Of a stretch of DNA of 64,000 nucleotides, positions 1 through 64,000 are shown in pieces. Numbering within the stretch: the stretch's first letter is position 1; each line of letters begins with the position of its first letter. A program made the translations under genes and the position numbers. The stretch lies in contig JAHJUE010000006.1 of assembly GCA_018829205.1 (NCBI GenBank), positions 124,001 to 188,000 on the forward strand, in the 5' to 3' direction. This stretch comes from Bacteroidota bacterium (GTDB lineage: Bacteria > Bacteroidota > Ignavibacteria > Ignavibacteriales > Melioribacteraceae). The notes below the pieces were generated by a model. It was not told the origin of the DNA and made no database searches. It saw only the letters and a list, made by a program, of their open reading frames with translations.

Positions 1-334
1 TGTTGACAGCCGCGTTAAAAACTACCTGTCCTCTTTCAACAAAACTTCCCATTTCAACTGCGGGGACTACTTTTACTCCGCCTAAGGCTTTCATTACAAA
101 GTCATCAATTCCTATTCTAACTTTTTCATCATTAATCCTGTTTAACCAGACATGTAATTTTGTAAGCATAACTCCCTGAGGAAGTAAAAAGCTTTTTTTG
201 TTGAACATAGCATGTGATTCCTGAAAACTATGAGAAACAGAAAAAGCCGGATGGTGTTTTTTTTGCGATTTAACTACGAATAAATCAACAACAATAAAAA
301 GAACGAATGTTAATACTACAAATAATGCTACCAT
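1..334 (-). CDS. Membrane-anchored GcvH-like (lipoyl-domain) protein, 3' end cut by window edge
   Basis: The first 111 codons are visible, starting at ATG 334 and running off the left edge. Residues 1-20 form a hydrophobic N-terminal helix. After a basic linker the chain matches the glycine cleavage H-protein fold start: an H-x-W motif, then VRIGIDDF and KALGG, as in the GcvH 'HEW...VGITDYA..ALGD' block. Ordinary GcvH is soluble and lacks a membrane helix, so this is more likely a GcvH-related carrier than part of glycine cleavage. The lysine that would carry lipoate falls at the cut codon (its first base is A), so lipoylation cannot be judged. It lies downstream of the ImcH-like cytochrome on the same strand, about 300 bases away, which hints at a respiratory-membrane role. 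Function is inferred. Confidence 0.6.
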   Translation of the reverse strand, partial: MVALFVVLTFVLFIVVDLFVVKSQKKHHPAFSVSHSFQESHAMFNKKSFLLPQGVMLTKLHVWLNRINDEKVRIGIDDFVMKALGGVKVVPAVEMGSFVERGQVVFNAAVN

Positions 335-634
335 GATATACCTCTGCTTTTGAATTTGCATTATATATTGCAAAGGGCGTACCAATAAAAAAATCTTTTT
401 GATGATTGTTTGTAACTTATTATTTCATAATGAATTACGAGGAGAATATTATTGCAAAACAATTTTTCGAAAAAATCACTGGTGCTTAATTTTTCTACAG
501 TGATTTATTCGAAATTAGATAAAATTGTGAGGATTGTTAAAAAAGGGGCTGAATGGCCATATTTTGAGTGTTGAATTTATATACATGGCTGTGCTGAAAT
601 ATTCAACAATTATTTCAGCACAGCTGTATATTTT
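335..634. other. Intergenic stretch between the GcvH-like gene and the ImcH-like gene
   Basis: No convincing coding frame is present. It contains a hairpin (588-624, listed separately) and, near 360-367, an AT-rich -10-like sequence (tatataat on the minus strand) that could serve the GcvH-like gene. No good -35 at a standard distance was found. Confidence 0.5.
588..624 (-). terminator. Perfect 14-bp hairpin behind the ImcH-like gene
   Basis: Arms 588-601 and 611-624 are perfect reverse complements (gctgtgctgaaata) around a 9-base loop. The hairpin starts 10 bases beyond the stop of the minus-strand cytochrome gene. The minus-strand sequence after it is AT-rich but has no clean T run, so it may be a weak terminator or an mRNA 3' stabiliser. 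Confidence 0.55.
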
Positions 635-2143
635 TTATGGATTTAAGCCTGTGTGGCATTCAATACATTTCATTTCTTTCCATGCTTCTTCAATATCAAC
701 AGGGTGTTTAAACTCAAGTTGTTCATTTATACTTGCAACCTGCAAATCTTGCGGATTTCCTTGCATATTAATTGTATGGCATTGATTGCAGTCCTTTGAA
801 ATTACAAGTCCTTCCTCGCTAACATGATTGTCGAAATGGCATCTGAAACATCCGTCAAATTCCACGTGCCCAATATTGTTCGGATATTCGCTCCATTTTA
901 CCTTCATTTCGGGAAATATATTTTTATTAAATTCATTCTGCAATCCTGTTATTGCCTTCTGTATCAATTCATATTTATTTTCAAATATATCAGGATAATT
1001 CTCTTCGTAAAAGTTGTTCATTTCATCTTTTATATAATTCATTGCTGAATCTGTAGTTCCGAAATCTTCCGATAAAATTGTCATAGAAATAGATTTAATT
1101 TCAGGTAATTCTTTTGGCATAGTTCCGGCGGTTATAGCATTATTAACAAAAAATGCGGGAGGATTATAATTATGTGAAGGCCGGTTGTGGCAATCCATAC
1201 AATCCATTGTCCTAACTTCAAGCGAATCCAGCATACCCTCTTCAAGCGGTTCATCTTCATTTTGATAAACAGTAATTTTTCCGGTTTTTAAATTTGTATA
1301 TCTAACCCATGGTATTACCTGATTTTTGGGATCGGTAGAAACATACTCTATTTTAACATCTTTATTAATATGCCAGTGTATACCTTCGGATAAACCAAGC
1401 GCTCCGAAATCGGGCCCGATTTTCATAACCATTCCTATATCCCATTCACTGCTTGTTTCATCATTTAAATAATGTCTCTGCATTTTTAATTTTTTTGAAT
1501 AAAATTTTTCGGGCCAATGGCATTGTTCACAAGTTTCTCTGGCCGGACGCAGATTGTGAATTGGCGTTGCGATCGGTCTATTGTAATCGCCAGTAATAAC
1601 ACCGTAAACCTGCCGCAAACCTGAGAGTTTTGACCTCATGTACCAGTCCGCGCCCGAACCGACGTGACATGCAACGCAAGCAACTTTAGCGTGTGAAGAA
1701 CCTTGGTATGCAGTGTATTCAGGTTTCATTACAACGTGGCATGTTGTTCCGCAGAACTCAACTGATTCCGAATAATGAAATGCTTCATAACTTCCAATAG
1801 CTGAAATAAATAATAAAATAACAGTTCCGAATAAAAAAATCATAGCGGCGTTTCTGTGTTTTACGTCGTTAAGATCTATTTTGGGCAGTTGGTTATGAAA
1901 TTCGCCTTTGCTCTTTTTTTCCCTTTTATTTTTTATAACCATTCCGATAGGGATTAATATTAATCCGCTTATCATAAATCCTGGGAGTACTATATATATT
2001 ATTAAACCTAAATATGAACCGCCTTGATCAAAGAAAAATGAAATAGCGAAAAGAAAAACAATCATAAAAAAACTTATTAACGCAATTGTTGCTCCTGCTA
2101 AGGTAGTCCAATTATATGATGAATCCGGAAGTTTTAATTTCAT
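635..2143 (-). CDS. NapC/NirT-family heptaheme inner-membrane cytochrome c, ImcH-like
   Basis: 502 residues. Three predicted membrane helices lie at about 13-38, 44-70 and 99-118, followed by a periplasmic haem domain. Haem motifs: CGTTCH (131-136, three residues between the cysteines), then CxxCH at 156, 205, 315, 432, 452 and 493, giving seven hemes. Three helices plus seven hemes and a NapC/NirT-like first pair match the architecture of Geobacter ImcH, a menaquinol-oxidising cytochrome needed for reduction of high-potential extracellular acceptors. The expected role is passing electrons from the quinone pool to periplasmic cytochromes. It is divergent from the plus-strand cytochrome genes, sharing a 280-base intergenic region. 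Family assignment is strong; the ImcH-like role is inference from architecture and neighbours. Confidence 0.85.
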   Translation of the reverse strand: MKLKLPDSSYNWTTLAGATIALISFFMIVFLFAISFFFDQGGSYLGLIIYIVLPGFMISGLILIPIGMVIKNKREKKSKGEFHNQLPKIDLNDVKHRNAAMIFLFGTVILLFISAIGSYEAFHYSESVEFCGTTCHVVMKPEYTAYQGSSHAKVACVACHVGSGADWYMRSKLSGLRQVYGVITGDYNRPIATPIHNLRPARETCEQCHWPEKFYSKKLKMQRHYLNDETSSEWDIGMVMKIGPDFGALGLSEGIHWHINKDVKIEYVSTDPKNQVIPWVRYTNLKTGKITVYQNEDEPLEEGMLDSLEVRTMDCMDCHNRPSHNYNPPAFFVNNAITAGTMPKELPEIKSISMTILSEDFGTTDSAMNYIKDEMNNFYEENYPDIFENKYELIQKAITGLQNEFNKNIFPEMKVKWSEYPNNIGHVEFDGCFRCHFDNHVSEEGLVISKDCNQCHTINMQGNPQDLQVASINEQLEFKHPVDIEEAWKEMKCIECHTGLNP

Positions 2144-2271
2144 TTTTTTTAATATCCTATTAAAATGATAAATCAGTCTAAATACTCCATTTATAAATTA
2201 AGTAATGAAATTACCATTTGCAAAAATTTTATTTTACTCCAATGACAAGATATTTTAAATAATTAAATTGG

Positions 2272-2307
2272 TTGACAAACATTTTTTTTCTGTCTAATTT
2301 TAGACAG
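2272..2307 (+). promoter_or_regulatory. Sigma70-like promoter overlapped by a perfect palindrome (putative operator)
   Basis: TTGACA (2272-2277) is a perfect -35 match. With a 17-base spacer the -10 would be taattt (2295-2300). A palindrome CTGTCTAA-TT-TTAGACAG (2290-2307, 8-bp arms, 2-base centre) covers the -10. It lies 117 bases before the first plus-strand cytochrome gene. A matching half site GTCTAA is at 2176-2181, nearer the divergent ImcH-like gene. A dimeric repressor could control both. The TTAG half site is loosely like DtxR/MntR-family boxes, but the regulator is unknown. Confidence 0.55.
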
Positions 2308-2423
2308 GATATTGAACTCTTTTATCCTAATATTTATTCCTTGAGGCTTAATAATTTGATTTACGGATCGAATATTATATATCAAATAAAATTATATTTT
2401 TAGTAATAAATTTTGAGTACCAG

Positions 2424-4394
2424 ATGTTATTAATCAAAAGACTTTTTACGCTTTTTGTTTGTTTTCTTTCTTTTTCTAATATTTTATTCGCTCAAAATGA
2501 AAATGAAACTTGTTTTGAATGCCACGGCGATAGAACATTAACCGGAGAAATAAATAATAAAGAAGTTTCCGTTTGGGTAAACGAAAAAGTTTTCAGCAAT
2601 TCAATTCACTCAGATTTGGAATGTATTTCCTGCCATGCCGATATTGATCCGGAAGATCTTCCTCACGCTGAGGAACTTGCAAAAGTTGAATGCCAAACAT
2701 GTCATGACGACGCATTTGATCATTATGAAAGCAGTCTCCACGGGATGGCATTAGCAAAAGGGAAAAAACTTGCGCCTACATGTATGACCTGCCATGGTAA
2801 ACATGACATTCTATCTTCAAAAAATGAAAAAGCAAAAACATATGTAACTAATATACCGGAACTTTGCGGCAGCTGTCATAAAGACGGTACTCCGGTTTCA
2901 CAATTAAACACGGTTTCTCAAAATCATATTTTATCAAATTATACACAATCGATTCATGGCGACGGACTTTTCAGAAGAGGATTAATTGTAACAGCGGTCT
3001 GCACAAGTTGTCACAGTTCGCATGATATTTTACCTCACGAAAATCCAAACTCAACAATAAATAGAAATAATATTGCAAAAACATGCAGACAATGTCATAC
3101 GCAGATAGAAAAAGTTCACTTAAAAGTTATAAACGGCGAGCTGTGGGAAAAAAGGCCTCATGAAATTCCTGTTTGCATTGATTGTCACCAACCTCATGTT
3201 GTAAGAAGAGTATTTTATGAAGAGAGCTTTTCAAATGAAAAATGCATGAAATGTCATTCAAATCCTAATTTAAGTAAATCTGTAAACGGTGAAAAAATTT
3301 CTTTATTCGTTGATTTAAATGAACATCAAAATTCGGCACATGCAAATAATACTTGCATAAAATGTCATACAAATATAAGCAATGCAAGAAATCCGGTTTG
3401 TTTAAACAGCGGTAAGGTTGACTGCTCAATCTGCCACGCTGAAAATGTAAGTGACTATAATGTAAGCGAACACGGAATACTACATGCAGCAAATGATATT
3501 AACGCTCCATATTGTACAGATTGTCACGGAAAACATGATGTTAAGCGTAAGGATGATATAACATCTTCTACTTTCAGAAGAAATATTCCTGAACTTTGCG
3601 GCGAATGCCATAAGGACGGACATGTTGCCGCTATTCGTTATAAAGGAACTCAAACTTCAATTGTTGAAAATTATAAAATGAGCATTCACGGTAAAGGACT
3701 TCTTGAAAGCGGACTTATGGTAACGGCAACCTGCGTCGACTGTCATACGAGTCATAAAGAACTGCCCAAGGATAATCCCGAATCATCAATCAATAAAGAT
3801 AATATTGCTCAAACATGCGCAAACTGCCATTTAGGAATTTATGAAGAGTTTAAGAAAAGTGTTCATAGTCCCCTTGTTACAATAACTGATAAAAAACTTC
3901 CTGTCTGTAACGATTGTCATTTATCTCATACAATTGAGAGAACAGACTTAAATGATTTCAGACAACAAATTCTAAATCAATGCGGGAAATGTCACGAAGA
4001 AATTACCTCAACTTATTTTGATACATTTCACGGCAAAGTTTCAAAACTTGGTTCATCTAAAACGGCAAAATGTTATGATTGCCACGGCGCTCACAATATA
4101 CTTCCTCCGACTAATCCCGAATCAAAATTAAGCCGGGAAAATATTGTTGAAACATGCAAAACTTGTCATCCAAATTCTAACAGAAAATTTGTAGGTTATT
4201 TATCTCACGCAACTCACCATGACAGCGACAAATATCCGTACTTATATTATACATTCTGGTTTATGACAATACTGCTTGTAAGTACGTTCACATTCTTCGG
4301 TCTGCATACATTGTTATGGCTGCCGAGAGGATTAGCTGAAAAACGGAAAAAGAGAAAAGAATCTGAAGCAAAAAAGGAAAACGGAAATGAATGA
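2424..4394 (+). CDS. 19-heme cytochrome c with C-terminal membrane anchor
   Basis: 656 residues: signal peptide 1-23, then 19 CxxCH motifs (first at 30, last at 578), a membrane helix at about 605-632 and a basic cytoplasmic tail. Many extra histidines in Gx-H or S-x-H-x contexts probably give bis-His hemes. The haem region contains an internal duplication: residues about 144-228 (NIPELCGSCHKDG ... TCRQCH) correspond to 387-472 (NIPELCGECHKDG ... TCANCH). It overlaps the next gene, a b-type cytochrome, by 8 bases, so the two are translationally coupled and probably form one quinol:cytochrome module. The next protein downstream carries the same two parts fused. The likely role is moving electrons from the membrane quinol site into the periplasmic pool. 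Confidence 0.88.
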   Translation: MLLIKRLFTLFVCFLSFSNILFAQNENETCFECHGDRTLTGEINNKEVSVWVNEKVFSNSIHSDLECISCHADIDPEDLPHAEELAKVECQTCHDDAFDHYESSLHGMALAKGKKLAPTCMTCHGKHDILSSKNEKAKTYVTNIPELCGSCHKDGTPVSQLNTVSQNHILSNYTQSIHGDGLFRRGLIVTAVCTSCHSSHDILPHENPNSTINRNNIAKTCRQCHTQIEKVHLKVINGELWEKRPHEIPVCIDCHQPHVVRRVFYEESFSNEKCMKCHSNPNLSKSVNGEKISLFVDLNEHQNSAHANNTCIKCHTNISNARNPVCLNSGKVDCSICHAENVSDYNVSEHGILHAANDINAPYCTDCHGKHDVKRKDDITSSTFRRNIPELCGECHKDGHVAAIRYKGTQTSIVENYKMSIHGKGLLESGLMVTATCVDCHTSHKELPKDNPESSINKDNIAQTCANCHLGIYEEFKKSVHSPLVTITDKKLPVCNDCHLSHTIERTDLNDFRQQILNQCGKCHEEITSTYFDTFHGKVSKLGSSKTAKCYDCHGAHNILPPTNPESKLSRENIVETCKTCHPNSNRKFVGYLSHATHHDSDKYPYLYYTFWFMTILLVSTFTFFGLHTLLWLPRGLAEKRKKRKESEAKKENGNE

Positions 4395-5238
4395 AGAAAT
4401 AAATAATAAAAAGATATACGTTGAACGATTCGACGCATATACAAGAATTCTACACGTAATGGTAGTAGTAAGTTTCCTATCACTTGCTCTTACCGGTATG
4501 ATAATTAAATTTTCCGGCGTCGGCGTATTTCAATACCTTTCTGATTTGATGGGAGGATACGAGGTTACAGGGTTCATACACAGATTTGCAGCAATTATTA
4601 CGTTTCTTTATTTTTTCCTACATTCATCTTACCTGATAAAAAAAGCCAGAACAAGAGAAGGCGGATTCTTCTCCCTATTAAAAGGAGAAAATTCACTTGT
4701 TCCTAACAAACGTGATTTTATAGAGTTTGTGCAAACTATGAAATGGTTCCTGGGAATGGGTCCCAGACCGCAATATGGAAGATGGACCTATTGGGAAAAA
4801 TTTGATTATTTTGCCGTGTTCTGGGGAATAATGGTTATCGGTTCAAGCGGACTTATTTTATGGTTCCCTGAATTTTTTACAATGCTTGGCATTCCGGGAT
4901 GGTTTATTAATGTTGCAACCATAATACATTCGGACGAAGCATTGCTGGCTGTGGGATTTATTTTTACTATTCATTTTTTTAATACACACTTTAGGCCTGA
5001 TAAATTTCCAATGGACAAAGTTATTTTTACCGGCAGCGTTGAGCTCGATGAATTTAAGGAAGACCGCCCAAGAGAATATGAAGTTCTTGTAAAAGAGAAT
5101 AAACTTGATGAAAAATTTGTAAACGCACCTAATAAAACTTTGTTAAGAGCGGCCGGAATTTTCGGGTTTACCGCTTTAACAATCGGGTTAATTATTGTCG
5201 TATTAATTATTTATTCAATGATATTCTTATATCAATAG
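4387..5238 (+). CDS. Cytochrome b/b6-type integral membrane subunit (HydC/FdnI-like)
   Basis: 283 residues with hydrophobic segments at about 21-41, 62-84, 141-160, 172-200 and an extra C-terminal helix 254-280. Histidines H23, H65, H79, H181 and H196 sit in or near the helices and are candidate ligands for two b hemes, as in the formate dehydrogenase/hydrogenase gamma-subunit family. The start codon lies inside the end of the 19-heme cytochrome gene. The pair should work as a quinol-oxidising unit: b hemes in the membrane, c hemes outside. A homologous segment is fused to the C-terminus of the next protein. Confidence 0.85.
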   Translation: MNEEINNKKIYVERFDAYTRILHVMVVVSFLSLALTGMIIKFSGVGVFQYLSDLMGGYEVTGFIHRFAAIITFLYFFLHSSYLIKKARTREGGFFSLLKGENSLVPNKRDFIEFVQTMKWFLGMGPRPQYGRWTYWEKFDYFAVFWGIMVIGSSGLILWFPEFFTMLGIPGWFINVATIIHSDEALLAVGFIFTIHFFNTHFRPDKFPMDKVIFTGSVELDEFKEDRPREYEVLVKENKLDEKFVNAPNKTLLRAAGIFGFTALTIGLIIVVLIIYSMIFLYQ

Positions 5239-5280
5239 ATAGAAAATTATTTTTTTATAACAAATACAGTATATACAATC

Positions 5281-7890
5281 ATGAAAACTAACTGCCTTAA
5301 TCTTATTAAGATTTCGTTATTTATTTTATTGACCGGGTTATCTCAAGTTGCATACTCTCAATCAAACGAGGATTGCCTTACCTGTCACAGCGACAATGAA
5401 CTTTCATATGAACGCAAAGGGAAAGAACTTCCCTTATTTGTGAATGAAGATACATATACTCATTCTGTTCACGCCGATATTCAATGTATAGATTGTCATA
5501 CCGACTTTAACGCAGAAGAACTTCCACATAAAACCGGCAACGAAATTTATAAAGTAGACTGCTCAACCTGCCATGATACGGAAGCTTTTAAATCCAGCAT
5601 CCACGCAAAAAAGAATATAGAATGTTTTACATGCCATTCAAAACATGAAATACAATCGGCTGAAAGCCTTGATAAAGATTTAACAAAACTTTGCGTTAAC
5701 TGCCATAAATCGGAAACAGTTGATAAATATATTGCGAGTAAACATTATACGGAATTTAATAAAGGCAAAAACGCCCCTTCATGTTATACATGTCATGATG
5801 CGGCGCACAATATTAAAAGCGCTGATTTTTCTAAAAAAGAAATAGATAATTTGTGTTCAACATGTCACGGAAAATCACATACTGAATTCGCAAAAAGCAT
5901 TCACTTCTTAGCCAAAGAAGAAGGAACACCTACATGTATTGACTGCCACGGCGCTCACCACGTGAATAAAAATAAATATACAATAGCTTCACAGGGATGT
6001 TTATCATGCCATTTGGATAAAAAAAGATTTGAAAACATCGGGAAAGAAAATCTTGTAGCGTTTGTTGAGAATTATAAAACAAGCACACACGCTAATATTA
6101 TTAATAAAGGCGGTGAAGCGGCTACTTGTATTGATTGCCACGATAATCATATGATTCAGGATGTTACAGTTGAAGGAAACAAAGTAAGCCGTGAAAGTCT
6201 GCCGAATACTTGCGGGAAGTGCCATAATAATATTGTTGAAGACTTTACAAAATCAATTCATGGTAAATCTCTTGCCGAAGGAATGGAATTTGCGCCTACA
6301 TGCACAGATTGCCACGGTGAACATAATATTGAAAGTGTAGATATATCAAGCGTCGGTAAAATTGCTACTAAAGAAAAATGCATGGACTGCCATGTTAAAA
6401 ATGAAGCGATTGTTAAAGCAATTGGCAGTGAGTTAAATGATATTATTTATTATGAAAAATCAGCGCATTATCTTGCATTGTTAAACGGAAACAAAAACGC
6501 TCCTACATGTTCCGATTGTCACGGAGCTCACTTAATGAGCGATCCTTCGGATCCAAATTCAAAAATTAATAAGGTAAACGAAGCCGAAACCTGCGGACAA
6601 AAAGGATGTCATCCAAATATAGCTGCTGAATATAAACAAACAATTCACGGACAAGCTTTGGCTGGCGGAAACTTGAATTCTCCGTCATGCACGGACTGTC
6701 ACGGAAAACACCAGATAATTAGAACTGACGATCCGGAAAGTAAGGTTGCGCAAGGACAAAATGTCGCCAAACTTTGCAGCGACTGTCATTCGGATGTGGA
6801 ATTAGTTGAAGAATTTAACCTGCCGACAGGAAAAACAGGCAGTTATTTTGAAAGCTTTCACGGTCTTGCCGTAAGAGGCGGTTCCAAATATGCGGCGGAC
6901 TGCGCAAGCTGTCACGGTACACATAATATTAGACCAAGCAGTGATCCTCTTTCTACTGTTAATAAAAACAACTTATCGGAAACATGCGGCACTTGCCATC
7001 CGGGCGCAAATATTGAAGAAAATTTTGGTTCAGTGCATCTTAATATTTCAAAAGAAGAAACGCCAATTCAATACTACATAGAATATTTCTACATAGGAAT
7101 GATTATTCTTGTAATAGGCGGCATGCTTGTGCATAATATTTTAGATGTTGTAAGAAAAACTATCGATAGGTTTAAATATCCTGAACATTATCAGCATCAT
7201 AATAAATCCGGCAAAGTTTATTTAAGAATGTCGAAGAACGAAAGAATACAGCATTTTATTATGCTTACTAGTTTCATTGCTCTAGTAATAAGCGGGTTTG
7301 GTTTGAAATATCCCGATGCGTTTTGGGTAGAAGCTATAAGATATGTATTAGGAGACGGCGCATTTGAGCTTAGAGGCCTATCACATAGAATTTTTGGAAT
7401 TATGATGATATTGGTTTCTTTATATCATTTATACTACATTCTATTTACACAGAGAGGCAGACAGATGGTTAAAGATTTTCTGCCTGCATGGAGAGATATT
7501 AACGACATTAAGGTAAACCTGAAATGGATTACTGGCTTAAGTAAAGAAAAGCCGAGATTCGAAAGATTTAGTTATATGGAAAAAGCAGAGTACTGGGCTT
7601 TAATCTGGGGCGTTATTGTAATGGGCGCTACGGGACTTATGCTGATGTTTAACGATTTCTTCCTCGCTAATTTCCCATACTTATGGCTTGATATTGCAAC
7701 TCTTATCCATTTATATGAAGCATGGTTAGCAACCTTGGCGATTATTGTATGGCATTTTTATTATGTAATATTTAATCCGGATGTTTATCCGTTAAACACC
7801 GCGCTGATAACCGGAACGTTAACAGAAGAACAGATGGAACATGAACATGCCGACGAGTTGGAAAGAATTAAAAAACAGGATAAAGCATAA
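5281..7890 (+). CDS. CbcL-like fusion: 19-heme cytochrome c plus diheme cytochrome b membrane domain
   Basis: 869 residues. A signal peptide (1-26) precedes a haem region with 18 CxxCH motifs (first at 32, last at 569) plus one CGQKGCH at 438-444, a CX4CH motif. From about residue 595 the chain becomes a membrane domain with helices near 598-617, 657-676, 702-725, 768-790 and 811-838. Candidate b-heme histidines lie in RIQHF, LSHR, LYHLY, LIHLY and VWHF contexts. The c-haem plus HydC/FdnI fusion is the architecture of Geobacter CbcL, used for low-potential extracellular acceptors, but with about twice as many c hemes. The two preceding genes encode the same parts unfused. Confidence 0.87.
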   Translation: MKTNCLNLIKISLFILLTGLSQVAYSQSNEDCLTCHSDNELSYERKGKELPLFVNEDTYTHSVHADIQCIDCHTDFNAEELPHKTGNEIYKVDCSTCHDTEAFKSSIHAKKNIECFTCHSKHEIQSAESLDKDLTKLCVNCHKSETVDKYIASKHYTEFNKGKNAPSCYTCHDAAHNIKSADFSKKEIDNLCSTCHGKSHTEFAKSIHFLAKEEGTPTCIDCHGAHHVNKNKYTIASQGCLSCHLDKKRFENIGKENLVAFVENYKTSTHANIINKGGEAATCIDCHDNHMIQDVTVEGNKVSRESLPNTCGKCHNNIVEDFTKSIHGKSLAEGMEFAPTCTDCHGEHNIESVDISSVGKIATKEKCMDCHVKNEAIVKAIGSELNDIIYYEKSAHYLALLNGNKNAPTCSDCHGAHLMSDPSDPNSKINKVNEAETCGQKGCHPNIAAEYKQTIHGQALAGGNLNSPSCTDCHGKHQIIRTDDPESKVAQGQNVAKLCSDCHSDVELVEEFNLPTGKTGSYFESFHGLAVRGGSKYAADCASCHGTHNIRPSSDPLSTVNKNNLSETCGTCHPGANIEENFGSVHLNISKEETPIQYYIEYFYIGMIILVIGGMLVHNILDVVRKTIDRFKYPEHYQHHNKSGKVYLRMSKNERIQHFIMLTSFIALVISGFGLKYPDAFWVEAIRYVLGDGAFELRGLSHRIFGIMMILVSLYHLYYILFTQRGRQMVKDFLPAWRDINDIKVNLKWITGLSKEKPRFERFSYMEKAEYWALIWGVIVMGATGLMLMFNDFFLANFPYLWLDIATLIHLYEAWLATLAIIVWHFYYVIFNPDVYPLNTALITGTLTEEQMEHEHADELERIKKQDKA

Positions 7891-8043
7891 ATCTAGACAA
7901 TATCTAAATAAGACATGCTTATTGCCTATTAATATTTTTTAGTATATATTTTAACAACTATTGATTAAGATAATAACAGAACAATTTAATTTTAAGATAA
8001 TAAGACTCTATTTCAATTAATGAATCAAATCCTTGGAGGTATG

Positions 8044-8589
8044 ATGAAAAATGCATCAATATTCACATTATTATTATTCTTTGTCCTAAGCATTAACGGA
8101 AATGCTCAAGACAAATTTCAGTATATCGGATCTAAAAAATGCGGAGCATGTCATAAATCTGCAAAACAAGGCGAACAACTAAAAATTTGGGAAGCAAGTT
8201 CACATGCGAAAGCATATGAAACATTAAAATCAGCTAAAGCTGATGAAATTGCTAAATCTAAAGGTTTAGGCAAAGCAGTTGAAGCAAAAGAATGTTTAGC
8301 CTGCCATGTTACAGGTCACGGTAAAGATGCAAAAATGTTTGACAAATCTTTCAGCATTGAAGAAGGCGTACAATGCGAAGCTTGTCACGGTGCAGGTTCG
8401 GAATATAAAAACATGAAAATCATGAAAGACCACGCTCAGTCAGTTGCAAACGGCATGACCGATTACAAAGATGAAGCGGCAATAGAAGCGCAATGCAAAA
8501 CTTGTCATAATGAAAAAAGTCCTACTTACAAAAAATTTGTATTTAAAGAAAGCTGGGCAAAAATTGCTCATCCTATTCCTTCTAAATAG
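8044..8589 (+). CDS. Periplasmic tetraheme cytochrome c, c554-like
   Basis: About 181 residues from this start. ATG codons at 8020, 8041 and 8044 are in frame. GGAGG at 8035-8039 sits just before 8041/8044 and lies inside the longer reading, so 8044 is preferred; it gives a clean signal peptide (MKNASIFTLLLFFVLSINGNAQ-type). Four CxxCH motifs: CGACH, CLACH, CEACH and CKTCH. Spacing and the 'GSKKCGACH...W..SSHAKAYETL' pattern match the cytochrome c554 domain of small periplasmic carriers. It lies between the inner-membrane cytochromes and the outer-membrane barrel gene, and probably shuttles electrons between them. Confidence 0.85.
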   Translation: MKNASIFTLLLFFVLSINGNAQDKFQYIGSKKCGACHKSAKQGEQLKIWEASSHAKAYETLKSAKADEIAKSKGLGKAVEAKECLACHVTGHGKDAKMFDKSFSIEEGVQCEACHGAGSEYKNMKIMKDHAQSVANGMTDYKDEAAIEAQCKTCHNEKSPTYKKFVFKESWAKIAHPIPSK

Positions 8590-8609
8590 TAAGCAACAAT
8601 AGGTTAATC

Positions 8610-9887
8610 ATGAAAAAAATTTTAATTTTAATTTTTGTTATGAGCCTTCCGTTAATTTCTTATTCACAGAATATTAACGGGAGGTTCTCCTCTTCTCTCT
8701 ATACATTTGAAAGATTCGACAACGCAAATACTTCCGAAACATATATTAGATCATTTCAGTCATTATACTTCAACGCAAATAAAAACGATATTTCAATCAG
8801 AACAAGGCTTAATTTTGAAACAAACCTTTCAGGCTCGTTGGAAAGCGATCCTAGATTACGTTTTTATAACCTTTATCTCGAAGCTAGAAATGTATTTGAT
8901 ATAGCTACGTTAAAAATAGGAAGACAGCCTTTGTATAATAGTGTAGCCGGCGGGGTGTTCGACGGAGCAAGCGTAAAAGCTAAATTATCCGGCGTTACTG
9001 TCAGCGGTTATTACGGCGGCAATGTACCTGCTTATCAAAAACTCGAATTGACAGATAGTTGGAGCGAAGACTATATTTTAGGCGGTAAAATTGAATTAAC
9101 CGCAATTGAAAATTTCAGGCTTTCCGCAAGTTATGTTGATAAGAATTTTAAACCTGTCGATTATACTGCGCTTAGATTGGATGAGAACCTTGATTCGGTT
9201 CAAGTTTTAATTCAAAAGAATTCGAGTCAGTATAAATTGATTTCTGGAGAAGCTTCATATAATTTAAGCGGAGTATTTAATATTAACTCTACTTACGAGT
9301 ATGACTTGAATTTTAACACTACTTCTAAGTTTGAAGTAAGCGGCAGATACGATAATATAGAGAATGTAGGCATTAGTCTATATTATAATTTCCGCGAGCC
9401 TAAACTCAGATACAATTCAATATTTTCTGTTTTTAATTTCGGCAACACTCAGGAAATTGAAGGCGGTATTGATTATAAAATTAGCGACAAATTTACTGTT
9501 GTTGGAAAATTTGCGAATGTAACTTTTGAAGACGAAGATTCGCAAAGATTTACCGTGGGTCTTAATTCAAATTACGGAAGCGTAAGCTACCGTAAATCAA
9601 TGGGATATGCCGGCGAACTTGATGCTGTTTCGGTTTATACTGCCCACTCAATGCTCGACGGTATGATAACACCATCAATTGGATTATCCTACACAACTTA
9701 CAAACTGTCGGAAAATGAAGAAGCTCAGAATTTAACTTCATTTCTTGGAGGAGTAAATTACAGACCTTTTAATACATGGTCATTTGATTTACAAGGCCAG
9801 TATTTCAACAACAAAATTTACAGCAGCGACTTTAGACTGTTATTTAAAATCAATCATTGGTTTAACTCTAACTTAGAAATCTTATAA
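8610..9887 (+). CDS. Outer-membrane beta-barrel protein, probable porin of a porin-cytochrome conduit
   Basis: 425 residues with a signal peptide (cleavage after about 19, LISYSQ). The rest is alternating polar/hydrophobic strands rich in aromatic and Gly residues and ends in a strand-like segment, typical of a barrel with about 16-20 strands. No haem motif. The size resembles the barrel component of Geobacter porin-cytochrome complexes rather than the larger MtrB. The next gene, a 14-heme cytochrome, starts one base after the stop, and an 11-heme lipoprotein follows. The inferred role is a sleeve that lets cytochromes span the outer membrane. It could instead be an ordinary porin; the context argues against that. 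Confidence 0.7.
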   Translation: MKKILILIFVMSLPLISYSQNINGRFSSSLYTFERFDNANTSETYIRSFQSLYFNANKNDISIRTRLNFETNLSGSLESDPRLRFYNLYLEARNVFDIATLKIGRQPLYNSVAGGVFDGASVKAKLSGVTVSGYYGGNVPAYQKLELTDSWSEDYILGGKIELTAIENFRLSASYVDKNFKPVDYTALRLDENLDSVQVLIQKNSSQYKLISGEASYNLSGVFNINSTYEYDLNFNTTSKFEVSGRYDNIENVGISLYYNFREPKLRYNSIFSVFNFGNTQEIEGGIDYKISDKFTVVGKFANVTFEDEDSQRFTVGLNSNYGSVSYRKSMGYAGELDAVSVYTAHSMLDGMITPSIGLSYTTYKLSENEEAQNLTSFLGGVNYRPFNTWSFDLQGQYFNNKIYSSDFRLLFKINHWFNSNLEIL

Positions 9888-9888
9888 T

Positions 9889-11088
9889 ATGAAATCAAAA
9901 CACTTTTATATTTTTATCGGTGCGGTTGTAATACTTTTTTTAGCTATTACAGCTTTTACATCGGAGAATCCTGGTGATTCTAAAACAAATAAAGACATAA
10001 TCAAATTTTCTCATCAGCTGCACGCGGAAGTTACTGATTGCGCATCTTGTCATACAGGGGTTGCAGAGGCGGCTTCGCTTGACGTAAGACTTTTACCTGA
10101 AAAGGAAGTCTGCGCTACATGCCATGATGTTGAAGATGATGATAATTGCTCAATGTGCCATTATGAAGATGTAAACGAACCATTGCTTCAAAGTAAATCA
10201 TCTTTATTCTTTAATCACGCATTTCACATCAATCAGCAAAAAATGGAATGTACAACTTGCCATAACGGACTAAGCGAAGTTGAATACAGCTTTGAAGCAT
10301 CCGGCGCAAATCCTGTTATGAACAAATGTTATACATGCCATAATGATATAAGTACCGCTTCTAATGCTTGTGAACTTTGTCATAAAAATACCGCGGATTT
10401 AATACCTGATGATCACAAAAAAGTAAGCTTTAATAAAAATCATAAATTTGCAGCGACAAATGATGACGAAAATTGCGCTATGTGCCATAACGAAGATTTC
10501 TGCGGTACCTGCCATGTTTCTACAACCGCGCTTGACGCGTTAAATAAAGTTGATGATTTTTATACCCCTTATTCACCTCATAAATTTAAATCGGACGCAA
10601 AACAACAGCAGATTTCAAGAGTCCATGATTTAAACTTTGCTTACACGCACGGCATTGAAGCTAAAGGTAAAACAAGCGAATGCCAAACTTGTCACCAGGT
10701 TGAAACATTCTGCGCCGAATGTCATAATTCATCAGGCGGGGATTTTGCAAGCGAAGGTTTTGTGCCTTATTCGCATACTCAACCGAATTTTACAACTATC
10801 GGTGTAGGTACAGGCGGCGGCCAGCATGCAATTCTTGCTAAACGAGATATTGAAAGCTGCGCTTCATGCCACGATACACAGGGCGCTGACGCGAATTGTA
10901 TTATGTGTCATACGGATAACGACGGAATAAAAGGAACAAACCCAAGAACCCATGACGCTAATTTTTTGAAGGACAGCGAAGGTGATTGGCATAGTGACGA
11001 CGGTTCGGTGTGTTATACATGCCATACTACTGCAAGCGCAAGTTCCGGAATTGCAGGTGTCGGTTTCTGCGGATATTGTCATAATTAA
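9889..11088 (+). CDS. 14-heme periplasmic/outer-membrane cytochrome c
   Basis: 399 residues. A hydrophobic segment at about 6-23 acts as a signal peptide or anchor. Fourteen CxxCH motifs run from CASCH near residue 52 to CGYCH at the very C-terminus. Early motifs follow an F-S-H-x-x-H pattern (FSHQLHAEVTDCASCH), a feature of cytochrome c7/c3-type modules in which a histidine before the CxxCH is the distal ligand. The gene starts one base after the barrel gene and is certainly co-transcribed with it. It probably fills the barrel or docks on its periplasmic side. Confidence 0.85.
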   Translation: MKSKHFYIFIGAVVILFLAITAFTSENPGDSKTNKDIIKFSHQLHAEVTDCASCHTGVAEAASLDVRLLPEKEVCATCHDVEDDDNCSMCHYEDVNEPLLQSKSSLFFNHAFHINQQKMECTTCHNGLSEVEYSFEASGANPVMNKCYTCHNDISTASNACELCHKNTADLIPDDHKKVSFNKNHKFAATNDDENCAMCHNEDFCGTCHVSTTALDALNKVDDFYTPYSPHKFKSDAKQQQISRVHDLNFAYTHGIEAKGKTSECQTCHQVETFCAECHNSSGGDFASEGFVPYSHTQPNFTTIGVGTGGGQHAILAKRDIESCASCHDTQGADANCIMCHTDNDGIKGTNPRTHDANFLKDSEGDWHSDDGSVCYTCHTTASASSGIAGVGFCGYCHN

Positions 11089-11110
11089 ATTTTATTAAAC
11101 AGGAAAATTC

Positions 11111-12229
11111 ATGAAATACGTTATTTCTTATTTATCGGTTTTTGTTCTGGTAATATTTGCTGCTGCGTGCAGCGATATTTCTGATGAAATTACAACTCCG
11201 GTTGAAGTAGGCATACACAGCGAAGGAATCTTAAACAGCAGTTCCAATAACTTTCATGGAAAGTTATTGGGAGAAAACGGATTTAAGGATTGTCAGCAAT
11301 GTCATGCTTCAACACTTACAGGAGGAACTGCCGGTGAAAGCTGCGTTAAATGTCACAGTTCAATTGGTGTTCATCAAGATGGAATTAAAAGTCCTTCTTC
11401 CGATAATTTCCATGCGAAATTCTTGAAGAACAATGGACTAATGATGAACGAATGTTCTCAATGTCATGGAGAAGAATATGAAGGCGGTTATTCTTCACCT
11501 ACATGTCAAAATTGTCATAAAGGAATAGCAGTTCATAAAACCGGAATTAAAAGCCCTTCTTCTGAAAATTTCCACGGCAAATTCATTCAGGCGCATAATT
11601 ATGATTTAGGCGAATGTTCGCAATGCCACGGAGATAACTATGCAGGCGGACTAATTTCAACTTCGTGCAACACATGCCATGATCAGTCAAACGGACCTGA
11701 AGCTTGCAATACATGTCACGGTGATTTTAATGATCCGGTTAAAATTGCTCCTGAAGTCGGCGCGCATTACTCGCATTTGGAAAATACTGTTATTGCTGCC
11801 GAAGTAAGCTGCGAAACCTGTCACAACGTTCCTGCCGCATTTAATTCTGCCGGACATATCGATTCAACCCCCGGCGCTGAAGTAATATTAACAGGAGCTG
11901 CGGGCGAAGGTTCTACTTTTAATCCTGCTAATATGACTTGCAATAATACATACTGCCATGGTAATTTTGAATTCTTAAAATCGGAATCAAATTTTCAATT
12001 TGTTTATACCGCGGATAAAATGGAAGGTAATAACTTTAATCCAGATTGGAATAAGCTTGACGCTTCACAGGCCGCTTGCGGAACATGTCACGGTTTGCCG
12101 CCTGTAGGACATATCCCTTCTGATCTTTCATCATGTGTTAATTGCCATGCCGGTGTTGTTGATGCCGCCGGAAACATTATTGATAAATCAAAACATATTA
12201 ATGGCGTTAAGAATACATTTGGAAATTAA
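11111..12229 (+). CDS. 11-heme outer-membrane lipoprotein cytochrome c
   Basis: 372 residues. The signal ends in a lipobox with Cys20 (VIFAAAC), so it should be lipidated. Ten CxxCH motifs plus one CNNTYCH (277-283), a CX4CH site as in the Geobacter OmcB-type CxxxxCH/CxxCH lipoproteins. Residues about 33-170 contain three copies of a repeat (GIHSEGI..., GIKSPSSDNFHAKF, GIKSPSSENFHGKF), each followed by a Gly-rich haem pair. It is the last gene of the barrel-cytochrome set and is followed by a strong terminator. The likely place is the cell surface, as the terminal reductase or the link to extracellular acceptors. Confidence 0.83.
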   Translation: MKYVISYLSVFVLVIFAAACSDISDEITTPVEVGIHSEGILNSSSNNFHGKLLGENGFKDCQQCHASTLTGGTAGESCVKCHSSIGVHQDGIKSPSSDNFHAKFLKNNGLMMNECSQCHGEEYEGGYSSPTCQNCHKGIAVHKTGIKSPSSENFHGKFIQAHNYDLGECSQCHGDNYAGGLISTSCNTCHDQSNGPEACNTCHGDFNDPVKIAPEVGAHYSHLENTVIAAEVSCETCHNVPAAFNSAGHIDSTPGAEVILTGAAGEGSTFNPANMTCNNTYCHGNFEFLKSESNFQFVYTADKMEGNNFNPDWNKLDASQAACGTCHGLPPVGHIPSDLSSCVNCHAGVVDAAGNIIDKSKHINGVKNTFGN

Positions 12230-12244
12230 TACTTCTAAATAATT

Positions 12245-12275
12245 AAAAAAGCCGCTTTAAAGCGGCTTTTTTTTA
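12245..12275 (+). terminator. Rho-independent terminator of the cytochrome operon
   Basis: GCCGCTTT/AAAGCGGC (12251-12266) is a self-complementary stem preceded by an A run and followed by eight or more T. It lies 16 bases after the stop of the 11-heme lipoprotein gene. Confidence 0.92.
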
Positions 12276-12392
12276 TTTATTTCAATAGAAACGGTCAAAA
12301 CCTCACCTTATATTAGCAGTGATAATAAGCGACATCCTGTAAAATTATCTTATCTTTTTTCCTATTAATTCAATAACTTTACTATTAGATTT

Positions 12393-12409
12393 TTTTGAAA
12401 TTTTCAAAA
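12393..12409 (+). promoter_or_regulatory. AT-rich palindrome just ahead of the haem operon
   Basis: TTTTGAAA-T-TTTCAAAA is perfectly symmetric and lies 28 bases before the first gene of the haem cluster. It could be an operator, but AT-rich palindromes arise easily by chance in this sequence. Confidence 0.25.
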
Positions 12410-12436
12410 TGATAAGTTTTAATTTATAGAGGAAAA

Positions 12437-13261
12437 ATGCTTTCAACGGTACATTTAATGAATATTAGTCTGCCGATTCTTTACATATTTACATTCGGCG
12501 CGTACTGGTATGATTTTACACATGAGAAGAAAAATCTTTCCAATTCAAAAAGAATTTTTCTGTTTGTAACTGTTGTAATACATGTATTTTATCTAATCGT
12601 TAGAACTATTGAATTTAATCATACCCCTATTACTAGCAAATTCGAAATATTTACTGTACTTGCATTCTGCATCGCATTTTCTTATTTCATTCTTGAGCTT
12701 CTTACCGATATAAGAGGCACAGGATTATTTATAATTTTATTTTCGCTTATATTTCAAATTTTATCTTCGATCTTTATTGAAGATCTTTTAGAAGTTAATG
12801 AGTTATTACGCAACAGGCTTTTGGGTCTGCATGTAATTAGCGCAATTTGCGGCTATACCGGTATTACAATTTCCGCCGTATACGGCGTGCTTTTTATTAT
12901 TTTATATAAATCATTAAAACTAAGTAAGTTTGGATTAATTTTTAAAAGATTGCCGAGCTTGGAAACACTTGAAAAACTTTCATTCTACTCCTTGGTAATC
13001 GGATTTATATTTTTAACTATCGCTATTATAATTGGCTCTATATGGCTGCCTGCCGCATTCCCGAATTTTAGTTTTCTGGATCCAAAATTAATTTCTACGG
13101 GAATTGTATGGATAATTTACGGCGCCGGAATTGTTGCAAAGCTTGCAGCAAGCTGGTATGGAAAAAAAGTTATAACTTTTTCATTAGTCGGTTTTATAAT
13201 GGCAATTATATCATTAATACTCGGACAATTTTTGCAAAATAGTTTTCACATGTTTACTTGA
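12437..13261 (+). CDS. HemX/CcsA-like integral membrane protein
   Basis: 274 residues, almost entirely membrane helices (about eight). Overall pattern and position match the cytochrome c assembly (CcsA/HemX) family. The tryptophan-rich WGxxWxWD haem-handling motif of true CcsA/CcmC/CcmF is absent; the corresponding region reads GSIWLPAAFPNF...LDP. This and the position 16 bases before hemA point to HemX, the small membrane protein next to hemA in Bacillus-type hem operons, where it affects glutamyl-tRNA reductase level. RBS agagg precedes the ATG. A residual c-type biogenesis role cannot be excluded. Confidence 0.7.
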   Translation: MLSTVHLMNISLPILYIFTFGAYWYDFTHEKKNLSNSKRIFLFVTVVIHVFYLIVRTIEFNHTPITSKFEIFTVLAFCIAFSYFILELLTDIRGTGLFIILFSLIFQILSSIFIEDLLEVNELLRNRLLGLHVISAICGYTGITISAVYGVLFIILYKSLKLSKFGLIFKRLPSLETLEKLSFYSLVIGFIFLTIAIIIGSIWLPAAFPNFSFLDPKLISTGIVWIIYGAGIVAKLAASWYGKKVITFSLVGFIMAIISLILGQFLQNSFHMFT

Positions 13262-13276
13262 TTAATATATTAGATA

Positions 13277-14575
13277 ATGAACCTAGTCGGAATTACAATA
13301 AATCATAAAACCGCTCCAATTGAATTGAGAGAGGCGCTGCACTTAAGTAAGGATGAAATTTTAGAACTAATCCCTGTTCTAAAAAAAGAATCTCTTTCTG
13401 AGGGATTTATATTATCAACCTGCAACCGCACAGAAATATTTGGTTTTCCAAAAGACGGAAAATTAAATTATCAGCAGATACAAAACTCGCTTCTTGATTT
13501 TAAACCAATAAAAAACATAAAACCGGAAAACTTCGATAAATTCTTTTCATGCAGCGCGGTTAAACATATTTTTGCCGTTTCAGCCGGAATTGATTCATTA
13601 ATTATTGGCGACAGTCAAATTCTAGGACAATTAAAAGACGCGTTTGAAGTTTCAGAGGATATGAATTTTACTGATCCAATATTGAAAAGAATTTTCGATA
13701 CAACTATAAAGGTAGGAAAAAGAGCAATCCGCGAAACCGAGATTGGCGAAGGAGCTGTATCTGTAAGTTATGCCGCTGTTCAAGTTGTAGAAAAAATATT
13801 CGCCAATATTTCAATGAAAAACGCGCTTGTAATTGGAGCCGGTGAAACCGGGGAACTCGCAGCGGTTCATCTTCGCGATAAAGGCGTTACCGATATAACT
13901 GTAACAAACAGAACTCTTGACAGAGCAGAAAAACTTGCTGAAAAAATTCACGGTAAGGTCGTGCATTTTAACGACTTCAAAAACCATCTTTACGAATACG
14001 ATATAATTGTCAGCGCGACAAGTTCTGATACTTTTATAATTAATAAAGATGATATAAAAGCAGTTATGAAAAAACGCAGAGGCTCCCCTATTTGCATTAT
14101 GGATATTGCCATTCCGCGCGACGTTGACCCAAGCGTTAAAAATATTGACAACGTATTCTATAATGATATCGATTCGTTAAATTTTATTGTTGAAGAAAAT
14201 TTAAGAAAAAGAAAAGACGAAATTCCGAAAGTAAATAATATTATTCTTGATGAAATGGTCGGTTTTTTCGGATGGTATAATACGCTGGAAGTTGTACCGG
14301 TAATTAAATCGGTAAGGAATTTCTTCGACGATATTGCCAACGATGAACTTACAAAACTTAGAAACAAAGTGTCAAATGAAGATTATATAAAGGTTGAAGA
14401 AATGACAAAACGTCTGCTGGGCAGACTTCTTCACAATCCCACAATTAAATTAAGAGAGCTTGCCGAAACCGGCGTAAATGCTCAGGACACTGTAAATCAT
14501 ACGCTAATAGTTAAAGAGTTATTCGGACTTGAAAACCCGAACGACAAAAACGGTTCAAACAAAATAGAGGAATGA
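13277..14575 (+). CDS. hemA: Glutamyl-tRNA reductase
   Basis: 432 residues, full length. It reduces Glu-tRNA(Glu) to glutamate-1-semialdehyde, the first committed step of C5-pathway tetrapyrrole synthesis. Visible signatures: catalytic Cys49 in LSTCNRTEIFG, IIGDSQILGQLKDAF, a Rossmann GAGETGELAA segment for NADPH, and the C-terminal dimerisation helix. First enzymatic gene of the hem cluster; the hemC start follows its stop by four bases. The partner enzyme HemL is encoded at 22944, in the same region. Confidence 0.97.
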   Translation: MNLVGITINHKTAPIELREALHLSKDEILELIPVLKKESLSEGFILSTCNRTEIFGFPKDGKLNYQQIQNSLLDFKPIKNIKPENFDKFFSCSAVKHIFAVSAGIDSLIIGDSQILGQLKDAFEVSEDMNFTDPILKRIFDTTIKVGKRAIRETEIGEGAVSVSYAAVQVVEKIFANISMKNALVIGAGETGELAAVHLRDKGVTDITVTNRTLDRAEKLAEKIHGKVVHFNDFKNHLYEYDIIVSATSSDTFIINKDDIKAVMKKRRGSPICIMDIAIPRDVDPSVKNIDNVFYNDIDSLNFIVEENLRKRKDEIPKVNNIILDEMVGFFGWYNTLEVVPVIKSVRNFFDDIANDELTKLRNKVSNEDYIKVEEMTKRLLGRLLHNPTIKLRELAETGVNAQDTVNHTLIVKELFGLENPNDKNGSNKIEE

Positions 14576-14579
14576 TTTT

Positions 14580-15524
14580 TTGGAAAAGAAAAAACTAATA
14601 ATTGGTTCACGATCAAGTGATTTAGCTTTATGGCAGGCATATCATGTAAAAAACGAACTTGAAAAAAGGAACAAAGGATTAACCGTCGAAATAAAACTTG
14701 TAAAAACAAAAGGCGATAAAATTCTTGATGTTGCTCTGTCAAAAATCGGCGACAAAGGTTTATTCACAAAAGAACTCGAAATTCATCTATTAAATAAAAC
14801 AATAGACATTGCCGTTCACAGCTTAAAGGATTTGCAAACTGATATTCCCGAAGGATTAAAATTGGCTGCAGTTACAAAGCGTCATGAAGTTGAAGATGTT
14901 TTAATAGCGCGTAAGAAAGGAATGACAATCGCAAAACTTCCCGACGGCGCAACGGTCGCTACTGGTTCATTAAGAAGAAGAAGCCAGCTTCAGCATTTGC
15001 GCCCCGATATAAAAATCGTTGAGCTCCGCGGAAATGTTCCGACAAGAATCCAGAAATTTATCGATTCAAAATGGGACGCCATTATTTTAGCGCGTGCCGG
15101 AGTTGAAAGATTAAAATTAAAAAAACATATCTCTTCTTTTATTTCGATTGAAGAAATGCTCCCTGCCGTTGGGCAAGGCGCTTTGGGAATAGAAATTCAT
15201 AAGGACAATAAATTCGCTTTTGATATTATTCAGTCAATTCATGATGAAAATACTTATGCCGCCGTTTTGGCCGAACGTACATTGTTAAAAGCGCTTGAAG
15301 GAGGATGTCAGGTGCCTATCGGCGCTTTCGCACAAGTAAGACCAAACGGATTATATTTGGATGGAATGGTCGGCGCATTGGACGGCAGCGTTACTTTCAG
15401 AAAAACTGTTAGAGGGAAAAAATCTGACGCAGTAAAACTCGGCAAATCTCTCGCAAAAGATTTATTAAAAGCCGGAGCCAAAGAAATACTAAATGAAATT
15501 TATAAAACTGTTAGACTAAAATAA
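14580..15524 (+). CDS. hemC: Porphobilinogen deaminase (hydroxymethylbilane synthase)
   Basis: 314 residues. It polymerises four porphobilinogens to hydroxymethylbilane. Cys243 in EGGCQVPIGAF is the expected attachment site of the dipyrromethane cofactor. IGSRSSDLALWQA, HSLKDLQT, TGSLRRRSQL and AVGQGALGIE are all family signatures. Start is TTG at 14580 with agagga about 10 bases before; no in-frame ATG fits better. Tightly linked to hemA and hemD. Confidence 0.96.
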   Translation: MEKKKLIIGSRSSDLALWQAYHVKNELEKRNKGLTVEIKLVKTKGDKILDVALSKIGDKGLFTKELEIHLLNKTIDIAVHSLKDLQTDIPEGLKLAAVTKRHEVEDVLIARKKGMTIAKLPDGATVATGSLRRRSQLQHLRPDIKIVELRGNVPTRIQKFIDSKWDAIILARAGVERLKLKKHISSFISIEEMLPAVGQGALGIEIHKDNKFAFDIIQSIHDENTYAAVLAERTLLKALEGGCQVPIGAFAQVRPNGLYLDGMVGALDGSVTFRKTVRGKKSDAVKLGKSLAKDLLKAGAKEILNEIYKTVRLK

Positions 15525-15526
15525 TT

Positions 15527-16327
15527 TTGAATAAACCGTTACAAAATAAAACCATTGTAATAACAAGAGGCGTCGAACAATCCGAATCTTCATTAAATAT
15601 ATTTGGTAATCTAGGCGCCAATGTAATTCTGTTCCCTACAATAAAAATTATTAATCCGGTAAGTTTTGAATTGTTTGATGAAGCGGTAAAGAATTTTAAT
15701 AATTTTAATTATCTGATATTTACATCCGTAAATTCTGTAAATAAATTTTCCGAAAGAATAAGTGATTTAAATATTTTACTAGATTTTACAAACATAAAAG
15801 TAGTCGCCACGGGAAGTAGAACCGCAAAAGCTTGTTTGGAAAATAATATTAAGGTAGATTTAATACCTGTCAAATATAATGCTGAAAATATAATTGATAA
15901 CTTAAAAGATGAAATAAAAAATAAAAATGTTCTTGTACCCTGCTCGGCAATAGCCAGAGAAGAATTAGTAAGTGGATTAACATCCGCCGGGGCTAATGTC
16001 GTTAAAACGGTTATTTATGAAGTTGGAATTCCTGACAAAGATGAAATTGCTGAATATATTTCCGAACTTAACAGAAATAGTCCCGATGTGTTTATATTCA
16101 CAAGTCCGTCTACTTTTAAGAATTTTTTATCAATTTTGAAGATTGACAATCCGGAGATTTATTTCCGAAATACAGTTATTGCGGCAATAGGAACAACAAC
16201 CGAATCCGCAATTGAGAGTTTAAATGTTAATGTTAATATTGTTCCCGAAGTTTTTACAATTGAAGCATTGGCCGAATCGGTTACCGATTATTTTGAGAAA
16301 ATAAATTTTACAAATCAACATGGATGA
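15527..16327 (+). CDS. hemD: Uroporphyrinogen-III synthase
   Basis: 266 residues, the usual size. It cyclises hydroxymethylbilane to uroporphyrinogen III. Weakly conserved family, but the two-lobe pattern is visible: KTIVITRG at the N-terminus, FTSVNSVNKF, then FIFTSPSTFKNFL and a VIAAIGTTTESAI ending. TTG start, two bases after the hemC stop. Position between hemC and hemE makes the call safe. Confidence 0.93.
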   Translation: MNKPLQNKTIVITRGVEQSESSLNIFGNLGANVILFPTIKIINPVSFELFDEAVKNFNNFNYLIFTSVNSVNKFSERISDLNILLDFTNIKVVATGSRTAKACLENNIKVDLIPVKYNAENIIDNLKDEIKNKNVLVPCSAIAREELVSGLTSAGANVVKTVIYEVGIPDKDEIAEYISELNRNSPDVFIFTSPSTFKNFLSILKIDNPEIYFRNTVIAAIGTTTESAIESLNVNVNIVPEVFTIEALAESVTDYFEKINFTNQHG

Positions 16328-16377
16328 TATTTATTAAAACCTATCATCAATAAATTACTAAATAAGGAGATTAATTC

Positions 16378-17424
16378 TTGGCTCAATTACAAAACGATAG
16401 ATTCTTAAGAGCATGCAGGAAACAGAAAGTTGATAGAACGCCAATTTGGATAATGCGTCAGGCTGGCCGTTATCTTCCTGAATACCGCGCTGTGCGGGCT
16501 AAGTCCGATTTTTTGACAATGTGTAAAACTCCCGAACTTGTTGCGGAAGTTACGCTTCAGCCAATCGACATTTTGGGAACAGACGCGGCAATAATTTTTT
16601 CCGATATACTTGTTATTCCCGAAGCTATGGGAATGTTTCTTGAAATGAACGAAGGGGTTGGTCCTGTTTTTCCGAAACCGATTAGAAATGAAAATGATTT
16701 TAACGAATTAAAAGATGCCGATCCTTCAAAAGATTTAAAGTACGTTATTGACGCGGTTGAGTTGACAAAAAAAGAACTTAACGGACGTGTTCCGCTTATT
16801 GGATTTTCAGGTGCGCCTTGGACTCTTCTTACCTATATGGTTGAAGGAAAGGGTTCAAAGAATTTTTCCGAAGTGAAGAAGTTAATTTATAATAATCCGA
16901 AACTTGCTCATAAAATCCTCGATAAAATTTCCGACTCGGTTATTAATTACCTAAATGCTAAAATTGAAGCCGGTGTTGACGCTGTACAAATTTTCGATAC
17001 CTGGGGCGGAATTCTTTCTCAAGATGATTTTGATGAGTTCTCACTACAATATATCACTAAAATTATAGCCGGTCTTAAAAGAAAAGACCAGCCTGTTATT
17101 GTATTCGCAAAAGGCGTTCATTCAAAATTAAGAAGATTAGCAAAATGCGGCGCCGATGTTTTAGGGCTTGACTGGACAATGGATATTAATAAAGTAAGAG
17201 AACGAGTAGGAGATAGAGTTGCTCTACAAGGTAATTTGGATCCTACAATTTTATACGGCACACAAGATTTTATTAAATCAAGAGTAAAAAAAACCTTGGA
17301 AGCATACGGAAAAGGAAGCGGGCACATATTCAATTTAGGACACGGAATTTTGCCGGATGTAAATCCTGAAAACGCAATTGCTCTTGTTAAGTTTGTTCAT
17401 GAAGAAAGTAAAAAATATCATTAA
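16378..17424 (+). CDS. hemE: Uroporphyrinogen decarboxylase
   Basis: 348 residues. It removes four acetate carboxyls to give coproporphyrinogen III. N-terminal signature TPIWIMRQAGRYLPEYR supplies the substrate-binding arginines; SGAPWTLLTYM and NLGHGILPDVNPE are also present. TTG start preceded by aaggag at about 16364-16369, a good Shine-Dalgarno. Located 50 bases after hemD and 48 before hemN. Confidence 0.97.
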   Translation: MAQLQNDRFLRACRKQKVDRTPIWIMRQAGRYLPEYRAVRAKSDFLTMCKTPELVAEVTLQPIDILGTDAAIIFSDILVIPEAMGMFLEMNEGVGPVFPKPIRNENDFNELKDADPSKDLKYVIDAVELTKKELNGRVPLIGFSGAPWTLLTYMVEGKGSKNFSEVKKLIYNNPKLAHKILDKISDSVINYLNAKIEAGVDAVQIFDTWGGILSQDDFDEFSLQYITKIIAGLKRKDQPVIVFAKGVHSKLRRLAKCGADVLGLDWTMDINKVRERVGDRVALQGNLDPTILYGTQDFIKSRVKKTLEAYGKGSGHIFNLGHGILPDVNPENAIALVKFVHEESKKYH

Positions 17425-17472
17425 TATTTATCATTCTTTGATATATATTAAGAATTAAAGGAAAGGTTAAAA

Positions 17473-18849
17473 ATGTTTGAAATAGATATAGACATAATTA
17501 AAAAATACGATAAGCCGGGACCCCGTTATACTAGTTATCCAACAGCACCTCATTTTCATGAAGGATTTAAACACGAAAAATATCTTGACGAAATAATTCG
17601 TACCAATAGTAACGCTAACGCCCCCGATCTTTCATTATATTTTCATATTCCATTCTGCGATACATTATGCTATTTCTGCGGGTGTAATATGATAATTTCA
17701 AGAAATAGGGATAGAATAAGTGAATATGTAAATTATGTGAAAAATGAAATAGATATGCTTAGGACATATTTGAATGCGGATAGAAAAGTATCACAAATTC
17801 ATTGGGGCGGAGGAACTCCGACACATTTAAACCCGGAAGAGATTGACGATTTAAAGTCATTTATAAATCAAAACTTTGATGTAACTAAAGATGCTGAAGA
17901 AGGATGTGAGATTGATCCAAGAGGATTAACAAGAGAACATCTTGAAGCATTAAGAAAAAACGGATTTAATAGAATCAGCATGGGTGTTCAAGATTTTAAT
18001 GAAAAAGTTCAGAAAGCCGTAAACAGAATTCAACCGGAAGATATGACTCGCCAAGTTGTTTCATGGGTGCGCGAACTCGAATTTAAAAGTATTAACCTAG
18101 ATTTAATTTACGGTCTGCCTTTTCAAACGGTTGATGAATTTGCTAAATCTGTTGACACAATTATTGATATTTCACCCGATAGAATTGCAGTATTTAATTA
18201 TGCTCATGTTCCCTGGATGAAAAAGCATATGTCATTAATTAAGACTGAAGATTTGCCAACACCTGAAGAAAAACTTCAGATTCTGAAAATGACAATCGAA
18301 AAATTAACCGGCGCCGGTTACGTTTTTATTGGAATGGATCATTTTGCAAAACCTACAGATGAAATGGCTGTTGCCCTGCAAGAAAAAAAATTATACAGAA
18401 ACTTCCAAGGATACAGCACAAACGCTGGAACCGATCTTTACGGAATGGGAATAACAAGTATTGGACAGATTGGAAATATTTTTGCGCAGAATTATAAAAA
18501 AGAAAAAGAATATTTTAACGCATTGGAAGATGGAATTTTCCCGGTTGAAAGAGGCTATCAGCTTACGCAGGACGATATAATCCGGCGTGAAGTGATTATG
18601 AAAATTATGTGCGACTTCGAATTGGATTTTAATAAATTCGGCGCGTTGTACAATATTAATTTTAACGAATATTTCAAATTCGGCCTAAGCAACTTTAGTG
18701 AAATGATTGATGACGGATTAGTTGAACTGACAAATGATTATATAAAGATTACAGAGATGGGGAGATTGCTTATTAGAAATATCGCCATGAATTTTGACGG
18801 CTATATTGAAAGAAAGGAAGATACGGCGCGCTATTCAAGAACAGTTTAA
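17473..18849 (+). CDS. hemN: Oxygen-independent coproporphyrinogen III oxidase, radical SAM
   Basis: 458 residues, full HemN length. The 4Fe-4S motif is CDTLCYFCGC (C62, C66, C69), the HemN-type CxxxCxxCxC that separates it from HemW-like proteins. GGGTPTHL, EIDPRGLT and a typical C-terminal domain are present. It oxidises two propionates to vinyls without oxygen, which fits an anaerobic or facultative lifestyle. Last gene of the first hem block; converges with the ATP-grasp gene. Confidence 0.96.
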   Translation: MFEIDIDIIKKYDKPGPRYTSYPTAPHFHEGFKHEKYLDEIIRTNSNANAPDLSLYFHIPFCDTLCYFCGCNMIISRNRDRISEYVNYVKNEIDMLRTYLNADRKVSQIHWGGGTPTHLNPEEIDDLKSFINQNFDVTKDAEEGCEIDPRGLTREHLEALRKNGFNRISMGVQDFNEKVQKAVNRIQPEDMTRQVVSWVRELEFKSINLDLIYGLPFQTVDEFAKSVDTIIDISPDRIAVFNYAHVPWMKKHMSLIKTEDLPTPEEKLQILKMTIEKLTGAGYVFIGMDHFAKPTDEMAVALQEKKLYRNFQGYSTNAGTDLYGMGITSIGQIGNIFAQNYKKEKEYFNALEDGIFPVERGYQLTQDDIIRREVIMKIMCDFELDFNKFGALYNINFNEYFKFGLSNFSEMIDDGLVELTNDYIKITEMGRLLIRNIAMNFDGYIERKEDTARYSRTV

Positions 18850-18966
18850 CAATATTTATATCCCTGGCTTTATAATTTTCTTTATCATAATCTTTATCAT
18901 ATTTTTTATTTTGTAAAGATTCTGATAATGTTTTGATTATGAAAGAGCTTTGTCGTTTTTGTAAAT

Positions 18967-20178
18967 TCAACTTGTCGCTTTATCTTTTAAAGGCTGCGAC
19001 GTAAAAAAATCTTCATAAAATCTTTTTGTGTAATTAGCCAACAGTTCCAAAACCCTTTCCCTGCGCGGAGAAACAAAAATTAAACCCGCATGATACTTTT
19101 TCTTTAAGCGCCATACTACTTCCTTTTCATTATAAGCCGAAAGATCGGGCCATTCTTGTTTAGCAAGGGATTGCAGAACAGCGGAATATTCTTCTTTATG
19201 TTTTGGAAGTCTGTACGATCCGTCGCCTCTTAATATTTCAATCTTAGCCCATTCACGCCACATATTTATACCTGAGGAAGCTTCAATCATTTCAGCAATA
19301 TTTGCGCCTCCAACTCTCGCCGAAGTTTCAAGGAAATAAAATTCACCGTTTTCTTTTCCTTTTATAAATTCAGTATGCGAAATTCCGTGAACCAGTCCCA
19401 TAGCGCTTATTACATTTTTATTGAGTGCCAGCAAAGCCTGTTCATCATCACTTCCCCTTTCCATTGTTCTTGAAGAAAAAACTCTTCCGTCGTGCGCTAC
19501 TTCCATTGGCGGCAGTCCGTATTCGTGGGCAATAGCAAACCTAATTTCATTTTTATAAATTATTGAATCAACATGATAAATATTTCCGCTTATAAACTGC
19601 TCCATTAAATAGTATGATTGTTTATCGCCAAGTATATCCAGTGTACGCCAAAGTTCTTCCGGATTATTTATTTTTTTTAATCCGACTGCGCCGGCCTGCA
19701 TTCTTGGTTTCAAAATATACGGCGGTTGAACATTATCGAAAAACTCCCTGATTTTGTCGTAATTTATGATGGGAACAAAAGCGGGAACATTAATGCCTAT
19801 TTCAAGCGAACGCATTCTCATTGCAAGTTTATCTCTGAAATATCTAGCCGTTGTTTCTCCCATGCCGGGAACTCTTAAATGTTCTCTTAACGTGGCTGCT
19901 TTCTCAACGTCAAAATCATCTAAAGCAACAATTCTTTGTATGTTTTCTGAACGCGCCAAATAACTTACAGCTTTTATTACATCAAGCATTTTCCACTCAT
20001 TATCTACATCAGGCATATAATAAATTTCATCAAGACTTTCGCGGGGCCAATTTGCATTCTTTAAACTTTCTGATGTAAGCAGGATTACACGGCAGCCTTC
20101 TGCGAAACACTGACGCATAAAATCAGCTCCTTTTTCATAACTGGCAATACAAAGTATTGTAAACGGATTCTTTAACAT
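18967..20178 (-). CDS. ATP-grasp domain protein, function unknown
   Basis: 403 residues. N-terminal Rossmann-like part (FTILCIASYEKGADFM...GCRVILLT) followed by an ATP-grasp fold: RYFRDKLAMR, PYILKPRMQAGAVGL as the ATP lysine loop, LMEQFISG, and FLETSARVGGANI as the metal-binding strand. The family contains carboxylate-amine ligases such as amino acid ligases and carbamoyl-phosphate synthase-like proteins; the substrate cannot be read from sequence. It lies on the opposite strand between hemN and hemH and so interrupts the haem gene set. No evidence ties it to haem synthesis. Confidence 0.85.
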   Translation of the reverse strand: MLKNPFTILCIASYEKGADFMRQCFAEGCRVILLTSESLKNANWPRESLDEIYYMPDVDNEWKMLDVIKAVSYLARSENIQRIVALDDFDVEKAATLREHLRVPGMGETTARYFRDKLAMRMRSLEIGINVPAFVPIINYDKIREFFDNVQPPYILKPRMQAGAVGLKKINNPEELWRTLDILGDKQSYYLMEQFISGNIYHVDSIIYKNEIRFAIAHEYGLPPMEVAHDGRVFSSRTMERGSDDEQALLALNKNVISAMGLVHGISHTEFIKGKENGEFYFLETSARVGGANIAEMIEASSGINMWREWAKIEILRGDGSYRLPKHKEEYSAVLQSLAKQEWPDLSAYNEKEVVWRLKKKYHAGLIFVSPRRERVLELLANYTKRFYEDFFTSQPLKDKATS

Positions 20179-20397
20179 ATTTACCCCTTAAAAAGTCAAT
20201 CTGATTTTAATTATTATAAATGAATAATTCAATTTAATTAAATACATTTTAGGCAAATAATTAATCGATTATAACATTCTTAATTTATCAAAATCTCCAT
20301 CTTATGCTAAATAATTGCACAAACTATTTTTACATCTAATTTTCAAAATAAATTATTAACTTATATATGCGATTTTAATAATTACAAAGAGGTAAAC

Positions 20398-21357
20398 TTG
20401 AGCAGGTTTGCAGTTGTTCTATTTAATTTGGGGGGACCGGATTCTTTAGAAGCAATTGAACCTTTTTTGAAAAATTTATTTTCCGATAAAAATATATTTA
20501 AGATTCCATTTGTTCAAAAATTCGCCGCCAATATAATAGCAAAAAGAAGAGCTCCTATTGTTCAAGGAGAATATAAAATGATAGGCGGAAAATCGCCGAT
20601 CGGTTATTGGACTGAAATACAAAGATCTAAATTAGAAGAATCACTGCGGAAAATTTATAACTCTATTGACGTGTTTACATGCATGCGTTACTGGCATCCT
20701 ATGACAGAAGAAGTTGCTCCGAAAGTAAGTGCCGGAAATTATGATAAAATCTTGCTGCTTCCCTTGTATCCTCAATATTCAAAAACAACCACTTTTTCAT
20801 CTTTTCAGGAATGGAAAAGAATATATAAAGGTGATAAATCAAAATTAATTTATATAAATGAATTTTATAAAAACGAAATCTATATAAAAGCTGTTAATGA
20901 AAGAATTGACCAAGCTTTGTCACGTATGTCACCTGAAAACAGAAATAAAACTCAGCTGGTGTTCAGCGCGCACGGAACACCTTTAAGTCTTGTTAAAAAA
21001 GGCGATCCGTATAGCCAACAGATTAAAGAAACAGTTGAACTAGTTATGAAAAACAGAAAAAATTCTAATGCTTATCATCTCTGTTATCAAAGCAAGGTGG
21101 GACCCGTTAAATGGCTTGAGCCTTCCACCGAAACAATGATAAAATCTCTGGCCGAACAAGGTAAAAAACATATGTTAATAATACCAATTAGTTTTGTCTC
21201 AGATCATGTTGAAACCCATTATGAACTTGATATTGAGTACAGGGAAATCGCGCATAACGCAAACGTAGAATATTATTCAGTAATAAAAGGTTTAAACGAT
21301 TTGGATACATTTGTAGAATCGTTAAAATCGCTAACAGTGGACGCAATAAATAAATAG
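20398..21357 (+). CDS. hemH: Ferrochelatase
   Basis: 319 residues. It inserts Fe(II) into the porphyrin. Signatures: FNLGGPDS near the N-terminus, [15 protein letters not shown], catalytic His192 in SAHGTP, and [14 protein letters not shown] with the conserved acidic residue. Start is TTG at 20398 with aaagagg 6 bases before; the chain then begins directly with the family's N-terminal strand. Eight bases separate it from the following oxidase gene. Confidence 0.96.
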
Positions 21358-21365
21358 AAAGAATT

Positions 21366-22763
21366 ATGGAAAAAGAGAAAATTAAAGTTGCTGTTCTTGG
21401 TGCGGGAATTTCAGGCCTATCAACAGCGTATTGGCTTATTAAAGAAGGTTATGATGTAACCGTTTACGAATCAAATAGATTCCCCGGCGGCGCAATGATT
21501 ACAGAAACCGACGATGATTATCTGATTGATTATGGTCCCAACAGCGGTTTAGAAACTACACCGCTAATTTCAAAATTAGTGGATGAAATAGGACTTAAGG
21601 ACCAAATGATTTACGCAAATGAAAACGCTTCAATTAGATATATTTTAAAAAACAATTCTTTGCATCCGCTTCCGACTTCAGCTGCTGCTTTTTTAAAGAC
21701 TAAGTTATTTTCGGTAAAAGCAAAATTAAGATTAATGAAAGAACCGTTTGTCGGGAAATCCGGCGACGGATATTTTCAGTCGATTGCGGAATTTGTTGAA
21801 CGAAGACTCGGCAGGGAGTTTCTTGATTATGCAATTGATCCTTTTGTATCAGGAGTTTTTGCAGGCGATCCGGCCAAATTAAGCGTCGCTTCCGCTTTTC
21901 CAAAATTATATAGATTAGAAGAAATTTACGGCGGTCTAATTAAAGGTATGATACTAGGCGCGCGTGAAAGAAAAAAAAGAAATGAAGAATCAAAACAAAG
22001 CGCCAAAATGTTTACGTTTTATAATGGTATGCAAAGTTTTCCTCAAGCAATTACAGACAAAATTAAAGATAATGTCCGTTTAAAATGTATTATTGAAAAA
22101 ATTGAAAAGAATGACAAAGGCTTTAAAATTTATTATTCCGAACAGGATTTTAAATTTGAGGCAACTGCTGATATTATTCTTTCAACCATGCCCGCTTACA
22201 AGGCTTCCGAAATTTATCCCGCTATGGATGAAACAATAGTAAAAACTCTAAATAATATTTTTTATCCCCCGGTAATGGTTTTATATCTTGGTTATAAAAA
22301 AGAAAATATTGGCCAGCCATTGGACGGATTCGGATTTTTAATTCCTTCGAAAGAAAAGAAATCATTTCTTGGCGCAATTTGGAGCTCAACAATTTTCCCG
22401 AATAGAGCCGCTAAAGATAAAGCATCTTTTACTTTGTTTATTGGAGGATCCCGCTCTCCTAATCTTTTTAATAAGAATAACGATGACCTAATTAAAAATG
22501 TAATTTCTGAATTTAGCGATATTATGAAAATTAAAGGCGAACCGGAGCTATTAAAAACTAAATTGTGGGAAAGAGCAATTCCTCAATATAATCTAGGATA
22601 CATTCAAACTGAATCCGCAATTAAAAAATTTGAAAAAGAAAACAAAGGATTTTTCCTCGGAGGAAATTATTTAGGCGGAATTTCTGTCGGTGACTGCGTT
22701 AAAAATTCTGAAATAAATCTAGATAGAATTAATAGTTTTGTAAAAAACGAATATCAAAAATAA
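21366..22763 (+). CDS. hemY: Protoporphyrinogen/coproporphyrinogen oxidase, HemY-type flavoprotein
   Basis: 465 residues. N-terminal FAD-binding motif [15 protein letters not shown] followed by Glu (YESNRFPGG), substrate domain in the middle and a C-terminal [11 protein letters not shown] segment that closes the FAD site. It oxidises protoporphyrinogen IX to protoporphyrin IX. HemY enzymes normally use oxygen, while the pathway step before uses the oxygen-independent HemN, so electron acceptor or growth condition is an open point. Sometimes named hemG in related genomes. A strong terminator follows. Confidence 0.92.
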
Positions 22764-22770
22764 CAACAAA

Positions 22771-22798
22771 CCCCGGTTAATTTAACCGGGGTATTTTT
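22771..22798 (+). terminator. Rho-independent terminator after the hemH-hemY pair
   Basis: CCCCGGTTAA (22771-22780) pairs with TTAACCGGGG (22782-22791), followed by tattttt. It lies 8 bases after the oxidase stop. Confidence 0.93.
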
Positions 22799-22943
22799 AC
22801 CTCAATTGTTACTTTCATAATTCATTTGTCATAACACTTTAATCTAAATTAGATTTTTATTTTTTACCTAATTTCTACATATTTGATGTAGGAATAATTT
22901 TAAAATTAACCTGTTTTACGGCAGGTGAAAGTCTGGAGAAAAT

Positions 22944-24233
22944 ATGAATATAAGCAAGAGCGAAAAACTATTCGAAGAAGCAAAACTATATATACCCGGC
23001 GGTGTTAATTCCCCTGTTCGTGCTTTTAAATCGGTAGGCGGTAACCCGCTTTTTATTTCGCGCGGTGAGAAAGGGAAAATGATTGATGCCGACGGCAACG
23101 AATATATTGATTATATAGGAAGCTGGGGACCGCATCTTTTCGGGCATAACCCCGAATTTATAAAAAAAGCTTTACTTGAAAGTATTGAAGACGGAACGAG
23201 TTTCGGCGCGCCTACAGAAATAGAAATTAAGATGGCAAAATTAATTGTTGAACTTGTACCTTCAGTAGAAATGGTAAGAATGGTAAACAGCGGAACTGAA
23301 GCGACAATGAGCGCAATTCGCGCAGCGCGTGGTTATACGGGAAGAGAAAAATTCATAAAATTTGAAGGTTGTTATCACGGTCACGCTGATTATTTTTTAA
23401 TCAAAGCAGGGTCAGGTGCTTTAACTTTAGGAGTTCCAACAAGTCCGGGCGTTACAAAAGGAAACGCGGCGGATACCTTACTTGCCGATTATAATGATAT
23501 AAACTCGGTAAAAGAACTGGTCGCAAAAAATAAAAATGAAATAGCAGCTATTATTATTGAACCGATTGCCGGTAATATGGGTGTTATTAAAGCTGAAGCA
23601 GAATTTATTAAAGAATTAAGACAAATTTGCGATGAAGAAAAAATCGTTTTGATTTTTGATGAAGTTATGACAGGATTCCGCGTATCAAAAGGAAGCGCTC
23701 AGGAAGTTTTGGGAATTAAACCTGATCTTTCTACTTTCGGTAAAATTATCGGAGGCGGATTACCGGTTGGAGCCTTCGGAGGCAAAAAAGAAATTATGGA
23801 ACAGATTGCGCCTAGCGGGCCGATATACCAGGCCGGTACATTAAGCGGTAACCCTCTTGCCATGGCCGCAGGATACGCGGCGCTCAGCCATATTAAGGAT
23901 AATCCGGGAATCTATGATGAACTTGAAAAAAAATCGTTGTATTTAGCCGACGGATTTATGCATAATTTGAATGAACTTGGAAAACATTTCGCTATGAACC
24001 GTATTGGTTCAATGATGTGCATGTTTTTTGTTGAAGAAGATGTGAAAGATTTTAAAACCGCTATAAAATCCGATATAATTCTTTACGGAAAATATTTTCA
24101 TGAAATGCTTAAACGCGGTATTTACCTTGCGCCTGCTCAGTTTGAAGCATTGTTTGTTTCGACTGTTCATACAACCGAAGATTTGGATAAAACAATTAAA
24201 GCTCATTACGATTCATTAAAAACTATACTTTAA
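22944..24233 (+). CDS. hemL: Glutamate-1-semialdehyde 2,1-aminomutase
   Basis: 429 residues. PLP enzyme converting glutamate-1-semialdehyde to 5-aminolevulinate. Lys267 in TFGKIIGGGLPVGAFGG is the Schiff-base lysine; IPGGVNSPVRAF, NSGTEATMSAIRAAR and FDEVMTGFR are family marks. It has its own leader after a terminator, with two small hairpins (22875-22891 and 22909-22926) and RBS ctggag, so it is likely a separate transcription unit and might be controlled in its leader. Confidence 0.97.
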   Translation: MNISKSEKLFEEAKLYIPGGVNSPVRAFKSVGGNPLFISRGEKGKMIDADGNEYIDYIGSWGPHLFGHNPEFIKKALLESIEDGTSFGAPTEIEIKMAKLIVELVPSVEMVRMVNSGTEATMSAIRAARGYTGREKFIKFEGCYHGHADYFLIKAGSGALTLGVPTSPGVTKGNAADTLLADYNDINSVKELVAKNKNEIAAIIIEPIAGNMGVIKAEAEFIKELRQICDEEKIVLIFDEVMTGFRVSKGSAQEVLGIKPDLSTFGKIIGGGLPVGAFGGKKEIMEQIAPSGPIYQAGTLSGNPLAMAAGYAALSHIKDNPGIYDELEKKSLYLADGFMHNLNELGKHFAMNRIGSMMCMFFVEEDVKDFKTAIKSDIILYGKYFHEMLKRGIYLAPAQFEALFVSTVHTTEDLDKTIKAHYDSLKTIL

Positions 24234-24273
24234 TTATTTATTAAAAAGAGGTTGTCTCCAAAGTAATCATATT

Positions 24274-24379
24274 TTGTGCCTTAGTGCCTTAGTGGCTTAG
24301 TGGCTTAGTGGCAAAATAAATTTTGATTGTCAAACAAGTTCAAAACATTAGCCGCTAAGTCACAAAGGATCACAAACCA
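24274..24379. repeat. REP-like intergenic element: 8-bp tandem repeat and imperfect inverted repeat
   Basis: Four tandem units TGCCTTAG, TGCCTTAG, TGGCTTAG, TGGCTTAG plus a partial copy occupy 24277-24312. The right part (about 24351-24379, gccgctaagtcacaaagg...) is an imperfect reverse complement of the left part, so the RNA can fold into a long hairpin. It lies between convergent genes (hemL and the M61-like peptidase) and may act as a bidirectional terminator or be a dispersed genomic repeat. Confidence 0.7.
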
Positions 24380-24414
24380 TTTTTGAGATATACAATTTAA
24401 TTATTATTAAATAA

Positions 24415-26199
24415 TTACTGTAAATTTATCCAAGCATCCCGCAACTTTAATTGACGCTCGTCTGCGTCTTCAATAATTTTAAATATATGTGTAATCTTTT
24501 CCGCCGGAAGTTTATAGTCAAAGACAAATTCTTCAGAGTCTCTTTTCATTACAAAACTTATTGTTTCGCCGGGCTTATAGTTGTTAAATTTCGAAAATAT
24601 TTGCCCTAAATTTTGAGGGGTAATTTCCTCCCCGTTATATTTGTAAAAAACATCACCTACTTTAACGGGCAATGAATCTTCCGTTAAAATAGCGATAACA
24701 AGGTTGCCTTCCTTCAATGCAAATTCAAAATCAAATCCGGCTTTGGAGCTGTCGAAACCCGCTGTTTCCAAATAATTAATTCCAACTTTTTCAAAATATT
24801 CTTTTATTGGTAACGGTTCTGTTCCTTTTACATACATATTGAAAAAATCCATCACATCGGGAAATGTTCTATCCGTAAAATCTTCAAAAAACTTTTCTTC
24901 GCTGAAAGATTTTTTAGGACCGTAATCCTTAGCCAATTCATTAATAACTTCTCTTAACCCAATTTGGCCGTCGGATTCATCAAGTAATTTAATATCGAGA
25001 AGCGTCATAATAATTGGACCCCTGCAATAAAAGATGTAGAATTGATCCTGATATTCAAATGAATTCACAGATAGTTCTGTTAAACTTAAATCCTTACGGA
25101 ATCCTTCGGCCTGTCTTAATTTTGTTGTTAATTCTTCAAGATATTCTTGAATAGAATAAATATTTGCCCCAAGTTGTAACGCGTCGGAAGCCCATTCTGT
25201 AACTCCTTCATACAGCCAAATATGCTGAGATAATTTCGGTTCAGCAAAGTTAAAATTTGAAATTAATTCGCTATGTATGTTTAACGGAGTGACTATATGA
25301 AAAAATTCATGAGCAACCGTTGACCGTAAATTTTTAATATAGTTTTTTGAAAGCGGGAATTCGGGGAATACATAAAATGAACTGTATGAATGTTCCCATG
25401 CGCCGGCGGCTTCATCTTCAAAATGAAACAAGAACGTATATTTATCTACAGGCAGACCGTTAGTAAATTTGTCCGCGGCGTAAAGTATATCTTCAACCGA
25501 ATTCAGCAAATCATCAGATTTAATTAAATCCGTTTTTGAATATGTATATACTTTTACTAATGTACCGCTGATAGTGATTGACGATTCGGAAAGATCACCG
25601 AGTAGCACGGGTGAATCAACCAAATAATCAAAGCTGCCGGCTTCAAAATAACCTGAAGAATTTTTCATTAATGCAGTACCTACCTTCCAATCGACGGGGT
25701 AATCTATTTTAAAATTGATTGGATAATTCTGCATACCTTCAAAATAACCGAAAATGCATTGGTTATTCATCACAACATTATCTTCTTCAATAGATGAACC
25801 GGCCATTAAATATATTTGATTTTCATCAACTGGAGTATCCCATGTTTCCGAAATGCTATAAACTATTTTATATACATCTTGGGGCTGAGATATTAACCAT
25901 TTGTTCTCTGAAATATTATTAACTGCTATTTCATTTTCATTCTTATCATAAACGTGAAAGGATTTAACGTATCTCCCGATATTCATTAATTGGTATGTTC
26001 CCGGCGCAGTAGCGGCGAAATTATAAGTTTTATTTTCCTCTGATAGTTTTTCGGGAAATAGAGTTACTTTAAAAAGATCATCAGACCTGTCGTTTAAATT
26101 GATATAGAATTTATGCTGTGAATAAAGAAGCATATTCGAAAAAATAAAAACAATTAAAAAAGAAGGAATAAATAAACTTCTATGCATTAAAACCCCCAT
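24415..26199 (-). CDS. M61-family (glycyl aminopeptidase-like) metallopeptidase with PDZ domain
   Basis: 594 residues. Signal peptide at about 5-27; a second in-frame ATG at codon 5 may be the true start. An N-terminal beta domain leads to a gluzincin-type catalytic domain: HEFFH at 297-301 supplies two zinc histidines and the general-base Glu, and E331 in LYEGVTEW is the third ligand. Residues about 500-590 form a PDZ-like domain (VGDVFYKYNGEEI). Secreted or periplasmic. No link with the haem genes is apparent; it is a single-gene unit. Confidence 0.88.
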   Translation of the reverse strand: MGVLMHRSLFIPSFLIVFIFSNMLLYSQHKFYINLNDRSDDLFKVTLFPEKLSEENKTYNFAATAPGTYQLMNIGRYVKSFHVYDKNENEIAVNNISENKWLISQPQDVYKIVYSISETWDTPVDENQIYLMAGSSIEEDNVVMNNQCIFGYFEGMQNYPINFKIDYPVDWKVGTALMKNSSGYFEAGSFDYLVDSPVLLGDLSESSITISGTLVKVYTYSKTDLIKSDDLLNSVEDILYAADKFTNGLPVDKYTFLFHFEDEAAGAWEHSYSSFYVFPEFPLSKNYIKNLRSTVAHEFFHIVTPLNIHSELISNFNFAEPKLSQHIWLYEGVTEWASDALQLGANIYSIQEYLEELTTKLRQAEGFRKDLSLTELSVNSFEYQDQFYIFYCRGPIIMTLLDIKLLDESDGQIGLREVINELAKDYGPKKSFSEEKFFEDFTDRTFPDVMDFFNMYVKGTEPLPIKEYFEKVGINYLETAGFDSSKAGFDFEFALKEGNLVIAILTEDSLPVKVGDVFYKYNGEEITPQNLGQIFSKFNNYKPGETISFVMKRDSEEFVFDYKLPAEKITHIFKIIEDADERQLKLRDAWINLQ

Positions 26200-26311
26200 T
26201 ATATATAATAAATATCAAAGTTATTGGACGTATTGCACAAAAATAAGTTTACAATTTAAAGTTGCAAGTCAAATGCTCCCGGATTGAGAGCATTGATTAG
26301 TGGATGGAGTT

Positions 26312-26944
26312 TTAATAATAGAATCTGAATCCGACACGCATTAATATACCGCTCATATCATAAGAACGTTCAAAAACTTTTGTTCTTCCGTTTTCTTCAA
26401 CTTCATAAGTCCAGCTTGGTTTCGCGGAATGATATGCAAGTTCTGCGATGAATTCAGACCGTTGTCCAATTTGATAACTTACACCGGCGCCAAGCCTCCA
26501 AGTAAAATCGAACGCAGATTTAAAATTATCATCTTCCGGATTTTGAAAACTTCTATAAAAAATCAGTAACATTTCAATTCCCGCCGAGCCGCTAATAAAA
26601 ACATCCATTCTTGGCGCTACAGGAAATTTACCTGTCATGTTAAACATTACCGGGATATCGTGTAAATTTGTTCTGGCTCTCAGTTCATTTAATTCTGAAT
26701 CAATAAACCCGAACTCATTATTAAATTCCCTTACAAGTTTCTGGTCGGTATATTTTTTGTGAAACCAATCTACACTCCACCCGTAATTAAAACTTTCATC
26801 GATATAATTACCGCCTTCATATCCTATTATAAATCCGCTCCCGGTAGATGACGGATCATAAACGCCAAGTTTCACGGTTCCCATCTTGTATTGCGCAAAA
26901 TTGACAACAGGCAGTAGAATTAAAAACAGAAATATTTTTTTCAT
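26312..26944 (-). CDS. Small outer-membrane beta-barrel protein
   Basis: 210 residues with signal peptide (MKKIFLFLILLPVVNFAQ). The mature part has alternating strands (VKLGVYDPSSTGSGFIIGYEGG, FTWRLGAGVSYQIG) and ends in an aromatic strand VGFRFYY, the typical barrel C-terminus. Size fits an 8-strand OmpA/OmpX-like barrel. RBS gaggg precedes ATG. Function unknown. Confidence 0.75.
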   Translation of the reverse strand: MKKIFLFLILLPVVNFAQYKMGTVKLGVYDPSSTGSGFIIGYEGGNYIDESFNYGWSVDWFHKKYTDQKLVREFNNEFGFIDSELNELRARTNLHDIPVMFNMTGKFPVAPRMDVFISGSAGIEMLLIFYRSFQNPEDDNFKSAFDFTWRLGAGVSYQIGQRSEFIAELAYHSAKPSWTYEVEENGRTKVFERSYDMSGILMRVGFRFYY

Positions 26945-27289
26945 TTTCCCCTCGATTGACTTTTAAAAATCAATTGTAAAAAACAAAAATAATACCATCT
27001 TTTTGCAAGCATCTTAGCCAATTAATGCAATAATTTTTTATTTACTGTGCATCAATGTATACATGTACGAATATTTTTCGCGACAGTTAATAAACCGCGA
27101 AATAATTTCGTAATGAACGTAATTAATTATTACATTAAAATTTTGATAAAATTTGCATTATTAATGAATTATAATTTATTATAAATAAACGAAGTGACTT
27201 TCAGGATTTTATGATAGGTATTTGAAAGATAATACGGTTACAACTTACAATCTAAAAAAAAAGCCCCGGTAATATTCCGGGGCTTAATT
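26945..27289. other. Intergenic region between ccmF and the small barrel gene
   Basis: No coding frame. It holds the ccmF terminator (27251-27285) and, at 27077-27101, an inverted repeat TTCGCG...CGCGAA, with an overlapping palindrome CGAAATAATTTCG at 27098-27110. These could be part of the promoter region for the barrel gene; nothing firmer is visible. Confidence 0.5.
27251..27285 (-). terminator. Rho-independent terminator of the ccm operon
   Basis: Stem AAGCCCCGG (27261-27269) with CCGGGGCTT (27277-27285), 7-base loop, followed on the minus strand by a run of T. It begins 5 bases after the ccmF stop. Confidence 0.93.
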
Positions 27290-29701
27290 TTAGTTATCTA
27301 TAACTAATGATTCTTTTGATCTTCGAAACGCGGAAATTATAAATCCGGCAACCATTACTAACACTCCAGCCCAAACTAGATTTATAAAAGGTTTTACACT
27401 CGCGTCAATCGAAAGTATTTCTTTAGGGGATGACAATTGACCGTTTTGAACGCCGTCGAGGTTAGAAAGCACCAAGGAGACTTTCCCGGAAGCGTCTAAA
27501 TTACTCATTTCTATTTTAAGATTTGCATCCTTAAATTCCACAGCTTCAAAACTTCTTTGTCCTCCGCTGTTTTTCATAGCAGGTTCAAGCTGTACGTACT
27601 TCCCTTTGTATTCTAAAGTTATTTCCGCGCCTATTCTAAAATCACCGCCGCTCATCATTGAGGACATTGCATCGGGAGGGAAATTAAATTTATCGAAAAT
27701 TATTTTAGCACCGTTAAATTCATAACTTTCACCCCTGCTTAATGTAACGTTAGTTCCGGCATTTGAATTGTGCCCCGAACCGTCTTCGTAACTTACAGGC
27801 GCCACATAAAAATCTTTTGTAATTAAATTCAGAATATCAGGTTCTCTCATTAAACTATTATTAAACTCGGCAATATACATAACCGGCGCAACAACCGATT
27901 TATCCGAACCGTCCGCCACCTCGATATTAAAGGCATATTTTTGACCATTCTCAATTAAGTTAAATCCTGTAAATGTTAAATCATAACCAAGTACGTTAAC
28001 TTTTTCTCCTTTGGTCAGCTGTATTTGTTTAGTTTCGGAAAAACTGCCCGAGGCAATAACACCGAGCATAAATAATGCGATTCCGATATGAGCAACATAA
28101 GCTCCCAGAAAAGATTTCCTTCCCATAAATATTTTATATGCTATTTCAAGATTCACAAACAGTGTAAACGAAGCCGACAATGTAAATATTATAAGCATAA
28201 TATCCGTTACACCGCCGAAGACCGCTATTAAAATTGTTAAAACGAAGGCTGATATCATTGAGAATCTCGCCTGTTTTAGGAAATCTTTTTTATTTGTATG
28301 TTTCCATTTAAGCAGCAGACTAAAACCGTTGAGAAATCCTATTATAATCCCAATTGGCAAATTCAATTCGTTGTAAAATCTTACTTCAACGGATTGACCG
28401 AAAATTGGGGCGGATGTACCAACAAGTACAATTATAGCCGCTGCAATTAGAGCTACCGACCCGGTAAATAATGCTAACTCTCTTGAAAGCAGATTATCTT
28501 CAAAATTAAAATGTTCGTTTAAATATTTCCATCTGTATGCTATTGCTCCAAAACCAAGAATAGTAAAAATGCCTACAAGCGAAATGAGCAATAAATAAAC
28601 CGTCATGCCGGGATCAACAAATGAATGAACGGAAGCGTCGCCAAGTATTCCGCTTCTTGTTAAAAAGGTACTGTATAAAACAAGAAGGTAGGTCATAATA
28701 CATAATATTAAGTTAGTTTTCCCGAATCTTCCTATACCGTCTTTAGCCTGAGTTTTTCTTTGCACAAGCATTGTATGTATAGATGCTACTCCAATAATCC
28801 ACGGAACAAGACTTGAATTTTCAACCGGGTCCCATCCCCAGTATCCGCCCCATCCCAGCACCCCGTAAGCCCAGTAACCGCCAAGCATAATCGCAAGACC
28901 AAGCACCATTGTACCCGAAAGAACCCATGGCAAAGCCTGTTTGATCCAATTATTGTATTCGTTTTTAAGAAGAGCTGCGAATGCGAATGCGAATGGAACT
29001 GTTGACATAGAGAATCCGACGAATAATATCGGAGGGTGAATCTGCATCCAGAAATTTTGGAGTAGAGGATTCAGTCCTTTACCTTGAACAATAAAATCGT
29101 TTACCGCTATTCCCTGTGATTTAAGAATTCCGAAAAGTTCGCTGTTCATTTTCACAAATGTTTTGCCGCCGCCTGCATCTTCAAATAAAAAATTCTGAAG
29201 AAACGGGGCTGAAAGCAAACTTTGCTTTATACTTTTAATCTCAATAAAGGTTGGGTCTGCCCAAATATATGCGAAAGGATTTTTCAGCATTGGGCTTACC
29301 ATTATTAACAAAAATGTTGCGGCGAGAGAAAAAATCATCATTACACGCTGTTCAAGATCACCGCGTTTTGATGTATATTCAAGTAATATTAATCCTACAA
29401 TAGCCGTAAAGAAAAGCCAAAGCATAAAACTGCCTTCCTGCCCGGCATAAAATGTGGACATTAAAAGTCCGGTAGGTAAATCGCTGCCGCTGTAATTATA
29501 TATATATTTGTACTGATATTGATGCGTTAAGATTGCGTGCAGCAGTAAAGCGCTTGAGGCTATAACCATAATTGCCATTGTATGGTATCCAATCCTCGCG
29601 AACTTTAATGTATTCTCATAACCTTTATAGGTCATAAAATACATAAGCACGGTAAACGCCCCGGCCAACATCCCGAGGGTCAGCAATATATTGCCTATCA
29701 T
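27290..29701 (-). CDS. ccmF: Cytochrome c haem lyase subunit CcmF
   Basis: 803 residues; typical CcmF is about 650. It joins haem delivered by CcmE to apocytochrome CxxCH cysteines. The tryptophan-rich motif WGGYWGWD is at 284-291, HPP at 222-224, LTRSGIL follows. Extra length comes from an insert at about 145-205, between NPF and GLNPLLQ, which are nearly adjacent in E. coli CcmF, and from a long periplasmic region between about 585 and 775 before the last helix. Last gene of ccmCDEF. No ccmH or ccmG is next to it. Confidence 0.93.
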   Translation of the reverse strand: MIGNILLTLGMLAGAFTVLMYFMTYKGYENTLKFARIGYHTMAIMVIASSALLLHAILTHQYQYKYIYNYSGSDLPTGLLMSTFYAGQEGSFMLWLFFTAIVGLILLEYTSKRGDLEQRVMMIFSLAATFLLIMVSPMLKNPFAYIWADPTFIEIKSIKQSLLSAPFLQNFLFEDAGGGKTFVKMNSELFGILKSQGIAVNDFIVQGKGLNPLLQNFWMQIHPPILFVGFSMSTVPFAFAFAALLKNEYNNWIKQALPWVLSGTMVLGLAIMLGGYWAYGVLGWGGYWGWDPVENSSLVPWIIGVASIHTMLVQRKTQAKDGIGRFGKTNLILCIMTYLLVLYSTFLTRSGILGDASVHSFVDPGMTVYLLLISLVGIFTILGFGAIAYRWKYLNEHFNFEDNLLSRELALFTGSVALIAAAIIVLVGTSAPIFGQSVEVRFYNELNLPIGIIIGFLNGFSLLLKWKHTNKKDFLKQARFSMISAFVLTILIAVFGGVTDIMLIIFTLSASFTLFVNLEIAYKIFMGRKSFLGAYVAHIGIALFMLGVIASGSFSETKQIQLTKGEKVNVLGYDLTFTGFNLIENGQKYAFNIEVADGSDKSVVAPVMYIAEFNNSLMREPDILNLITKDFYVAPVSYEDGSGHNSNAGTNVTLSRGESYEFNGAKIIFDKFNFPPDAMSSMMSGGDFRIGAEITLEYKGKYVQLEPAMKNSGGQRSFEAVEFKDANLKIEMSNLDASGKVSLVLSNLDGVQNGQLSSPKEILSIDASVKPFINLVWAGVLVMVAGFIISAFRRSKESLVIDN

Positions 29702-29722
29702 TTAGAAACTCCCTTCCGATTT

Positions 29723-30121
29723 TTAAGAGCTTTGGTTTTCGTCAAACTGCTCTTCATATTTGGATGGACATTTTGTTAAAATATCTGAAGCCTGGAAATA
29801 TCCGTTTTGACTGTTATATTTCCCGGTAACAACCACGCTGGTAGCTGATTCAAAATTATTAGGGATTGCTCCTTTATATATAACCTTTAATTCGGTTCCG
29901 TGTGAATCAGTCATGTAGAAAGAAAAAATATTTTTTTCTCTATCAATTTCATAGTTTTTAGCTTTTACCCATGCGCCGGTTGCTTTAATAGTTTTTGAAG
30001 AAGTTTTTATTGCAGAAAAATTTTCTTCGTAAGTTACATTGGTTTGTGTAAATAAATAAATCATTATCCCCAAAAAGACAACAATTATAAATCCGCCGAA
30101 CATATATTTGTTTTTCATCAT
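29723..30121 (-). CDS. ccmE: Periplasmic haem chaperone CcmE, CxxxY variant
   Basis: 132 residues: N-terminal membrane anchor (about 7-25) and an OB-fold domain. In most bacteria haem binds covalently to the His of a HxxxY motif near the C-terminus. Here the position reads ASDILTKCPSKYEE, so Cys118 and Tyr122 form CxxxY, the variant known from archaea and Desulfovibrio ('system I*'). The ATG overlaps the ccmD stop (TAATG), with RBS aaggag inside ccmD. Confidence 0.92.
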   Translation of the reverse strand: MMKNKYMFGGFIIVVFLGIMIYLFTQTNVTYEENFSAIKTSSKTIKATGAWVKAKNYEIDREKNIFSFYMTDSHGTELKVIYKGAIPNNFESATSVVVTGKYNSQNGYFQASDILTKCPSKYEEQFDENQSS

Positions 30122-30267
30122 TATTTCTCCTTAAGCTCTTGCTCAATTGCTTTTAATCTCTTGTCTGTATTAAATAAAAAGAAAAATATACCGGCCCAAA
30201 CAACCAGTACAATAAATAATACAATAAATATTGAATTATCCGAAAGAAATGAATAAAGTCCTTCCAA
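30121..30267 (-). CDS. ccmD: CcmD-like small membrane protein
   Basis: 48 residues, starting TTG at 30267 with gagg seven bases before. One membrane helix (about 13-33, SIFIVLFIVLVVWAGIFFFLF), then a charged helix DKRLKAIEQELKEK. This topology and the place between ccmC and ccmE match CcmD, the adaptor needed for release of haem-loaded CcmE from CcmC. Its stop overlaps the ccmE start by one base; its start lies ten bases after the ccmC stop. Confidence 0.85.
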   Translation of the reverse strand: MEGLYSFLSDNSIFIVLFIVLVVWAGIFFFLFNTDKRLKAIEQELKEK

Positions 30268-30276
30268 CTTATTACC

Positions 30277-30981
30277 TCAAATGATTTTTTTAAAAAGTTT
30301 ATCTTTAATTATCGCCGATTTGTAGCTTAAGTTCCACATCCAGAAATACAAAATTGTAAATGCTGTGAGGGATAAATAAAATACAATCTGCATATTCGCA
30401 TTCATTTTAAAATCTACAACGGGTCCTGAAGTATCGTCATTTGCCGATCCGGGATGCAATCCCGTCATAATTCTCGGCATAATAAAAATAAAAAACGGAA
30501 CAGTTAAAAATGATATTATGGAATACACCGCAGAAAGCCTTGCGCGTTTATCTTCATTTTCAATTGCCGATCTAAGTGCAAATAAAGAGCCGTAAATTAA
30601 GAGCAGAATAAAAATACTTGTTTCCCTTGGATCCCAATGCCAGAAAGCTCCCCAGGTAAATTTAGCCCATATTGAACCTGTAATTGTAGCTAACACAGTA
30701 AATATAAATCCGAGCTGAATTGCGGCGAAAGATTTAGCATCGTCGTCCATATTCTTTTTAACAAGATACTTTATCCCGTAAATCATTGCCATTAAAAACG
30801 CAATTACGGAAAGCCACGCGGTAGGTACATGAAAGAAAATTATTTTTGCTTTTTCTTCTAGTCCGGGAATATTAGGAAATTGATACCATGCAGCCGGTTT
30901 TGCAACAATAGGAAATGAAATGCCGGCTATTATGACATAACACATTAAAACAAAAAGTATAACTTTCCAGATATTTTTCAT
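30277..30981 (-). CDS. ccmC: Haem exporter/transfer protein CcmC
   Basis: 234 residues with six membrane helices. It loads haem onto CcmE. Tryptophan-rich motif WGAFWHWDPRE at 110-120, flanked by conserved periplasmic histidines (H51 in FFHVPTAW and the His in TGLHPG). First gene of the operon: the usual ccmA and ccmB genes are not upstream, and 335 non-coding bases separate it from the divergent bacteriohemerythrin gene. Confidence 0.95.
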   Translation of the reverse strand: MKNIWKVILFVLMCYVIIAGISFPIVAKPAAWYQFPNIPGLEEKAKIIFFHVPTAWLSVIAFLMAMIYGIKYLVKKNMDDDAKSFAAIQLGFIFTVLATITGSIWAKFTWGAFWHWDPRETSIFILLLIYGSLFALRSAIENEDKRARLSAVYSIISFLTVPFFIFIMPRIMTGLHPGSANDDTSGPVVDFKMNANMQIVFYLSLTAFTILYFWMWNLSYKSAIIKDKLFKKII

Positions 30982-31316
30982 TTATTACCTATAAAAACGT
31001 TCAAAAATATAGACAAAATAATATTAATTAACTAAATGTACTTATTTGCCTATTTAAATAAAATCTCGTGTCTTAATATAGTTTTTCGATTATAAAGTTG
31101 CTATAAAAATGGGAGAAATAAGGTATCAATATTATTTAGTATATATGTAATCTATTTAATCGAGCCAATTATATAGATAAATAACGGAAAATGTTTCCGG
31201 AATTAATAAACTAAAAAATATCAACGAAAAAATGTTGCCAATTTTTAATATCAGCTAAATAATATTTAATAGTTTCCGATAATTATTTATAAAATTAAAT
31301 AATAGGAGATTCATTT
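30982..31316. other. Divergent promoter region of ccmC and bacteriohemerythrin
   Basis: About 75% A+T, no coding frame. It must hold promoters for both genes, but no convincing -35/-10 pair or palindromic operator stood out. RBS taggag precedes the plus-strand ATG. Confidence 0.5.
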
Positions 31317-31709
31317 ATGGCTCTTTTCCAATGGAACAATTCGTTCAGTGTAAATAACTCAGAAATTGATAAACAGCATCAAAAACTGGTAGAACTTGTT
31401 AATAGTCTCCATGATGCGATGAGTCAGGGTAAAAGTAAAGATGTATTAGGAAAAATCTTTAACGATCTAATAATATACACTAAATCACACTTCAAGTCCG
31501 AAGAAAACCTAATGCTCAATAAAAATTATCCTGATTATACAGCACATAGATTGGAACACCAAAAACTTACAAATCAGGTAATAAAATTAAAAGCGGAATT
31601 TGACGCGGGCAAGGTAGTAATAAGTATTGAATTATTAAATTTCCTTAAAGATTGGCTGAAGAAACATATCCTTGAGACCGATAAAAAATATATGCCGTTT
31701 GTGAATTAA
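31317..31709 (+). CDS. Bacteriohemerythrin
   Basis: 130 residues, one hemerythrin domain. All seven diiron ligands are visible: H21, H58, E62, H77, H81, H117 and D122 (IDKQHQKL, HFKSEE, HRLEHQ, HILETD). It reversibly binds O2 and can deliver, store or scavenge it in the cytoplasm. Single-gene unit divergent from ccmC; a role in protecting low-potential electron-transfer proteins from oxygen is plausible but inferred. Confidence 0.95.
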   Translation: MALFQWNNSFSVNNSEIDKQHQKLVELVNSLHDAMSQGKSKDVLGKIFNDLIIYTKSHFKSEENLMLNKNYPDYTAHRLEHQKLTNQVIKLKAEFDAGKVVISIELLNFLKDWLKKHILETDKKYMPFVN

Positions 31710-31829
31710 TTATTTTCTTTTATTAGGATTTTGCAAACTTTCCCAATTCTCAAAACGTCATAATAATAGTTTATAAATAAGTTATTAATTGTTACTTTGA
31801 CAAATGTTAATTATTAAAATGAAAATTCT

Positions 31830-32921
31830 GTGAGTAAACAAAATCCTATTAAACGAATATTCGATCTTTATACAAGCGATTTAAGCTATCAGGAAATAGA
31901 AAGACTTGTAAAACGAGACGCCGCTGAAGTATACGAATTCTTTTCAAGAGATATTCCTAAACCTGATCCGACTCAGAATAAACTCACAAGAATATTGATT
32001 TTTATTAGAAGTTTATTTAATGCTTTTCTTTTAAAACTAACTCCGGCAAGAAGAGTTTTTTATTTAGTATCCTTAATTTTCGCATTATTCGGAATAATAA
32101 ATAATATAGACGGTTATATTATTTTTTCATTTATTATTATTAATTCACTTTTAGCTTTTGAGCTCGCCGATAAATTAACGTCAAAAAACGAAATTGATCT
32201 AGCACGAAAAATTCAGAATGAATTGATACCAAAAATTCCGCCGGAAAATTCTCTTTATGAAATTGCCGCATTTTACGAATCGGCAAAAGAAGTAGGGGGC
32301 GATTATTTTGACGTAATTCCCTGCGGTTCGCATAAGGATGAGTTGATTCTGGTTATTGGGGATATTTCGGGGAAAGGAATGGCAGCCGCTTTATATATGG
32401 TAAGGGTTCAGGCAATAATGCACGCTCTTGTAAAAGCTTCATCCGATCCAAAAGAAATAATAATAAATTTAAAAAATACTTTTTCCGAAAAACTTCTGCC
32501 CGAGTATTTTCTTACATTAATTACCGCGTCAATTAAAGCAGACGGAAGTATATCCATGTGTAAAGCCGGTCATCCCCCGGTACTTCACTTCAAAAAATCC
32601 TCGGCCGAGATTGAAACCATTAATATAAAAGGAATGGGTATCGGGTTAAAAGATAAAGGTATGTTTGAGAAAACAATTGAGGAAAAAACAATTATTCCTG
32701 AAAAAGATGATATTATTTTGTTTTATACAGACGGAATAACAGAAGCGATGAACAACTTTAAAGCCGAGTATGGGGCCGAAAGACTAAAAAATGTTTTGGT
32801 AGAGAATGCTCATCTTCCTGTAAATGAAATAAAACATAAAATTCTTCAATCGGTTTATTTATTCAGAGGAGATACGCCTCAATTTGATGATATTACATTA
32901 GTTGTTTTAAAGAAAAAATAA
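31830..32921 (+). CDS. Membrane-bound SpoIIE/RsbU-type PP2C phosphatase
   Basis: 363 residues, GTG start. A cytoplasmic N-terminus is followed by two membrane helices (about 76-92 and 96-114), a short coiled coil with the QNELIPKIPP phosphatase entry motif, and a PPM phosphatase domain: GGDYFD (156-161), GDISGKGMAAAL, AGHPP, YTDGITEA, FDDITLVVLK. These supply the metal-binding aspartates. Such enzymes dephosphorylate STAS anti-anti-sigma proteins. No sensor domain is visible beyond the membrane hairpin. Its stop is four bases from that of the convergent Sel1 gene. Confidence 0.9.
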   Translation: MSKQNPIKRIFDLYTSDLSYQEIERLVKRDAAEVYEFFSRDIPKPDPTQNKLTRILIFIRSLFNAFLLKLTPARRVFYLVSLIFALFGIINNIDGYIIFSFIIINSLLAFELADKLTSKNEIDLARKIQNELIPKIPPENSLYEIAAFYESAKEVGGDYFDVIPCGSHKDELILVIGDISGKGMAAALYMVRVQAIMHALVKASSDPKEIIINLKNTFSEKLLPEYFLTLITASIKADGSISMCKAGHPPVLHFKKSSAEIETINIKGMGIGLKDKGMFEKTIEEKTIIPEKDDIILFYTDGITEAMNNFKAEYGAERLKNVLVENAHLPVNEIKHKILQSVYLFRGDTPQFDDITLVVLKKK

Positions 32922-32925
32922 ATTT

Positions 32926-34461
32926 TTAATCCTCAAAAATAATGAACTCATCACCGGCAGGTCTAATTTCATCATACATTCTTTTTAATGAATTATAAGA
33001 AGCCATATTGCCTCTTTGAGCAGATTTTCGGTATAGTTCAACTGCTTTAGGCTTATCAGTTTTAACTCCAATTCCTTTTTCATAACAATAAGCTAGCGCA
33101 GATTGCGCAAGCACAGAACCTGATTCGGAAGATTCCATAAAAGTTTTTATTTCATTTGATACATCCTTGCCTTCAGCATATTCCGAAATTTCGCTGAAAG
33201 CTATTCTTACTTTTGCTTCAATGCTCCCTTTCAAAGCGGCTTCGGACCAGTATTCCATCGCTTTCTTTTTGTCATGTTCAACCAAGTCGCCGTTATAATA
33301 ACAGAGCCCGGTTTCCACAATTGCCTGAACATGTCCTAAAGAAACGGCTTTTTTGAGAAGATCAAATGCCTGTTCGGAAGTAATTCTGTAATCTATGCCT
33401 AATGCAACAAGTCCTGCCCATGCATACATCGCGTCGGGATTATGCGCATCGGTTTCTTTTTGAAGTATATCAAAAAAACCATCTGTCCGTACAAGATTAT
33501 ATAAATTTTCCAACGCCTTTTGAGAACCTAAACGAAGTGAACGAAGATAATTTACAGCCGCACTTATAATATTCTTTTTAACAACAATTCCTTTTTCATA
33601 ACCGCGACCGGCAATTAAAAGCGCTTCGGGGCTTCCGGATTTTGCGGCAAATTTAATTAATTCAGAAGCAGTTGTATCTTTTAAACCTGCTTTATTAATT
33701 ATATCGGAAATTCCCAAAGTTTCTTTTAATTTATCTGTATTCTGATTAAGAACTTCTTTAACAGCTTTAATTTCTTCTTCTTCCGAAAGCGAATCGTTTT
33801 CAAAATCAAAAAAATCCAATTCCCAATTTTGATCCATTAATTCAGCTTTTCCTGAAGAATTAAGGTATGCAGTATTTTTATCGGTTTCGGCCGAATCAAG
33901 CGCGAATGTAAATCCCGCTTTTTTAAATTGATCTAATGCATCCTTTGCGTATTCAAATCCTCCTTCCGATGCTTTTTTAATCCATCTATAAGCCTCATAA
34001 TAATTTCTATTTACAACAAGGTTATCTGTAAGAAAAATTCCGTATGCATACTGCCCGGAAGGCATTCCCGAAACAGCCGAAGACTTAAAATACTCAAATG
34101 CTTTAAATGGATTCCAGCTTACGCCGATTGCGTTATTCAGCATTATCGCATAGTTAAATTTTGCAAACGGCAAATTTTGTTCAACGGCCTTTTTTATCCA
34201 ATAAACCGCTTGGGCAGTATCAGGAAGAAATCCTTTGCCGAGAAGATATCTTAAACTTAATTCATGCTGAGCGTAAGGATCGCCGCCGTTTGCCTCTTTT
34301 AATAGTAAAAATCCTGTTAATAATTGATATGAGGGATACTTTGCTTTTATCAGAGGATACATTGATTTAGGCTGTGTACTCTTAAATGCTTTACTTAATG
34401 TTGAGTCCTGTGCATTTATTAGATTAGCCGCTAATAGAATTAATAGCAATATTTTTTTCAA
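32926..34461 (-). CDS. Secreted Sel1-repeat (TPR-like) protein
   Basis: 511 residues with signal peptide (MKKILLLILLAANLINAQ). The chain consists of Sel1-like repeats with the A-x(4)-G/Y-x(3)-G spacing, for example AQHELSLRYLLGKGF, AKFNYAIMLNNAIGV, SGQYAYGIFL, AQSALAYCYEKGIGV. A charged linker at about 205-250 separates two repeat blocks. Sel1 proteins are protein-interaction scaffolds. The partner is not evident. Confidence 0.85.
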   Translation of the reverse strand: MKKILLLILLAANLINAQDSTLSKAFKSTQPKSMYPLIKAKYPSYQLLTGFLLLKEANGGDPYAQHELSLRYLLGKGFLPDTAQAVYWIKKAVEQNLPFAKFNYAIMLNNAIGVSWNPFKAFEYFKSSAVSGMPSGQYAYGIFLTDNLVVNRNYYEAYRWIKKASEGGFEYAKDALDQFKKAGFTFALDSAETDKNTAYLNSSGKAELMDQNWELDFFDFENDSLSEEEEIKAVKEVLNQNTDKLKETLGISDIINKAGLKDTTASELIKFAAKSGSPEALLIAGRGYEKGIVVKKNIISAAVNYLRSLRLGSQKALENLYNLVRTDGFFDILQKETDAHNPDAMYAWAGLVALGIDYRITSEQAFDLLKKAVSLGHVQAIVETGLCYYNGDLVEHDKKKAMEYWSEAALKGSIEAKVRIAFSEISEYAEGKDVSNEIKTFMESSESGSVLAQSALAYCYEKGIGVKTDKPKAVELYRKSAQRGNMASYNSLKRMYDEIRPAGDEFIIFED

Positions 34462-34521
34462 AAATTTTTCTTCAATTTGTAAAAAGATTTGTTTTGATTT
34501 TATTAGACAATGACGGGCCGT

Positions 34522-34941
34522 TTATTGGTTTAATTTTTTTTTCATTGTAAAAATATTTCTACCATTTTCAGACCTGTAACTCGTACTGTCCATTAGGCTT
34601 TCAATAATAAACAATCCCATTCCGCCTTCCGGAAGATTCTCAATATCATCGGGATCAAAATCCAGAGTCGGTTTTTCAAAATTTGTTCTTGCAATACCTT
34701 TATCCGAAATATCCGTTATAAATTCGGAATCTTTAATCGCAACCTTTATTTCAATAGATTTTGTTTCCTCTTTATTATATGAATGTGTAATAACATTATT
34801 AAGAGCTTCTATTACACATATTAAAAGATCGTTGCATTCGGATTCGGCGATACCGTTTTTCATGCAGAACCTTTTAATACCGTCTGCAGTACTATTAACG
34901 TTTTTATACTCGCTCTTTATAAAATAAGTTTCAACAGGCAT
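34522..34941 (-). CDS. RsbW-like anti-sigma/STAS serine kinase (GHKL ATPase)
   Basis: 139 residues, single HATPase_c domain. N box ICVIEALNNVITHSY, G1-like region DISDKGIA, and G2 GGMGLFIIESLMD fit the RsbW/SpoIIAB-type kinases that phosphorylate STAS proteins and hold sigma factors. It lies between two signalling genes on the same strand. A second, divergent relative is encoded at 43501. Confidence 0.88.
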   Translation of the reverse strand: MPVETYFIKSEYKNVNSTADGIKRFCMKNGIAESECNDLLICVIEALNNVITHSYNKEETKSIEIKVAIKDSEFITDISDKGIARTNFEKPTLDFDPDDIENLPEGGMGLFIIESLMDSTSYRSENGRNIFTMKKKLNQ

Positions 34942-35084
34942 TATTACAATCTTTTGATTAACAAAAACGTAAGTTATAAAAAAAATACAAATTTATAATT
35001 AAAAAGAAGTGAAAATTAAATAAATAGATTAGTTCTCTTTAATGTAATAGGAATAAAACGGAAATAAAAGAAGTGACGGAAAAT

Positions 35085-36041
35085 TTAACTTAGAGGAAGA
35101 GTGAATCTAAACTCACTTCCTTTGCCTAATTTGCTTGTAACCTTAATGGTTCCTAAACCTTTTTCAATAAATTCTTTGCAAATTACTAAACCTAAGCCGG
35201 TACCTTTTTCTTTATTTGTTCCTAAAGTAGAATGCTGAACATCAATTCTAAAGAGTTTTTCTACTTCTTCTTCAGACATTCCAATACCGTTATCTTTAAC
35301 TATAAACTCAATATGATTTTTATATATAGTTGAATACAGCTGAATTTCCCCTCCGGGCTTAGTAAATTTTATCGCGTTTGATATTAAATTACGGAGAATC
35401 GCTTCAAGTATATTTGCATCTGTATTTATAGTAATTGTATTATCAATCTTATTGATGATCTTTATATCTTTATTCTGCGCAAGATCGTTAAACAATTCAA
35501 AAATTCTTTTCGATATTTTTTCAAGAGACAGCGGCTCTTTTTCAAATTCAATTTTACCGCTTTGAAGTCTTGACCATTGAAGCAAATTTTCAAGAAGCGC
35601 GAACAGGCTTTTCGCGGATTTATGCATCTGCAGGGAATAATCTTCTATTTCATCATGAGTACACTCTTTTGCGTACTTTGCAAGGTATTCCGAAAAACCA
35701 AGTAGGGCCGTAAAAGGACTTCTTAAATCATGCGCAATTATTGAAAAAAATTTATCTTTATTCTGGTTAAGATTTTTTAATTTGTTTTCGGATTCTTTCA
35801 ACTTGGAATAAACAGCACTAAATTCTTCGTCGCTTTTTTCAGGGAATATTTGATTAAGCTCAAGTTCATCGAGGTATTTTTTAAGCTGAATTTCTTTTCT
35901 TATAAAATCCTGTTTTACCTTTTCCTGGTTTTTAATTTCTTTTCTTAACTCATATACTTCGTATAAGAGTTCTTCTTTAGATTTTACAATATCTTCTTCA
36001 TTATACTTTATTTGAGAAGAAGGCTGAAATTCAAACAGCAT
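35085..36041 (-). CDS. Soluble sensor histidine kinase
   Basis: 318 residues, no membrane helix. Coiled coil about 20-95, then HisKA with phosphorylation site H104 in SIIAHDLRSPF, and HATPase_c with NLISNAIKFTKPGG, VKDNGIGMSEEE and GTGLGLVICKEF. No PAS or other recognised sensor domain, so input may come through a partner bound to the coiled coil. No response regulator is adjacent; the nearest receiver is at 61613. Confidence 0.9.
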   Translation of the reverse strand: MLFEFQPSSQIKYNEEDIVKSKEELLYEVYELRKEIKNQEKVKQDFIRKEIQLKKYLDELELNQIFPEKSDEEFSAVYSKLKESENKLKNLNQNKDKFFSIIAHDLRSPFTALLGFSEYLAKYAKECTHDEIEDYSLQMHKSAKSLFALLENLLQWSRLQSGKIEFEKEPLSLEKISKRIFELFNDLAQNKDIKIINKIDNTITINTDANILEAILRNLISNAIKFTKPGGEIQLYSTIYKNHIEFIVKDNGIGMSEEEVEKLFRIDVQHSTLGTNKEKGTGLGLVICKEFIEKGLGTIKVTSKLGKGSEFRFTLPLS

Positions 36042-36261
36042 AAATTAGAAACCTGTAATAAGAATCAGAAATTATTTAAGTGATTTTATAATTTTAACTA
36101 ATTAAAGAAATACAATAGGCATTTTGGACTTAATGTTGGAATACAATATAATAATTGTTACTTCAATTAAAAACAATTATAGTGTTTTTTATTTAAATAA
36201 ATTATTGCCTTTATACTGTTAGATTTGGGTATATAAATCTGAAATAGAAAATTTTCACGAA

Positions 36262-37071
36262 CTAATTTAAGCCTACAAGTTTTTCACTTAAACTCCAGAA
36301 ATAATTTATTAATCCGGAATCACTTGACGTTTCATTTTGTTCTTCAATTTTTTTATCCACAAAATATCTGCCTGTTATTTCCTTAACATCTTCAGATACT
36401 GCAAGGTATACTGAAGTCTCAGCCCCTTTTTCAAGAGAAGCTCCTGTTATATTAAAACCTTTCCTTAAAAGCTTGGTTGTAATAACTCCGGGATGCAGTG
36501 AATTTACTGTAGTTTTATAATTCATCAGTTTATCAGCCAGACCATTTGTGAACAATATATTGGCAAGTTTTGAAAGCGCGTAAGCTTCGTAGGCGTCATA
36601 ACTTTTTTTAGCATTAATGTAATCGATTTCTAAATTAGCTCTTTTATGCGCTACGGAACTGACATTAATAATTCTTGAAGGTTGTGAATTGGTTATTAAA
36701 TTCAGTAATAGATTTGTAAGAAGAAAAGGTGCAAGATGATTAACCGCAAAAGTTGTTTCAATTCCATCTGGGGTTAAAATTTTTTCATTCATATATAGGC
36801 CGGCGTTATTTATAAGAATATCAAGTCTATTGAACCTGCTTATTAAATTACCCGCCATTATTCTAACATCATCCATAATTGAAAAATCCGCGGTTACATA
36901 TTCAATATTATTATTTCCTGTAGCCGCAACAATATAATTAAGCGTATCAATACATTTTTTTTCGCTTCTGCCATGCAGAATTATTCGATGATTATACTTT
37001 GCCAGCTCAAAGGCGGTCTGCTTCCCTATTCCGTCCGTTGAGCCGGTAATTAATATATTTTTAATTTCCAA
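36262..37071 (-). CDS. Short-chain dehydrogenase/reductase
   Basis: 269 residues. Cofactor motif TGSTDGIG at the N-terminus with HGRSEK after the second strand, suggesting NADP(H); NNAG; and catalytic YALSK with an upstream Ser (NVSSVAH). Resembles the retinol dehydrogenase/WW-oxidoreductase-like branch. Substrate unknown. It is 17 bases downstream of the RND pump gene, so possibly in the same transcript. Confidence 0.9.
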   Translation of the reverse strand: MEIKNILITGSTDGIGKQTAFELAKYNHRIILHGRSEKKCIDTLNYIVAATGNNNIEYVTADFSIMDDVRIMAGNLISRFNRLDILINNAGLYMNEKILTPDGIETTFAVNHLAPFLLTNLLLNLITNSQPSRIINVSSVAHKRANLEIDYINAKKSYDAYEAYALSKLANILFTNGLADKLMNYKTTVNSLHPGVITTKLLRKGFNITGASLEKGAETSVYLAVSEDVKEITGRYFVDKKIEEQNETSSDSGLINYFWSLSEKLVGLN

Positions 37072-37088
37072 AATAAATTTCCTAATAT

Positions 37089-40000
37089 TTATTCAATTGT
37101 AACCTTATCGTAAATTACTACAGGTTCCATATCTTCGGGATTAACGTTTTTACCGAATAATTTATTTTTGATGAACACCTTTGTATCGTTTAATGTAAGC
37201 GCAAGTACGGGTAAAAATAGAAGTATAAACCCGGTGCCTATTAAAACTCCGTATGCCAGCGAGATAGCCATTGGAATTAGAAACTGCGCTTGAAAACTTT
37301 TTTCCAATATCAACGGGAAAAGTCCCAGAACTGTTGTAATTGTTGTTAACATAATAGCCCTGAACCTTTGTATTCCGGCATTAAAGGCAGCATCCTGAAC
37401 TTTAAGCCCTTCTAAAAGCAGCTGATTATATTTTGTTAGAAACACAACAGCATCGTTAATAACAACCCCCGAAAGAGCTACCATTCCCCACGCACTTAGA
37501 ATTGAAATAGGATGACCGTGAATTCCGTGTCCCCATGCAGCGCCCAGAAACGCCAAAGGAATCATCATTATTGTTAAAATCATTTGAGAGAATGATCTGA
37601 AATGAAGAATTAAAATTAATAAGATAACGGCAAAAGCAATACCGAAATATTTTTGAATTTCGGCAACGGCTTCATCACTGCCTCGTTGCTGACCCTGATA
37701 CTCAATTTTAACCCCCGGAAATTTGGATTTTATTTGAGGGATTATTTCTTCATTAATGTTTTCAAGAATTGGAGGAACGGGATCAAAAGGATTCAGCAAA
37801 TCCGCTTCCACTCTTACTTCACGGGAGCCGTTATATCTTTGAATATTAACAGGTCCGCGTTCCACGCTATAAGTTACAAGTTCCGTCAACGGGAACTCTC
37901 CTTTAGCGGTTTTGATTTTCATGTTTTCAAGTTTGCCTACATTTAACCTGTCTTCCTGAGGATATCTTACCCAAACTCTTATTTCGTCTTTTCCGTGCTG
38001 AAGACGCTGAATCTGTTCGCCGTAAAATCCCTGCCTCACCTGAGTGCTTATCTGGGCCTGAGTTAATCCCAAATAATAAGCATTAGGTTTTAGCTTTAGA
38101 AGAATTTCCTGTTTGCCCAACGCATTATTATCGGTAACATTTTTTAACGAAGAAATATTCTGAAGTTCTTCAATAAAAAATTCTTTTGCCAAATCCAGCT
38201 CTTTTAGGTTTTTACTGAGCAGGCTAACAGAAATCGGTTTACCGAATCTTTGAACTCCCCCAACCGTAAATTTGGAAGCTTCGGGAACGTCTCCGATTTT
38301 ATCTTTAATTTTTTTTACAATATCAAAACTAGAAATCGGGGCTCCTTCCATATCACGAAGCAGCACAAATATATTTCCCGCGTGCGAGCCTCTTTCGTTT
38401 CCGTTAAAGGAATTACCCAAGCCGACAAATGTATAGGTTACAAATGTATTTGTATCGGAGAACTCTTCTTCAAGTTCAGAGTTTACTTCCCAAACTTTTT
38501 CATCAAATGTTTTAAGAAATTCCATTGTTTGTTTTTCGCCGGAACCCGGGGTAAACGCCACATCAACGGAAAAGAAATCGAAAGTTACCGCCGGGAAAAA
38601 AGTCGTGCGTATAATTGTTCCTTTAATCATTCCCATTGTTATTAAAATTAATGCAATAGGCACAGTTACAACTATCCATCTCCATTTAATAATTTCCTTC
38701 AATATTTTTGCGTATAATTTATCCCGCAAAAATATAACAACAGCTTCGGTTTTTTCCTTTACCTTACCCGAACGCCGTTCTTTATTTCTTACTCTTAAAA
38801 TATGGGGACTAGAAAGGTGGGCCGGAAGAACAAAAAATGCTTCAAGAAGCGAGAAACCCAGACTAAAAATTACTATATATGCCATCTCTTTCATCATTTC
38901 CATACTGCCTTCAAGAAAAACAAGAGGCATAAACGCAACAATTGTGGTAGTAACGGATGTAAGTACCGCTCCTTTAACTTCCATAGTTCCGTCAATCGCG
39001 GCGCGTTTGGGACTTTTGCCCATTTCAAAATGAGTGAAAATATTTTCTGCGATTACAATTCCGTCATCGACAAGAATACCAATAACGAGTATCATCCCGA
39101 AAAGAGAAATCATGTTAATAGTTATACCCATTAGATTGGCTACGACAAACATCATCATAAATGAAGAAGGGATTCCCCACGCGACCCAAAGAGACAAACG
39201 GAAACTTAAAAAGAATGCAAGCGACATAACAACAAGAATAAGTCCAAATCCGCCGTTGTTAATTAGAAGATTTAATCTGCTTCTGAGCAGCTCCAAAAAA
39301 TTAAAAGTCAATTCAAGATTTACATTTGCGTGTTTGGCGTTAAACTCATCTTTATAGTTTTCTATATAATTAACAATATCTTCAAGATCTTCTTCTGCAA
39401 GTTTCTGTACAGATATAAAAATACCGGTTTTTCCGTTCATCAATGTAGCGCTGGATACATCTGCAAATTGAAGTTTCACATTAGCAACGTCTCTGATTCT
39501 TAAGAAACTGCCGTCAATATTGGCACGCAGAATTATTTCACCTATTATATTCGGATCAACGCTTCTTGAACGTGCTCGAATTAAAATTTCTTCTTCGTTT
39601 GATTTAATTTGTCCGGCTGAAAAATCCCTGTTGTTTTGTGAAATCGCTTGTGAGATTTGATCAATGGTTAATTTATATCTAAGTAGATTCTCCTCGGGAA
39701 CCTCAACTGATATTTCAAGATCCGGATAACCGCCAATATTTATCTGCGACATTTTCCCCGAAGCAAGAAAATCTTCTTCAATTTCATTAGCGTATTTTTT
39801 TAATGTTTGTAAATCAACATCGCCGGCTAAACCCAGTCTAGCCGCAGGGGTTGTTGTCCTTACTTTAAATACAGTCGGTTTTTCCGCGTCTACAGGAAAA
39901 GAGCTTATTCCGTCAACTGCATTTTTAACTTCGGTTAATGTTTCATCCAGGTCATATTCGCCTGTCGTTTCAATTCTTACCTGAGCAAAGTTCTCTGACG

Positions 40001-40253
40001 AATTCGATGTAATCTCTTTAATACCGACAATACCTCTAATCGATTCCTCAATAATCGATGTTACACCTTCTTCCATTTCTTTAGGCGAAGCTCCCGGGTA
40101 CGAAACGGAAACATTTATAAAACGCGATTTACTTTCCGGGAAAAAAGATTTTTTCATAGAAAGAAGACTTAGTCCGCCGGCCAGTACCGCAAAAGCAATA
40201 ATTATATTAGCATAAAAAGGATATTTTACAAAAGTCGTTAATAATTTTTTCAT
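37089..40253 (-). CDS. RND-family efflux pump inner-membrane subunit
   Basis: 1054 residues, the AcrB-type length, with 12 membrane helices in two halves and two large periplasmic loops. Motifs: GILVDDGIVIAENIFTHFE (helix 4 proton-relay aspartates) and VVINDAVVFLTKYNQ in the second half. The paired aspartates favour the HAE-type (organic substrate) group over metal exporters. The adaptor gene lies 38 bases upstream on the same strand. No TolC-like outer-membrane gene is in the window. Confidence 0.93.
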   Translation of the reverse strand: MKKLLTTFVKYPFYANIIIAFAVLAGGLSLLSMKKSFFPESKSRFINVSVSYPGASPKEMEEGVTSIIEESIRGIVGIKEITSNSSENFAQVRIETTGEYDLDETLTEVKNAVDGISSFPVDAEKPTVFKVRTTTPAARLGLAGDVDLQTLKKYANEIEEDFLASGKMSQINIGGYPDLEISVEVPEENLLRYKLTIDQISQAISQNNRDFSAGQIKSNEEEILIRARSRSVDPNIIGEIILRANIDGSFLRIRDVANVKLQFADVSSATLMNGKTGIFISVQKLAEEDLEDIVNYIENYKDEFNAKHANVNLELTFNFLELLRSRLNLLINNGGFGLILVVMSLAFFLSFRLSLWVAWGIPSSFMMMFVVANLMGITINMISLFGMILVIGILVDDGIVIAENIFTHFEMGKSPKRAAIDGTMEVKGAVLTSVTTTIVAFMPLVFLEGSMEMMKEMAYIVIFSLGFSLLEAFFVLPAHLSSPHILRVRNKERRSGKVKEKTEAVVIFLRDKLYAKILKEIIKWRWIVVTVPIALILITMGMIKGTIIRTTFFPAVTFDFFSVDVAFTPGSGEKQTMEFLKTFDEKVWEVNSELEEEFSDTNTFVTYTFVGLGNSFNGNERGSHAGNIFVLLRDMEGAPISSFDIVKKIKDKIGDVPEASKFTVGGVQRFGKPISVSLLSKNLKELDLAKEFFIEELQNISSLKNVTDNNALGKQEILLKLKPNAYYLGLTQAQISTQVRQGFYGEQIQRLQHGKDEIRVWVRYPQEDRLNVGKLENMKIKTAKGEFPLTELVTYSVERGPVNIQRYNGSREVRVEADLLNPFDPVPPILENINEEIIPQIKSKFPGVKIEYQGQQRGSDEAVAEIQKYFGIAFAVILLILILHFRSFSQMILTIMMIPLAFLGAAWGHGIHGHPISILSAWGMVALSGVVINDAVVFLTKYNQLLLEGLKVQDAAFNAGIQRFRAIMLTTITTVLGLFPLILEKSFQAQFLIPMAISLAYGVLIGTGFILLFLPVLALTLNDTKVFIKNKLFGKNVNPEDMEPVVIYDKVTIE

Positions 40254-40291
40254 ATATTATTCCGGTTGTATTAATAGGTGATGCTCAAAAT

Positions 40292-41416
40292 TTATTTAAT
40301 AATTTCCACCTTGGTATTTTCTCTTGCGTTAACAAGAGGCTCAATAACAATTTCAATCCCTTCATCAAGTCCGTTAAAAAACAAAGTGCGTTCATTAATT
40401 TTCTTTATAACTATTTCTGCTTTGGAAAGCCTATTATCTTTAATTACAAAAACTTCGTTGCTGTTAAAGACGGCGCTTCTTTGAATTTCCATAACATTGT
40501 TAAGTTTAATTCCTTTAAATTCGGCAACCAGGTACTGACCTTTGTATAACTGCTTTGAACTAATTGACTGGAGGCTTACATAAACATTTATAGATTGAGT
40601 ATTAACATCAACATCCTGAGATTTCCTAATTAATTTCCCCTGCCATTTTTCCGTGCCGTCTTCGTTATACACTGTAACCGCTTCGCCGACCCTTATCCAT
40701 TTAGCATCGTTAATTTCCATAGGAACTTCCATCTCAAGATCTTCTGTATTAATAATTCTGCCCAATACCGCACCGGGATTTGCAATTGCTCCTACCTGCA
40801 TATTAACTTCGGTAATTGCGCCGTTAAACGGCGCATATATATTATATTTCTTTAACCTAAGTTCATCACCTTTAATTGAATAGTATTCGCTTAAAATATT
40901 TCTTGTAGAAACAAAAACTTTCACCTGCGAAGAATTTAAATCAGGCAGTGAAGGCAGATCATTTTCAATATTTATATTTACAAGAAACGCGGACCATTTT
41001 TCATATTGATCCGGAAAACTAGTTTTAAATTCGGGGAGTGATGACGCTACTTTATTTAGGAATGTACTCTTGCGTGATTTTAAATTTAATTCCGCTTCTT
41101 TGTCATAAATTTTTATTAGAAGATCGCCTTCTTTAAAAACTTCGCCTCGTTTAAAATCAATTTGACCGGTAAGAATTTTGCCTGAAACTTCGGCGCTGAT
41201 TACAATTTCGGATTTTGAAAGTAGCCTGCCTCCGACTTTAATTTTAGTTTCCAAACTTGCATAATTTATTGGCGCCGCTTTAACGAATCTTACAATTTCT
41301 TCAGGAATTGATTTCGGCGGATCTTTTTTCATTCCGCTTAAAAAACTCATCGAGAAAAATGAAAACGCAATTATAGCTAATCCCGATAAAATAATAATCA
41401 ATTTACGCTTGTTCAT
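40292..41416 (-). CDS. RND efflux periplasmic adaptor (membrane fusion protein)
   Basis: 374 residues: N-terminal membrane anchor (about 6-26), split lipoyl-like domain (GGRLLSKSEIVISAEVSGKI ... YNIYAPFNGAITE), alpha hairpin between, then beta-barrel and membrane-proximal domains (VPMEINDAKWIRVGE, KGQYLVAEFKG). It links the RND pump to an outer-membrane channel. First gene of the pump operon. Confidence 0.92.
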   Translation of the reverse strand: MNKRKLIIILSGLAIIAFSFFSMSFLSGMKKDPPKSIPEEIVRFVKAAPINYASLETKIKVGGRLLSKSEIVISAEVSGKILTGQIDFKRGEVFKEGDLLIKIYDKEAELNLKSRKSTFLNKVASSLPEFKTSFPDQYEKWSAFLVNINIENDLPSLPDLNSSQVKVFVSTRNILSEYYSIKGDELRLKKYNIYAPFNGAITEVNMQVGAIANPGAVLGRIINTEDLEMEVPMEINDAKWIRVGEAVTVYNEDGTEKWQGKLIRKSQDVDVNTQSINVYVSLQSISSKQLYKGQYLVAEFKGIKLNNVMEIQRSAVFNSNEVFVIKDNRLSKAEIVIKKINERTLFFNGLDEGIEIVIEPLVNARENTKVEIIK

Positions 41417-41588
41417 AATTTTTCCTATTTCTGATATAATAAATAATTTTGGTTTTGACGGAATAAAATTCTAAAAGTTTAATAATATTTGAAACGATAA
41501 AATACTCAGTAGGATTAAACCGATATATTGATGAATAAGAATAAACAAATCCAAATAAAATTAGATGGTTAAGTTATGTTTTATTGCA

Positions 41589-42743
41589 TCAACTTTCATA
41601 ATAAACTCTTGGCACCCTGGTATTAATGTTTGTAAGTATCTCATAAGGAATAGTACCCGCCCATGATGCTAATTCCTCGCATGTTAAGTTATTCTTATCA
41701 TTTCCGCCTACAAGTATTACTTCATCGTCGTTGTAAGCGCTGTCATTATCTATATTTACAACAATTTGATCCATTGATATAGTTCCGATTACGGGATATT
41801 TTTTCTCTCTTATAATTACATTGGCTTTGCCCGACATGCTGCGAAAATATCCGTCTCCGTATCCAACAGGCACGGTAACGGCTCGGATATTATGATCGGT
41901 TTCCCATGTTGAGCCGTAACCAACAGGGTGTCCAGGTTTTATAACCTTAAAATATACCACTCTTGATTTCCAGGTAAGCGCAGGTTTTACAGTAACTGAT
42001 TTTACTATTTTAGCCGATGGATAAACTCCGAAAAGCAGTATTCCGGGACGCACCATATCCATATTTGCCTCCGGTATTTGAAGTATTGCGCCCGAGTTAG
42101 AAATATGTCTTACCGGATTGGGCAGGGAATGTTTTTCAAAAAAATATAACACATCATAAAATCTTTCGAGTTGTAATTTTGAATATGTTAAATTACCGCT
42201 GTCAGAATTCGCGAAATGAGAATATATGCCTTCAATAAAAATGTTTTTATATTTTATTGCAACTTCAAGAAATTTATGAGCATTGTAATAATGAACACCT
42301 ATCCTTTCCAAACCGGTATCAATCTTTAAATGTACTTTGGCAATTGTATTTAGTTTTTCTGCCGCTTCGTTTATTTGAATAAGTTTGTCAATTGAGGAGG
42401 CAGTAATAGTTAAATCATATTTTAAAAAATGAGGAATTTGATTTCCAAATATTCCTCCTAAAACAAGTATCGGCGTTTTAATTCCTTCATGCCTTAATAA
42501 AATAGCTTCTTCAAGAAATGCGACGCCAATATATTCGGCATTATGTTTTTCAAAAAATTTTGATATTTCTACAAGTCCGTGTCCGTAAGCGTTTGCTTTT
42601 AAAATTGGCATTACCTTTGTGACACCGACAAATTTTTTAATAGCGGCGAAATTATCTTTAAGGGAATCTAAATTCACTTCAACATTTGTAGGGCGCAGAA
42701 CATCGCTGCTTGTAACCGTAGAATTATTTATTTGGTTTTTCAA
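41589..42743 (-). CDS. alr: Alanine racemase
   Basis: 384 residues. PLP enzyme making D-alanine for peptidoglycan. PLP lysine K49 in MPILKANAYGHG; second catalytic Tyr in VGYGSTWET; IGTISMDQIVV and PVGYGDGYFRS are also family signatures. Own transcription unit with 171 bases before the pump operon. Confidence 0.96.
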   Translation of the reverse strand: MKNQINNSTVTSSDVLRPTNVEVNLDSLKDNFAAIKKFVGVTKVMPILKANAYGHGLVEISKFFEKHNAEYIGVAFLEEAILLRHEGIKTPILVLGGIFGNQIPHFLKYDLTITASSIDKLIQINEAAEKLNTIAKVHLKIDTGLERIGVHYYNAHKFLEVAIKYKNIFIEGIYSHFANSDSGNLTYSKLQLERFYDVLYFFEKHSLPNPVRHISNSGAILQIPEANMDMVRPGILLFGVYPSAKIVKSVTVKPALTWKSRVVYFKVIKPGHPVGYGSTWETDHNIRAVTVPVGYGDGYFRSMSGKANVIIREKKYPVIGTISMDQIVVNIDNDSAYNDDEVILVGGNDKNNLTCEELASWAGTIPYEILTNINTRVPRVYYES

Positions 42744-42798
42744 TACTTCTCAATTGATTAAATATAAGTTGTAAATATAATTCCGCAGAATAACTTTA

Positions 42799-43218
42799 TC
42801 ACTTATTATATTTATTAAAAATTGTTTTAACGGAAAAGGTTATAATTTGTTTTAGTATTTTAATATCAACATCGGACAGCGTTTTTATATATAAACATGC
42901 TTTGCTTGTTTTATGTTTTCCAAGTTTACTTAATTGATCTTGTAACTTATTAAAACCTGACATTATATAAATTGTTATATTTTGCTTTCTAGGTGAGAGC
43001 CCGGTTAAAAACCATTTACCTTCTCTGCCGCTTTCATATTTGTAATGATTAACGCCGAATCCAATAATACTGTCCCCCCACATTTTCGGTTCGGCGTTAG
43101 TAATCTTTTTCATTAACTCCAGAATTTTTATACAATCTTCCTTTTTACTAATATCAATAATGCCGTTCAGAAAAGCGTCAATATTACCATCATTTTGTTT
43201 TGTTTTTAATTCAGACAT
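42799..43218 (-). CDS. DUF1801-family protein
   Basis: 139 residues. The block KMWGDSIIGFGVNHYKYESGREGKWFLTG...R..NITIYIM and the C-terminal KACLYIKTLSDVDIKIL are typical of DUF1801 (YdhG/YjbR-like) proteins. Function unknown. Between alr and the divergent signalling genes. Confidence 0.85.
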   Translation of the reverse strand: MSELKTKQNDGNIDAFLNGIIDISKKEDCIKILELMKKITNAEPKMWGDSIIGFGVNHYKYESGREGKWFLTGLSPRKQNITIYIMSGFNKLQDQLSKLGKHKTSKACLYIKTLSDVDIKILKQIITFSVKTIFNKYNK

Positions 43219-43500
43219 ACTATCAACTTATATTTAAAATTGCTTTATTAAATTAAAAAAAAATAGCGTTTATTTTTCAAAAAAAATTTGCGTTTAAAAT
43301 TAATTTATAGCGTTAATTACTTCTAAGAAAATGTTTTAGAGACCGGTAAATAAGTACTTCTATGTCGCTTTGTCCAACACTTATTTAAAACTTTTGCTGG
43401 ACTAAAACAATTATTTCATTATATTCATACTTCAATTCAGACAATGAATCCATTTTGATAATCTGGCAAACAGAACTGGCAAATAAAAAAGCGAGCATAC

Positions 43501-43914
43501 ATGGAAAATTTCAATCTTGAAATCAAACTTCCCAAAATTCCGGATATTGAGTTAGTCGCACTTGAAGGCCTTCAGATAATGGGAGGGCATCTGGGAATTT
43601 CGGAAGACAAAATAGGTGAAGCAAAAATTATTGTTACGGAAGCCGTTATTAACGGGCTTGAACATTCAGGCGATAATACACCTTATGTTAACGTTGAATT
43701 TAAAATGACTAAACAAAAATTAATAATTCTTGTAACTGATTATGGTAAGGGGTTTGAACCTGAAAGTATTGAAGATCCCAAAATAAAAGAAAAGATTTCC
43801 AGCACTAATAAACGAGGCTGGGGTTTAAAGTTAATGCAGTCAATGTCTGACGATTTTATAATTGAGACCGGATCTACCGGTACCAAAATTACCATAGTTA
43901 AAAATTTAGTTTAA
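43501..43914 (+). CDS. RsbW-like anti-sigma/STAS serine kinase (GHKL ATPase)
   Basis: 137 residues. N box [24 protein letters not shown] and [11 protein letters not shown] form the ATP site of an RsbW-type kinase. It is 12 bases before a STAS gene, the classic kinase/substrate pair of a partner-switching module, here with the kinase first. It begins the signalling island. Confidence 0.92.
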
Positions 43915-43926
43915 GAGGGTACGAAT

Positions 43927-44271
43927 ATGATAAATGAATTTAAACTTCAATCCGAGTTAAAAAATAATTGTTTAGTAATTGATACTTTCGGTTATATAAA
44001 TAACGTAGGCGGTCAAAAAATTGTAGACGAATTTAAAGAGCATAGTCAAAATGGAATTAATAATATTGTGCTGAACTTAAAAGAAACTAAAATTGTAAAC
44101 TCAATCGGTATTTCTTTTATCATAGAAATTATCGAATCGCTTAACGATTCCGAAGGTAAATTAATCTTTGCGAATTTAGACCCGACAATTGAAAAAACTT
44201 TTACTATAATGGGACTTTTTCAATACGCGAATAAGGCGGATAATGTTGATGAAGCGTTAAAACTTATATAG
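43927..44271 (+). CDS. STAS-domain anti-anti-sigma factor
   Basis: 114 residues, one STAS domain. The phosphorylatable Ser is probably Ser59 in KIVNSIGISF, the position of the DSSGL serine in SpoIIAA/RsbV. It would be phosphorylated by the preceding kinase and reset by one or more of the SpoIIE-type phosphatases that follow. RBS gagggta precedes ATG. What it controls is not visible here. Confidence 0.92.
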   Translation: MINEFKLQSELKNNCLVIDTFGYINNVGGQKIVDEFKEHSQNGINNIVLNLKETKIVNSIGISFIIEIIESLNDSEGKLIFANLDPTIEKTFTIMGLFQYANKADNVDEALKLI

Positions 44272-44329
44272 TTTATTAATTACTAATATTTTTTGGGGGA
44301 AAAAGATATTATAATAATTTGAGGTACTT

Positions 44330-45925
44330 ATTTTTGAGTCTCAGGAAATTCTTTCGAAGCTGACTTTACAGATAAATTCTTTTCAAGATGGATTTAGACT
44401 GCTTTCAAAATCCGCTTCTATTAACGAACTTGCCGAAAAATTCGCGAGAATTATTAAAGGTACTTTCCTGATTACCGATATTAATTTATTTCATAAGAAT
44501 AAAATCAACTCATCCTGGGTAAAATTATATTCTAAAAATAATAAATCCGAAGCAATACTTGATCAATTTGATAATTATAATAATTATAGAATAAATAACG
44601 TTGACAACTATTTAACGGTTAAAATTCCGCTTACCGACGGAACCTCCTTTGCTCTTATAATAAGTTCGAAGTTGAATAAATCAGCATTCACTGAATTTGA
44701 CAAAATCACGCTTCAGATTTTCATCCAGCTTCTCGATAACGCTTATCAGTCCTATCTATATCTTAAGAAAGAAAAACAATTAATTTTTTCGCTTAATCAC
44801 AGACTTGTACAATTAAATAGTTTGATTGATACCGGTATTGAAATTTCAAAACTTGAGAATAATAATCAACTGCTTGAACTCGCTTTAGAAAGAGTTGTCG
44901 CTTTAACTAATGCCTCAAAAGGAATATTAAGAATCTTTAAAGAAAAAAAAGTTCTTGGAAGTTTCAGACTGCCTAATAATATAGAAATCTCGGATGTTCT
45001 TAATTCATTCAATAAAATTGAAACCTCAGTTGAATACAGAGGATATTCCTATATTGTTACCCTGGCAGATAAAGAAAGCAGAAAAGGATTTGTAGAATTT
45101 GATGAAACCGATGAAGCGTTATTATCCGCGTTTGCCAGACAAGTTTCGGGCGCTGTTGAAAACAGACAGCTTCATAAAGAAGCGCTTGAAAATGAAACTA
45201 TTAAAAAAGAATTATCCGTCGCTTCATCCATTCAAAGAAAAATACTTCCGGAAAAACTTCCTGAAATTCATGGCTATGATTTAAACGGAATCAATATCCC
45301 GTCAAAGGAAGTGGGAGGCGATTATTATGACTGCATTAAATTAAACGACGGAAGGTTCGCTTTAATTATTGCAGATGTCGCGGGGAAAGGCGTTCCCGCA
45401 TCATTGCTCGTAAGCACTCTTAACGCGTCACTCCGTTCTTATCTAGATATGCAGATACCGCTTGCTGAAATTGCGGTTAAAATAAATAAACTAATTTATA
45501 ACTCCTCACCGCCCGATAAATTCATTACCTTTTTCATTTCCATACTTAATCCTGTTAACGGTGAATTAGAAATTATTAATGCCGGTCATAATCCTAGTTT
45601 AATTTTAAGAAGTGATAATAAAATTCAGAAAATTGAGGCCGGCGGTGTTGCATTCGGAATGTTTGACCTGGGACTTCCTTTCGACGGCGAAAAATTGTTC
45701 CTTAACCCGGGTGAAAAATTATTGCTGTTTACAGACGGTATTCCCGAAGCAATGAATAAAAATGATGTTGAATATTCCGACGAAAGACTGGAATCATTTT
45801 TAATTAATAATAACAACTGCAACGCGAACGACTTTATTAATAATTTGGTTTCCGATGTAAGAACACATACTGAAGATACTCCGCAAAGCGATGATATTAC
45901 TGCCCTGTTCCTTATTAGAAAATAA
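44330..45925 (+). CDS. Tandem GAF-like sensor with SpoIIE/RsbU-type PP2C phosphatase, non-standard start
   Basis: The frame is open and coding-like from 44318, but no ATG, GTG or TTG occurs before TTG 44672. A start there would cut off about 114 residues of good protein. ATT at 44330, 5 bases after gagg, is the best candidate, giving 531 residues. N-terminal GAF-like domain about 15-150, second GAF about 165-295 (NNQLLELALERVVALTNASKG), then phosphatase: SVASSIQRKILPEKLPEI, GGDYYD, ADVAGKGVPASLL, AGHNPS, FTDGIPEA, SDDITALFL. Cytoplasmic. A base error at the 5' end could also explain the missing start. It follows the kinase/STAS pair. Confidence 0.85.
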   Translation: MFESQEILSKLTLQINSFQDGFRLLSKSASINELAEKFARIIKGTFLITDINLFHKNKINSSWVKLYSKNNKSEAILDQFDNYNNYRINNVDNYLTVKIPLTDGTSFALIISSKLNKSAFTEFDKITLQIFIQLLDNAYQSYLYLKKEKQLIFSLNHRLVQLNSLIDTGIEISKLENNNQLLELALERVVALTNASKGILRIFKEKKVLGSFRLPNNIEISDVLNSFNKIETSVEYRGYSYIVTLADKESRKGFVEFDETDEALLSAFARQVSGAVENRQLHKEALENETIKKELSVASSIQRKILPEKLPEIHGYDLNGINIPSKEVGGDYYDCIKLNDGRFALIIADVAGKGVPASLLVSTLNASLRSYLDMQIPLAEIAVKINKLIYNSSPPDKFITFFISILNPVNGELEIINAGHNPSLILRSDNKIQKIEAGGVAFGMFDLGLPFDGEKLFLNPGEKLLLFTDGIPEAMNKNDVEYSDERLESFLINNNNCNANDFINNLVSDVRTHTEDTPQSDDITALFLIRK

Positions 45926-45976
45926 AATTTTTATAAATAAATGAGACTTAATGTCACTTTCAAAACGGAGTGAGGA

Positions 45977-48900
45977 TTGAAAAAAATTATATCAGTTTTA
46001 TTTCTATTGTTTTTATCAAATCATTTTTTAAACGCGCAAAAAAATATAAATTTCGAAATCCTCGGTATACCCGACGGACTTTCAAATAATACTGTATGGG
46101 ATGTAACCCAGGATAAATACGGGTTTTTATGGATTGCGACCGCCGACGGATTAAACAGATATGACGGCTATAAATTCAAAATCTATAAAAATGATCCGGA
46201 CAACCCCAGTTCACTTCCTAATAACTCACTTAAATCGGTATTGGTCGACTCAAAAGGAACCCTTTGGGTAGGCAGCGACGACGGATTATCAAAATTTGAC
46301 TATAAAACTGAATCGTTTAAAAATTATTTAGTCGACTCATCACTGGCGGCAAATTCAAGAATAAATGTTTTTAATTTGTTTGAAGACTCAAAAAATAATT
46401 TATGGATTAATACTACAAACGGAATTGCTAGGTTAAATAAAGAAAAAGATAAAATAGAAATCTGCAAATTGAATATGAAAGGCAATATCCAAGAATCTGG
46501 TGGATTCTCTGTCTCTACTGTTGAAACTTCTTCCGGTGATATATACAGCAGCACGCCTTCCGGATTTCTGAAATTTAATCAGATCAATAACTATTTTGAA
46601 TTTACTGAAATTACTCCGGAAAAATATCCATCTCTTAAAAACTCAATTATTCTCGAACTTCACGAGGATAAAGCTGGTAGAATTTGGATTGCTTCGCAAA
46701 ATGCATTAATTAATTATGACCCTCAGAATAAAAATATCCGTGAAATAAAGTTACATCAAATAGACGAAACTAAAAGAAATCAGAACGACAATGCTTACTC
46801 GGGTTTGTACGAAGATGAAAACGGGTATTTGTGGATTGGAACAGTTAGTCATGGACTCTACAGACTTAATTTAAAAACAGAAGAAGTTACAAATTATACA
46901 AGATCGGATTTCCCGAACATTTCTACCTTGCCCTCTTTCTTTAAGTTCTATTGCGATAGTTTTAATATCCTTTGGCTATGTACATTTAACAATGGACTTA
47001 TTAAAGCAGATTTTCAAAAAGAACCATTTAAAGTATATAGTAATATTAGTGAAGGCAGCAATAGTCAAATTGACAATTCAATAACTTCAATATATAAAAG
47101 CAATGATGACAATTCAGTATGGCTGGGAACTAGAAGCGGACTAATTAATTTTAAAGGCAGCGACAAGAAAAATATTTACTATACTCACTCCGAACAAAAT
47201 AAAAATTCAATCCCCGGAAATAGAATCTTTAAAATATCTTCAATAGTTGACAATATTATTTGGATTGCTACTAATTCCGGGTTGTCTAAATATAATACTG
47301 TGAAAAACACTTTCGAAAATTATAAATTTTCTACAAATAACTATAATTCGACAACTAATTATAATGTTATTTTTGACATAACTCCTGACGACTACGGCAA
47401 TCTTTGGCTGGCGTCAAATAATGGTTTAATTAAATTTGATCCAAACACAAACAGCCGATTCTACATTCCTGATATAACTTCCCGTACATACAATCCGAAA
47501 CTTTATACTCTTGTTAATACTTTACGTAAAAATGGAAATTCAATTGCCGATATTTTAAATCCCGGCAATTATGCCAACTTAAATAAAGACTTTGCCATAA
47601 ATGAAAATAAAAAAATAATGCTTGTTTCAGTTGGTGAAGGATTATCAAATTTTGGACAGGTTGATTTCGGCTGGCTTGAAACTTCCAGCTCCGATACTAT
47701 TTGGACAGCCTTCGATTATCTGAAATCATTCTATCTCGGAGGCAATACAAAAAATAGAGTTGTTATTAGCTTTGCGGAGCTAAATAAAGGAGATTATACT
47801 TTGAGGTATATATCCGACGACAGTCACTCATACGGGAATTGGAATACTGACGCTCCTGTTGATTCACTTTGGTGGGGAATTCAGGCATTTGAAGTTAGTG
47901 ACTCAATCTACAATTCCTACAAAAGCCTACTGGATGAGAATAATGATTTTCCCTTTATTAATGGCGGTATTGTAAATACTGTCGAATATGACAAATCAGG
48001 TGCAATATGGCTGGGGACTGATGTCGGTTTGAGCAGATACGATATACGGAAAAACAAATTAAGCTCATTGAATGAATTAAATCCCAAAGCAAATTCATTG
48101 AATGGTAAAACAGTAAATAGAATTACAATTGATTCTGACGGTATAGTCTGGATTGCAGCGGAAGCGGGACTTGGAAGATATGATCAGAATAAAAACCAGT
48201 TTAATTTTTTCATTGATAAAGACGGACTGCCGTCAAATTACATCCGTTCTATTGAAGAAGATCTTTTAGGCAATTTATGGCTGAGCTCGGTTAATGGTAT
48301 CACTAAGTATAATAAGGATATTAATAATCCGATCTTTATAAATTATGATATCAAAGACGGACTTCAGGGTTATGTGTTTAACGGTTCCAGTTCTTTTAAA
48401 AGCAAGTCCGGTGAGCTGTTCTTCGGCGGACAAAACGGATTTAATTCTTTCTACCCTGGCAATATCAATAAACAACCTCCTAAAGTTGTAATCTCGGAAC
48501 TCAGAATTGCAAATGAAGTAATGAGTACTTCAAGTGAAAACACCCCCTTGGTAAAAAGTATTTACGATACGGATGCAATTACAATTTCTTACGGGCAAAA
48601 TAACATTTCTTTTGAATTCAACGCCATTCATTTTTCGAGACCGGAGAAGAATCAGTATGCATATAAACTTGAAGGTTTCGGAGATGACAACTGGATATAT
48701 AATAACAGAAGATTTGCGACTTATACAAATCTTGAGCCGGGCGATTATGTATTCAGGGTTAAAGCATCAAACGGCGACGGTATATGGAACGAAGAAGGCC
48801 GTTCAATGAACATTACCGTGCTTCCTCCGTGGTGGAGAACTTATTGGGCATACATCGGCTACTTCTTAGTATTTGCCGGAATTATTTTCGGGATTGATAG

Positions 48901-49735
48901 AATTCAAAGAAGAAGACTTCTGGCAAAGGAACGTTCAGCCAATGCTATTAGAGAAGCCGAACTTAGAGCGGCCGCGGCAGAAGCACAGTCGCGCGCAGTG
49001 CAGGCCGAAAATGACCGTAAGTCCAAAGAACTTGAAGAAGCCAGAGATCTTCAATTATCAATGTTGCCTAAAAATCTACCCGAACTTCCAAATCTTGATA
49101 TCGCTGTATATATGAAAACTGCAACCGAGGTCGGCGGCGATTATTATGATTTTCATATCGCTCTTGACGGAACACTTACAGTAGTTTTAGGCGATGCAAC
49201 CGGACACGGAATGAAAGCCGGAACAATGGTTACTGCCGCGAAGAGTCTGTTCAACAGTTACGCTCCTAATCCTGATATTCTATTTACGTTCAGTGAAATG
49301 ACAAGATGTATTAAACTTATGCATATGCATATGCTATCTATGTGCATGACAATGATAAAACTTAAGGGAAATAAATTATTAATGTCATGCGCGGGTATGC
49401 CACCCATTCTTATTTATAGAAAAGATAATCGTACAATTGAAGAACATGTTATCAAGGGAATGCCGCTTGGCACTTTTAATAATTTCCCTTACCAATTAAA
49501 AGAAACAGAACTTGCATCCGGCGATACAATTATGCTAATGAGCGACGGTTTCCCTGAATTGATGAATAGTGAAAAAGAACTGCTTGGTTATAAAAAAGTG
49601 AGGAATCTTTTTGAAGAAGTTGCACACAAAGAACCGGAAGAAATTATTACATTTTTAAAAGATGAAGGCAGCAGCTGGACAAATAATGGCGAGCCCGATG
49701 ATGATGTCACTTTTGTTATTATAAAAGTTAAGTAA
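45977..49735 (+). CDS. Periplasmic-propeller sensor with SpoIIE-type phosphatase output, paralog 1
   Basis: 1252 residues, TTG start with ggagtgagg before it. Signal peptide 1-20; about two seven-blade propellers of Reg_prop repeats (YGFLWIATADGLNRYDGY-type) to about residue 830; an inserted module at about 520-645 (VSVGEG, FGWLE, KNR, DDSHSYGNWN, WWGIQ); Y_Y_Y domain about 850-945; one membrane helix about 955-977; a coiled coil rich in A/E/R; then a PP2C domain with GGDYYD at about 1053, GDATGHGMKAG, CAGMPP, SDGFPE and DDDVTFVIIK. This is the sensor half of Bacteroidota hybrid two-component proteins joined to an RsbU-like phosphatase. Ligand unknown. Confidence 0.93.
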   Translation: MKKIISVLFLLFLSNHFLNAQKNINFEILGIPDGLSNNTVWDVTQDKYGFLWIATADGLNRYDGYKFKIYKNDPDNPSSLPNNSLKSVLVDSKGTLWVGSDDGLSKFDYKTESFKNYLVDSSLAANSRINVFNLFEDSKNNLWINTTNGIARLNKEKDKIEICKLNMKGNIQESGGFSVSTVETSSGDIYSSTPSGFLKFNQINNYFEFTEITPEKYPSLKNSIILELHEDKAGRIWIASQNALINYDPQNKNIREIKLHQIDETKRNQNDNAYSGLYEDENGYLWIGTVSHGLYRLNLKTEEVTNYTRSDFPNISTLPSFFKFYCDSFNILWLCTFNNGLIKADFQKEPFKVYSNISEGSNSQIDNSITSIYKSNDDNSVWLGTRSGLINFKGSDKKNIYYTHSEQNKNSIPGNRIFKISSIVDNIIWIATNSGLSKYNTVKNTFENYKFSTNNYNSTTNYNVIFDITPDDYGNLWLASNNGLIKFDPNTNSRFYIPDITSRTYNPKLYTLVNTLRKNGNSIADILNPGNYANLNKDFAINENKKIMLVSVGEGLSNFGQVDFGWLETSSSDTIWTAFDYLKSFYLGGNTKNRVVISFAELNKGDYTLRYISDDSHSYGNWNTDAPVDSLWWGIQAFEVSDSIYNSYKSLLDENNDFPFINGGIVNTVEYDKSGAIWLGTDVGLSRYDIRKNKLSSLNELNPKANSLNGKTVNRITIDSDGIVWIAAEAGLGRYDQNKNQFNFFIDKDGLPSNYIRSIEEDLLGNLWLSSVNGITKYNKDINNPIFINYDIKDGLQGYVFNGSSSFKSKSGELFFGGQNGFNSFYPGNINKQPPKVVISELRIANEVMSTSSENTPLVKSIYDTDAITISYGQNNISFEFNAIHFSRPEKNQYAYKLEGFGDDNWIYNNRRFATYTNLEPGDYVFRVKASNGDGIWNEEGRSMNITVLPPWWRTYWAYIGYFLVFAGIIFGIDRIQRRRLLAKERSANAIREAELRAAAAEAQSRAVQAENDRKSKELEEARDLQLSMLPKNLPELPNLDIAVYMKTATEVGGDYYDFHIALDGTLTVVLGDATGHGMKAGTMVTAAKSLFNSYAPNPDILFTFSEMTRCIKLMHMHMLSMCMTMIKLKGNKLLMSCAGMPPILIYRKDNRTIEEHVIKGMPLGTFNNFPYQLKETELASGDTIMLMSDGFPELMNSEKELLGYKKVRNLFEEVAHKEPEEIITFLKDEGSSWTNNGEPDDDVTFVIIKVK

Positions 49736-49771
49736 TAAATCTATTAAAATATTTATTAAGGAAATTTAATA

Positions 49772-52700
49772 ATGAACTTATCCAAGATAAGTGCAATAAT
49801 TTTATGCTCATTTTTTATTGCTGCTAATACAATAAAATCTCAGGATTTTAATCCCGAGCATATATCAATTTCAAACGGATTATCCAATGTTGAGGTCGCC
49901 ACTCTTTTCCAAGATTCATATGGCTTCCTTTGGGTTGGAACTGTTGACGGACTAAATCAATACGACGGATACAAGTTTAAAGTTTTTAAAAACGTTCCCG
50001 GAAATACAGAAAGCTTAATAGACAATGACGTTAGAAAAATAATTGAAGACAAAAACAAAAATTTATGGATTGCCACCGCAGCCGGTGTTTCTATGCTCGA
50101 TAGAAAAACTAATAAATTCAAAAATTATGATTTGGAAAAGTTTTCAAATAACCCGGCAAATCAAACAGCCGGAATTATTATTGACTCAGAAAATAATATA
50201 TGGGTTGAAGCACTGGGCGCCGGATTGTTAAAATTTAATAATACATTAAATTCATTTGAACAGTTTTTCCCCGATTCCCTTCTTCTGGACAAAATTTCAA
50301 GATTAGGAATTATTATTGCGACGGTTGAACATAAGAAGAAATTTTACTTTTCAGGAATTGGTAAAGGTTTTTTTACTTTGGATCTTGTTACAAACAAGCT
50401 TGAAGAATTAAAACTAGGCGACAAAAAAACGTATGATTTTTCAAATGAAAATATCACTAATCTATTTATTGATCAAAAAGAAATTTTATGGATAATAAGC
50501 GAAGATGCGTTTTACAAATATGACATGACAAATAATAATTTTAAAGAAATTAAAAATTACAAAGATGATAGAGTATTTTGGGTTTGGAGATTGAATACTG
50601 GATTTATTCAGGATTTAGAAGGAAATATTTGGATCGGAAAAGATATGCGCGGATTATATAAATTTGACGGCATTTCTGATGATTATTCTCAAATCCCGTT
50701 CGGCACTGAATATGACAACCGTAAAGGTGTCTATACACAAACAATCACTTCTATGATTGTTGATAATTCCGGAATTATCTGGATTGGAACTTTTAATGAC
50801 GGTTTATACAAACATGACCCATCAAAAAAACCTTTTAAACATTTTACGCATGATCCGTCAAACCCCAATAGTATAAGCGGAAATGAAATCTTCGGTCTTG
50901 CCGAATCCAAAAAAAACAAAAACAATATTTACGTGGGCATTAGAGGAGGCGGATTAAATATATTTAATCCGGAAACAGAAACTTTTAAAAATGTTAATAT
51001 CAATTTTAAAGATGACATGTTCGGCGGAAGTGTAAGATCAATTCTGGAATATAAAGATGAGCTTTACTTAGGAACTTGGGGCGACGGACTATTTAAATTA
51101 GATTCAAAAGGAAAATTAACACTTGTTTCAAAATACGATCCTTCAGATTACAACTCTATCTCGGATAATTTAATCAGAGTACTTGCAAAAGACGCCTTTG
51201 GTAAAATCTGGATTGGCGGTAACCAAGGTTTAAATATTTATAATCCTTCAACAAATATTCTTAATCAAATGTATTCAATAGATCAATTTCATTATCCGCA
51301 GGAACTGATTGATTTAATTAGAGAAAAAACAAGTAAGAATGAATCGTTGTGCAGTATATTAAAAGTCCCGTCATCACAAAACCTTAGTAAAAATTTTTCT
51401 ATTGAAAAACCGAGAGAGTTTTTAATTGTTTCGGCCGGAGAAGCTGATGATAGTTCGGCCGCTGATTATGGTTGGCTGGAAGACAGCAACGGGAAAATTA
51501 TCTGGAATTTGTCAGACAAAAAAGAATTTTATCATTTACAAGGGGCCGATAAAAATGTTATTGATATTGATGTGATAAAACTTCTGCCGGGAAAATATAA
51601 ACTTCATTACAAATCAGATGACAGTCATGCATACGGTGATTGGAATGCAAGGGCTCCTATTGACTCTTCATTATGGGGAATTCAAATTTTAAATTTAACC
51701 GATCAGCAGATCACAGTCGCGAAAACCGCTTTGAGTCAAAGCAAATCGCAAGTAAAAATCAGCGGAGAGAATATAAGATCAATACATATTTCTTCTAATA
51801 ATATTGTTTGGATTGGAACAGATCAGGGCGGACTTAACAAATACGATCAAAATTCAAATACAATAAAGTATTACAAATTTGATCCTAAAAATAAAAACTC
51901 CTTAAGTAATAATAATGTTCAATTTATTCATGAAGATAAAAAAGGTATTCTATGGCTTGCTACAAATTACGGACTTAACCGTTTTGATCCTAAAACTGAA
52001 ATTTTTACTGTCTACACTGAAGAAGACGGACTACCTACTAATTATGTAGCTTCAATATTGGAAGATGAAAAAAATAATTTATGGATTGCTACGCGAAACG
52101 GATTATCCCGTTTAAGTTTTGAAGGAAGCAGACCTTTATTTGTAAATTACGACGCAAAAGACGGATTGGGAGGCAGCGATTTTATTGCATTAGTCGCATT
52201 AAAAAGTTCGGCAGGTAAATTTTATTTTGGAGGCGAGCACGGACTTAATGAGTTTGAACCAGGAATAATGAATAGTTCGCCTCCCCGTTCAATTATTACC
52301 GACATAAAAATTTCTAATAGATCAATTTCATATGTTGACGAAGGAAGCTATTTAACAGAATCAATATATGATACAAAAGAAATTATCCTGCCGTTCGATA
52401 AAAACGATCTTTCGTTTGAATTTTCAGCTCTGCATTTCGGACGTGCCGATAAAAACCAGTATGGTCATTTCCTTGAAGGAGATGACGAGAATTGGGTTTA
52501 CGATAACAGAAGATTCACATCATATACAAATTTAAGTCCGGGCGAATACGTATTCCACGCGAAAGGTTCGAACAGCGACGGTGTTTGGGATACCGCAGGT
52601 ACTTCAATAAAAATAATTATTACTCCGCCGTGGTATTTAACAACCTTTGCATACATCGGATATTTTTTAATAGCCGCTGGAGGAATTTACGGCTTTGATA

Positions 52701-53557
52701 GATTCCAAAGGAAAAGATTATTAAGTAAGGAACGGACTGCTAACTCAATCCGAGAAGCCGAACTTCGCGCTCAAGCTGCCGAACTTCAGGCTAAAGCTGC
52801 AGAAGCTCAGAACCGCGCAATACAAATTGAGAATGAACGCAAAACAAAAGAACTTGAAGAAGCCAGAGATCTTCAGCTTTCAATGCTTCCTAAAAATTTG
52901 CCCGCTCTTCCCAATCTTGATATTGCAGTCTATATGAAAACCGCTACTGAAGTCGGCGGTGATTATTATGATTTTAATGTCGGAATAGATGGAACACTTA
53001 CTGTCGTAATTGGAGATGCAACCGGACACGGAATGAAAGCAGGCACAATGGTTACGGCTGCTAAAACTTTATTCAATAGTTATTCTGCAAATCCTGATAT
53101 TGTTTATACTTTTCATGAAATGACTAGATGCATAAAACAGCTTCAAATGCAGTCGGTTTCTATGTGTTTAACTATGCTAAAAATTCAAAGTAATAAATTA
53201 TTTATGTCTTCTGCCGGAATGCCGCCAATGTTTTTATTCAAAAGAGAAAACAGAATAGTTGAAGAACATCTGCTTAAAGGAATGCCCTTGGGAGCTATGA
53301 ATAATTTCCCTTATGAATTAAAAGAAATGGAACTCGCAATAGGTGATACAATTCTTTTAATGAGCGACGGCTTTCCCGAATTAGTAAATGAGAATGATGA
53401 ATTATACGGTTATAAAAGAGTACGTAATAAATTCGAAGAAGTGGCCGAAAAAGAGCCTGAAGAAATTATTTCTTACTTAAAGAATGACGGCTCGATATGG
53501 GTTAATAACAATGATCCTGACGATGATGTTACTTTTGTCGTAATAAAAGTAAAATAA
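49772..53557 (+). CDS. Periplasmic-propeller sensor with SpoIIE-type phosphatase output, paralog 2
   Basis: 1261 residues, same domain order as its neighbours: signal peptide (cleavage after TIKSQ), Reg_prop blades, inserted module at about 524-646 (VSAGEA, YGWLED, DDSHAYGDWN, WGIQ), Y_Y_Y (EFSALHFGRADKNQY ... DGVWDTAG), membrane helix about 956-978, coiled coil and PP2C (GGDYYD about 1060, GDATGHG, SAGMPP, SDGFPE, DDDVTFVVIK). In the inserted module the KNR motif is KNV, unlike paralogs 1, 3 and 4. It starts 36 bases after paralog 1, so the two are likely co-transcribed. The sensor half differs much more from its paralogs than the phosphatase half. Confidence 0.93.
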   Translation: MNLSKISAIILCSFFIAANTIKSQDFNPEHISISNGLSNVEVATLFQDSYGFLWVGTVDGLNQYDGYKFKVFKNVPGNTESLIDNDVRKIIEDKNKNLWIATAAGVSMLDRKTNKFKNYDLEKFSNNPANQTAGIIIDSENNIWVEALGAGLLKFNNTLNSFEQFFPDSLLLDKISRLGIIIATVEHKKKFYFSGIGKGFFTLDLVTNKLEELKLGDKKTYDFSNENITNLFIDQKEILWIISEDAFYKYDMTNNNFKEIKNYKDDRVFWVWRLNTGFIQDLEGNIWIGKDMRGLYKFDGISDDYSQIPFGTEYDNRKGVYTQTITSMIVDNSGIIWIGTFNDGLYKHDPSKKPFKHFTHDPSNPNSISGNEIFGLAESKKNKNNIYVGIRGGGLNIFNPETETFKNVNINFKDDMFGGSVRSILEYKDELYLGTWGDGLFKLDSKGKLTLVSKYDPSDYNSISDNLIRVLAKDAFGKIWIGGNQGLNIYNPSTNILNQMYSIDQFHYPQELIDLIREKTSKNESLCSILKVPSSQNLSKNFSIEKPREFLIVSAGEADDSSAADYGWLEDSNGKIIWNLSDKKEFYHLQGADKNVIDIDVIKLLPGKYKLHYKSDDSHAYGDWNARAPIDSSLWGIQILNLTDQQITVAKTALSQSKSQVKISGENIRSIHISSNNIVWIGTDQGGLNKYDQNSNTIKYYKFDPKNKNSLSNNNVQFIHEDKKGILWLATNYGLNRFDPKTEIFTVYTEEDGLPTNYVASILEDEKNNLWIATRNGLSRLSFEGSRPLFVNYDAKDGLGGSDFIALVALKSSAGKFYFGGEHGLNEFEPGIMNSSPPRSIITDIKISNRSISYVDEGSYLTESIYDTKEIILPFDKNDLSFEFSALHFGRADKNQYGHFLEGDDENWVYDNRRFTSYTNLSPGEYVFHAKGSNSDGVWDTAGTSIKIIITPPWYLTTFAYIGYFLIAAGGIYGFDRFQRKRLLSKERTANSIREAELRAQAAELQAKAAEAQNRAIQIENERKTKELEEARDLQLSMLPKNLPALPNLDIAVYMKTATEVGGDYYDFNVGIDGTLTVVIGDATGHGMKAGTMVTAAKTLFNSYSANPDIVYTFHEMTRCIKQLQMQSVSMCLTMLKIQSNKLFMSSAGMPPMFLFKRENRIVEEHLLKGMPLGAMNNFPYELKEMELAIGDTILLMSDGFPELVNENDELYGYKRVRNKFEEVAEKEPEEIISYLKNDGSIWVNNNDPDDDVTFVVIKVK

Positions 53558-53881
53558 TAAAATAACTTAACGTCAATCCAGAAAATAAATTTAAACCTTA
53601 TAGTAATTATTATTTTTGCTTCTGAGTAATAAGTCATCCGGGAAAATAGTGACTTAATTTTTTATCCAATTACTAGTATTCTAATAAGTAGTTACAATCT
53701 ATCTGCAATTAATAATATAATGATTTAATGATGCTTATATCTTATAAGCATGCACATTTTAAAATTTTATTGCTAATCTAAAATAATTAGGTTGTATATT
53801 AAAAAGATATTGTGTCTAATAATGTGTGTCGCTTTGAAACCCTCAAATGAAAATTTTTATTTTAATAAGCCGGGAATATAA
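53558..53881. other. Intergenic region between paralogs 2 and 3
   Basis: 324 bases without a coding frame. An inverted repeat ATGCTTATA (53731-53739) / TATAAGCAT (53743-53751) with a 3-base loop is followed by AT-rich sequence and may be a weak terminator or regulator site. This long gap suggests paralog 3 has its own promoter. Confidence 0.5.
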
Positions 53882-56800
53882 ATGAATTATTTTGTTCGAA
53901 TTTTAATTCTGCTTTCAATATCTCTAACCTTAATTAATGCACAGCAGAATTATCAATTTAAAAATTTCTCTGAGGCTGAGAAACTTTCGAATACTACAAT
54001 TACCGATTTTTTCCAGGACAGTTACGGGTTTATGTGGATTGCCACAGAAGACGGTTTGAATAGATACGACGGCAAATCAGTCAAAATTTATAAGAATAGA
54101 CAAGGCGATGAAACATCACTCCCCGATAACGCAGTGATGCAGATTGTTGAAGATAAAGATAAAAATTTGTGGGCAGCATGTTATAATGCTGTAGGCAAAC
54201 TTGATAGAAAAACCGACAAATTTAAGAGATACGGATTAGACAATCTGCCGCTTAAAGCTGCTCCGAATTTTTTCAACAGTATGCTTGATTCTGACGGTAA
54301 TGTTTGGTTTTCTTTGAGTGAAGGGGGTGTAATTAAATATGATAAGGAAAAAGATACATTTGTTAATTTCGAACTGAGTAAATTGAATGAAACTACTGTA
54401 TGGGGACAAGTAACAAATATAATCCAATTAAGAAACGGAGTAATATTAGCTGCCGACGCAGGCAGCGGAATTAAATCATTTAATTCTTCTACAAATAAAT
54501 TTGATCCTTATTATTTAAAGCCGGGATACAGCCCAAAAAATGTTCAGAGTTTAAATGAAAGTAGTTCCGGTGATATTTGGTTCAGTGGTCAAAATTTACT
54601 ACTTAAATATTCTCCAATACAATACAGTATTAAACAATATGACCTCGTTGAAAAATCCAAAACAAAAGGCTTATTTAAGTTTTATAACGATATAGTTGAA
54701 GATAACAAAGGTGATTTTTGGATAACTATTTATTCTCACGGAATTTTTCATGTTGATAAACAGTTTGAGAATATCGAACAATATTTTCATGATCCTTCTG
54801 ATCTGCATACCATTCAAGATAACAGATTATCTAATTTTTATATGGATAAGTTTGGAATTTTGTGGATTTCCTATTTGGGTGGAGGTCTGGCTCAAATGGA
54901 TCCAAACGCAAATCCTTTTGATTATTCATCCATTAACTTATCCGGTAGAAACGGAAATCAAACAATAATTAAGGAAATTGCTCCTTTATCTGGAAGTAAT
55001 TCTGAAGTTTTTTTAGCTACTAACACAGACGGAATATTAAAATATAATACAGTTACAAAAGAAACTTCAAAATTAAATCTGATTGACCCAAGTGTTAAAA
55101 TTGATTCAAGTAATTTTATTAATGATTTAGCAGTTGATTTTTCAGGGAATATATGGTTTGCAATTAATAACAGTTCCTTAAAAAGATATGATAATAAAAG
55201 TAAAAAAATAGAAACAATTAAAAGTCCTTATAATAGAATGACGGCTGCTCCTTTTGCAATTCAATCAATAGATATAAGTCCGGATAATAAAATATGGATT
55301 TCATCAAACTGCGGCGTTGATAAATACGATCCGGTTACCGGAAAATTTATTTCAATTCCCAGAATCATGAATAAAAAAATGGATGCGCAGTTAAAAGAAT
55401 CTCTTTCACAAATTAAAAAATCAAGAAAACCAATCAGCTCTATTTTAGAAGTGGGAGAATCAAAAAACCTTAAGGAACCATTTACCGTTAACAAAAAGAC
55501 TAATTTACTTTTAATGTGTATTGGAGAAGGCAGAGCAGTTTCAGGGACTTTTGACCGCGGCGGCATATCAGTAAATGAAGGGAATAAACTATGGGAAATG
55601 ACAGACATTTATGAAACATTTCACGAAGGCGGAGGATTCAAAAACAGAATCGGCTTGAAGGTTTTAAGCATAGATAAAGGAGATTATAATTTATACTATT
55701 CTTCCGATGTGGGACATTCATACGGCGGCTTTAATGTTCTGGCTCCCGATGACTCAACAAGCTGGGGTATTCAAGCTTTTGAATTAAGTGATGATGAGTA
55801 TTCAAATCTAAAAAATCTACTTGAAATAAATCTTGATAATAGTAAATACCTCCCTTTTGAATTTGGCCGAACAATAAAATTCAGCAAAGTAAACTCAAAT
55901 AAAATATGGATAGGTACAAATACAAACAGTTTTTTTCAGTATGATTTGGGTACCGGCGATTACATCCAACATAATTTTGATAAAAATAATATTTCAGACG
56001 CCAGCCATTACATTTATAACTTTTATGAAGATCTTGACGGAATACTATGGGTAGGAACATATGCTAGCTTTTTAAGATTAGATCCTAAAACTAACGAATT
56101 AAAATCATTTACAACATTGGACGGACTTCCGGGAGGAAATATCTATAGTATAACTGAAGATAATTTCGGTGCATTATGGATTTATTCATCAGGAGGATTA
56201 TCAAAATTAAACAAAAATGCGCCAATCGAAAAATATTCATTTATAAATTATGATTCCAAAGATGGATTGGATGGTTTAACAAGTACAACTGCTGTGTGGA
56301 AAAATGAATACGGGAAATTATTCTTTGGAGGCAAAGGGGGTATTATTTCATTTACGCCAGGGAATATTAATACAATAGAGCCTGATGTTGTTATTCATAA
56401 TTTTAGAATTGACGATGTTTCTGTATTTGATGATTCTTCAACTTATTCAATCCCTAACGGAATTTATGATACAAAAGAAATCGAACTTTCATACAATCAA
56501 AATAACATAGCTTTTGAATTTTCATCAATCCATTTCTCCCGCCCAGGTAAAAATAAAACCACTTACCAGCTGGAAGGATTCAGCAGTAAATGGTATGAAT
56601 CAGATAAGAATTTTGCCTCGTTTACCAATCTCGATCCAGGCAGCTATACATTCCGAGTTAAAGGTTCAAACGGAGACGATATTTGGAATGAGAAAGGCCG
56701 TTCAATTTCAATTGTAATTCATCCCCCATGGTGGAAAACTACATTTGCTTATATAGGTTATGCCGTTATTCTGATGGTATCAATTTTTGGATTTGACAGG

Positions 56801-57634
56801 TATCAAAGAAAAAAACTGCTTGGCAAAGCAAGAGAAAAAATGAAAATGCAGGAAGCAATTCATAGAGCAGAAGCGGCTGAACTTCAGGCCCGCGCAGTTC
56901 AAGCAGAAAACGAGAGAAAGACAAAAGAACTTGAAGAAGCAAGAGCACTGCAGCTTTCAATGCTTCCTAAAAATTTGCCCGCACTTCCTCATCTTGACAT
57001 TGCAGTATATATGAAAACCGCTACTGAAGTTGGCGGTGATTATTATGACTTTAATGTAGGGTTAGACGGAACATTGACCGTAGTAATTGGTGACGCAACT
57101 GGACACGGCATGAAAGCCGGAACAATGGTAACAGCAGCAAAAACATTATTCAATAGTTACTCTGCTAATCCCGATATAATTTTTACATTTCATGAAATGA
57201 CAAGATGTATAAAACAACTGCAGATGCAGTCTGTTTCAATGTGCTTAACAATGCTTAAAATTAAGAACAACAACTTAATTCTATCATCAGCCGGAATGCC
57301 CCCCATGTTTTTATTTAAAAGAGAAAATAGAATTGTTGAAGAACATTTATTAAAAGGAATGCCTCTGGGATCGATGAATAATTTTCCCTACGAAATTAGA
57401 GAAATGGAATTAACAAAGGGAGATACAATTCTTCTGATGAGCGACGGCTTCCCGGAACTTTCAAATGACAACAATGAACTTTACGGTTACAAACGAGTAC
57501 GTAATAAATTTGAAGAAGTTGCAGAACAGGAACCTGAAGATATAATTACATACTTAAAAGAAGAAGGTTCAAACTGGGTTAACGACAATGACCCTGATGA
57601 TGATGTTACTTTTGTAGTCTTGAAAGTGAAATAA
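53882..57634 (+). CDS. Periplasmic-propeller sensor with SpoIIE-type phosphatase output, paralog 3
   Basis: 1250 residues. Signal peptide (SLTLINAQQ), propeller blades (YGFMWIATEDGLNRYDGK), inserted module at about 516-641 with the variant DRGG in place of YGWLE but keeping IGEG, KNR, SDVGHSYG and WGIQ. Y_Y_Y about 850-945, membrane helix about 951-972, coiled coil (REKMKMQEAIHRAEAAELQ) and PP2C with GGDYYD at about 1050. Its phosphatase half is closest to paralog 4, with a stretch near 57374-57448 almost identical in DNA to 61316-61390. Followed by a repeat-rich spacer before paralog 4. Confidence 0.93.
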   Translation: MNYFVRILILLSISLTLINAQQNYQFKNFSEAEKLSNTTITDFFQDSYGFMWIATEDGLNRYDGKSVKIYKNRQGDETSLPDNAVMQIVEDKDKNLWAACYNAVGKLDRKTDKFKRYGLDNLPLKAAPNFFNSMLDSDGNVWFSLSEGGVIKYDKEKDTFVNFELSKLNETTVWGQVTNIIQLRNGVILAADAGSGIKSFNSSTNKFDPYYLKPGYSPKNVQSLNESSSGDIWFSGQNLLLKYSPIQYSIKQYDLVEKSKTKGLFKFYNDIVEDNKGDFWITIYSHGIFHVDKQFENIEQYFHDPSDLHTIQDNRLSNFYMDKFGILWISYLGGGLAQMDPNANPFDYSSINLSGRNGNQTIIKEIAPLSGSNSEVFLATNTDGILKYNTVTKETSKLNLIDPSVKIDSSNFINDLAVDFSGNIWFAINNSSLKRYDNKSKKIETIKSPYNRMTAAPFAIQSIDISPDNKIWISSNCGVDKYDPVTGKFISIPRIMNKKMDAQLKESLSQIKKSRKPISSILEVGESKNLKEPFTVNKKTNLLLMCIGEGRAVSGTFDRGGISVNEGNKLWEMTDIYETFHEGGGFKNRIGLKVLSIDKGDYNLYYSSDVGHSYGGFNVLAPDDSTSWGIQAFELSDDEYSNLKNLLEINLDNSKYLPFEFGRTIKFSKVNSNKIWIGTNTNSFFQYDLGTGDYIQHNFDKNNISDASHYIYNFYEDLDGILWVGTYASFLRLDPKTNELKSFTTLDGLPGGNIYSITEDNFGALWIYSSGGLSKLNKNAPIEKYSFINYDSKDGLDGLTSTTAVWKNEYGKLFFGGKGGIISFTPGNINTIEPDVVIHNFRIDDVSVFDDSSTYSIPNGIYDTKEIELSYNQNNIAFEFSSIHFSRPGKNKTTYQLEGFSSKWYESDKNFASFTNLDPGSYTFRVKGSNGDDIWNEKGRSISIVIHPPWWKTTFAYIGYAVILMVSIFGFDRYQRKKLLGKAREKMKMQEAIHRAEAAELQARAVQAENERKTKELEEARALQLSMLPKNLPALPHLDIAVYMKTATEVGGDYYDFNVGLDGTLTVVIGDATGHGMKAGTMVTAAKTLFNSYSANPDIIFTFHEMTRCIKQLQMQSVSMCLTMLKIKNNNLILSSAGMPPMFLFKRENRIVEEHLLKGMPLGSMNNFPYEIREMELTKGDTILLMSDGFPELSNDNNELYGYKRVRNKFEEVAEQEPEDIITYLKEEGSNWVNDNDPDDDVTFVVLKVK

Positions 57635-57641
57635 ATTATAG

Positions 57642-57750
57642 CCTCCTTCCAAAGCTCGTTTTGTGAGAAAAATGGCCTGTCCTTCGTAGCTCGTTTTGTG
57701 AGAAAAAGGGCATGTCCTCCGTAGCTCGTTTTTTGAGCGAAGGAGGGATG
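57642..57750 (+). repeat. Three imperfect 35-base tandem repeats ending in a hairpin
   Basis: Units begin at about 57645, 57680 and 57715, each containing agctcgttttgtgagaaaaa-like sequence and ending g(g)catg/ggcctg. The last unit differs (ttttttgagcgaaggaggg) and folds back on its own start: cctccgtagctc against gagcgaaggagg. It lies between paralogs 3 and 4 and is more GC-rich than the surrounding DNA. It may terminate or attenuate transcription of paralog 3, or be a dispersed repeat. Confidence 0.75.
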
Positions 57751-57802
57751 TAACGATTGTTGTAATAAAAATAAAACTTTATCCATATGGACAAACTATT
57801 TT

Positions 57803-60800
57803 ATGAAAAATAAATTATTGTCAATCACTATTGTTTTAATTGCGCAATACCTTGCTTTTAATTCTCCAATTTATGCACAGGAAAATTTTGTGTTCGAAAA
57901 CTTCTCAATCCCTCAAGGACTTTCAAACCCGAATATAAATTGCATTTACGAAGACAAGTTCGGTTTTCTATGGCTTGGCACTAATGACGGATTAAACAGG
58001 TACGACGGCTACGAATTTAAAGTTTATAAAAATAATCCTTCGGATAGTACCAGTTTGCCGGGAAATACCATCACAGCAATAAATGAAGATAAAAACGGGA
58101 ATCTCTGGATTGGTGGATTTAATGTAATGGTTAAGTATATAAGAGAAAAAGATAATTTCGAAAAAGTAAATTTTAACAAAGGCAATAATTTAAACCTGCC
58201 TAATATTGATAATTTATTTATAGATAGTAAAAATAGAATTTGGCTTGGTACCGACTCTTTCGGATTGCACTTATTAAATTCTGAGAAAATGAGTACACGT
58301 AAAATTGAATTTATGGTAAATAACGAGAAAATTTTTAACGGCGATATTTTTTCCATTAATGAAACCAATAATCATGAAATACTGGCGTTGGATTACGGTT
58401 TGGGAATTTTTTATTACAATGAAGAAAAAGATGTGTTTCTTCAATATAAAAATCTTGGAACAGATATTTTGGGATCCGGTATGTTTGTTATTCATGAAGA
58501 TGAATTTAACAGAATTTGGATTGGAGGAGAAAATGCTTTACTGATATATAATAAAAACACAAGTAACGTGGAAAGTGTTCCTATGTTTTCTCACGCTGGC
58601 AAATTCGGATTTTTTACCAGAGGCGTATATAAAATTTTAAAAGATAAAACCGGTTTTTTATGGATCGCTACTCTTGATGACGGTTTATTCAGATATAATC
58701 CTGTTGATAATAACTTTTTCCGTTTCTCATATACAGCTGATTCTAAAAACAATATTAAGTCAACCGGCATACTCTCATTATATCAAGACAGTTTCGGCAA
58801 CATCTGGATTGGAACTATGCTTGACGGTTTATATAAAGTTGATCCAAATAAACAGCCTATGAATGTTATAAGGATTCCGGAAAACTTAAAAACAAACTCC
58901 CCAAAAGATAAAATAACAGCGGTCGCGAAAACAGAAAATGATAATAATTTAATTTTTGGTACCGCGGGTATCGGTTTAATTATTCAAAACCCTCAAACAA
59001 AAGCATTATTAAATTATAAATCTGGAACTTCCGCTTCAAGTTTATCGAGCAACAATATATCATCTCTAACAGTTGATGAAAACAATAATATTTGGATTGG
59101 CAGCGATAAGGGTCTAGACTATTTGAATAGAAAATCAGGCACAATCACAAGCTATTTTAAAGATGCTATAAATAAATATGTAAGATTCAGTATCAGAGAT
59201 CTAAAAATTGATTATGCAGGCAGATTGTTTGTGGCCTCTTCACAGGGAGTGGATATATTTTATCCAAAGCAAGACTTCTTAAAAAAAATTCCTTCATTAA
59301 TTAACCGCGAACTTAGCCCGGAGTTAAAATCAGACCTGATTAGAATTGCCGATACCTCGAAACCTTTAGCCGCCATATTGAAAGTTGGTGAGCAAAAATT
59401 ATTAAATACTAAATTCGAAATTAAAGACAGTACAAAGGTTTTAATTTTAGGAGTGGGAGAAGGACAGCCGAATTTGGAAACCATGTTTGATTACGGATGG
59501 CTGGAAGATGAGGCAGGCAATTTAGTATGGGGAATGCAGAAATTTGTTAATTCATTCCATTTTGACGGCGGAATGAAAAATAGAATCATTGCTCAAACTC
59601 TTTCTCTTAAAAAAGGAATTTATAATCTTAAGTTTCAATCCGATGTTGGTCATTCATACGGTAATTTCAACGTTGAGTCACCGAAAGATTCCGCGCTTTG
59701 GGGAATTCAAGTATTAAAAATTAATGATGAACAAGAAAAGGATTTTTCAGAAAGAATAAATTCAGAGATTAAAAACAGTAGTAAAATGCTGATGGAAAAT
59801 GCAACTTCTATTTATATAAGTAAATTTTATGAAGATATTTTATGGATCGGGACAATCAGTCAAGGATTAATAAAATACAACTTGGGCAACGGTAAGTTTA
59901 CGCAGTATAATAAAAACATAAAAGTCGTTAAAGAAATTGTAACTAATAATGATGTATATAATGTATTGGAAGATAGCAAAGGTATCGTTTGGTTCTCATC
60001 TCCAATCGGATTGGGGAAATTAAATCCTAAAACTGAAAAAATAATTTTCTATACTGAAAAAGACGGTCTGCCTACAAATCTGGTACTGGCAATACAAGAA
60101 GATAATTACGGAAACCTTTGGATTAGCAGCGCCGCAGGCTTAACCACGTTAGTAAGAAGTGAGGAGGGTGAAAAAGAATCGTTTATAAACATTGACATAA
60201 AAGACGGGCTTCAGGGTTATTCATATTCAACTGCTACATGGAAAACAGATATCGGCGAATTATTTTTCGGCGGTGATAACGGGATTAATTATTTTGTGCC
60301 TGGAAGAACGAATCAAACCAAGCCTAAAATTGTTATTACGGATTTAAGAATTTCCGACGTATCAGTTTTTAACAATAACTCGACTTCCCCTTTGTCCAAA
60401 GACTTAAACGAAACCGAAGAATTAACATTGTCGTATTCGCAGAACGATATTGCTTTTCAGTTCGCCCCTATTCACTATTCAAGACCGGAAAGAAATCTTA
60501 TCGCATACAAACTTGATGGCTTTAACGCGGATTGGGTTTACAGTAAACTAAAATTTGCAACATTTACAAATCTTGACCCCGGTGAATATACCCTAAAATT
60601 AAAAGCGGCTAACGGTGATGGAATATGGAGCGATGAAGAAAGAACTATCCGTATTGTAATTCTGCCTCCTTATTGGAGAACTACATTAGCATATATTTCC
60701 TACGGAATAATTTTCTTCGGAATAATATTCGGGATTGATCGTATTCAACGAAGACGTATTTTAACAAAAGAGAGAAATGTTGCGGCAATTAAAGAAGCCG

Positions 60801-61576
60801 AACTACGCGCAATGGCAGCTGAAGCTCAATCAAGAGTTATGCAGGCGGAGAATGAAAGAAAATCCAAAGAGCTTGAAGAAGCCCGCGAACTGCAGCTTTC
60901 TATGCTTCCTAAAAATCTGCCTTCTCTTCCCCATCTTGATATTGCCGTTTATATGAAAACAGCTACTGAAGTAGGCGGTGATTATTATGACTTTAATGTA
61001 GGTTTAGACGGAACATTAACCGTTGTTATCGGCGACGCTACAGGACATGGCATGAAAGCAGGCACAATGGTCACTGCCGCCAAAACACTATTTAACAGCT
61101 ATTCGGCCAACCCCAATATTCTTTTTACTTTTCATGAAATGACAAGATGTATTAAACAGCTTCAGATGCAGTCAGTTTCTATGTGTTTAACAATGCTTAA
61201 AATTAGGAACAACAACTTAATTATATCATCAGCCGGAATGCCTCCAATGTTTTTATTTAAAAGAGAAAGCAGAATTGTAGAGGAACATTTACTTAAAGGC
61301 ATGCCGCTCGGCACCATGAATAATTTTCCCTACGAAATTAGAGAAATGGAATTAGCAAAGGGAGATACAATACTTCTGATGAGCGACGGTTTTCCCGAAT
61401 TAACAAATGAAGACAATGAATTATACGGTTACAAAAGAGTGAGAAATAAATTTGAAGAAACTGCTGATAAAGAACCTGAAGAAATAATAACATGCTTAAA
61501 AGATGAAGGATCAAGATGGGTTAAAGATAATGACCCTGATGATGATGTTACGTTTGTTGTAATTAAAATAAAATAG
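57803..61576 (+). CDS. Periplasmic-propeller sensor with SpoIIE-type phosphatase output, paralog 4
   Basis: 1257 residues. Signal peptide to about residue 28 (FNSPIYAQE), Reg_prop blades, inserted module at about 522-647 (LGVGEG, DYGWLED, KNR, SDVGHSYGNFN, WGIQ), Y_Y_Y about 860-950, membrane helix about 957-980, coiled coil and PP2C (GGDYYD about 1057, GDATGHGMKAG, SAGMPP, SDGFPE, DDDVTFVVIK). All metal-binding aspartates are present, so the phosphatase should be active. The response-regulator gene starts 36 bases after its stop and is probably in the same transcript. Confidence 0.93.
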   Translation: MKNKLLSITIVLIAQYLAFNSPIYAQENFVFENFSIPQGLSNPNINCIYEDKFGFLWLGTNDGLNRYDGYEFKVYKNNPSDSTSLPGNTITAINEDKNGNLWIGGFNVMVKYIREKDNFEKVNFNKGNNLNLPNIDNLFIDSKNRIWLGTDSFGLHLLNSEKMSTRKIEFMVNNEKIFNGDIFSINETNNHEILALDYGLGIFYYNEEKDVFLQYKNLGTDILGSGMFVIHEDEFNRIWIGGENALLIYNKNTSNVESVPMFSHAGKFGFFTRGVYKILKDKTGFLWIATLDDGLFRYNPVDNNFFRFSYTADSKNNIKSTGILSLYQDSFGNIWIGTMLDGLYKVDPNKQPMNVIRIPENLKTNSPKDKITAVAKTENDNNLIFGTAGIGLIIQNPQTKALLNYKSGTSASSLSSNNISSLTVDENNNIWIGSDKGLDYLNRKSGTITSYFKDAINKYVRFSIRDLKIDYAGRLFVASSQGVDIFYPKQDFLKKIPSLINRELSPELKSDLIRIADTSKPLAAILKVGEQKLLNTKFEIKDSTKVLILGVGEGQPNLETMFDYGWLEDEAGNLVWGMQKFVNSFHFDGGMKNRIIAQTLSLKKGIYNLKFQSDVGHSYGNFNVESPKDSALWGIQVLKINDEQEKDFSERINSEIKNSSKMLMENATSIYISKFYEDILWIGTISQGLIKYNLGNGKFTQYNKNIKVVKEIVTNNDVYNVLEDSKGIVWFSSPIGLGKLNPKTEKIIFYTEKDGLPTNLVLAIQEDNYGNLWISSAAGLTTLVRSEEGEKESFINIDIKDGLQGYSYSTATWKTDIGELFFGGDNGINYFVPGRTNQTKPKIVITDLRISDVSVFNNNSTSPLSKDLNETEELTLSYSQNDIAFQFAPIHYSRPERNLIAYKLDGFNADWVYSKLKFATFTNLDPGEYTLKLKAANGDGIWSDEERTIRIVILPPYWRTTLAYISYGIIFFGIIFGIDRIQRRRILTKERNVAAIKEAELRAMAAEAQSRVMQAENERKSKELEEARELQLSMLPKNLPSLPHLDIAVYMKTATEVGGDYYDFNVGLDGTLTVVIGDATGHGMKAGTMVTAAKTLFNSYSANPNILFTFHEMTRCIKQLQMQSVSMCLTMLKIRNNNLIISSAGMPPMFLFKRESRIVEEHLLKGMPLGTMNNFPYEIREMELAKGDTILLMSDGFPELTNEDNELYGYKRVRNKFEETADKEPEEIITCLKDEGSRWVKDNDPDDDVTFVVIKIK

Positions 61577-61612
61577 TTATAAAAATTTATATAAATATAG
61601 AAAGGATACCGT

Positions 61613-61984
61613 ATGAAAATAATGGTTGTTGACGATGAAAAAGATGTTCAAATGCTTTTTGAACAACGATTCCGTCGCGAAATTAAAGAAGGCAAACTTG
61701 CATTTCTGTTCGCTTTTTCCGGAGAAGAAGCACGCGATTATCTAAAATCAAACGGCAGCAAGGAGGTTAATCAAATCTTCTCCGATGTTAACATGCCCGG
61801 TATGAACGGACTTCAATTGTTAAAATGGATTAAAGAAAATTTCCCTGATCTAAAAGTAGCTATGATAACCGCATACAGTAATGACGAAAATTATAAACAG
61901 GCTTTGGAATACGGATGCGATGATTATTTAACCAAACCAATTGATTTCGGAGTTCTAAAAGACAAAGTGTTGCCTAACGAATAA
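61613..61984 (+). CDS. Single-domain response regulator (CheY-like receiver)
   Basis: 123 residues, receiver domain only. Acidic pair in VVDDEKD (D7, D8), phosphoacceptor D58 in FSDVNMPGMNG, T86 in MITAYS and K108 in LTKPI: all active-site residues present. It has no output domain, so it must act by protein contact. It sits between phosphatase paralog 4 and the GAF protein. No histidine kinase is adjacent; the kinase at 35085 or one downstream of the window may phosphorylate it. Confidence 0.95.
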   Translation: MKIMVVDDEKDVQMLFEQRFRREIKEGKLAFLFAFSGEEARDYLKSNGSKEVNQIFSDVNMPGMNGLQLLKWIKENFPDLKVAMITAYSNDENYKQALEYGCDDYLTKPIDFGVLKDKVLPNE

Positions 61985-62016
61985 AATTCATACAATCAAA
62001 AATTGAACGGTGACAA

Positions 62017-64000
62017 ATGAAGAATAAATCTGTTATGAATAATGAGTTGATAGAAGACAATTTATCAATCGAAGAGAAATTAATTCAGAGAGAAGCTGAA
62101 CTGGCAATTATAAGCAGTGTTAGTGAAGCAATTTCAAAAAGACTTGATGCAAAAACCATTACCCGCATAATCGGTGACAAAGTAAAAGAAATATTTAATT
62201 CAGAAGTGACTGAAATCCTTTTGCTCAATGAAACAACTAATATGATAGATATTCCTTATTCATACTACAGGGGATATCAAACTGCCGATTCTTTTCAGCT
62301 CGGAGAAGGTTTGACTTCAAAAGTAATAAAATCCGCTAAGCCTCTTGTAATAGGGACTTTTGAAGAAAGCTTAAAAAATGGGGTGATTGTACAATCCGAC
62401 GAAGAAAAAACGGAAACCTATATTGGCGTCCCAATTATTTCACATGAAAAAGTTTTAGGCGTTGTAAGTATTCAAAGCTATAAAAAGAATGACTACAACG
62501 ATGAAAAAGTGCGTTTGCTTTCTATACTTTCATCAAACATGGGTGTTGCGCTTGAAAACGCTAGACTATTTGAAGAAACAAATATTTTATTAAATGAAAC
62601 AAAACAAAGAAATGCCGAATTGGGAGTTATAAACAGCGTGCAGGAAGGTTTAGCAAAAGAGCTTGATATAAACGGCATTTATGAACTTGTTGGTGAAAAG
62701 ATAAGAGAAATTTTTAATGCACAAGTTATAGACATTGTCTCATATGATAAAAATACAAACATGATCCGTGATAGTTATTCTTATGAAAAGGGTGACCGGA
62801 CATTAATTGGACCGAGACCGCTTACGGGATTTAGAAAACACATAGTTAAATCATTAAAGCCGTTGGTTATCAATAAAGACAATGAAAAAGAATCAATTAA
62901 GTACGGCAACAAGGTAGTATTTGGTGAAATGCCGAAATCATTACTATTTGTTCCTATGATAACCGGCGGAGAAGTTTCATGTATAATCAGTCTGCAGAAT
63001 CTTGATATAGAAAATGCTTTCAGTGAATCTGATGTACGGCTATTAACTACTCTTGCTAACAGTATGAGTGTAGCCCTTGAAAATGCTAGGTTATTTGATG
63101 AAACCAACCGATTATTAAAAGAAACGGAACAGCGTTCGGCTGAACTTACCGTTATTAATAGTGTGCAGGAAGGATTGGTAAAGCAGGTAGAACTTAATGC
63201 TATTTTTGAACTGGTGGGTGAAAAGATAAGGGAAATTTTTGATGCTCAGGTGGTGTCAATAGGAGTCTATGATTATGAGAATGAATTATGCCAGTTTAAA
63301 TACGATATAGAAAAAGGCGAAAGATTTTTTGACGAACCAAGAAAATTCATTTCAATTGATAAACATCTTATAAACTTTAAAAAAATTCTACTGGTAAACA
63401 GTAATATAGTTGATGAGTTAGTGAAAATTGGTGAAAAAAAACCAAAAGCTGCAGAAGGAACAGAAATGCCCAAATCCGCAATTTGGGTACCTATGATTGT
63501 TGATAATAACGTAAAAGGATATGTAAGCTTACAGAATATAGATCGTGAAAATGCATTCAGCGATTCGGATGTTAGACTTTTAACAACGCTTACAAACTCA
63601 ATGAGTGTCGCTCTTGAAAACGCCAGACTCTTTGATGAAACAAACAAATTATTAGAGGAAACCAAACAGCAGGCTATCGAATTAAAAATTATCAACAGTG
63701 TAGGCGAAGGTTTGGCAAAGCAGCTTGACTTTCAATCTATTATAGATTTGGTAGGTGAAAAAATTCGGGAAGTATTCAGCGCACAGGTAGTAAGTATTTC
63801 AACATATGAAAAAGAAACTGAACAAATACATCATAGGTACGCAGTTGAATTAGACAAACGTTTTTACTTCGATAAACCGCAGGCAATTGACAACGACAGA
63901 AAAGAAATTATTGAATCCAAACAGCCTTTGATTTTCGGAACTGCCAAAGAAGCTATTGAACATAGCGGCGAAGAAGTTGTAGCCGGCGAAATGCCGGAAT
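62017..64000 (+). CDS. Multi-GAF-domain signalling protein, 3' end cut by window edge
   Basis: At least 661 residues, ATG 62017, open to the window end. Four tandem GAF domains of about 180 residues, each introduced by a coiled linker of the form ETK(Q)-R-x-A-E-L-x-x-I-N-S-V-x-E-G-L, and each of the first three ending in MGVALENARLFEE or MSVALENARLFDE. The fourth is incomplete. The units are similar enough to indicate recent internal duplication. No output domain is reached; a kinase, cyclase or phosphatase would be expected further on. It follows the receiver gene by 32 bases, suggesting joint function. Confidence 0.85.
   Translation, partial: MKNKSVMNNELIEDNLSIEEKLIQREAELAIISSVSEAISKRLDAKTITRIIGDKVKEIFNSEVTEILLLNETTNMIDIPYSYYRGYQTADSFQLGEGLTSKVIKSAKPLVIGTFEESLKNGVIVQSDEEKTETYIGVPIISHEKVLGVVSIQSYKKNDYNDEKVRLLSILSSNMGVALENARLFEETNILLNETKQRNAELGVINSVQEGLAKELDINGIYELVGEKIREIFNAQVIDIVSYDKNTNMIRDSYSYEKGDRTLIGPRPLTGFRKHIVKSLKPLVINKDNEKESIKYGNKVVFGEMPKSLLFVPMITGGEVSCIISLQNLDIENAFSESDVRLLTTLANSMSVALENARLFDETNRLLKETEQRSAELTVINSVQEGLVKQVELNAIFELVGEKIREIFDAQVVSIGVYDYENELCQFKYDIEKGERFFDEPRKFISIDKHLINFKKILLVNSNIVDELVKIGEKKPKAAEGTEMPKSAIWVPMIVDNNVKGYVSLQNIDRENAFSDSDVRLLTTLTNSMSVALENARLFDETNKLLEETKQQAIELKIINSVGEGLAKQLDFQSIIDLVGEKIREVFSAQVVSISTYEKETEQIHHRYAVELDKRFYFDKPQAIDNDRKEIIESKQPLIFGTAKEAIEHSGEEVVAGEMPE

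Follow-up and report, generated by a model that had tools for sequence, protein, structure and literature searches.

Architecture of four neighbouring sensors

What is the block of about 125 residues that interrupts the propeller region of four adjacent sensor genes, and what does it contribute to them? In the window (the whole stretch of 64,000 nucleotides analysed here), positions 45977-61576 are filled by four consecutive forward-strand open reading frames of 1250-1261 residues each, S1 to S4. S1 consists of a signal peptide, two seven-bladed Reg_prop propellers (the insert lies in propeller 2), a Y_Y_Y domain, a transmembrane (TM) helix and a SpoIIE/PP2C phosphatase. Pfam detects 4-9 Reg_prop stretches, one Y_Y_Y and one SpoIIE domain per sensor in all four. 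With two seven-bladed propellers, Y_Y_Y and TM helix, S1-S4 are propeller sensors of the BT4663 type. A hybrid two-component system (HisKA, HATPase, receiver, AraC-type output) was discarded for S1-S4 because their C-terminal output is SpoIIE/PP2C. The features are the following:

45977..49735, forward strand: sensor S1, 1252 residues (open reading frame list, Pfam, AlphaFold2 periplasmic model)
47474..47539, forward strand: N-terminal flanking helix of the S1 insert, residues 500-521, with Y-x-P-x-L (AlphaFold2 models)
47540..47902, forward strand: S1 insert domain, residues 522-642 (alignment, AlphaFold2)
47903..47956, forward strand: C-terminal flanking helix of the S1 insert, residues 643-660 (AlphaFold2 models)
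49772..53557, forward strand: sensor S2, 1261 residues, architecture as S1 (open reading frame list, Pfam)
51344..51703, forward strand: S2 insert domain (four-way alignment)
53882..57634, forward strand: sensor S3, 1250 residues, architecture as S1 (open reading frame list, Pfam)
55430..55792, forward strand: S3 insert domain (four-way alignment)
57803..61576, forward strand: sensor S4, 1257 residues, architecture as S1 (open reading frame list, Pfam)
59363..59728, forward strand: S4 insert domain (four-way alignment)

The conserved block reported in the preliminary description aligns unambiguously in all four sensors, with bounds close to those claimed there: it is a non-propeller module of about 120 residues with a short helix on each side. 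The landmarks listed at the time (GEG, D-x-GW, W, KNR, SD-x-SHSYG-x-WN, P-x-DS and WGIQ) can be seen in the alignment, with a few exceptions: GW reads GG in paralog 3, and in paralog 2 GEG reads GEA and KNR reads KNV. A profile of the insert retrieves all four paralogs with E-values of about 1e-47 to 1e-50. The genome encodes 13 Y_Y_Y proteins, and a profile search finds the insert in four of these, the window paralogs only.

Some further observations concern the surroundings. The SpoIIE domains (49067-49735, 52889-53557, 56966-57634 and 60908-61576) share 71-91% identity among S1-S4, against about 18-43% for the propeller parts, a contrast that suggests gene conversion or a strong constraint on the common output. 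A 1340-residue cytoplasmic protein (window 62017-63999 and L143:518-4540) reads as tandem GAF-like repeats with a histidine kinase last, and a receiver-SpoIIE protein lies 3' of it (L143:4561-5703). About 3.4 kb past the window end the same cluster holds a further Y_Y_Y-SpoIIE sensor (L143:5882-9574, 1230 residues), in which the insert profile finds no match.

Occurrence outside the sensors

As had been proposed as a check, we looked for the block in other secreted proteins, and it was found in proteins with tandem copies, both in this genome of 4.59 Mb and in dozens of further genomes. The protein of this genome (G000 C26:8766-10550) is secreted and 594 residues long; the insert profile finds three strong copies and one weak, degenerate first copy. 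Given these copies and the E-values of the profile itself, chance is excluded as an origin of the conserved block. Elsewhere the tandem form has four copies in a secreted protein of about 570-750 residues. From GTDB contigs, one scan recovered 212 relatives that could be confirmed; 80 were retained, nearly all of them tandem proteins. The genomes, mostly metagenome-assembled, belong by their record titles to Bacteroidota, Ignavibacteriota, Rhodothermota, Calditrichota, KSB1, Zixiibacteriota, Latescibacterota, Gemmatimonadota, Acidobacteriota and others. The window's own genome is assigned to Melioribacteraceae, since proteins from genomes of its family agree in match coordinates and scores with named loci of Melioribacteraceae. 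Sampling showed the domain in 19 of 58 relatives, in 50 of 296 genomes at phylum level and in 78 of 341 at class level. A secreted protein with four copies in tandem seems to be where the domain mainly resides.

Gene neighbours of the tandem proteins are not conserved across phyla, and none points to a substrate; the largest neighbour cluster consisted of reverse-frame open reading frames and was dismissed as an artefact. One copy of the domain reads from its sequence as the C-terminus of a serine-beta-lactamase-like protein (L100:966-2600).

Fold and search for a known family

AlphaFold2 applied to the alignment of 80 sequences predicts a beta-sandwich with flanking helices (pLDDT 92.1, pTM 0.86). 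An ordinary blade, which had been named as the outcome that would speak against a separate module, was not obtained. The Reg_prop blade (PF07494; four-stranded and W-shaped, D-x-x-G-x-hW-h-G-T) was rejected on three grounds: the predicted sandwich, the absence of a Pfam match for the insert alone, and a BT3049 propeller that lacks the insert. For the latter (3v9f) the alignment covers profile positions 276-500 and then 650-953 while the BT3049 chain itself is continuous. Since the alignment halts at 500 and restarts at 650 on an unbroken chain, it is exactly the insert that is missing. We take the insert to be an independent extracellular domain with a beta-sandwich fold and no name of its own, not a propeller blade.

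The preliminary description could not put a name to the module, and indeed no named family was found in Pfam, NCBIfam or the PDB sequences: the insert block alone and its 80 relatives gave nothing above noise in Pfam or NCBIfam, and the PDB sequences contain no match to the insert. Likewise, a literature search found nothing on the module, nor on propeller-SpoIIE sensors with an insert. After re-alignment, the insert scores best by fold against PPC/collagen-binding domains (Z 6.8) and against the CUB, GOLD and subtilase C-terminal sandwiches in the PDB. These matches (Z at most 6.8) are modest, within the range expected of a common arrangement, and they mix binding domains of very different functions. 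Influenza haemagglutinin heads, which occupied the top Foldseek rows, were put down to chance (TM about 0.3, rmsd 7-12 Å).

The PPC/bacterial collagen-binding sandwich (PF04151; 1nqj, 5sv5) resembles the insert most, in size, in the sandwich itself and in the best VIA Z of 6.8 (2.7-3.3 Å over 88-90 residues). Both families also occur as tandem copies in secreted proteins and have a short L-x-x-G-x-Y turn in common. Nonetheless, the conserved residues differ and membership of PF04151 was rejected, as none of the 80 members matches the Pfam model at E 0.1. Profile-profile comparison lends no support either: hhalign compared the insert with four PPC repeats encoded in this genome and gave a probability of 0.2% over 10 columns, with a PPC profile of four sequences only. 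A secreted protein of 646 residues (L138; G000 C15:239203-240504) contains four PPC domains in tandem and, as we read it, a type IX-like C-terminal sorting tail; it mirrors the protein in which the new domain is repeated four times. CUB and GOLD are similar at fold level (Z 5.8-6.6) but have no sequence relation to the insert and are known mainly from eukaryotes. The residue pattern of the insert may resemble that of calcium-binding CUB domains, whose calcium ligands are E, D and D/N in end loops. CBM35-like and other carbohydrate-binding modules are also small beta-sandwiches on extracellular proteins, with weak fold matches (2wz8, 8xmz, 7zvo), but here again there is no sequence match, and no Pfam CBM scores above cut-off.

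Position in the propeller and conserved residues

The insert had been placed near the junction of the two presumed propellers. This does not hold in the periplasmic model, where the end of propeller 1 is at about residue 355. The insert comes after blade 10 and before blade 11, which are the third and fourth blades of propeller 2. The order in this model (AlphaFold2 from the four paralog sequences only, pLDDT 75.7; blades counted from the strand list) is blades 1-7, blades 8-10, helix, sandwich, helix, blades 11-14, Y_Y_Y and TM helix. According to the PorZ paper, the first strand of each blade begins on the entry side (PMC5121618). A blade has four up-and-down strands, the first starting and the fourth ending on that side, and so the linker from blade to blade also lies there. 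In BT4663, disaccharides are bound at the entry surfaces of both propellers (PMC5121618). By analogy with this published geometry, the insert loop would emerge on the entry, ligand-facing side of propeller 2.

Among the 80 diverse copies, E53, N92, D113, H116 and N122 (model numbering) are invariant (80/80), and D62 and K91 are kept in 79/80. Their equivalents in S1 are E554, N593, D614, H617, N623, D563 and K592, respectively, and all seven are kept in S1-S4. Each is either inside or directly bordering one of loops 2-3, 4-5 and 6-7, which share one end in an antiparallel sandwich; consequently all seven lie at the same end. From the predicted strand order, they probably meet in one pocket. 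Identity among S1-S4 is 40% for the insert, against 23-39% for the propeller segments and 80% for SpoIIE. Because the seven residues are unchanged and the insert is more alike than the propellers, we read this as an insert that recognizes one ligand common to S1-S4, with different ligands for the propellers.

The insert in other sensors

Propeller sensors with the insert show it at three different propeller positions and with four output types (PP2C, HisKA, HisKA_3 and hybrid two-component), outputs and blade numbers of these relatives being read from sequence. The insert follows about blade 10 in sensors with SpoIIE output as well as in sensors with HisKA output (L127, L128). It follows blade 4 in L108 and L113, both with HisKA_3 output, and similarly in L114, whose sequence ends before the kinase. 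In L099, which reads as a full hybrid two-component output, it follows blade 3. In a tree, all inserts together with L100 and L134 form one clade (97/98) that adjoins the fourth tandem repeat (86/94), though with few columns and an unsure fine order. This fits a single capture of a copy related to repeat 4, which may then have moved between sensors.

The propeller-SpoIIE sensor at L107:566-4315 has an insert without the SDxSHSY motif and the conserved His; apparently the fold was kept and the site lost. The conserved site is also lost in the degenerate first repeat of the G000 C26:8766-10550 protein.

Possible function and alternatives

Of the functions proposed beforehand, ligand binding is the one we favour, in view of the seven invariant or nearly invariant end-loop residues and the probable attachment to the entry face; nothing specific speaks for oligomerisation, the other function proposed there. 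Most likely the insert is an accessory domain that binds a ligand (a glycan, a metal or a surface polymer). The complete explanation, in which we place a little more belief than doubt, is that of a captured sandwich domain on the entry face of propeller 2 that signals from an end-loop ligand pocket to the phosphatase. The domain interrupts the loop that leads from the final strand of one blade to the opening strand of the following blade, mid-propeller 2, and would stand on the entry face. Its conserved end loops would form a pocket for a ligand common to the four sensors (sugar, surface polymer or metal-bridged group), adjoining the propeller shaft, which would read the paralog-specific ligand. 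On binding, the propellers and the Y_Y_Y stalk would shift; a single TM helix would relay the signal to the SpoIIE-type phosphatase in the cytoplasm, which would presumably act on an anti-sigma regulator. Sequence, predicted fold, position, distribution, conserved residues and domain order are what the analysis shows; binding itself, the nature of the ligand and the direction of the signal are proposed here as suppositions, and the steps beyond the membrane, including the phosphatase target, are suggested by likeness to SpoIIE-type PP2C phosphatases.

The conserved end loops could instead be structural. We consider it rather unlikely, though deserving of serious attention, that the insert serves structure or dimerisation, steadying propeller 2 or bridging two sensors, with loops that hold its own fold (for example through a structural calcium site). 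Some CUB and PPC-like sandwiches bind structural calcium, and such sandwiches scored near the top in the fold comparison; in addition, the invariant Gly, Trp, Tyr and Pro look structural, and the tandem protein requires four copies. However, homologous sensors of the same genome do without the insert (present in only 4 of the 13 Y_Y_Y proteins), and the different blades that it follows do not suggest one fixed interface. Moreover, dimerisation of BT4663 has been assigned to the Y_Y_Y domain (PMC5121618).

Binding of a partner protein rather than a small ligand, such as the secreted tandem-repeat protein or whatever that protein coats, seems improbable to us. One genome does have the family both in a secreted protein and in sensors, and the insert copies cluster with repeat 4, but the sensor and tandem-protein genes are not co-localised and several genomes have insert sensors with the tandem protein undetected, or vice versa. 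We give very little credence to an enzyme or to covalent cross-linking, such as a Lys-Asn bond within the molecule: although the polar residues K91, N92, E53, D113 and H116 vary little or not at all, Pfam and NCBIfam gave no match to an enzyme family, and the module has its K and N side by side, unlike known isopeptide domains.

Returning to the favoured ligand-binding domain, a broader and more tentative idea, on which our doubts outweigh our belief, is that of a portable extracellular recognition domain of FCB bacteria. It would have one fixed ligand site and serve in the widely conserved secreted protein with four repeats; captured once by propeller sensors, it would there provide a second reading of ligands and would have been moved among positions in sensors with four outputs. 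The sensors would then be two-input devices. As the domain occurs in many phyla, has no Pfam or NCBIfam entry and carries seven polar residues that hardly vary, one structure or binding screen could annotate many proteins.

Comparison with known systems

The periplasmic sensors of Bacteroides HTCS are the best match of S1-S4, both by sequence (E 2e-126) and by fold. BT4663 (4a2l/4a2m) and BT3049 (3v9f) likewise have two seven-bladed Reg_prop propellers, Y_Y_Y and one TM helix. Differences are found at two points. BT3049 shows a clean gap at the insert, and neither the BT4663 nor the BT3049 structure has a match to the insert region. Furthermore, the output of Bacteroides HTCS is a histidine kinase with a DNA-binding domain, whereas the window sensors end in a SpoIIE/PP2C phosphatase. 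BT4663-type sensors can thus gain an extra domain, probably on the ligand-facing side, and so broaden what they sense in a manner unseen in the solved Bacteroides structures.
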